35,283 bases of DNA, taken from assembly GCA_018066075.1 (NCBI GenBank), contig JAGHSB010000124.1, positions 1 through 35,283 of the forward strand, in the 5' to 3' direction. Positions 1 to 35,283 of this stretch are shown in pieces. Source of the stretch: Candidatus Treponema scatequi (lineage in GTDB: Bacteria > Spirochaetota > Spirochaetia > Treponematales > Treponemataceae). Made by a program: the position numbers and the translations under genes. Under the pieces are notes generated by a model, which was not told the origin of the DNA, did no database searches, and saw only the letters and a list, made by a program, of their open reading frames with translations. Position 1 is the stretch's first letter, and every line of letters begins with the position of its first letter.

Positions 1-1659
1 GTCTGATAAGAGTGGAACACTTCCATAATCGTTTCCTTTTTCTTCGATGTTGTATGTTCCAGAACTTGAATCGATTGAATGATACATATATTCAGCTTCT
101 GCGCTTGTAAATGAATTGTTTCTGATAATTAAATTTGTTCCGGTGGTTGAAGTGCTGTTGATACAGAATACATATTTTTCATACTGAACATTGATGCTTT
201 TATCAACTTCCATGTTGTCAGAAATAATGTTGTTTGTAAAATTGATTTTTGAGCCGTGGTTACCTTTGTCAGTGAGGTAAAGAATGGCATACCCTTTTCG
301 GCTCTGTTCACCGTTAACATCACAGCGCGCACCTCGTGCAAAAGTGGAATTAGTAAATGTAATGTTATTCATTGCAGGAGAAGCAACTGCACCCCCTTCG
401 TTGTGAATCAATACCTGGCTGATTGTCGCTGTATCATAAATACAGCCTTCAAATGAAATGTCTTTTCCACTTCCGATTACCATTGCATGAATAAAATTAA
501 ATTCAAAACGGCATTTGTTGATCTGTACATTCTGACAGTTTTCAAGATAAACACCTCCACCAACTTTATACATTTTTTCGCAGTCTTTTTCTAAGATAGG
601 ACTCCATTTTCCTGCATCTTTTGCTTTTGTTGACTGATAATCTGCATCATATTTGAAGAAATTAAAGTTAAGTTTGTTTGTATTAAAACGACAGCCTCTG
701 CATTCAAAACCATTTGTGTCTTTCGCCCACAATCCATAGCGACAGTCACTGCAATAACTGTTTCTGATTAAACCGATTGTACCGCCAATGCTTCGGATAC
801 CGTAAGTGAATCCTGTAAAACTTGAATTGATGATTGTATTTATTTTTCCACCTTGCTGAACATCAAGTCCGCACATTTCCAAAGGTTTTGATAATATCGC
901 TCCACTTGAATATTCTTTTTCCCAGGTAAACTGACCGATATAAAAATTTATATCTCTAAGCACTGTAATACCTGTCATGGAAAGTTCACCGCCGTTTTCA
1001 ATAACAAAACCGCTGATATAACCGTTTGTCGCAAAACCGTATTGAAAGTTATTTAATAAGGTTGCGTATATTCCTTCGTTATTATCGAGACCTTCAAATG
1101 AAATTTTTTTGTTGATAGTAAGTGGAGCAGAAATAACATATTGTTTGTCTACAATAATTTTTGCACCAGATTTACAGCAGTCGATAATTTGTTGAATTTT
1201 TGTAGAATCAGAGTATGGCAATTTGGTTGTTAAGTAAGCTATCGAATATAGCTGTCCTTCTTTTGATTTTAAAGAAAAATCAAACCATTCAAATTCCACT
1301 GTATCATTTGAAAGAGATCCAGAATATGAACAGTTTGTAAATTTTGCATAACCATCAATTTTTGTATTGTTAAAATTAATTGTTCCGTTTGAAATGCTTC
1401 CACCTAAAAAATATAAAGTCGAACCGCTTGCGATGTTTACTGTTTCATTTTGTAAATCAAAGCTGTCACGAATAATATAAGTTTTACCGCTGCTGATTAC
1501 TTGATTTGTAAATGTTTCTGCTGGATCCAGAATGATATCGCCGGCTTTAGGATTATATCCTGTGCTGGAGTTTTTTAAGACTATAGTTGCACTTGGATTA
1601 CTGCACGATGCAATAATCAAACCGATTGAAATGAAAATTAATAAAAACTTTTTTTTCAT
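1..1659 (-). CDS. Lipoprotein, likely right-handed parallel beta-helix / pectate-lyase-like surface protein; truncated by the window's left edge
   Basis: My own translation of the minus strand from an ATG at 1659 is open to position 1 (553 codons). It starts MKKKFLLIFISIGLIIASCSNPSATIVL (signal peptide plus lipobox IASC) and has repeated short N/G-rich strands (e.g. GGVYLENCQNVQINKCRFEFN, NITFTNSTF, LIIRNNSF). It is missing from the ORF track because it has no stop inside the window. Confidence 0.85.
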   Translation of the reverse strand, partial: MKKKFLLIFISIGLIIASCSNPSATIVLKNSSTGYNPKAGDIILDPAETFTNQVISSGKTYIIRDSFDLQNETVNIASGSTLYFLGGSISNGTINFNNTKIDGYAKFTNCSYSGSLSNDTVEFEWFDFSLKSKEGQLYSIAYLTTKLPYSDSTKIQQIIDCCKSGAKIIVDKQYVISAPLTINKKISFEGLDNNEGIYATLLNNFQYGFATNGYISGFVIENGGELSMTGITVLRDINFYIGQFTWEKEYSSGAILSKPLEMCGLDVQQGGKINTIINSSFTGFTYGIRSIGGTIGLIRNSYCSDCRYGLWAKDTNGFECRGCRFNTNKLNFNFFKYDADYQSTKAKDAGKWSPILEKDCEKMYKVGGGVYLENCQNVQINKCRFEFNFIHAMVIGSGKDISFEGCIYDTATISQVLIHNEGGAVASPAMNNITFTNSTFARGARCDVNGEQSRKGYAILYLTDKGNHGSKINFTNNIISDNMEVDKSINVQYEKYVFCINSTSTTGTNLIIRNNSFTSAEAEYMYHSIDSSSGTYNIEEKGNDYGSVPLLSD

Positions 1660-1809
1660 AAACTCACCTTTTTATGTTAGTATATATAAATGCTAGTCAA
1701 TAATATTTTTTATGCATAGTATCAAAGAGTCTATCTTAGAAAACTCTTATGATTTTAGAGTTTATTGAGAAAATAGAATGATTGGATATTTTATTGTTAG
1801 ATGAAAAAA

Positions 1810-2523
1810 TTATTCTTCAAATAAAATCTGTGTATTCAATTTGTCGGTGCTGATTGTAACAAGATGCTGAGGGGCAAGGTTAGTGTAGCTTGCAGTGATT
1901 TCGCATTCTGTTGTGATCGGCGCTTTGTATGTTATTCGAAGTGAACGGAAATTCTTTTCTGCAATTTCTTGAGGCAGTGCTTCGAATGCGTAATCGATGT
2001 ATGTCAGATTGTGAACATGATCATTAAAATCAAAATCAGTTTTTCTTGTTTTAAATTTTATTTCTGATGTTATATTTTCTGCAAGTGGAATTTTATCAAG
2101 CTTCTTTTCTTCAAATAGAGATTTTTCTTCAGGCTGATATTTTTCAATGAGTGACGGTTCAATTTTACATGGACGACCTGTCTGTAAATCGAGAATTACC
2201 CAGCGTGTTGTTGCCTGGCCGATTAATTTATTATCTGCATAGATTTCAAAATCTCGTGCGACGTTAAAAATCTGATTAACAGTCTGGCTCCAGGTGATAA
2301 CTTTGATTTCTTGTCCGTAGCTTGCAAATTCCATCATCTTAACTTTCCAGTCAGTAAGCACCCAGACCTTCTGACTTTTTACAGCATCAAGAACTCCGTC
2401 ACCTGCGCGGTCAGAATGTGCGTTGCCTGCGTTTTCTAAAAGCTTGACGATAGTTGAAAGCTTGAGTGTTTTGTCTTTGTTGTAATCTTCGAGTAAAGGT
2501 TTGTAAGAAAATTCTACGAACAT
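1810..2523 (-). CDS. Acyl-ACP thioesterase
   Basis: 237 aa ORF with two hot-dog-like halves; VWVLTDWKVKMMEFASYGQEIKVITW and ARDFEIYADNKLIGQATTRWVILDLQTGRPCKI are typical of the FatA-type family. Confidence 0.85.
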   Translation of the reverse strand: MFVEFSYKPLLEDYNKDKTLKLSTIVKLLENAGNAHSDRAGDGVLDAVKSQKVWVLTDWKVKMMEFASYGQEIKVITWSQTVNQIFNVARDFEIYADNKLIGQATTRWVILDLQTGRPCKIEPSLIEKYQPEEKSLFEEKKLDKIPLAENITSEIKFKTRKTDFDFNDHVHNLTYIDYAFEALPQEIAEKNFRSLRITYKAPITTECEITASYTNLAPQHLVTISTDKLNTQILFEE

Positions 2524-2688
2524 TAAAAGGCTCCTTTTTACGAGAAACGCGTTTTATTATTGAAAGTATCTTGTTAAGATTGATTTAATATTTATTGTGA
2601 CATTATATTAAATAATGTCATTTTGAACAAGGGCAGAAATCGGGAATAGAGATATTGAAGATTATTAAAACTGTGCTAAAATTAGAAT

Positions 2689-3393
2689 ATGGTATTATCA
2701 ATAGTTTTAGGAATCTGCTGTTATATTTTTCTCATCACCAATCATTTTTTAAGATTGACTGGAAATGTTAATCTTGCGGTTGTTTTTAAGGGATTTGCAA
2801 GTCTATGTTTTCTTTCGCTTGCAATTTATTCTTTTGTGAAATGCAAAAAGAAGAGCGATGCATTTCGAAGACTTTCTGTTTTTGTACTAACTGGAATTTC
2901 TTTAGCATTTATAGCAGACATAGTTTTAGAAATTAATTTTGTTTTTGGATTTGTTCTTTTTGTTTTGGCGCAGTTCTTTTATTTTTTTGCATTCATTGGT
3001 TATGGAAAGTTAAAGCCGAGATTTTTTATTATTTCTGCCGCAATTATTATTACACTTATAATTTTTGATGTTGCTTCTCCATTTTTCAATTTTGAAAAAG
3101 AAGGAGAAAGTTTATTTTTGCCTTCAGTAGTGTATATGATTTTTTTAACGATTGTTGTTGTTCAGGGATTTGAAAGTTTTGGATATAAGGACATACGTGC
3201 AAAATTGATGCCGGTTGGAACTTTGCTTTTTGCATTGTCTGATCTGCTTTTGGAAACATATGTTTTTCCGTCTGGAATTATTCCCAAAAGTCTTGCAGAA
3301 GTAATTTTTATCTTCAGTAATTTTATGTATTATACAGGGCAGCTTTTTGTGGCTTTCTCTTTGAGCAAAGATTATCTGGTTGAAAAGAAATAG
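2689..3393 (+). CDS. YhhN-family integral membrane protein (lysoplasmalogenase-like)
   Basis: 234 aa multi-TM ORF; FIADIVLEINFVFGFVLFVLAQFFYFFAF resembles the conserved YhhN region. Confidence 0.65.
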   Translation: MVLSIVLGICCYIFLITNHFLRLTGNVNLAVVFKGFASLCFLSLAIYSFVKCKKKSDAFRRLSVFVLTGISLAFIADIVLEINFVFGFVLFVLAQFFYFFAFIGYGKLKPRFFIISAAIIITLIIFDVASPFFNFEKEGESLFLPSVVYMIFLTIVVVQGFESFGYKDIRAKLMPVGTLLFALSDLLLETYVFPSGIIPKSLAEVIFIFSNFMYYTGQLFVAFSLSKDYLVEKK

Positions 3394-3402
3394 TCAGGTG
3401 CA

Positions 3403-3438
3403 AAAAAAAAATCTGCTGCAGTTGCAGCAGATTTTTTT
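3403..3438. terminator. Bidirectional rho-independent terminator between convergent genes
   Basis: AAAAAAAATCTGCTGCA-GT-TGCAGCAGATTTTTTTTT: perfect stem flanked by A and T tracts, between convergent ORFs. Confidence 0.9.
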
Positions 3439-4854
3439 TTATTCTTCACCGTTCCAGCAGTAAGTACACATCTTGTCTGGAGCAATTCCTACGCTGTCGA
3501 GCATATCGTCTAAGCGATGAAAGCGGAGTGTCGTGAAGTGAAGCTGCTTTCTGATTTCTTCGCACATATTTGCGTATTCTTTTGAATCTGGATCACAGTA
3601 TTTTTTGATTGTTTCTTTACTTACGTTTTCGCCTTCAAACTGTTTGATTATGCGTCTTGTAATCAAATCCATTTCTGAATTTGAACGTGAGAAGTTTAAG
3701 TATTTGCATCCGAACATAATCGGAGGACATGCAGGTCGAACATGAACTTCTTTTGCACCACTGTCGTACAAGAAGTCTGTTGTTTCGCGAAGCTGAGTTC
3801 CGCGAACGATTGAGTCATCAATCAAAAGAATTTTTTTACCTTTAATTAACGGCTGAACAGGAATGAGTTTCATGTGGGCAATTAGATTTCTCATGTTCTG
3901 ATTTGTCGGCATGAATGAGCGTGACCATGTCGGTGTATATTTGATGAACGGACGAGAGAATGGAATTCCTGATTCGTTTGCATATCCGATTGCGTGTGCT
4001 GTTCCGCTGTCTGGAACTCCGGCAACGCTGTCAGGCTCGATTGAATCTTTATCGCGGCGTGCGAGAAATTTTCCGCAGTTGTATCTCATCTGTTCTACGT
4101 TTACGCCTTCGTATGATGATGTTGGATATCCGTAGTAGCACCAGAGGAATGTACTGATTTTCATTTCTTTGCGAGGTGCCTGAAGTGTTTCAACTTTATC
4201 AGGAGTTACATAAACGATTTCTGCAGGTCCGAGTTCGTGATAGTCTTTGTACCCGAGGTTTACATATGCAAAGCTTTCGAATGAGAGACAGTATCCGTTG
4301 TCTTTTTTACCAACCTGAAGAGGAGTTCTTCCCATCTTGTCGCGGGCTCCGTAAATTCCATCTTCTGTCAAAATGAGCATCGTGATGGAACCTTTGATTT
4401 TTTCCTGAACAAATTTGATTCCTTCTACGATTGATTTTTTATGATTGATCAATGCTACGATTAATTCTGTCTGATTGATTTCGCCGCCGGACATTTCAAG
4501 AAAGTGTGTGTATCCGCCGTCGAGGATTTCCTGTTCGAGTTCTTTTTTGTTTGTTACGATTCCGACTGTTGTAATTGCAAAACTTCCGAGATGCGAGTGA
4601 ACCAAAAGTGGCTGAGGTTCGTAATCAGAAATACATCCGATTCCGAGATGACCGTGCATTGTCTCGATGTCTTTTTCAAACTTTGTTCTGAACGGAGAGT
4701 TCTGGATGTTGTGAATTGAACGATGAAACTTTTTATCGTCTGTTAATACAGCAAGACCGCCGCGTCTTGTTCCAAGGTGAGAATGATAGTCTACACCAAA
4801 AAATAAATCTAAAGAACAGTCTTCTTTAGATGCTACGCCAAAAATGCCGCCCAT
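3439..4854 (-). CDS. purF: Amidophosphoribosyltransferase (PurF family), atypical glutaminase N-terminus
   Basis: 471 aa; PRPP-binding motif KKILLIDDSIVRGTQLRE, C-terminal CTYCWNGEE. N-terminus is MGGIFGVAS rather than (M)CGIxG. Confidence 0.9.
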   Translation of the reverse strand: MGGIFGVASKEDCSLDLFFGVDYHSHLGTRRGGLAVLTDDKKFHRSIHNIQNSPFRTKFEKDIETMHGHLGIGCISDYEPQPLLVHSHLGSFAITTVGIVTNKKELEQEILDGGYTHFLEMSGGEINQTELIVALINHKKSIVEGIKFVQEKIKGSITMLILTEDGIYGARDKMGRTPLQVGKKDNGYCLSFESFAYVNLGYKDYHELGPAEIVYVTPDKVETLQAPRKEMKISTFLWCYYGYPTSSYEGVNVEQMRYNCGKFLARRDKDSIEPDSVAGVPDSGTAHAIGYANESGIPFSRPFIKYTPTWSRSFMPTNQNMRNLIAHMKLIPVQPLIKGKKILLIDDSIVRGTQLRETTDFLYDSGAKEVHVRPACPPIMFGCKYLNFSRSNSEMDLITRRIIKQFEGENVSKETIKKYCDPDSKEYANMCEEIRKQLHFTTLRFHRLDDMLDSVGIAPDKMCTYCWNGEE

Positions 4855-4953
4855 TTTTCGTCCTCGAAAAAAGAAATATGGGGTTATTATACAGAGTTTT
4901 ACGGTTTTGTTCCATACGGTGCGGTATTTTGCAGATGGGTTTTTAAGTGGAAT

Positions 4954-5373
4954 TTAGTGCTTGCAGCACTCAGAGCAGCCAGTTACCATCACATGTTTTT
5001 TGTTATTCTTGTAGTTGAAAAGACGGGCAATGAGATAGCCGTTTATCGGAACTTCCTTTTTGCAGCACGGACACTGGCGTTTGATTCCAGGTTCTGGCAT
5101 CGGGTAACAGTGCGGACAGCCGCTTATTGTACATCGCTGGTCAGGAACATTCATCGGGCGGTAAACTTTTGAAACGAGGTTTTCGCCTTTCGGGAGTGGT
5201 GTGCCGCACATCGGGCAAGTCACGAGTCCAGGTCCGTTTGAAGCGTTCTGGTTTGTGTTAGATTTTGTTTTTTTAGGTGGAACTTTAGAGCCCTGCTTTT
5301 TGAAAAGATTTGCGAAAAATGAAAGTGCGATTGCAATCACGATGACTGCGAGACCCAATATTAAATATTCCAT
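4954..5373 (-). CDS. Hypothetical protein with N-terminal TM segment and multiple CxxC zinc-ribbon-like motifs
   Basis: The MEYLILGLAVIVIAIALSFF start at 5373 is more plausible than the track's 5409. CPMCG, CPHCYP, CPCCKK and CSECCKH motifs. Confidence 0.7.
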   Translation of the reverse strand: MEYLILGLAVIVIAIALSFFANLFKKQGSKVPPKKTKSNTNQNASNGPGLVTCPMCGTPLPKGENLVSKVYRPMNVPDQRCTISGCPHCYPMPEPGIKRQCPCCKKEVPINGYLIARLFNYKNNKKHVMVTGCSECCKH

Positions 5374-5455
5374 AAAACCATTATAGAAAAACTTTGGAGA
5401 AAATTCCATTGGAAAGTGCCTGTATGTTACATAATCTATAGTTCATGAATTTTGC

Positions 5456-5484
5456 TTTACTTTTCATGTAATGTGCATTATACT
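5456..5484 (+). promoter_or_regulatory. Sigma70-type promoter of the toxin-antitoxin operon
   Basis: TTTACT (5456-5461) - 17 nt - TATACT (5479-5484), 18 nt upstream of the antitoxin ATG. Confidence 0.6.
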
Positions 5485-5501
5485 AGTAACAGAGGTCAAA
5501 T

Positions 5502-5780
5502 ATGGCAATGTTACAAGTTAGAGATATGGATGATAGATTATATGATAGATTGAAATTTTCTGCAAAGCAAGATAATCGCTCAATCAGTCAACAGGTAATT
5601 ACAATTTTACAAACTTATTTCACTTCTGTACCTGCTAAAAATAAAAATGCAACTGAAGAATTTTTAAAATTGGCAGGTTCGTGGGAAGATTCTCGATCTA
5701 CTAAAGAAATCATAAATGATATTTATGAATCAAGAGAAAATTCTTCAAGATTTGAGGTAGCAGATGGCTTATTTGATTGA
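5502..5780 (+). CDS. Ribbon-helix-helix antitoxin (FitA/Arc-like)
   Basis: 92 aa; MAMLQVRDMDDRLYDRLKFSAKQDNRSISQQVITIL is RHH-like; overlaps the downstream PIN ORF by 17 nt. Confidence 0.8.
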   Translation: MAMLQVRDMDDRLYDRLKFSAKQDNRSISQQVITILQTYFTSVPAKNKNATEEFLKLAGSWEDSRSTKEIINDIYESRENSSRFEVADGLFD

Positions 5781-6162
5781 TACTGATACAATTGTTTTTG
5801 CTCTTCGTAATGAAAAATCGGTTTTAGAAAAATTTAATGAAAATAAGAATATTCCAATTTCAATTTCTATGATTACTTACGCGGAGCTTGTTTTTGGAGC
5901 AAAACGTTCTCAGAATGAACAGAAAAATATGATAAAAGTAAATCATATTCGAGAAATCTATCCTATCGAGGAATTGAATGAAGGCGTTATGGAAGTATTT
6001 GCTGATATAAAAGCAAAAATGCTTTCAAAAGGAATAAGAATTGAGGATATGGATTTGCTTATTGCTTCTACAGCAATTTATAATGATTTGACTTTAGTAA
6101 CAAATAATACAAAACATTTTGAAAATGTTCCTGATCTTAAAATTGAGAATTGGTTGAAATAG
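5764..6162 (+). CDS. PIN-domain toxin (VapC/FitB-type ribonuclease)
   Basis: 132 aa; MAYLIDTDTIVFALR, TYAELVFGA, IEDMDLLIASTAI and TNNTKHF carry the PIN acidic residues. Confidence 0.88.
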   Translation: MAYLIDTDTIVFALRNEKSVLEKFNENKNIPISISMITYAELVFGAKRSQNEQKNMIKVNHIREIYPIEELNEGVMEVFADIKAKMLSKGIRIEDMDLLIASTAIYNDLTLVTNNTKHFENVPDLKIENWLK

Positions 6163-6169
6163 TTTTGTA

Positions 6170-6202
6170 AAATTCCATCTAAATTCCCCTTAAATTCCCC
6201 CT
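6170..6202. repeat. Three tandem degenerate 11-bp units
   Basis: AAATTCCATCT / AAATTCCCCTT / AAATTCCCCCT, directly read. Confidence 0.75.
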
Positions 6203-6244
6203 AAAAAAAACTCAAAAAAATCCACAAAAACGTAAAAAAAACGC

Positions 6245-6271
6245 TAAACACTTTTTTTATATCTCCGATAG
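6245..6271 (+). promoter_or_regulatory. Sigma28 (FliA/WhiG-type) flagellar promoter for flaB
   Basis: TAAA (6245-6248) - 15 nt - TCCGATAG (6264-6271), against consensus TAAA-N15-GCCGATAA. Confidence 0.8.
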
Positions 6272-6296
6272 TTAAAGTAACGGGTGGTTAAACCCC

Positions 6297-6393
6297 ACAT
6301 GGATGTCGGTCCTTGCGAGGTTTGATAATTACTACCAAATCTTACAAGGGACAGGCTGAAAATGTTCAGTTTGTTTAACAGATTTATAGGAGA
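6297..6393 (+). promoter_or_regulatory. Structured flaB 5' leader with candidate CsrA sites
   Basis: ACATGGATGT at 6297-6306 (close to the CsrA SELEX core ACARGGAUGU), long hairpin at 6309-6352, small hairpin CTGAA-AATG-TTCAG at 6356-6369, and a GGA inside the Shine-Dalgarno AGGAGA at 6388-6393. Confidence 0.55.
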
Positions 6394-6399
6394 TACACT

Positions 6400-7260
6400 A
6401 TGGTTATTAATCACAACATGAGCGCTATGTTTGCTCAGCGTTCACAGGGTCTCACAGACCTTAACAATCAGAAAAACATGGAAAAACTCTCATCTGGTAT
6501 GAGAATTAACCGTGCTGGTGATGATGCTTCTGGACTTGCTGTTTCAGAAAAAATGCGTGCTCAGATTCGCGGTTTGAATCAGGCTTCAACAAACGCAGAA
6601 AACGGCATCTCATTCATTCAGACAACAGAAGGTTATTTGCAGGAAACATCTGACATCGTTCAGCGTATTCGTGAATTGGCTGTTCAGTCATCGAACGGTA
6701 TCTACTCAGATGAAGACCGTATGCAGATCCAGGTTGAAGTTTCATCTTTGATCGATGAAGTTGACCGCATTGCTTCTGCTGCTCAGTTCAACGGTATGAA
6801 TATGCTCACAGGACGCTTCGCTCGCCCTACAGGTGAAAACACTGTTACAGGTTCTATGTGGTTCCACATTGGTGCTAACATGGACCAGAGAACACAGGTT
6901 TACATTGGAACAATGTCAGCTACAGCTCTCGGACTTAAGAACCTCGGAGACGAAACAAAAATGTCTCTCGCAGCTCCAGATGACGCTAACCGCGCAATCG
7001 GAACTTTGGACGAAGCTCTCAAAAAGATCAACAAACAGCGTGCAGACCTTGGTGCTTACCAGAACCGTCTCGAAAAGACAGTTGTTGGTTTGGACATCGG
7101 TGCTGAAAACCTCCAGGCTTCAGAATCACGCATCCGCGATACAGACATGGCATCAGAAATGGTAGACTTCACAAAGAACCAGGTTCTCAGCCAGGCTGGT
7201 ACAGCTATGATCGCTCAGGCAAACCAGACTTCACAGAACGTTCTTTCACTCCTCCGCTAG
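6400..7260 (+). CDS. flaB: Flagellin, core filament protein FlaB
   Basis: 286 aa; [46 protein letters not shown], and C-terminal [32 protein letters not shown]. Confidence 0.97.
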
Positions 7261-7285
7261 TTAATGCTGCTTAAGTAAAGAATAG

Positions 7286-7319
7286 AAATCGCTCTTCGTA
7301 AGAAGGGCGATTTTTTTTT
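7286..7319 (+). terminator. Rho-independent terminator of flaB
   Basis: AAATCGCTCTTC-gtaa-GAAGGGCGATTT followed by a T tract. Confidence 0.92.
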
Positions 7320-7368
7320 GTCCTGTGGAATTTAGTGCTATATGTGATTTTTGTGATATAATCGTGTT

Positions 7369-8514
7369 ATGAAGAAATATGGATTAAAAAAGAAGATTAA
7401 TGTCATTATGTCTGTTTTGATTGCAGTATTTTCCATTGCTTCTGCAGTCGGTGTGTTTTTCTATTTAAAGGGAAGTAAAGTTCAGCATTCAATAGTTCTT
7501 GATGTTATTATATGTTTTATGATATTTTTCCCGGAAATTCTGATGGGAGTTTTACTCATCATCAGTAATACGGTTTATTTTATTTTTGACAAAGATTATT
7601 TTGAATATCATAAATATGGCAAATGCACAAGAGTAGAACCGAATGATGTAAGATATTATTCATTTCATGATAATACTTTCAAGATTTATTATGCAACTTA
7701 TTATCAGGATCAGGCTTACGATGAAGACGGCGAACCGATTGAAAATGAATTTGAAAAATATGAACAGATTAATATAATCGCTATTAATAATTTTTTTGAA
7801 CTTGAACAGTGGGAAAAAATAATTGAGTGGTTTGATGAAAATGTTGAATGTGTTTATGATGAGCAGGAATATAATGATGTAGTTGAAATCAACGAAAAAT
7901 TTTCATATATGCAGGATGACACGATGAGTGAGGCTTTTCATAAATCACACAGATATGTGAAATGGGTAAATATCATTGCTGTTATACTTGCTGTCTGGCT
8001 TTTTGTTGATTCAAGCTGTAATCCGCTTCCTATTTTGATCGGGATTGCATATCCATGGGTCTGTTTATATATTTTGTTCTGTTCACGCGGCATGATCAAG
8101 ATTGATGCAGATTCAAAGTCTATTTATCCAAAGCTTAGTATTGCCTTGATAGCTTCTGCTTTTGGAGTTTTTATCAGAAGCTTGTTTTCAATTAGAGTAT
8201 GTGCTTATAAGCCTCTATTGATTTATGCTGCAATAATTACAGTTTTGTTCATGATCCTTTTGATTTTCTATCAGTTAAAATATTTTCCGAAAAACAAAGA
8301 TACAAACACTATAATTATTTATCTGTTTGTATTTATGTATCTTTATTCTATAGGAACTGTGCTGACTTCAAATATGATTTTTGACAAATCTGACGGAGTT
8401 GAACAGACTGTACAAATCGAAAAAAAAGATTTCGATGTCAAAGTATATTCCGGGGCTTTGGGAATAAAGTGGTATTTTAATCCTGAAGAAAGAAAGCTTT
8501 TTGAAAAAATCTAA
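7369..8514 (+). CDS. Hypothetical multi-TM membrane protein
   Basis: 381 aa ORF; hydrophobic helices at the N-terminus and in the C-terminal half; no family recognised. Confidence 0.7.
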   Translation: MKKYGLKKKINVIMSVLIAVFSIASAVGVFFYLKGSKVQHSIVLDVIICFMIFFPEILMGVLLIISNTVYFIFDKDYFEYHKYGKCTRVEPNDVRYYSFHDNTFKIYYATYYQDQAYDEDGEPIENEFEKYEQINIIAINNFFELEQWEKIIEWFDENVECVYDEQEYNDVVEINEKFSYMQDDTMSEAFHKSHRYVKWVNIIAVILAVWLFVDSSCNPLPILIGIAYPWVCLYILFCSRGMIKIDADSKSIYPKLSIALIASAFGVFIRSLFSIRVCAYKPLLIYAAIITVLFMILLIFYQLKYFPKNKDTNTIIIYLFVFMYLYSIGTVLTSNMIFDKSDGVEQTVQIEKKDFDVKVYSGALGIKWYFNPEERKLFEKI

Positions 8515-8561
8515 GTTTCGTAGTATAATTATAGCAATAACAAAAACGGGAGCGTATTAAA

Positions 8562-9992
8562 ATGGAAAAACTTGATGCACGAACAAAGTGGTGCTATACA
8601 ATCGGTGCCACAGGCCGCGATGCAGCATATGCACTTATCAGCATGTTCTTAATGAACTACATTCAGTACACAATGAAGTTGACTGCACCTCAGTTTGCAG
8701 CGATTTCTGCAATCATGATTGTATGTCTCATCTGGGATGCTATCAATGACCCTATGATGGGAATCATCATTGAAAACTGTCACTTTAAGTCAGGTAAATA
8801 CAAGCCTTGGATTTTTACGGGTGCAATATTAAATGCTGTTGTAATTTTCCTTTTGTTTACAGTTCGTCCAAGCGGATGGGGATTTGTAGCATTTTTTGGT
8901 TTGAGCTATCTTTTGTGGGGAATGACTTATACCATGAATGATATTGCTTACTGGGGAATGTTGCCAAGTCTTTCTTCTGATCCAAAAGAAAGAAATACTC
9001 TCGTAACGATGATGAGTATTTTTATCAGTGTAGGTCAGTTTGCAGTTGCAGGTGTTGTTCCTGTTATCGTTGCAGGAAATGCAGTTAACAACTATCGCCT
9101 TATTGCACTTTGTGTCGGCCTTGGATTGATTGCATTTCAGCTTCTTACTACATTCGGTGTACGCGAAAGACATCACGCTGCAGAAGATAATGTTGATAAA
9201 CTTTCACTCAAACAGATGTTCCAGATTTTTGCAAGAAACGACCAGCTCGTTGCTGCAGGAATTGCCGCTGTATTGTTCTACATCGGGCAGAATCAGATTT
9301 TCCTTTTCGGTATGAACTTCTTCTATTTTGAGTTCGGTTATTCTGCTGCAGGTAATCTTGTATTTTTGTTTACTGTTGTTTATGGTGTTGCAACTTTGCT
9401 TGCTCAGTTTGCATTCCCATTTATTTCAAAACTTGCAAAGAGACAGAAGATTGTAAAAGTTCTCTCAATCGTTTTGTTAGCTGCATATTTGCTTTTCCTT
9501 TCTGTTGGATATGTTCTTCCAAAAGAACCTGCAATCATCTTTACTCTCGGTGGAATCATCTTCTTCTGCCAGGGACTCTTCGGACTTGTAATGATTGTTA
9601 TGATCAACAACACTGTTGAATACGATGAATACAAATATCACGAAAGACATGACAGTGTAATTTCTACAGTAAGAAGTTTTGCCGTAAAACTTGCAAGCGC
9701 AATGAACCAGGGAATCATCAACCTCGTTTTGATTTTCAGCGGACTTTTCGCAATCAGCCAGAAAGTATCTGCCCTTGAATCAGAAAAAGAAATCGGAACA
9801 ATGACAGCAGCTCAGGTTCTTGAACAGGCTGACTCATTCCTTCAGTCAACAACTCCATCTCAGCTTTTAAGTTTGAGACTCGGAATCGTACTTGTTCCAA
9901 TCATCGGAATTACGATTGCTGCAATTATCTTAAACACAAAGTATAAGATCACAGAAGAAATGTATGACGAAATGAGACAGAAGTTAAACTAA
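8562..9992 (+). CDS. MFS transporter of the glycoside-pentoside-hexuronide (GPH):cation symporter type
   Basis: 476 aa; AINDPMMGIIIENCHFKSGKYKPWIFTGA and YTMNDIAYWGMLPSLSSDPKERNTLVT are GPH-like. Confidence 0.9.
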   Translation: MEKLDARTKWCYTIGATGRDAAYALISMFLMNYIQYTMKLTAPQFAAISAIMIVCLIWDAINDPMMGIIIENCHFKSGKYKPWIFTGAILNAVVIFLLFTVRPSGWGFVAFFGLSYLLWGMTYTMNDIAYWGMLPSLSSDPKERNTLVTMMSIFISVGQFAVAGVVPVIVAGNAVNNYRLIALCVGLGLIAFQLLTTFGVRERHHAAEDNVDKLSLKQMFQIFARNDQLVAAGIAAVLFYIGQNQIFLFGMNFFYFEFGYSAAGNLVFLFTVVYGVATLLAQFAFPFISKLAKRQKIVKVLSIVLLAAYLLFLSVGYVLPKEPAIIFTLGGIIFFCQGLFGLVMIVMINNTVEYDEYKYHERHDSVISTVRSFAVKLASAMNQGIINLVLIFSGLFAISQKVSALESEKEIGTMTAAQVLEQADSFLQSTTPSQLLSLRLGIVLVPIIGITIAAIILNTKYKITEEMYDEMRQKLN

Positions 9993-10003
9993 CTGATATC
10001 GAA

Positions 10004-10070
10004 TAAAAAAAGGTCCGGAAGTTGTGAAGTGTACAGATGAAATGCACACCATTGCTTCCGGACTTTTTTA
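10004..10070. terminator. Bidirectional terminator with a long hairpin between convergent transporter genes
   Basis: AAAAAAAGGTCCGGAAG...GTGT...CACAC...CTTCCGGACTTTTTT; perfect 9-bp outer stem plus inner pairing. Confidence 0.85.
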
Positions 10071-10091
10071 TTTTAAATAAATTGAATTATT

Positions 10092-11450
10092 CTATCTCGT
10101 CAAATCTTTAACCCATTTATATTTTTTGAAATGGAAAATTACCCATGGAATTTTTCCGACTTCATCAAGACAGGTGCATGCATATACCAAAAAAATCGGC
10201 CAATGGAAGAAGTAAGTACCAAGTGCTGCAAGCGGAATTGCAATTCCCCACATCGTGATTGCAAGAGAATACATATCAAACATTGTGTCTCCACCTGCTG
10301 CAAATACACCGTTGATTACAATCGTGTTGAAATATCTTCCGAACATGTAAACGCTCATAACGAGCATCATCTGAATTAAATATTTATCTGCTGTTTCAGA
10401 AAGTTTTCCAAAGTGAATTGAGAATGGTGTGATGATGAAGCATAATGCGACAACTAAAAGTCCTGAGATTGATGCAAGAACGAGCATTCTGTTTCCGTAA
10501 ATCTTTCCTTTCTCGAGGTCGCCTTTTCCAAGTTCGTTTCCTACGATGATTCCGGCTGCTGTACAAAGACCGTTACAAACACAGCAGAGAAGGTCGCGCA
10601 ATACGGCTGTAATGGAATTTGCTGCTGCTGCATCTGTTCCGAGGTGGCCCATGAAAGAAGTGTAGGCAGAAAATCCTATTCCCCAGAAAAGAGCTGCTCC
10701 TACGAGCGGAAAGAGAGTCTTTATAAAGTCGAGTTCCAAAAGTTTATGGAAAGAAAAAAGAAACCTGATCTTTGGATGCACGTAATTTTTCTTGTAAGAA
10801 ATGATTATACACCATGTAAACTCAATGACTCGTGAGATTACTGTAGCAAGGGCTGCTCCTTTTACATTCATCTGCGGGAGTCCGAAAAATCCGAAAATGA
10901 AAACTGCATTCAATATGATGTTGATTACAACTGTGCAAGAACTGATGAAGGCTGTTCGTTCAGGGTGATCAGAGATTTTCATTATGCAGAGATAGCTCTG
11001 AGAGATTCCTGATAAGAGATAAGAAAAGCCTGCAATTCTGAGATATTCAATTCCGTATGGGATGAGATCTTCTGAGTTTGTATAGATGCGCATCAGTAAG
11101 CGCGGGCAGAATTCACACGCGAGGAAAAAGAGAAGAGAAACTGCTGCTGACCATTTTAATCCGATACAGAAAATCTTGTTAACTGAATCTTTGTCGCCTT
11201 TGCCCCAGTATTGTGCTCCGAGAATCGATTCAACAGAAATGATTGAAAAGATAATCATGTTCTGAATAAACTGAACCTGTGTTGCAATTGAAACGGCAGA
11301 CATTGAGTTTTGATGAATCTGTCCGAGCATGACGGCATCTGCTGCTGCAACTGCTGCGAGCATAAAGTTCTGGAATGTGATTGGCAGAGTGATGTGAAAA
11401 AGTTTTGACAGAAAGTCTTTGTCTTTTCGCATCGACATTGTGTTAATCAT
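10092..11450 (-). CDS. MATE family efflux transporter
   Basis: 452 aa, 12-TM pattern, TLPITFQNFMLAAVAAADAVMLGQ. Confidence 0.9.
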   Translation of the reverse strand: MINTMSMRKDKDFLSKLFHITLPITFQNFMLAAVAAADAVMLGQIHQNSMSAVSIATQVQFIQNMIIFSIISVESILGAQYWGKGDKDSVNKIFCIGLKWSAAVSLLFFLACEFCPRLLMRIYTNSEDLIPYGIEYLRIAGFSYLLSGISQSYLCIMKISDHPERTAFISSCTVVINIILNAVFIFGFFGLPQMNVKGAALATVISRVIEFTWCIIISYKKNYVHPKIRFLFSFHKLLELDFIKTLFPLVGAALFWGIGFSAYTSFMGHLGTDAAAANSITAVLRDLLCCVCNGLCTAAGIIVGNELGKGDLEKGKIYGNRMLVLASISGLLVVALCFIITPFSIHFGKLSETADKYLIQMMLVMSVYMFGRYFNTIVINGVFAAGGDTMFDMYSLAITMWGIAIPLAALGTYFFHWPIFLVYACTCLDEVGKIPWVIFHFKKYKWVKDLTR

Positions 11451-11492
11451 AATGACTCCGGTAAAAAGTTATAGTTATATTATCTGTGATTA

Positions 11493-12860
11493 TCAGTTAT
11501 TTGCAAATTGCTTTCTGATGTTTTTCTTTACTACAAGATATCGCCAGTATGCGGTAATTCCTGCAAGTGACCATACGACACCTACAGACCACCAGATTCC
11601 CCATACGCCGATTGCTGGAATTGCAGTAAGGATGAATGGAACTGTAAAGCGACCGATTACTTCGACAATTCCATTTAACATAGAAAAGAATGCATCTCCG
11701 ACACCATTTAGTATACCACGAACTGTGTAGATTGTACCTAAGAAAAGGTAGAACAAACTTGTAATTCGAAGTGCGTGAGCTCCCATGATTACGACATCAA
11801 CTTCTTCTTTTTTGACAAACCAGCCTGTGATAGCTTCACCAAAAATCTGAATTATCGGGAACATTATCAGAGTAAAGATTGCCATGATGAGCATTCCTTT
11901 TCTGTAGCCTGAAATTACGCGGTCAATTTTTTTTGCGCCGTAGTTCTGACCGCAGAATGTTGCAAGTGCTGCATTGAGAGTCTGGTACGGCATGTGAATG
12001 ATCTGTTCGATTTTACTTGTCGTTGTAAAAGCTGCAGTTGCAAGAGCACCGTATCCATTTACGACAAACTGAAGTCCCATGCATGAGATTGCGATTAACG
12101 AAAACTGAAATGAAAGCGGAAATCCGATTTTAAGTGTCTGTCTTATGATTTCTGGATTTCGCTTGAGATGCTGTTTTTCAAGTTTGAAATATGGATTGAT
12201 TCTGAATGCTAAAAAGAGTGAAAGGGCAGCGGAAAGAAACTGAGAAATTACAGTTGCAAAACCTGCTCCGAATACACCCATGTGAAAATATTTAATGAAG
12301 ATTATATCAAGAAAAATGTTGAGTACACATGTGAATATCAGACAATAAAGTGGAGTCTTTGCATCTCCAAGTGCCCTGAGCATTGATGAAGCATAGTTAT
12401 AAATTGAAACAAATAAAAGTCCGAGGCAGAGAGTTTCAAGATATTTTTTTGCATCGATGAAACTTTCTGGAGGAGTCTGAAGTAAAGTTAAGATTGGTCC
12501 TGCAAGAAAAAATGAAACAAGTCCTATGATGAGAGGAAAAATTATCATGATGTATCCTGTGTTTGCGATACAAGTCTTTACTTTTGATTCGTTTCCTTCT
12601 CCAAAGAATTGTGACGTAACGATTCCACCGCCTGTTGCAATGCCGTTGCACAATGCGAAAAAGAAAAATGAAACTGAGTTTGTTGCACCGATTGCAGCGA
12701 TTGCGTTTTTACCAATCAGCTGGCCAACGATAATGATGTCAGCAAGATTATAAATCTGCTGAAAGATATTTCCGATGAGCATCGGTACTGAAAAGATTAA
12801 CAAAAGTTTGACAGCGCTTCCCTCTGTCATATCCATTGTAGTTTGTTTCATATAATTCAA
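11493..12860 (-). CDS. MATE family efflux transporter (second, tandem)
   Basis: 455 aa, FSVPMLIGNIFQQIYNLADIIIVGQLIGKNAIAAIGATNSV. Confidence 0.92.
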   Translation of the reverse strand: MNYMKQTTMDMTEGSAVKLLLIFSVPMLIGNIFQQIYNLADIIIVGQLIGKNAIAAIGATNSVSFFFFALCNGIATGGGIVTSQFFGEGNESKVKTCIANTGYIMIIFPLIIGLVSFFLAGPILTLLQTPPESFIDAKKYLETLCLGLLFVSIYNYASSMLRALGDAKTPLYCLIFTCVLNIFLDIIFIKYFHMGVFGAGFATVISQFLSAALSLFLAFRINPYFKLEKQHLKRNPEIIRQTLKIGFPLSFQFSLIAISCMGLQFVVNGYGALATAAFTTTSKIEQIIHMPYQTLNAALATFCGQNYGAKKIDRVISGYRKGMLIMAIFTLIMFPIIQIFGEAITGWFVKKEEVDVVIMGAHALRITSLFYLFLGTIYTVRGILNGVGDAFFSMLNGIVEVIGRFTVPFILTAIPAIGVWGIWWSVGVVWSLAGITAYWRYLVVKKNIRKQFANN

Positions 12861-12983
12861 ATATAGCAGAAGAGTATGAATAGATAAACGGTTAAAATTG
12901 ATAATTATAGGTTAATTTTGACTTTCTATTGTGAGTATTTTGTATAAACTGCCGGCGGTTAATATTATGAAAATTGCGCTTCT

Positions 12984-13634
12984 TTACATGAGGTTTAATA
13001 GTTCTGCCGGATTCTTGATTATGAAATCAGCGCCTGCTTCTTTGAACTCGGACTCGCTTCCGAAGCCCCAGAGGACACCGCATGTCTTGAGATTTGCTTT
13101 GTGGCCGCCGATGATGTCATAGTTTCTGTCGCCGACCATGAGTGTTGTCTGAGTGGAATTTTCAAGCCCGTTTTCTTTTATGAGATAATTGATTACATCG
13201 ATTTTATTTATTCTGTCTTTTTCTTCCATGTCGGCACCTGCAATAAAGTCAAAGAGGTAAGAAAGATTTTTCTTTTCTGCAATCTGTCTTGTGTAAAGTT
13301 CAGGCTTGCTTGTTGCGACATAAGTTTTGATTCCGTTTGAGCGGAGGGCTTCGATTGTTTTTATTATTCCGTCGTATGGAGTGCATTCGAACATTCCTTT
13401 TGTGGAATAATAGTCGCGGTAAACTTTTATTGCGTTTCTGATTTCTGATTGCGGTAATTTGAAAAATGTCGTAAAGCTTTCTTCGAGTGAAGGCCCGATC
13501 ATTTTAAGAAAAGTGTCTTTTTGGTATGGAAGGGAATAGTGATCACAGACATGCTGCATCGAAGCGCAGATTCCGGGAGCGGTGTCGCAGATAGTTCCAT
13601 CAAAATCAAAAAAAATATGTGTAAAAGATTTCAT
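12984..13634 (-). CDS. HAD-family hydrolase (phosphoglycolate phosphatase-like)
   Basis: 216 aa; FFDFDGTICDT, VATSKPE and MVGDRNYDIIGGHKANLKTCGVLWGFG. Confidence 0.92.
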   Translation of the reverse strand: MKSFTHIFFDFDGTICDTAPGICASMQHVCDHYSLPYQKDTFLKMIGPSLEESFTTFFKLPQSEIRNAIKVYRDYYSTKGMFECTPYDGIIKTIEALRSNGIKTYVATSKPELYTRQIAEKKNLSYLFDFIAGADMEEKDRINKIDVINYLIKENGLENSTQTTLMVGDRNYDIIGGHKANLKTCGVLWGFGSESEFKEAGADFIIKNPAELLNLM

Positions 13635-13707
13635 TTAAGGTCCCCGGATTTTGAATTGACAATCAGTAAAAAACTGATCTCAATTTCTTACTGAGATTTT
13701 TTCGAAG

Positions 13708-14301
13708 TTAAACTTCTGTTCTTCCTCTGAAGCTTCTGGCGAGGGTGAGTTTGTCGGCGTATTCAAGGTCACCGCCTACTGGTAAGCCTGATGCGAGACG
13801 GGTTACTTTTACATCTGGAGCGGCTGTCTGAATGATGCGCTGCAGGTAAAGGGCTGTCGTGTCTCCTTCGACTGTAGGATTTGTTGCGATGATAATTTCT
13901 TTTACAGAGCCGTCTTTGATGCGCTGCAAAAGGGAAGCGATGTTGAGCTGGTCTGGACCGATTCCTTCGAGAGGGGCGATTACACCGCCGAGAACATGAA
14001 AGAGGCCTGAGAACTCGTGTGCGCTTTCTATTGTTGAAACGTCCTGAGGCTGTTCTACGACGCAGATGATCGAACGGTCGCGAAGTGAATCTGTGCAGAT
14101 AGGACACGGATCGCTTTCTGTCCATGTTCCACATACTGAACAAGGTTTGATTTTATCCTGAAGTGTTGAAAGCTGAGTTGCAAATTTATTAACGTAAGTT
14201 TTGTCGGCTTTTAAAATAAAGTTTACGAGGCGGCCGGCACTTTTTTTACCGATGCCTGGTAAGCGGGAAAAACTTTCTGTCAATTCATCAATAGCATTCA
14301 T
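13708..14301 (-). CDS. recR: Recombination mediator RecR
   Basis: 197 aa; LPGIGKKSAGRL, zinc finger CSVCGTWTESDPCPIC, Toprim LGGVIAPLEGIGPDQL, TRLASGLPVGGDLEYAD. Confidence 0.97.
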   Translation of the reverse strand: MNAIDELTESFSRLPGIGKKSAGRLVNFILKADKTYVNKFATQLSTLQDKIKPCSVCGTWTESDPCPICTDSLRDRSIICVVEQPQDVSTIESAHEFSGLFHVLGGVIAPLEGIGPDQLNIASLLQRIKDGSVKEIIIATNPTVEGDTTALYLQRIIQTAAPDVKVTRLASGLPVGGDLEYADKLTLARSFRGRTEV

Positions 14302-14332
14302 ACTTTTGACTCTTTATAAAATTAATTTCTTA

Positions 14333-14644
14333 TCAAAGACCCGGGATTCCCATTCCGCCGAGAAGAGGGCCGTATTTTGATTTGATTGTTTCTGCGATTT
14401 TTGCCATTGCGTCGTGATGTGCTGCGATGATTAAATCCTGAAGCATTTTAACGTCACGAGGATCAACGCATACTGGATCAAGCTTAATGTCTATAATTTC
14501 AAATTTTCCGTTTACTGTTACGTTTACGATGTTACCGCCAGAAGAACCAGTTGCTGTAACTTCTTTTAGTTCTTCCTGAATGTTTCCAAACTGGTCTTTA
14601 AGCTGATTAATATTTTTTAACATATCAAATGGGTTCATGATCAT
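14333..14644 (-). CDS. ybaB: YbaB/EbfC family nucleoid-associated protein
   Basis: 103 aa between dnaX and recR; NPFDMLKNINQLKDQFGNIQEELKEVTATGSSGGNIVNVTVNGKFEI; 4-nt overlap with dnaX. Confidence 0.95.
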   Translation of the reverse strand: MIMNPFDMLKNINQLKDQFGNIQEELKEVTATGSSGGNIVNVTVNGKFEIIDIKLDPVCVDPRDVKMLQDLIIAAHHDAMAKIAETIKSKYGPLLGGMGIPGL

Positions 14645-16461
14645 CCTCCAATAATATCGCCTTTAAAAACTTTGCACAAAATATTTACCTGTTCAGGAAT
14701 CTCTCTTGGTGCAGTTTCTTTTTTTTCTTCAAGAAGATTTACTTTGAAAGTAATTTTCTGTCCGAGTATGTTTGAAATGCATGATGCAATTTCTTTGTTC
14801 TTTGCATCAAGCTGTGACTTTTGAAATGAAGACTGAATTGTTGTTTCAATTGAATCTCCGTTTCTAATCCACTCTGAAGTCTGCATGAGTCCTGCGCTGA
14901 TGAATGCATCATCAAGTGATATTGTCGCAATTACTTTTGCTTTTAAATTATCAAGTTCGCTGTTTCCAGATGGTGTAATCTGAACGTTTGCGAAATCTTC
15001 TTTTGCTGTTTCTGTGGCTGCCGCTATTGTTTTAGGCGGCAGGGCACCGCCATTATCAAAAGGGTCTTCTTGTGGTTCCGGAGGAGGTGGTGGATCCTGA
15101 TAGTCCTGACCTCCTGCATTTAATCCTTCAAATGTTGCCATCTTTGGCGATGTCGGATCGTTAAACTGTAGAGCTGCATTCTGTGGTGCAGCTTGTTGTG
15201 CAGCTGACTGCTGTGCAGTTTGTGAAAAATTATTTTGAGTGGAATTTGCGTTTTGCGAAATTCCATTTGCAAAATTATTTACGTTTGAAACACCAGATCC
15301 ATTCGAAGCTCCGGCGCCGTTCATCAAAAGTGCGTGAGCGGCATCGACTGCTTTTTTAACTTCTGCAGGACTTACATATTCTTTTAACCAGCAGAGTTTG
15401 CTGAAGAGAAGTTCAATTTCGTAGCGAGGTGAAAGTGAAAAGCGGATGTCGCGATAGAGATTTAAGAAAAGAGAAAGTGCTCTTTCAATCTGAATCGATG
15501 ACCATTCTGTCAAAACTTTTTTGCTGTAGCGTTCGACTGATTGGCCGAGAAGTGATTCTTTTGTAACTCCGTTTTTGATGAGGAGACAGCTTCTGAGATA
15601 GTCTGCGCTGTTTGTGATGAGCTGGTCGATTGAGATTCCTGACTGCAAGAAGTTGTCGAGTTTGTCTGTTACTGCAACAGGAGATGCGTCGACACAAGCG
15701 TCAAAGATTTCATTTAAGCGTTCTGTTCCGACAAGCCCGAGCTTGTCACGGATTTTTTCATATGTGATGTGACCTTCACTGAATGCTGCAACCTGGTCAA
15801 AGAGAGTATATGCATCGCGCATACTTCCTGTTGATTCGCGTGCAATCCAGTAGAGTGCTTCGTCTTCTGCAGTGATTCCGATTTCGCTGCATGCGAGAGA
15901 AAGCTGTTCTTTGACTTTTTCGATTGGAACAAGTCGAAAATTAAACTGCTGGCAGCGGCTTTTGATTGTAGCTGGAACTTCGTGAAGTTCTGTTGTTGCG
16001 AAAATAAAAATTACATACGGAGGTGGTTCTTCGATTGTCTTGAGAAGTGCATTGAATGCGTTTGTTGTAAGCATATGAACTTCGTCGATGATGTAGATTT
16101 TGTAACGGCAAGAGTTTGGCGGAAACATGACTTCGTCTTTAATCTGACGGATGTCGTTGACACTTGTGTTTGATGCACCGTCGATTTCGATTACGTCGAG
16201 ACTTGAGCCTTTTGTGATTTCCTGACATGTGGAACATTCTCCGCATGGAGTCGCTGTCGGACCGTGCTGACAGTTGAGCGCTTTTGCAAGGATTCTGGCT
16301 GTAGATGTTTTACCGCATCCGCGTGGTCCTGTGAAAAGGTAAGCGTGAGCAATCTGTCCGTTTTCGATTGAATGTTTGAGGGTTGCCGCAACAAATTCCT
16401 GGCCGATGAGGGCGTCAAATGTCTGCGGTCTTCTTCTTGTCGCTGTTACTTCGTATGCCAT
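14641..16461 (-). CDS. dnaX: DNA polymerase III subunit gamma/tau
   Basis: 606 aa; RRPQTFDALIGQEFVAATLKHSI, GPRGCGKTSTARILAKALNC, zinc-binding cysteines, IDEVHMLTTNAFNALLKTIEEPP. Confidence 0.97.
   Translation of the reverse strand: MAYEVTATRRRPQTFDALIGQEFVAATLKHSIENGQIAHAYLFTGPRGCGKTSTARILAKALNCQHGPTATPCGECSTCQEITKGSSLDVIEIDGASNTSVNDIRQIKDEVMFPPNSCRYKIYIIDEVHMLTTNAFNALLKTIEEPPPYVIFIFATTELHEVPATIKSRCQQFNFRLVPIEKVKEQLSLACSEIGITAEDEALYWIARESTGSMRDAYTLFDQVAAFSEGHITYEKIRDKLGLVGTERLNEIFDACVDASPVAVTDKLDNFLQSGISIDQLITNSADYLRSCLLIKNGVTKESLLGQSVERYSKKVLTEWSSIQIERALSLFLNLYRDIRFSLSPRYEIELLFSKLCWLKEYVSPAEVKKAVDAAHALLMNGAGASNGSGVSNVNNFANGISQNANSTQNNFSQTAQQSAAQQAAPQNAALQFNDPTSPKMATFEGLNAGGQDYQDPPPPPEPQEDPFDNGGALPPKTIAAATETAKEDFANVQITPSGNSELDNLKAKVIATISLDDAFISAGLMQTSEWIRNGDSIETTIQSSFQKSQLDAKNKEIASCISNILGQKITFKVNLLEEKKETAPREIPEQVNILCKVFKGDIIGG
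15240..15265. repeat. Perfect inverted repeat inside the dnaX linker
   Basis: TGGAATTT-GCGTTTTGCG-AAATTCCA. Confidence 0.85.
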
Positions 16462-16508
16462 AAAGCCTATTATAGCCGAAAAAGGCCTTATGGTCGAGTG
16501 GAGTTTTA

Positions 16509-17195
16509 TTAGATAATTTTATAGACTGGATTGCCGTAAAAGTCGTTTTCGATTGTCAATGTACCCTTAACGGCGAATGGCTCGTCTTTCTGAACGTCCA
16601 TTTTTGAAGAAAGGTAGCAGTGAACATTGATTTCGCTGTCTTCTTTTTTATTATAAACATAAACAATCTGTGCAAATCCGTTTGATTCAATGTTTTCTGT
16701 ATGGTGAACAAAACCAGAGAGCTGGATTTTTTTGTCTTTTGATTCTGTGAGAAACTTTAAGGCTTCTTCATTATCGCAGGTGTCAAGATCGATAACAGGA
16801 GTCGGAGCTTCTTCGCTCATGTAATTTGTATTGAAATAGAAGAAAAGGGATTCTACTATTATAAGAACTATGCTTACGCCATAACAGAAGAAAATGAAAG
16901 GTTCGTCATCTTCTGCATTGAAATTGCTGGCGATTACAAAACCTACGATTTTCAAAGCAACAGCACCGAGAAAGAAAAGCCAAGAAACTTTTGGAAGAAC
17001 GATTTCTTTTCTGTTGTTGTATCTGTCGCATGCAATATAAATCTGAATTGCAACATCAAGACAGATTGCAAATCCTAAAATAGTTTTACCTAATTCCCAG
17101 AACATGTTTTCACTGTTTATGGCATATACGATTAATGCCATTAAACCATAACTTGCAGCTGCAACTAATCTTGGAAAATATCTTGTGTGTCTCAT
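16509..17195 (-). CDS. Hypothetical membrane protein with a C-terminal OB-fold-like soluble domain
   Basis: 228 aa; N-terminal TM helices, then SGFVHHTENIESNGFAQIVYVYNKKEDSEINVHCYLSSKMDVQKDEPFAVKGTLT. OB-fold assignment is by impression only. Confidence 0.6.
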   Translation of the reverse strand: MRHTRYFPRLVAAASYGLMALIVYAINSENMFWELGKTILGFAICLDVAIQIYIACDRYNNRKEIVLPKVSWLFFLGAVALKIVGFVIASNFNAEDDEPFIFFCYGVSIVLIIVESLFFYFNTNYMSEEAPTPVIDLDTCDNEEALKFLTESKDKKIQLSGFVHHTENIESNGFAQIVYVYNKKEDSEINVHCYLSSKMDVQKDEPFAVKGTLTIENDFYGNPVYKII

Positions 17196-17231
17196 TGTTA
17201 AATTCTCCTAAAACTTTGTACTTTTTTTGGT

Positions 17232-19478
17232 TTATTTAATTTTCATTTCAAAAACGCCGTCCCATTTTGCTGGTGGTGGAACATGTTTAAAATGTCGTAG
17301 TCTTTCTAAGAATACCTGGCTTGGAAGGTCATAGTATTTGTCATTGCAGTCTTTGAAATACTGTGCTGCTTTTTCCCAGTTCTGTCTTCTGTAGAAGTGA
17401 AGTCCTTTTTCAAAGAGAGATTTGATTTCATCGAGTTTGTCAGAAGCCTGTGATTTGAGCTGTAAGATTTCGTAAATGCGGACTGGTTCTGATTTTCCTT
17501 TTACTTTGATAAAGTCGAGTTCTCGGCAGATGAACATGTCATTTAATTTTTCGTACACAGCTTCAGTGATGATTGCCTTTGAACCGTATGCCTTGTTTGC
17601 TCCTTCGAGTCGTGCTGCAAGGTTTACTGTGTCACCGATTGAAGTAAAGTCCATTCTTGATTTAGATCCTACAGAACCAAAGACAACGTTACCTGTATTG
17701 ATACCGATACCCATTGAGATGTAGTCGCTGCCTTTTTCTTTTGAGAGCTGCTGCTGTTCTTTCATTGCGGCGCGGATTTCCATGGCGGCCTTACATGCAT
17801 TGATTTCTTTTCTCGGGCCTGCAAAGAATGCCATCATTTCGTCGCCGACAAACTTATCGATGTCGCCGCCATTTTTCAAAATGATTTCAGTTTCAATGTC
17901 GAGGTAATGGTTGAGGATTGAAACGATGTCTTTTGGAGCGCGTCCTTCGCAGAGTGTCGTAAACCCGCGGATGTCAGTAAACAAAAAGCAGAGTTCGCGT
18001 GAAACAGATTTTTTTGTTTCTGCATCAGCATGTTTTAATGTAGAGAATGAAATATATGGAACGATTCCACGGATTAAAGAAACCATGTCACCGATTTCTG
18101 TCGAGAGGTCTTTGATTTCATCTTTTGTTTTGATTGTATCTTCAAAAGTGATTGTATCTGCATTGATTTTACCTCGTCCCGAAAGAAGAACAGAAAGTGA
18201 GTCAGAAGTTTTTCTTACGTTTGTTCTCAAGAAGAGAAGAGGATTTGCAATGTAGTCAGAAAGGAACAAAGTCAAAATCACAGAAAGATAAAGGAATACG
18301 CATGAAAGTGCAAATACAGAAACCTTTGTCTTAAAATATGCCTGCATCAAAACATCTTCGCGATATGTTACGATTGCAAAACCTAAGAGCTTTGATTTTT
18401 CTTTTCTTGAGAATGTAATCGGGTGAACATATTTACATGTGCGTCTTGCTTTGTTGTAAATAGGAGTTTTTCTGTATGCACCAGTCTGATAGCGCTTGAT
18501 GTATTCGTGGGCCTTGTCAGGAGAGATTGTGAGTTCGTCTTCTGGAATTAAGGCGCGTTTTGATGTTGTATATGCAAATACATTGTATGCCGGAAGCTTT
18601 GTGTTTGATTCGATGTCTTCAAGATAGATGTTAGTTCCTGCATCTGTAATGATGATGTCGATTCTTTCGAAAGGAGTATCAGCAAAAGAGTTTGATTTTT
18701 TCTGCTGGTTAAAGAAGTATAAAATCTTTTCGTATTTTCCTTCTGCTGTTTCGTAGATAGCGGCTGTCTGTTCTGCCTGAGTACGACCTGTTTCACTTAC
18801 AGTTTCTGTAATCAAGTTTTCGTATCTTCTTAAAATCAAAACCATGAAAGTAATGAGGATGATTGCAATTGTTGAAATGATTGAAAGAGTAAGTTTTGTC
18901 TTGATGTTTCTTTTCTGAACTTTGTCTGCAGAAGTTCTGCTTTTGAGAAGTTCTTCTTTGCGAAGTTCTTTGTATTCTGCGTATTCTGGGTTTGAAATTC
19001 TTGTATAGATGATTCCAGTGATTGAAAGGGCGAGATGTGAAAGGAATGCAAGTACGAAGAAGAAATAAGTAGCTCGTGGAACTTTCGTAAACCAGAGTGA
19101 AGTGTTTGCAGAGATGATCATGCTCGAAACTGCACAGAAGATGTAAATTGTAAGGCTTACGAGAACAAGATAATATAAAGATTTGTTTGTAAACTTTTTA
19201 ACGAAGATAGATGTAATGAGAATTGCAACAGTTGCCGGAAGAACATAAATAAGGAAAAAGAAAACGTGTAGGACAGGAGCATAGAAATTTGCACCTGATG
19301 TAAACGGAAGTGCAAATGCATAAATCTGTTCAACGACTTCTTCTGTATCGTAAAGACTGACTGGCTTTATGCAAATCGGAAGCAAAAATAAAGTTACAAG
19401 CAAAACTGCAGGAAGAATTCTGCATACATAAAAGTAAATCTGTTTTAATAATCTGTTTTCCATTTTTATAAGTTCCAC
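17232..19478 (-). CDS. Membrane-anchored class III adenylate/guanylate cyclase
   Basis: 748 aa; N-terminal TM helices and extracytoplasmic region, then FLFTDIRGFTTLCEGRAPKDIVSILNHYLD, GGDIDKFVGDEMMAFFAGP and DFTSIGDTVNLAARLEG. Confidence 0.93.
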   Translation of the reverse strand: MELIKMENRLLKQIYFYVCRILPAVLLVTLFLLPICIKPVSLYDTEEVVEQIYAFALPFTSGANFYAPVLHVFFFLIYVLPATVAILITSIFVKKFTNKSLYYLVLVSLTIYIFCAVSSMIISANTSLWFTKVPRATYFFFVLAFLSHLALSITGIIYTRISNPEYAEYKELRKEELLKSRTSADKVQKRNIKTKLTLSIISTIAIILITFMVLILRRYENLITETVSETGRTQAEQTAAIYETAEGKYEKILYFFNQQKKSNSFADTPFERIDIIITDAGTNIYLEDIESNTKLPAYNVFAYTTSKRALIPEDELTISPDKAHEYIKRYQTGAYRKTPIYNKARRTCKYVHPITFSRKEKSKLLGFAIVTYREDVLMQAYFKTKVSVFALSCVFLYLSVILTLFLSDYIANPLLFLRTNVRKTSDSLSVLLSGRGKINADTITFEDTIKTKDEIKDLSTEIGDMVSLIRGIVPYISFSTLKHADAETKKSVSRELCFLFTDIRGFTTLCEGRAPKDIVSILNHYLDIETEIILKNGGDIDKFVGDEMMAFFAGPRKEINACKAAMEIRAAMKEQQQLSKEKGSDYISMGIGINTGNVVFGSVGSKSRMDFTSIGDTVNLAARLEGANKAYGSKAIITEAVYEKLNDMFICRELDFIKVKGKSEPVRIYEILQLKSQASDKLDEIKSLFEKGLHFYRRQNWEKAAQYFKDCNDKYYDLPSQVFLERLRHFKHVPPPAKWDGVFEMKIK

Positions 19479-19484
19479 CTAAAA

Positions 19485-19512
19485 CAAAAAAACCCCCGTG
19501 AAATGCACGAGG
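19485..19512 (-). terminator. Rho-independent terminator downstream of the phosphofructokinase gene
   Basis: Minus strand: CCTCGTG-CATTT-CACGGGGGTTTTTTTGTTTT. Confidence 0.8.
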
Positions 19513-19524
19513 CTATTTGATTAT

Positions 19525-20925
19525 TTATTTTTTCTGTTCAGAAGGTTTTTTCTTTGCTTCTGCAACCGCTTTAGCCATCTTAGCTTTAGCAGCTTCCATA
19601 TCGTTTACCATAAGAATTGGCTGTCCTGTTGCATCGAGTGTATCGCGCCACAAAGATCCCTCAGGGTTAACTGCATTTCTGTGCTGTGTAACAACTTTGA
19701 TAGGAAGGTGAACAAACTTGTCATGAACAAGACCGATAACGAGTTTTGTTTTTCCTGCCATTGCTGCGTGAACAGCATTGTTACCAAGACGTTCGCAGTA
19801 AACAGAGTCAGATGCAACTGTAACAGATGCACGAATCTGATATCCCGGGTCGATGTATTTAAGGTTGATTTCAATTCCTTTTTCTTTGAAATATTTTTCA
19901 ATCTGAGCTTTGAGGTAAACACCGATGTCTGCAAGTTTTTTGTTTCCAGATGCATCAGTTGCATTTGTAGATGTCAAAAGATCCTGACCGGCACCTTCTG
20001 AAACTACGATAACTGCGTGGCCGCGTTTTGCAAGTCTTCTTTCAAGGCATGCTAAGAATCCTGTATCTCCTTCGAGTTCGAATGGAACTTCAGGAATCAA
20101 ACAGAAGTTTGTTTCGTGTGATGCAAGGGTTGCAGCTGTTGCAATGAATCCTGCTTCGCGTCCCATGAGTTTTACAAGACCGATACCGTTGATCTGTGAA
20201 GCAGCTTCCATGTGAATAGCAGCGATAGCTTCTTTAGCTCGCTGAACTGCAGTTTCAAATCCGAATGAACGGTCGATGAACATAAGGTCGTTGTCTACTG
20301 TCTTTGGAATTCCAACTACAGCACATTTGTAACCGCGTTTTTCAACTTCACAAGCGATGTCGTATGAACCGCGCTGTGTTCCGTCTCCACCAATGATGAA
20401 GAGCATGTTGATGTTGTCGCGTTCGAGACAGTCTACGATTTCTCCGACTCTCTGTCCGCCACCACGACTTGTGCCGAGGTAAGTTCCACCAATCTTATGA
20501 ATTTCATCTATCAAATAACGGTCGAGATCGATTGGTTCGTATCCTTCTTCAGAGAAGAATCCGTGGAAACCAAACTGATAGCCTTTAATTGTCTTTACAC
20601 CATAGCGTGTATTCAAGCAGCGTACGATTGCACGGATAACGTCGTTAAGTCCAGGACAAAGACCACCGCAAGTACAGATTCCAGCTTTAACATGTTTTGG
20701 ATCAAAGAAAATCTTTTCACGAGGACCTGCTTTTTCCATAAGGTTTGTCATGTCCAAAGTGTCAGGACTTGTGCTTCCTGAAACATAAATATTATTTCTG
20801 ATGAACTGATCATCACGAACATAGTTAGCTCTGTTCTGTCCGTCAACGCGAGAAAGCTCGATTGGTGAATTAACAGTGCAAGGTCCCAATGATTCAATTG
20901 TAAAATCTAATGTATCGCCAGTCAT
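19525..20925 (-). CDS. 6-phosphofructokinase, clade-X type (GGDGT motif suggests ATP- rather than PPi-dependence)
   Basis: 466 aa; [60 protein letters not shown]. Confidence 0.9.
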
Positions 20926-21024
20926 AGAAAACTCCTGTTTCTACTATAAATTGTGTAGTTCTTTTAGGATATCGGTTATCCGGGTTTTTGGCAAGGGGAA
21001 TTTGGATAATTCGGAATTGACGGG

Positions 21025-21063
21025 AGTGGAATTGTTGACGATTGGGGAAAATTCCACTATTTT
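21025..21063 (+). promoter_or_regulatory. Promoter of the lemA operon overlapped by an inverted pair of AGTGGAATT
   Basis: -35 TTGACG (21035-21040), 17-nt spacer, -10 TATTTT (21058-21063). AGTGGAATT at 21025-21033 and AATTCCACT at 21050-21058 flank or overlap it. Confidence 0.5.
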
Positions 21064-21101
21064 TTCCTTATACATTCTATATTACTAATGGAGGGCTTAA
21101 T

Positions 21102-21698
21102 ATGAAAGCTTTGAAAAAGATTGTTTTGGCTGCTTGTGCAGTACTTGGAATGTCTGTTTGTTTTACAGGTTGTAATTATAATGCAATGGTTGCAGCTGAT
21201 GAAGCAGTTGAAAATCAGTGGGCTCAGGTTCAGAACCAGTATCAGAGACGCTATGACTTGATTCCTAATCTTGTTAATACAGTAAAAGGATATGCTTCTC
21301 ATGAAAAAGAAGTTTTCGAAGCAGTTACAGAAGCTCGTTCTAAAGCAGGTGGTGTAATCAACATCGATTCTTCAGTTTTGAAAAATCCTGAAGAGTTTGA
21401 AAGATATCAGAAAATTCAGGATGAACTCGGATCAAGCTTGCAGCGCCTTATGGCTGTAACAGAAGCTTATCCACAGCTTAAGGCAGACCAGAACTTTCTC
21501 GCACTTCAGGATGAACTTGAAGGAACAGAAAACAGAATCGCAACAGAAAGAAAACGATTTAACGATATGGTTAAATCTTACAACAGCATGATAAGAAGAT
21601 TTCCGGGAAATATTTTTGCAAAGATGTATGGATTTGAAAAGAGATCTTATTTCACTGCAAATGAAGCTGCTCAATCAGCTCCAAAAGTTGAATTCTAA
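21102..21698 (+). CDS. lemA: LemA family lipoprotein
   Basis: GGAGGG before ATG at 21102 (better than the track start 21042); MKALKKIVLAACAVLGMSVCFTGCNYN, then NQWAQVQNQYQRRYDLIPNLVNTVKGYASHEKEVFEAVTEARSKA. Confidence 0.95.
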   Translation: MKALKKIVLAACAVLGMSVCFTGCNYNAMVAADEAVENQWAQVQNQYQRRYDLIPNLVNTVKGYASHEKEVFEAVTEARSKAGGVINIDSSVLKNPEEFERYQKIQDELGSSLQRLMAVTEAYPQLKADQNFLALQDELEGTENRIATERKRFNDMVKSYNSMIRRFPGNIFAKMYGFEKRSYFTANEAAQSAPKVEF

Positions 21699-21712
21699 TT
21701 AAAGGTCTTTAC

Positions 21713-22402
21713 ATGAATACAAAGAGTGTCTTAAAAAAACTCGGACTTAATGAAGAAGGTTTTGATAAGATTAAACAGGCTGTAGTAGATGCCGAGAAAA
21801 AAACTTCCGGCGAAATTGCAGTCTGTCTTGCCCCAGAAAGCAATGACTATTCAATCTGGGAACTTTCTGTAAGCCTTTTTTTGAGTCTTATCGTTGCATG
21901 TGACCTGCTTAAGTTTTCTTCAAAGATTAAAGCAATCATTGAAAACAGATGCTGGGTTTATCAGGAATGGTATTTGCCGCTTATTTTTGTTTTGATTGTT
22001 GGAATTTTTACTTTGATTTTCTTTGCAGTCTGCAACATTCCATTTATCGACAGACTTATAATTCCTCTAAAGTTTCGAAGAAGAGTAGTTTCTGACAAAG
22101 CGTTTTCTCTTTTTGCAAAGACAAATGTTTACTGCACAAAAAATCACAACGGTATTTTGATTTTCGTTTCATATCTTGAACGAGAAGTTCGAATTATCGC
22201 AGATAAAGGAATCTCAGAAAAGATTTCTAACGATGAGTTTAAAGAAATTACAGATAAACTTTCAAAAGAAATCAGTAAAAATGGTGTTGATGCTTTCTGT
22301 AATGCAATCAGACAGTGCGGCGATTTGCTTTCAAAACATTACAAGATCAGAAAAAATGACGTCAACGAACTTGCTGACGGACTTATTATTGTTGAAAACT
22401 AG
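21713..22402 (+). CDS. TPM-domain membrane protein
   Basis: 229 aa; AVVDAEKKTSGEIAVCLAPES, NGILIFVSYLEREVRIIADKGISEKI. Confidence 0.85.
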   Translation: MNTKSVLKKLGLNEEGFDKIKQAVVDAEKKTSGEIAVCLAPESNDYSIWELSVSLFLSLIVACDLLKFSSKIKAIIENRCWVYQEWYLPLIFVLIVGIFTLIFFAVCNIPFIDRLIIPLKFRRRVVSDKAFSLFAKTNVYCTKNHNGILIFVSYLEREVRIIADKGISEKISNDEFKEITDKLSKEISKNGVDAFCNAIRQCGDLLSKHYKIRKNDVNELADGLIIVEN

Positions 22403-22410
22403 AGATTGCC

Positions 22411-23196
22411 ATGAAATATTCTAATTTGAAAAAAATATTTTTATCTTTATTTGTTTCTTTTGTTTGTGGAACATGCATGTTTGCACTTTCCGTTCCAGAA
22501 CTTACAGGACCTGTTGTTGATAATGCTCATCTTCTTATTGAAAATGATTTTCAAACTTTATCAACAGAACTTGTAAACATAAGTGAACAGACAGGAACAC
22601 AGATTGCGGTTTTAACAGTTGCATCTCTCGAAGGAGAAGCGCTCGAATCATATTCGATGAAAGTTTGCGAAAAATGGAAACTCGGTTCTAAAAAAAATGA
22701 TGACGGCGTTTTACTTTTGATTGCATTTAACGAAAAGAAAATCAGAATCGAAGTAGGCTACGGACTTGAAGGTCAGCTTACAGATACAAAGTGCGGTTTA
22801 ATCATCAGACAGATTATTGCTCCTGCTTTTCAGAGAGGAAATTACAGCGAAGGAATCGTAGAGGCTGTTAAGACAATTGAATCTTTTGTTCTTGGTGAAA
22901 ATCCTGTTGAATTAAATTCAACACCTGCAGAGTCAGAAAATTCTGCAGCTTCAACAATAATTGTAATTATTTTCATGCTCTTTTACTTTTTTGTATTTAC
23001 AGGTTCGCTTTCGAGAAAATTCAGATTCCTCAGATGGCTTCCGTGGTATTCACTTTTTCAGGGGAGTTCAAGAAGTCATTATTCAAGTCATCACAATGAT
23101 CACTTCGGCGGCTTTGGCGGCGGAGGATTTGGCGGAGGCGGTTTCTCCGGTGGTGGCGGAAGCTTTGGTGGCGGTGGAGCATCAGGCGGCTGGTAA
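22411..23196 (+). CDS. TPM-domain protein (YgcG-like) with glycine-rich C-terminus
   Basis: 261 aa; signal peptide, PVVDNAHLLIENDFQTLSTELVNISEQTGTQIAVLTV, GVLLLIAFNEKKIRIEVGYGLEG, C-terminal FGGFGGGGFGGGGFSGGGGSFGGGGASGGW. Confidence 0.93.
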   Translation: MKYSNLKKIFLSLFVSFVCGTCMFALSVPELTGPVVDNAHLLIENDFQTLSTELVNISEQTGTQIAVLTVASLEGEALESYSMKVCEKWKLGSKKNDDGVLLLIAFNEKKIRIEVGYGLEGQLTDTKCGLIIRQIIAPAFQRGNYSEGIVEAVKTIESFVLGENPVELNSTPAESENSAASTIIVIIFMLFYFFVFTGSLSRKFRFLRWLPWYSLFQGSSRSHYSSHHNDHFGGFGGGGFGGGGFSGGGGSFGGGGASGGW

Positions 23197-23398
23197 ACGC
23201 TAAAAATATGAAATATAAAACTTCGGTGCCTTCTACCTCTACCGCGACATCCTCGGTTTGGGTGCATGTCTGGTATATGGAATTTGGGGTTAGCTTTGTA
23301 CATTGTCCGTCACTGGTTGAGTGAGCCGGGGGCATCGAAATTCCACATGACCAATTTCAATTGAAATTTAAGGGTTTTCTCTATATAATAGTCCTATT

Positions 23399-24490
23399 AT
23401 GGATTTACTTAAGAAACTTGAACAGTGTGAAGCTCGGTTTAAAGTCGTTTCGGAGCTTGTTCAGTCACCTGACCTTGTTAAAGACGCTAAAAAGTATAAG
23501 GACACTATGCGTGAGCATGGATATTTGTCTGGCGTTTGTGATTTATATGAAGAATACAAGAAGGTTTTATCTGGAATTGAAGACGCAAAAGTTTTGATTA
23601 CAGAAGAAGATGACGTTGATATGAAAGAAATGGCTCGAGAAGAGTTAAAAGAATTAGAAGAACGTCAGCCAAAACTTGAAGAAGAAATCAAGCTTAAATT
23701 AATTCCACCAGATCCACTCGATGAAAAGAACATCATTCTTGAAATCAGATCGGCAGCCGGTGGAGATGAAGCATCGCTTTTTGTCCGCGACCTTTGGGAA
23801 ATGTACTGTCATCTTGCAGAACGCAAGGGATGGAAAACTGAAACAATGGAAGCTCAGGAAACAGAAGTCGGCGGCTTCAACAAAATCGTAACTAATATTT
23901 CAGGTAAATTTGTTTACGGAACATTGAGATGGGAATCAGGTGTACACCGTGTACAGCGCGTTCCACAGACAGAATCTCAGGGAAGACTTCAGACTTCGAC
24001 AGCGACAGTTGCCGTATTGCCAGAAGCAGATGAAGTTGATATTCAGATTAACCCTAATGATGTTCGCGTTGACGTAATGCGTGCCGGCGGTCCTGGTGGT
24101 CAGTGTGTAAATACAACTGACTCAGCAGTTCGTTTGACACATATTCCGACTGGACTCGTTGTAATTCAGCAGGATCAGAAATCTCAGATTAAGAATAAAG
24201 AAAAAGCATGGTCAGTTTTGCGCGCTCGTCTTTTTGATCTCGAACAGAGTAAAAAAGATGCAGAGCGTTCTGCTGCCAGAAAGAGCATGGTCGGTAACGG
24301 AGACCGCTCTGAAAAAATCAGAACATACAACTATCCTCAGGACCGCGTAACAGATCACCGCATCAACTACAGCGCCCACAACCTTCCTGGCTTTATGATG
24401 GGAAACATGGACGATATGCTCGATGCATTGAACGTATATGCAAAAGAGGAACAGTTGAAAGCTGATATCACAGAAATGGGAAATCAGTAA
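23399..24490 (+). CDS. prfA: Peptide chain release factor 1
   Basis: 363 aa; MRAGGPGGQCVNTTDSAVRLTHIPTGLVV (GGQ) and RVTDHRINYS. Confidence 0.98.
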   Translation: MDLLKKLEQCEARFKVVSELVQSPDLVKDAKKYKDTMREHGYLSGVCDLYEEYKKVLSGIEDAKVLITEEDDVDMKEMAREELKELEERQPKLEEEIKLKLIPPDPLDEKNIILEIRSAAGGDEASLFVRDLWEMYCHLAERKGWKTETMEAQETEVGGFNKIVTNISGKFVYGTLRWESGVHRVQRVPQTESQGRLQTSTATVAVLPEADEVDIQINPNDVRVDVMRAGGPGGQCVNTTDSAVRLTHIPTGLVVIQQDQKSQIKNKEKAWSVLRARLFDLEQSKKDAERSAARKSMVGNGDRSEKIRTYNYPQDRVTDHRINYSAHNLPGFMMGNMDDMLDALNVYAKEEQLKADITEMGNQ

Positions 24491-24502
24491 TTAAAAGAGA
24501 GA

Positions 24503-27500
24503 ATGAATAAAAGAACAGTCTTAATCATAGACGAAGATCAGATCAACCGAAGTGTACTCGCAAAGATTTTACAGGAAGAATATTTACTTATTCTTGCAGT
24601 GAGTGAAGGTGAGGCACTTCGCATTTTAAAAACAAATTACAAGAGAATCTCTGCAATTGTTCTTGATCTTGATATGTCTTTTTCAAACGGTTATGACGTT
24701 CTTAAAAAAATTCACGCAAACGATAATTACGCAAAAATTCCAATCATTGCATCAAGCAAGACAAGTTCTGAAGAAGATGAAGAGAAAGCTCTTGCATTTG
24801 GTGCACATGACTTTTTTCAGAAACCGTATAATCCGCAGATAATCAAGCACAGACTTTCAAACACAATTGAACTCATGGAAGCAGTTAAAGTTGTTGGTCT
24901 TGTCTCACGCGACGATTTGACTCCTGTTTACAACAAGCAGTATTTCATGACAAAAGTTCGCGAAGTTTTGACTGAACATCCTGATGATGAGTTTGATGTT
25001 TTGTGTCTCGACGTCGAACAGTTTAAAATGGTTAATGATTCATATGGAATTGCAACCGGCGATAAAATTCTTTTTAAGCTTGGAGAAATTCTTGAGTCTG
25101 CAACTCGTGATATTGCAGTTTGTTCGAGATTCAGTGCAGATCGATTTTTTATTGCGATTAATCATAAAGAAGAAGGTTATGACGTTTATCTTGAAGATAT
25201 ATCGCAGGCACTTCATAAATATCTTCCGAAAGTCGGTGTAAAAATTAAATTAAAACTCTGTCTTGGTATTTATTATATTCATGATAAATTAATTCCTATT
25301 CAGGCGATGTGCGACCGTGCAGAGCTTGCAACAGACAGTATCAAGGGAAAATACAATTCAAACACAGCATATTATCAGGATGACATCCGTAAACATATGC
25401 ATGACATTCAGGCTATTACAAATACAATGGAACATGCGCTTAAGAATGGTGAGTTTAAAGTTTACTATCAGCCGAAGTATGAACTTTCATCAGAATGTGT
25501 TGCAGGTGCCGAAGCTTTAGTCCGCTGGGAAAACCCGGAACTTGGTTTTATGTCGCCTGGCCAGTTTATTCCACTGTTTGAAAAAAATGGTTTTATCACG
25601 CAGGTTGATATGTTTGTTTGGGAGACTGTTTGCCGTGATATGCACGAATGGATTGAAAACGGCGGTAAGCCGTTTGCTGTTTCATTGAATGTATCGCGTG
25701 CAGATATTTTTAATCCTAAACTGATTAAGATATTAACAGACTTGAGTGATAAGTACGAAATTCCACGAAAATATTTACATCTTGAAATTACCGAAAGTGC
25801 ATATACAGATAACCCTGAACAGATTATCAAAACAGTAACTGATCTTCGTAAAAAAGGATTTCCGATTGAAATGGATGATTTTGGTTCGGGATATTCTTCA
25901 CTTAATATGCTTTCAGAAATTCCAATCGACATTTTGAAACTCGATATGGGATTTGTTAAAAACGAATTGGAAAAATCAAGCGGCAAGGGAATTTTGGGAT
26001 TTGTCATCAGTCTTGCAAAGTGGCTTAATCTTGCTGTTGTTGCAGAAGGCGTTGAAACTGTCGAGCAGATAAAGATTTTGAGTTCAATGGAATGTAATTA
26101 CGTACAGGGATTTTATTTTGAAAAACCTTTGTGCAAAGAAGATTTCTTTGAACTTATGAAAACTGGTAACATCAAGGAAATGTACCTTACAAGTTCCAGC
26201 GTGACTTACCTTGAAAAGAACAAGATAAAAGTTAACAAGGCAAAAGGAAATAAAGTTGGAACAATGCTTGTCGTTGATGACATTGAATTGAGCCGTGAAA
26301 TTATAAAGGGAATTTTCGCAAATGATTATGATGTTGTAGAAGCCGGCGACGGAAAGCAGGCGTGGGATTACATTCAGGAACATCCGGAAGATATCTCAAT
26401 TGTATTGATGGATCTTTTGATGCCTGTAATGGACGGTTACCAGCTTTTGAAAGCAATCCGTGGAAATGAAAAGACTCAGAATATTCCTGTTGTTGTAACT
26501 TCACAGGGCGATGAAGAATCAGAAGAAAGGGCACTTGCGATGAGTGCTGATGACTTTATTTCAAAACCATACAACTCTGTAATCTTAAAGCATCGTGTAA
26601 GAAATGTTGTCCTCAACTCGCATGTTCAGAAACTTGAATTTGAAAAGCAGCTCAACAGGGAACTTCTCGAAGCAGAACTTGCAGTAAACAAAGACGGACT
26701 TACAGGTCTTGCAACAAGAAAAGTTCTTGAATCAAAAGTAAATGACTTCTTTGCAAGTGAAGATGATAAAGGTGCCGTATTCGTAATGATTGACCTTGAT
26801 AATTTTAAAGAAGTTAATGATACCTACGGACATATCAAAGGTGATGAAACTTTACAGAAAGTTGCATCAATATTACAAAAATCATTCAGAGATGAAGATA
26901 TCATCTGCCGAATGGGCGGTGATGAATTTGCAATTTTCTTGCCGAAAGGATTTGAGAGAAAACAGCTCGAATTAAAACTTACAAAGCTTTGTGATAATCT
27001 TTCATTTTTAGTTGAAAAAATAAATGTCACATGTTCAATCGGTGCGTGTCTTGCTCCTGAGTTTGGAAAAGATTATCAGACGCTTTATAATAATGCCGAC
27101 ATGGCTTTGCTTGCAAGTAAACGCTACGGAAAAAATCAGTATCAGATATATAACGGACAGACTGTTCTTCCATCATATATTTTCTATAGAAATATGGACT
27201 GGCTTTTGGATGAGTTTAATGACGCGGTAATGGTTTGTGCAAAAGATACTTATGAGCTTTTGTATATCAACCAGAATGCGTGCGCAATTGCTCAGAAAGA
27301 AAAACGCGATTGTATGGGTAAAAAATGTTACGAGGCTTTGTGGAACGAGAAAGAACCTTGCAAACATTGTCCTAAAAACCTTAAGCCTTCAAGCGAGTTT
27401 GTTGAAATTGTTGCCGATATCAAAGGCGAAAAATATGTAATGAGAACAAAGTTGATCAGCTGGGGTGGCGCTCCTGCCCGAGTTCAGTATATTCAGAAAG

Positions 27501-27556
27501 AGAACAACGGCTTTATCGATAAGCTCATGAACAAAGATGACTTTACAGACAATTAA
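24503..27556 (+). CDS. Hybrid c-di-GMP signalling protein: REC - degenerate GGDEF - EAL - REC - GGDEF - PAS-like
   Basis: 1017 aa; REC1 IVLDLDM; GGDEF1 replaced by FSADRF; EAL AEALVRW...LEITES...MDDFGSGYSSL...VAEGVET; REC2 IVLMDLLMPVMDGY; GGDEF2 RMGGDEFAIFL; Cys-rich PAS-like tail GKKCYEALWNEKEPCKHC. Confidence 0.95.
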   Translation: MNKRTVLIIDEDQINRSVLAKILQEEYLLILAVSEGEALRILKTNYKRISAIVLDLDMSFSNGYDVLKKIHANDNYAKIPIIASSKTSSEEDEEKALAFGAHDFFQKPYNPQIIKHRLSNTIELMEAVKVVGLVSRDDLTPVYNKQYFMTKVREVLTEHPDDEFDVLCLDVEQFKMVNDSYGIATGDKILFKLGEILESATRDIAVCSRFSADRFFIAINHKEEGYDVYLEDISQALHKYLPKVGVKIKLKLCLGIYYIHDKLIPIQAMCDRAELATDSIKGKYNSNTAYYQDDIRKHMHDIQAITNTMEHALKNGEFKVYYQPKYELSSECVAGAEALVRWENPELGFMSPGQFIPLFEKNGFITQVDMFVWETVCRDMHEWIENGGKPFAVSLNVSRADIFNPKLIKILTDLSDKYEIPRKYLHLEITESAYTDNPEQIIKTVTDLRKKGFPIEMDDFGSGYSSLNMLSEIPIDILKLDMGFVKNELEKSSGKGILGFVISLAKWLNLAVVAEGVETVEQIKILSSMECNYVQGFYFEKPLCKEDFFELMKTGNIKEMYLTSSSVTYLEKNKIKVNKAKGNKVGTMLVVDDIELSREIIKGIFANDYDVVEAGDGKQAWDYIQEHPEDISIVLMDLLMPVMDGYQLLKAIRGNEKTQNIPVVVTSQGDEESEERALAMSADDFISKPYNSVILKHRVRNVVLNSHVQKLEFEKQLNRELLEAELAVNKDGLTGLATRKVLESKVNDFFASEDDKGAVFVMIDLDNFKEVNDTYGHIKGDETLQKVASILQKSFRDEDIICRMGGDEFAIFLPKGFERKQLELKLTKLCDNLSFLVEKINVTCSIGACLAPEFGKDYQTLYNNADMALLASKRYGKNQYQIYNGQTVLPSYIFYRNMDWLLDEFNDAVMVCAKDTYELLYINQNACAIAQKEKRDCMGKKCYEALWNEKEPCKHCPKNLKPSSEFVEIVADIKGEKYVMRTKLISWGGAPARVQYIQKENNGFIDKLMNKDDFTDN

Positions 27557-28562
27557 AAAGAACACAGTCAAAGCCCTCGAAGAGTCCGGCTCTCCGACGA
27601 GCTCACTCGACACTGACTGCCTTCTTCAATTCTTTTTACAGAAAGACAAAACATTTATTTTAACTCATCACGACCTTGAACTGACTGACGCTCAAATTTC
27701 TGATTTTAATCTGCTTGTCGAAAAACGCAAGACAGGTTTTCCGATTGCATACATCACCGGTGTGAAAGAATTTTACGGTTACGATTTTTTTGTGACTCCA
27801 GATGTTCTGATTCCAAAGCCTGACACTGAAATTTTAGTTGAAGACGCAGTTAATGAGATAGTGGAATTTTATAATGCGAAGCTCAATTTGATTAGTGACA
27901 TCTCTTCAAAGACAAGTGCAAACAAAAATGACATCTCTTCAAATGCCCGCAGGGTTAAAATTGCTGACATCTGTTCTGGAAGCGGATGCATCGGACTTTC
28001 TGTTTTGAAATCTCTTGAAGAAAAAGTTTCTGACAAAAATATTTTTGATTTGACGATGACAGATTTGAGTGACAAAGCTCTTGCGATTACAAAGAAAAAT
28101 GCAGAATCACTTTTTAAAAATGATTTTTCAAAAATAAAATTTCTCAACGGCGATCTTTTGTGCGGCGAGACTTGTTTTGATTTTATTTTATCAAACCCTC
28201 CGTACGTTCCGCATGAGATGACAGAAGAACTTTTGACTGACGGCCGCTCAGAACCGCGACTTGCTCTTGACGGCGATAAAGATGCCGGGGCAAAAGTGAA
28301 TGGCGATGAAGGAAATTCAATTTGTAAAAATATCACTGACGTTACAGACATCCCTTGCAATACACGCGACGGTCTTGCAATCATTCGCCGTCTGATTCCA
28401 CTTGCGTTTGACGCGCTTAATTGCGGCGGAAAGTTTTTGATGGAATGCGGGGAGTATCAGACGAGGGAAGTGAAGGTGCTATTTGAAGATGCAGGTTTTT
28501 CTGATGTGAAGATTTTGTGTGATTTAAGTGGTCAGGAAAGAGTGGTAAAAGGAGTAAAATAA
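27537..28562 (+). CDS. prmC: Peptide chain release factor N5-glutamine methyltransferase PrmC (HemK), with insertions
   Basis: 341 aa; IADICSGSGCIGLSVL, FILSNPPYVPHE (NPPY), SEPRLALDG. Overlaps the upstream ORF by 20 nt. Confidence 0.93.
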   Translation: MTLQTIKKNTVKALEESGSPTSSLDTDCLLQFFLQKDKTFILTHHDLELTDAQISDFNLLVEKRKTGFPIAYITGVKEFYGYDFFVTPDVLIPKPDTEILVEDAVNEIVEFYNAKLNLISDISSKTSANKNDISSNARRVKIADICSGSGCIGLSVLKSLEEKVSDKNIFDLTMTDLSDKALAITKKNAESLFKNDFSKIKFLNGDLLCGETCFDFILSNPPYVPHEMTEELLTDGRSEPRLALDGDKDAGAKVNGDEGNSICKNITDVTDIPCNTRDGLAIIRRLIPLAFDALNCGGKFLMECGEYQTREVKVLFEDAGFSDVKILCDLSGQERVVKGVK

Positions 28563-28566
28563 ATTT

Positions 28567-29214
28567 ATGATTCAATTAGTAGCATTTCTAGGGAATTATG
28601 GACGCGAGTATGAAAAGACTCGACATAATACGGCTTGGCAGTTTGCAGAAAAATTGCCTTTCTATTCTAAATTAAATTTTTCTTCAAAGTTTCAGGGACA
28701 GATTGCAAATCTTGATTATGAGCAGTTTGTTAATTTTGCGCAGAGTGCTTATCCCGATCTTTCTAAAAGCGGTGAAATAAAAATTCCTGCTAAGGCTCCG
28801 AAAAAAATATATTTTCTCAAACCGGAAACTTACATGAACCTTTCAGGTCAGAGTATCGGTGAAGTGTGTCAGTTTTATAAAATTAAACCTGAAGAAGTTT
28901 TGGTAGTTCACGATGAACTTGAAATGAAGCCGGGGTTTTTCTCACTCAAATGGAGCGGCGGACTTGCAGGACACAACGGACTTCGTTCCACTAAAGCAGT
29001 TTTAAATACAGCGGATTTCTGGCGCCTCAGATTTGGAATCGGAAAGCCTGCAAATGTTGATATTGCAGATTATGTTTTGAGCAATTTTTCGAAAGACGAC
29101 GCAATTTTAATGGACATCGTTTATGAGAAAGCAGGATTTTTACTTGCGAAAATTTTGCTTTCAAGTGATCCGAACAGATTGCTTTCTGAATGGGGAAAAG
29201 TAAATGTCAATTGA
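28567..29214 (+). CDS. pth: Peptidyl-tRNA hydrolase
   Basis: 215 aa; FLGNYGREYEKTRHNTAWQ, FLKPETYMNLSGQSI, VVHDELEMKPG, GGLAGHNGLRS. Confidence 0.95.
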   Translation: MIQLVAFLGNYGREYEKTRHNTAWQFAEKLPFYSKLNFSSKFQGQIANLDYEQFVNFAQSAYPDLSKSGEIKIPAKAPKKIYFLKPETYMNLSGQSIGEVCQFYKIKPEEVLVVHDELEMKPGFFSLKWSGGLAGHNGLRSTKAVLNTADFWRLRFGIGKPANVDIADYVLSNFSKDDAILMDIVYEKAGFLLAKILLSSDPNRLLSEWGKVNVN

Positions 29215-30115
29215 TTTTGATAGTGTGATGTCTGGTGATTTTGGAAGTGCTGAAAAGGCGTTTAACAGATTGTTGAATGTGATTAAGATTCTGCGGTCTG
29301 AGAATGGGTGTCCTTGGGATAAGGAGCAGACGCCGCTTTCTATGAGACGCGATTTGATTGAAGAGGCGTTTGAGGCGGTTGATGCAATTACACAAGCGGA
29401 TGCACCTCACGCAAAAGAAGAACTTGGCGACGTGATGCTCAATGCGACTATGATTTCTTACATGTACGAACAGTCCGGGGACTTTAAAGTTGCAGAAGTT
29501 TTCAATGAGCTTTCTGAAAAATTAATCAGACGACATCCGCATGTTTTTCCTGACAGTGAAGGAAAGGTTTGCGCAGAAAAAGAAGTCAAAGATTCGTCAC
29601 AGGTTTTGTCTCAGTGGGATAAAATAAAAGAAAATCTTGAAGGCAGAAAAACAGGATGCATTCTCGACGAAGTTCCTGAGGGATTTCCGCCTTTATTAAG
29701 GGCTTATAAATTACAGAAGAAAGCGGCAAAGAAAGGTTTTGACTGGGATAACATTGAAGATGTGAAAGCCAAAATTTTTGAAGAACTTGATGAAGTTGAA
29801 GAAGCGAGGGCTCTGGCAGAGAAAGCAGTTTCAAAACAACAGGCCAAAGCTTTTGAAAGAAAATCTGGCGCTGACGCAAATTCCACTCAGTTAAAGCTTG
29901 AAGAAGAAATCGGCGACCTTTTCTTTGCTGTCGTAAATTACGCAAGAAAGCTCGGCGTAGATCCTGAAACGGCTCTCAATTCTGCAAACTCGAAATTTTA
30001 CCGCAGATTCTCTTATGTTCAGAAAAAGATGGAAGAATCGGGCGAAGAAATTGTACAGGGAAAGCTTTCGGTAATGGACAAGTTCTGGGACGAGGCAAAG
30101 TCGCGCGGGCTTTAA
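29204..30115 (+). CDS. mazG: Nucleoside triphosphate pyrophosphohydrolase MazG
   Basis: 303 aa; NGCPWDKEQTPLSMRRDLIEEAFEAVDAI, EELGDVML, EEEIGDLFFAVVNYARKLGVDPETAL; 11-nt overlap with pth. Confidence 0.95.
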   Translation: MSIDFDSVMSGDFGSAEKAFNRLLNVIKILRSENGCPWDKEQTPLSMRRDLIEEAFEAVDAITQADAPHAKEELGDVMLNATMISYMYEQSGDFKVAEVFNELSEKLIRRHPHVFPDSEGKVCAEKEVKDSSQVLSQWDKIKENLEGRKTGCILDEVPEGFPPLLRAYKLQKKAAKKGFDWDNIEDVKAKIFEELDEVEEARALAEKAVSKQQAKAFERKSGADANSTQLKLEEEIGDLFFAVVNYARKLGVDPETALNSANSKFYRRFSYVQKKMEESGEEIVQGKLSVMDKFWDEAKSRGL

Positions 30116-30243
30116 ATGGAATCAGGGTTTTTGGACGGCGAAATCTGTCCGTAAGTCTGAAATCTGCATTTACGGGAAGGTGGCGGGGTAAGTTCCACTA
30201 AAATCTCATTTACTTTTTGACGGTTTTTTACTATATTAATAGT

Positions 30244-30849
30244 ATGAATAATATTTTTTTGAACGACGAAAAAGAAGACGAAAAAAAGGACAAGGGACCA
30301 GACGCTCTTGCCGAAAAATTTCTTAAAACTCGTCAGATTCTTTTGTCTGGAGAAATCAACAAAGATTTAGCTGAAAAATTTAACAAGCAGCTTTTGCTTC
30401 TCGAAGCAGATTCGAGCGATCCTGTTTATGTTTACATTGATTCACCTGGTGGTGATGTAAGTGCGGGATTTGCAATTTATGACATGATTCGTTTTGTAAG
30501 TTGTCCTGTAATTCTCGTGGGCAACGGACTTATTGCAAGTGCAGCAGCTTTGATTCTTCTTGCTGTTGATAAAGACCACCGCGTCGGATTTGCAAACAGT
30601 GAATATCTCATTCACCAGCCGATGAGCGGAATGCGCGGAACTTGCAGCGACATTCAGATTCATGCAGAAAATCTTGCTAAGACAAAAGCAAAAATCAATA
30701 AAATCATTTCAGAAGCAACTGGAAAAGATCTTGCGACTGTAGAAAAAGATACTGACCGCGATTACTGGCTCAATGCAGAAGAAGCAATTGCGTACGGTCT
30801 CATCAGCAAAGTGATTTCCAATCGCGATGAATTGAAAAAAATTAAATAG
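30244..30849 (+). CDS. clpP: ClpP-type protease subunit
   Basis: Likely start MNNIFLNDEKE at 30244; YIDSPGGDVSAGFAIYDMIRFV, IASAAALIL (Ser), LIHQPMSG (His), DTDRDYWLNAEEAIAYGLI. Confidence 0.88.
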   Translation: MNNIFLNDEKEDEKKDKGPDALAEKFLKTRQILLSGEINKDLAEKFNKQLLLLEADSSDPVYVYIDSPGGDVSAGFAIYDMIRFVSCPVILVGNGLIASAAALILLAVDKDHRVGFANSEYLIHQPMSGMRGTCSDIQIHAENLAKTKAKINKIISEATGKDLATVEKDTDRDYWLNAEEAIAYGLISKVISNRDELKKIK

Positions 30850-30880
30850 TTTTTTATTAAGTGGAATTTATTAAAGCGCT

Positions 30881-31786
30881 ATGACTTTCGAACTTACTGA
30901 TGAACTTGTAGATTCTATTATCTCGGCACTTGATAATCAGGAAAAGAAATTTGTCGTAGCAGCCGAAGAAAATTCACTTGTAGAAATAACAGATGACATC
31001 GCCGTTGACGATGAAGCGTATTACGAAATTCCATCATGGACAAGCAAAGACGGTTTTTCTCTGATGGAACGTTTTGTAAATGATCTTCATTCGCCGATGG
31101 CCAGAACAGATTTACTTAATGTACTTCGTTCTGGAAGGGGGGTATTTCGAGGATTTAAAGACGTATTAAAGTCATATCCCGAAGTTGAAAAGCGCTGGCA
31201 CTTTTTTAAGAACAAGGAGCTCGCTCTTTACATTAACTCGTGGTATAACTCTTTGCGTGAAACATGGGGTCTTGAACAGATTGATTGTGAAGTTGAAGAA
31301 ACAGAGGAACTTCTTCACGATGACTTTATGTTTACGCCATTTAATTTTAAAAGTGACAGAGATGATATTTTAAAATGTTTAGATTCTGCCACATTTGACA
31401 ATGTAGAAAACTGGCCGAAAGAAGTTGAAGCGGCTTTATCAGATTTAGTAAAAGATAAAAATCAGAGACATTTATCAAAAGATTCTTGTGGTTTTGTCTG
31501 CCGTTCTCTTTCAAAAGATTTTATCGGCTCTGCAGTTTTTTCTCCTTGTCTCAGTAATGCACCGAATACTGTATTACTCACCAGTTTTTTCGTGCAGCAA
31601 AAATTCCGCGGTCTTGGAATCGGAAGCGAACTTTTAGAACAGTCGATTGAAGAATTGAAGAACCGCCATTTTAAGTGGGTATTGATAGCAGACACTTTTA
31701 TCACAGACACGCTTACACCTTTATTGATCAGAACAGGTTTTAAGAAATTAGGGTCTGGATATATTTTGTCATTGTTTGCTGAATAA
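30881..31786 (+). CDS. UPF0158-domain / GNAT acetyltransferase fusion protein
   Basis: 301 aa; N-terminal YEIPSWTSKDGFSLMERFVNDLHSPMARTDLLNVLRSGRGVFRGFKDVLKSYPEVEKRWHFFKNKELALYINSW is UPF0158-like; C-terminal FVQQKFRGLGIGSELLEQSIEEL is GNAT motif A. Confidence 0.8.
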   Translation: MTFELTDELVDSIISALDNQEKKFVVAAEENSLVEITDDIAVDDEAYYEIPSWTSKDGFSLMERFVNDLHSPMARTDLLNVLRSGRGVFRGFKDVLKSYPEVEKRWHFFKNKELALYINSWYNSLRETWGLEQIDCEVEETEELLHDDFMFTPFNFKSDRDDILKCLDSATFDNVENWPKEVEAALSDLVKDKNQRHLSKDSCGFVCRSLSKDFIGSAVFSPCLSNAPNTVLLTSFFVQQKFRGLGIGSELLEQSIEELKNRHFKWVLIADTFITDTLTPLLIRTGFKKLGSGYILSLFAE

Positions 31787-31813
31787 TTTTTTAATTTAGA
31801 AGAGGTATTTTTT

Positions 31814-32569
31814 ATGTCATTCAGAAGAGAAAACGAAATTGATTTGGATCAGCTTGCAGCATTTTTACAGGACGCAGTTGATAAAGTAAAAACACAGGAA
31901 AATCCAGATTTATTAAACGACATCAAAAAAGTTTACAAGAAGAATGTTCCATTCTCACTCAGAATGTATGTAGCAGCTTATCTTACAAAACAGTGCGGTT
32001 CACACTTCAAGCCAAGAAGAGATTTCAATAACGACAGAAATAACCGCCGTGACTTTAGAAAAGACAATCAGAGAAATGAATATCGCCAGGACAGAAACCG
32101 CGATAATACAAATGACAATTCTGAAAACACAGAAGCACGTCAGCCACATCCAAGAGTTCAGATTGATGAATCTCTTGCAACAACAATCTTCGTAGGAATC
32201 GGACGCAACCGCCGCGTATATCCAAGAGACCTCGTTGGCCTTTTGATCAGCGTTGCAGGCCTTGACCGCGACAGAATCGGTGACATCAGAGTCCTTGCTA
32301 ACTATTCTTTTGTTCAGCTCTTTACAGAAGATGCAGACAAAGCAATCAACGCATTGAACGGTTATGACTACCGTGGAAGAAAACTTTCTGTAAGCTATTC
32401 ACGCCAGAAGGGAGAAGGTTTAGAAGAAGAATCAATTCCATCAAACGTTGATTCTGGATACACAGATCCACAGTCAGAAGCAGCTAAAGACGATGCAGCA
32501 GCTCTTGCAGCAGCAGAAAGAAACGCAACAACAGAAGCTGTAACAACTGATTCAAACTATTTAGTTTAA
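31814..32569 (+). CDS. Stand-alone DbpA-type RNA-binding domain protein
   Basis: 251 aa; basic RGG/RN-rich linker, then TIFVGIGRNRRVYPRDLVGLLISVAGLDRDRIGDIRVLANYSFVQLFTEDADKAINALNGYDYRGRKLSVSYS. Confidence 0.85.
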   Translation: MSFRRENEIDLDQLAAFLQDAVDKVKTQENPDLLNDIKKVYKKNVPFSLRMYVAAYLTKQCGSHFKPRRDFNNDRNNRRDFRKDNQRNEYRQDRNRDNTNDNSENTEARQPHPRVQIDESLATTIFVGIGRNRRVYPRDLVGLLISVAGLDRDRIGDIRVLANYSFVQLFTEDADKAINALNGYDYRGRKLSVSYSRQKGEGLEEESIPSNVDSGYTDPQSEAAKDDAAALAAAERNATTEAVTTDSNYLV

Positions 32570-32582
32570 TTAAGGACAACTA

Positions 32583-33311
32583 ATGGATTTAGAACCCATA
32601 CACACCGGTATTCTTGGAGTAAACACTTACATCGTTCCACTTGCGGGACAGGCAGTTTTAATTGTCGATCCTGCATGCTCGGAATTGACAGGCGACGAAA
32701 ACGTAATCATCGATTATCTTGAATCAAATGATCTCGTCGCCGTCGGTGTTGTTCTGACACACGGTCACTTTGATCATGTTGCAGGCCTCAGGAGTCTCAA
32801 GGCAAAATGGCCCGAGCTTTGTGTTGCAATTCACGAAGACGACGCTGAGTGTATAGGTTCTTCGTCTGGTTTTACTCAGCAGAAATTTTTAGGCCGTATG
32901 GGTCCTGGTGCAATGGAACTTATACAAACAGTTTCCAATTTACCGGAACCCGACGTTCTCTTAAAAGACCAGATGACACTCGATAAAGTAATCACACCAG
33001 AAATGATTGTCTCAGCTTTCAACGGATCAGACAAAGCTCCTGATGTTGAAGCTGTAACAAATGCACTTTCACACTGGAAAGTTTATCACACACCGGGACA
33101 TTCAAAAGGATGCGTCTGCTATTTTAACGACGCAGAAAAAGTTTTGATTTCAGGTGACACAATTTTTTACGGTTCATACGGCCGCACAGATTTATACGGC
33201 GGAGATGAACTCACAATCAAAAAAAGCATCTGCCGCATCGCCGAATCCCTTCCGAAAGAAACAAAAGTCTACCCGGGCCACGACATGTACGGTTTCGAAC
33301 TTGAGAGATAA
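32583..33311 (+). CDS. MBL-fold metallohydrolase (glyoxalase II-like)
   Basis: 242 aa; VVLTHGHFDHVAGL, HTPGHSKGCVCYF, LISGDTIFYGSYGRTDLYGG, VYPGHD. Confidence 0.95.
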   Translation: MDLEPIHTGILGVNTYIVPLAGQAVLIVDPACSELTGDENVIIDYLESNDLVAVGVVLTHGHFDHVAGLRSLKAKWPELCVAIHEDDAECIGSSSGFTQQKFLGRMGPGAMELIQTVSNLPEPDVLLKDQMTLDKVITPEMIVSAFNGSDKAPDVEAVTNALSHWKVYHTPGHSKGCVCYFNDAEKVLISGDTIFYGSYGRTDLYGGDELTIKKSICRIAESLPKETKVYPGHDMYGFELER

Positions 33312-33880
33312 TGCAGGTAACTTACAAAATTAAAAAATCTTTCAGACGCTCAATTTCAATGACAATTTCAGACGACGGCACAGTTCTCGTCAAAGCTCCG
33401 CACTTTGTTTCCGAAAAAGAAGTTCAGGATTTTATCGTTTCAAAAAAATCCTGGGTTACAAAGCATATCGAAAAAACTTTAGCCACAAATGAAAAAGTAA
33501 ACGAACTAGGTATTCTCACAAAAGACGAAATCAAAAAAATAAAAAAAGAAGCCAAGAAAATAATTCCCGAACGCGTAAAATATTATGCATCGTTAAGTGG
33601 AATTACATACGGCACAATTTCCATTCGCTTGCAAAAGACCTGCTGGGGAAGCTGCACTGCAAAAGGAAATTTAAATTTCAACTGTCTTTTGGTTTTGATG
33701 CCACCCGAAGTTCTGGACAGTATCGTGGTTCATGAACTTTGCCACAGAAGACACATGGATCACTCGAAGGATTTTTATGCAGAGATTGACAGGATTTTTC
33801 CTGAGTATAAGAAGTGGAATAAGTGGCTGAAAGATAATGGAGATGTTTATTTGAAGAGAGCAGAAGGAAAAAATATATAA
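33311..33880 (+). CDS. YgjP-like (DUF45) metallopeptidase
   Basis: 189 aa; WGSCTAKGNLNFNCLLVLMPPEVLDSIVVHELCHRRHMDHSKDFY. Confidence 0.93.
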   Translation: MQVTYKIKKSFRRSISMTISDDGTVLVKAPHFVSEKEVQDFIVSKKSWVTKHIEKTLATNEKVNELGILTKDEIKKIKKEAKKIIPERVKYYASLSGITYGTISIRLQKTCWGSCTAKGNLNFNCLLVLMPPEVLDSIVVHELCHRRHMDHSKDFYAEIDRIFPEYKKWNKWLKDNGDVYLKRAEGKNI

Positions 33881-33911
33881 TAAAATATCAGGCGCTGTTT
33901 GTGATATCGGG

Positions 33912-33939
33912 CTGTCCGCATTTGAGGGCAGTTTTTTTA
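33912..33939 (+). terminator. Rho-independent terminator after the YgjP-like gene
   Basis: CTGTCC-gcatttga-GGGCAG followed by TTTTTTT. Confidence 0.7.
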
Positions 33940-33954
33940 TTTTTTAGGTGGAAT

Positions 33955-34108
33955 TTTCGTAAACGCGCGTATATTAAAGGACATCTTAGACGGATGGGGC
34001 AAGGTGTTTATGCCACAGAGTGCGGTTCGAAGAAATTCCACTTATGCAAAAGAATTCGGATGGCAATGGCTTTTTCCGCAGAAAAATCGCTGGGGTAATA
34101 GTGTAATA
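33955..34108 (+). pseudogene. Decayed fragment of an integron-integrase-like tyrosine recombinase
   Basis: Reading in the frame containing AAG GAC ATC TTA GAC GGA TGG gives ARILKDILDGWGKVFMPQSAVRRNSTYAKEFGWQWLFPQKNRWGNSVI*. The stretch V-x-x-P-x-A-x-R...A-x-E-F-G-W-Q-W-L-F-P resembles the IntI segment around V-x-LP-x-A-L-x-x-KYPNA...EWxWQxVFP. No core-binding domain and no C-terminal catalytic motifs are present. Confidence 0.6.
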
Positions 34109-34350
34109 TAAAATTGTATCCGGCAGGGAATTCTTAGATGGACAGGTTTGTGTAGTATCTTGGATTTTGATGGATGAGTAGAAGATAAAGAATTAAAAGA
34201 ATAACTACATGGTTAATGTGTTACGGAATAATTTATGGTATTTTTTATGGAATCATGTTTGCAAACGATTTGGATGACGGGGCAAGCCCGCCTATTTTTA
34301 TAGACAAAACAATTTTGAGTGTGGTAAAATAATCCCACAAAGAGAAACAA

Positions 34351-34610
34351 ATGCCAAGAATCGTTCCAATAAGGGATTTAAAGAACACAACGCCATTTCA
34401 ACTCTGTGCCATGAAGATGAGGAACCTATTTTCGTAACAAAAAATGGCTATGGTGATATGGTTTTAATGAGCATGGAAACTTACGAGAAAAATCTTTTTC
34501 TTGCAAATGTATACGGAAAACTTGAAGAAGCTAAAGAAGATATGAGAAACGGCAGGTATTCTTCTGTTGAAGATGCAATTTCCAGAATACGAGAAAAACA
34601 TGGCTTATAA
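34351..34610 (+). pseudogene. Phd/YefM-type antitoxin, frameshifted
   Basis: Frame 1: MPRIVPIRDLKNTT..., then out of frame; frame 2 resumes as AISTLCHEDEEPIFVTKNGYGDMVLMSMETYEKNLFLANVYGKLEEAKEDMRNGRYSSVEDAISRIREKHGL*. The shift lies around 34385-34400. Confidence 0.75.
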
Positions 34611-34908
34611 TGTAAGGATTATGGAAAAAGCAGAAGAAGATTTATCAGAAGATTACATTTCTGATACGCTTAAAAATCCAACAGCGGCAGACAATCTTCT
34701 CATAGACTTTCTTGGAAAAAAAGAAAATCTGGCGGATAATCCATACATGTATCCACTTAGCGATAATCAAGTATTACAGAACGATGGGTATCATCGTTTT
34801 CTTTTTTACAAAAATTTTATTGCATTATACTTAATTGATGATGAAGAAAAAATTGTCTCAATAATGCGTATTTCCTATGCAAAAAGAGATTATGCGAATT
34901 TGATATAG
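34600..34908 (+). CDS. ParE/RelE-like toxin
   Basis: 102 aa from ATG at 34600 (11-nt overlap with the antitoxin end); MAYNVRIMEKAEEDLSEDYISDTLKNPTAADNLLIDF...YHRFLFYKNFIALYLIDDEEKIVSIMRISYAKRDYANLI. Confidence 0.8.
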   Translation: MAYNVRIMEKAEEDLSEDYISDTLKNPTAADNLLIDFLGKKENLADNPYMYPLSDNQVLQNDGYHRFLFYKNFIALYLIDDEEKIVSIMRISYAKRDYANLI

Positions 34909-34914
34909 AAGAAA

Positions 34915-34981
34915 ACCTAACAAAGCTTCGTAGCCGACAAAAACTTTGTCACAAAAGTTGCGGTACAACCAATTGTTATAC
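34915..34981 (+). other. attC-like integron cassette recombination site
   Basis: Begins ACCTAAC and ends GTTATAC. Folded single strand: TAACAA/TTGTTA R boxes, 6-nt unpaired central spacer (AGCTTC vs AACCAA), L box GTA(G)CCG(A)CAA vs TTGCGGTAC with two extrahelical bases on one arm, terminal hairpin CTTT-GTCACA-AAAG. Starts 6 nt after the toxin stop codon. Confidence 0.82.
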
Positions 34982-35015
34982 GGACAGTCTGCACTGGGGC
35001 GCTTTTGGAGAAATA

Positions 35016-35283
35016 ATGAATTTAGTAATTGAAAGCTTAAAATCAAGGCATGAAATTATACAAATTCTTAAAGATAATACACACGAAGATATACCTATAT
35101 TAAAAGCTGTGTTCTCTGAGAATGTATTTAATAAATTCTTTCGTGGAAAAATTTCAGAAGATTCATTTAAAATCCAACGATGTGTAATAGGTCAAATGGG
35201 TTTCGTTCCATTAGCATATGGAACTATTACTGAAAATGAAAAAGGTACTACAATTAATATAACTATAAAACGAATGAAAGGAA
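35016..35283 (+). CDS. Hypothetical protein of the next gene cassette, truncated by the window's right edge
   Basis: Open frame from ATG 35016: MNLVIESLKSRHEIIQILKDNTHEDIPILKAVFSENVFNKFFRGKISEDSFKIQRCVIGQMGFVPLAYGTITENEKGTTINITIKRMKG... Not in the track because it has no stop in the window. Confidence 0.7.
   Translation, partial: MNLVIESLKSRHEIIQILKDNTHEDIPILKAVFSENVFNKFFRGKISEDSFKIQRCVIGQMGFVPLAYGTITENEKGTTINITIKRMKG

Follow-up and report, generated by a model that had tools for sequence, protein, structure and literature searches.

Does the right end of this Treponema contig run into the cassette array of an integron, and, if it does, what could still move the cassettes? The window analysed here is the whole of contig C99 (35,283 nucleotides) from a MAG of 2.3 Mb in 280 contigs with 1.13% contamination. 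Integron integrases bind the folded bottom strand of an attC site and exchange that strand at the R' box, and the window carries, close to its right end, an inverted repeat that an earlier note on this DNA had read as such a site.

The earlier note had thought integrons plausible in this group, and the literature agrees. Wu, Doak and Ye (2013; PMC3607928) described how integrons, with same-direction intI, have been gained and lost in Treponema. The same study reported chromosomal integrons in T. denticola, T. vincentii and T. succinifaciens, with attC sites 63-68 nt long in the first two, and an attC array without intI in T. phagedenis. A model of Spirochaetes attC sites is available from Ghaly et al. 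(2021; PMC8352920), and toxin-antitoxin cassettes are known from oral metagenomes (PMC4909258). We found attC sites of the type discussed here in 77 of the 119 Treponema genomes searched, so that integrons are common in the genus. Since Treponema integrons, and attC sites without intI, have already been published, the window locus adds another example.

The site itself is laid out as follows.

34915..34982, + strand: attC site as a whole (pfold 0.09)
34915-34921: R'' box, ACCTAAC, followed by AA
34924-34929: left spacer, AGCTTC, 6 nt
34930-34940: L'' box, GTA-G-CCG-A-CAA, with extrahelical G34933 and A34937
between the L boxes: A/T-rich terminal stem, AACTTT/AAAGTT
34958-34966: L' box, TTGCGGTAC
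34967-34972: right spacer, AACCAA, 6 nt, with TT next
34975-34981: R' box, GTTATAC

When the sequence was read again, every element that the earlier note had described was found: R'' and R' boxes with AAC...GTT in inverted pairing, the L box, symmetric unpaired spacers of 6 nt, and two extrahelical bases, both on one L arm. The position had also been given correctly, with 6 nt separating the stop codon of a small toxin ORF (last base 34908) from R''. The predicted crossover falls between G34975 and T34976, with the bottom strand as the recombining strand. A covariance model (R1) was built from 12 attC sites in the arrays of other Treponema species, aligned with the R/L/terminal-stem structure imposed and with the window site left out. 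Run against both strands of the 35-kb window, this genus-built model returned a single match, on the + strand at 34915-34982 (56.3 bits, E 2.1e-10), which is the claimed site. A scan of the window with Rfam at the gathering threshold gave zero matches. Among 101 distinct attC sites, in an alignment fitted to the structure, 94.9% of cells are paired and double changes number 143 versus 42.5 in shuffles (0/500); the L box covariation includes GTA/TAC versus AAA/TTT. We conclude that 34915-34982 is a genuine integron recombination site.

Plain DNA folding was dropped as evidence for the site. Owing to its A/T-rich terminal stem, the window attC gives an unremarkable result in minimum-free-energy folding (z -1.43 and -2.20). 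A difference of 0.3 kcal/mol separates the minimum from the canonical R/L fold, the predicted recombinogenic hairpin of the bottom strand; the pfold of this hairpin is low, however, 5-8 times below the values of 0.48-0.68 in the attC sites of five relatives, a difference again attributable to the A/T-rich terminal stem. The low pfold suggests that the window attC may recombine poorly.

What lies to the right of the site? Two features follow before the contig ends.

34983..35002, + strand: hairpin element at the start of the next cassette, GACAGTCTGCACTGGGGCGC, its left arm degenerate in the window
35016..35283, + strand: next-cassette gene, cut by the contig end, 97% aa identity to genes in genomes G091 and G137

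In relatives the right-hand gene is a membrane-protein-like ORF of ~150 aa. Homologues are rare: of 201 Treponema genomes, 9 have one, the window's own genome counted. Both G091 and G137 carry the gene flanked by two attC sites each. The DNA match to this cassette begins at the crossover region; leftward of that, the terminal stem of the attC differs. YgjP protein shows roughly 55-65% identity between species, and the ~97% of the cassette is so far above this figure that recent movement is indicated. By these comparisons, the right-hand gene is a mobile cassette, and the earlier claim that the window enters a cassette array has held up. The array is visible only to position 35283, 302 nt past the attC, and one attC lies within the contig. 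The rest of the genome speaks for an array as well: it encodes an integrase over threshold, and two more attC sites bring the assembled number to three. Because these two lie on small contigs (1.5 and 2.2 kb), the array has probably been scattered by assembly. A search of the same genome for further sites by the conserved GCACTGGGGCGCTTTT found it only on contig C79 and in the window. Taken together, the comparisons support the view that this gut Treponema, a close relative of Candidatus Treponema merdequi, has a chromosomal integron array that starts at the right end of the window.

The left flank holds what the earlier note had missed, the remains of an integron platform, followed by a gene pair.

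33911..33976, + strand: DNA homologous to the stretch upstream of intI on C79 (terminator, leader), 71% over 69 nt by blastn, common to the sister species (L068)
33974..34102, + strand: internally deleted intI remnant, TIGR02249 E 1.5e-4 in a search of the window's own genome, 79% nt identity to C79 intI
34133..34183, + strand: attI remnant, 83% nt identity to C79 attI, 54/54 to merdequi attI
34351..34610, + strand: YefM/Phd-type antitoxin gene, PF02604 E 4e-6, below the curated cut-off
34603..34908, + strand: ParE/RelE-type toxin gene, PF05016 E 4e-9

The decayed platform (33911-34183) begins with the match to intI-upstream DNA, jumps to the codons of the intI insert, and jumps again to attI. 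All that is left of intI, at 33974-34102, covers positions 185-227 of the IntI model, which is the integron-specific insert, and is 80% identical (aa) to C79 IntI over 41 residues, with the runner-up at 63%. The attI stops at 34183, where the crossover GTTAT and everything rightward have been replaced by AAAGAATTA. Judged from this alignment, the local platform of the window array is dead, with only a piece of intI left and no crossover in attI.

The small toxin ORF that precedes the attC is the toxin half of a YefM/ParE pair that carries indels. Genome G001 has this pair twice, both times in integron-associated stretches, and alignment with these two copies reveals a 1-nt deletion after ~12 codons of the antitoxin gene and the lack, in the toxin gene, of two codons that both copies have. 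The indels at 34351-34908 reflect either decay of the pair or assembly error, and the single-base deletion in the antitoxin may be of the latter kind. The G001 copies (L038:4930-4950 and L113:2622-2642) end in collapsed attC sites, CATAACAAAGGTTATGTGGAC and CCTAACAAAGGTTATATGGAC, in which the hairpin has been lost between GTT repeats. Known fused cassettes show such hairpin loss between GTT repeats.

With the local platform dead, the same genome offers a second one. On contig C79 an intact IntI (TIGR02249, 389.8 bits versus a cut-off of 265) is followed by HigBA genes and by an attI whose last bases are GTTATGTGGAC, so that both integrase and attachment site are present. This platform adjoins tsaD. 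The genome has no other copy of this gene, which shares 99% identity with its counterpart in Ca. T. merdequi, and C79 is therefore unlikely to be a stray contig. Merdequi is the nearest named relative at the window locus (87% for an MBL-fold protein, 97% for a YgjP-like protein). Directly after tsaD, merdequi has a gene that we take, from its sequence and without a family search, to be aroF, with no integron in between (L112); in the window's own genome the integron follows tsaD (L009, on C79) and aroF starts contig C21 (L156). From gene order, an intact platform here and none at the merdequi tsaD locus would imply either gain here or loss there. Among the loci compared, and leaving the merdequi orthologue aside, C79 gives the best match to the intI fragment and the attI of the window (80% aa, 86% nt), which points to duplicated platforms.

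The sister species has kept a different version of the decayed locus. Merdequi shares the left intI deletion junction and carries a different further deletion, and its attI still ends GTTATG, after which comes a different first cassette, itself ending in attC. Given that the attI junction of the window has been destroyed, a deletion in the window lineage could explain why the first cassettes of the two species are unlike. The merdequi assembly yielded no IntI over the cut-off. Merdequi contig C27 (L107:1975-2142), which differs from the contig of the window orthologue, holds a second intI remnant, an attI-like stretch and attC sites.

How, then, might the window array recombine? The bottom strand of 34915-34982 would fold into a hairpin for integrase binding, and strand exchange at G34975/T34976 would join or excise cassettes. 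The locus itself supplies neither an integrase nor a usable attI, so recombination would need the IntI of C79 and two attC sites. We infer that this intact and closely related enzyme could act in trans on the window array, most likely in attC x attC reactions. We regard it as very probable that the window shows the start of an array with a dead local platform and that any recombination would be carried out by C79 IntI in trans, the trans step being the inferred part. The sister species, with one platform decayed and another intact, provide a natural test of integrase supply in trans.

Several other explanations need to be weighed. The unexceptional plain folding would fit a palindrome that arose by chance, or a terminator of the usual kind behind the toxin gene. 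This reading is refuted by an E of 2e-10 under the covariance model made from true attC sites and by the sequence identity of the right half with the junctions of the same cassette elsewhere, and we give it next to no chance. It is also improbable that C79 is a contaminating contig and that the species has no integrase at all. The fragmented assembly, with its 280 contigs and 1.13% contamination, and a merdequi without intI over the cut-off would allow this; against it, C79 carries the only tsaD, 99% identical to that of merdequi, and the window attI and intI fragment are closest to C79.

The most serious alternative is that the locus is a frozen relic, in which intI and attI have been lost and the attC has fallen out of use. 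This account contradicts only the in-trans step, and it agrees with much of what is seen in the window: decayed intI and attI, toxin-antitoxin genes with indels, a degenerate cassette-start hairpin and an attC of low pfold. Moreover, the T. phagedenis array without intI has been regarded as static (Wu et al. 2013, PMC3607928). On the other hand, the right-hand cassette, at ~97% aa identity in other species compared with ~55-65% for YgjP, has moved recently, and the genome contains an intact paralogous IntI. We put the chance of a frozen relic somewhat below even, and consider it close in probability to supply in trans.

The window differs from the published Treponema integrons in belonging to another species group, a gut clade near Ca. 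T. merdequi, and in having a deleted platform with an intact paralogous one in the same genome. It resembles the T. phagedenis array in that attC and cassettes remain beside a lost intI, but an intI fragment is still recognisable in it, as is a remnant of attI, and its genome has a second IntI, which is intact. It likewise resembles a CALIN (the IntegronFinder class of attC clusters without integrase), in that no functional intI adjoins the attC, but differs from one in having attI and intI remnants; a single attC is visible before the contig end. The site is of the same type, and from the same phylum, as the Spirochaetes-type attC (PMC8352920), although it was scored here with a genus-built model.

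The junction after the attC holds one further element. A covarying hairpin with an ACT triloop opens nearly every cassette in the genus, directly after R'. At 67 of 84 attC sites in the loci compared, the next 24 nt contain a stem with 5 or more Watson-Crick pairs, against 5-13% at six other offsets and 6% in shuffles. Most loops read ACT and are closed by C-G, and some copies have a bulged base. Among 22 distinct bulge-free examples, chosen for having the hairpin, there are 37 double-change cells versus 10.7 in shuffled data, and a pattern search gave 71 matches among those listed, in 37 of 119 genomes, with 0 for the reversed pattern. At the loci scanned in other families of the order, which were short, there was no ACT-type match. 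In the literature searched we found no description of the hairpin, though one may exist elsewhere. A role as a general intrinsic terminator is not favoured, since the T run is missing after many copies. Perhaps the hairpin, as part of the mobile unit, serves recombination or translation, but the combined proposal, in which it does so and the paralogous integron also keeps the dead-platform array mobile in trans, seems to us rather unlikely. The element nevertheless offers a testable lead on cassette expression or recognition. One junction, GTTAGGTTGATGGCGCACTGCGCCAC (L038:6041), can be found in many Treponema genomes, suggesting a single widely shared cassette.
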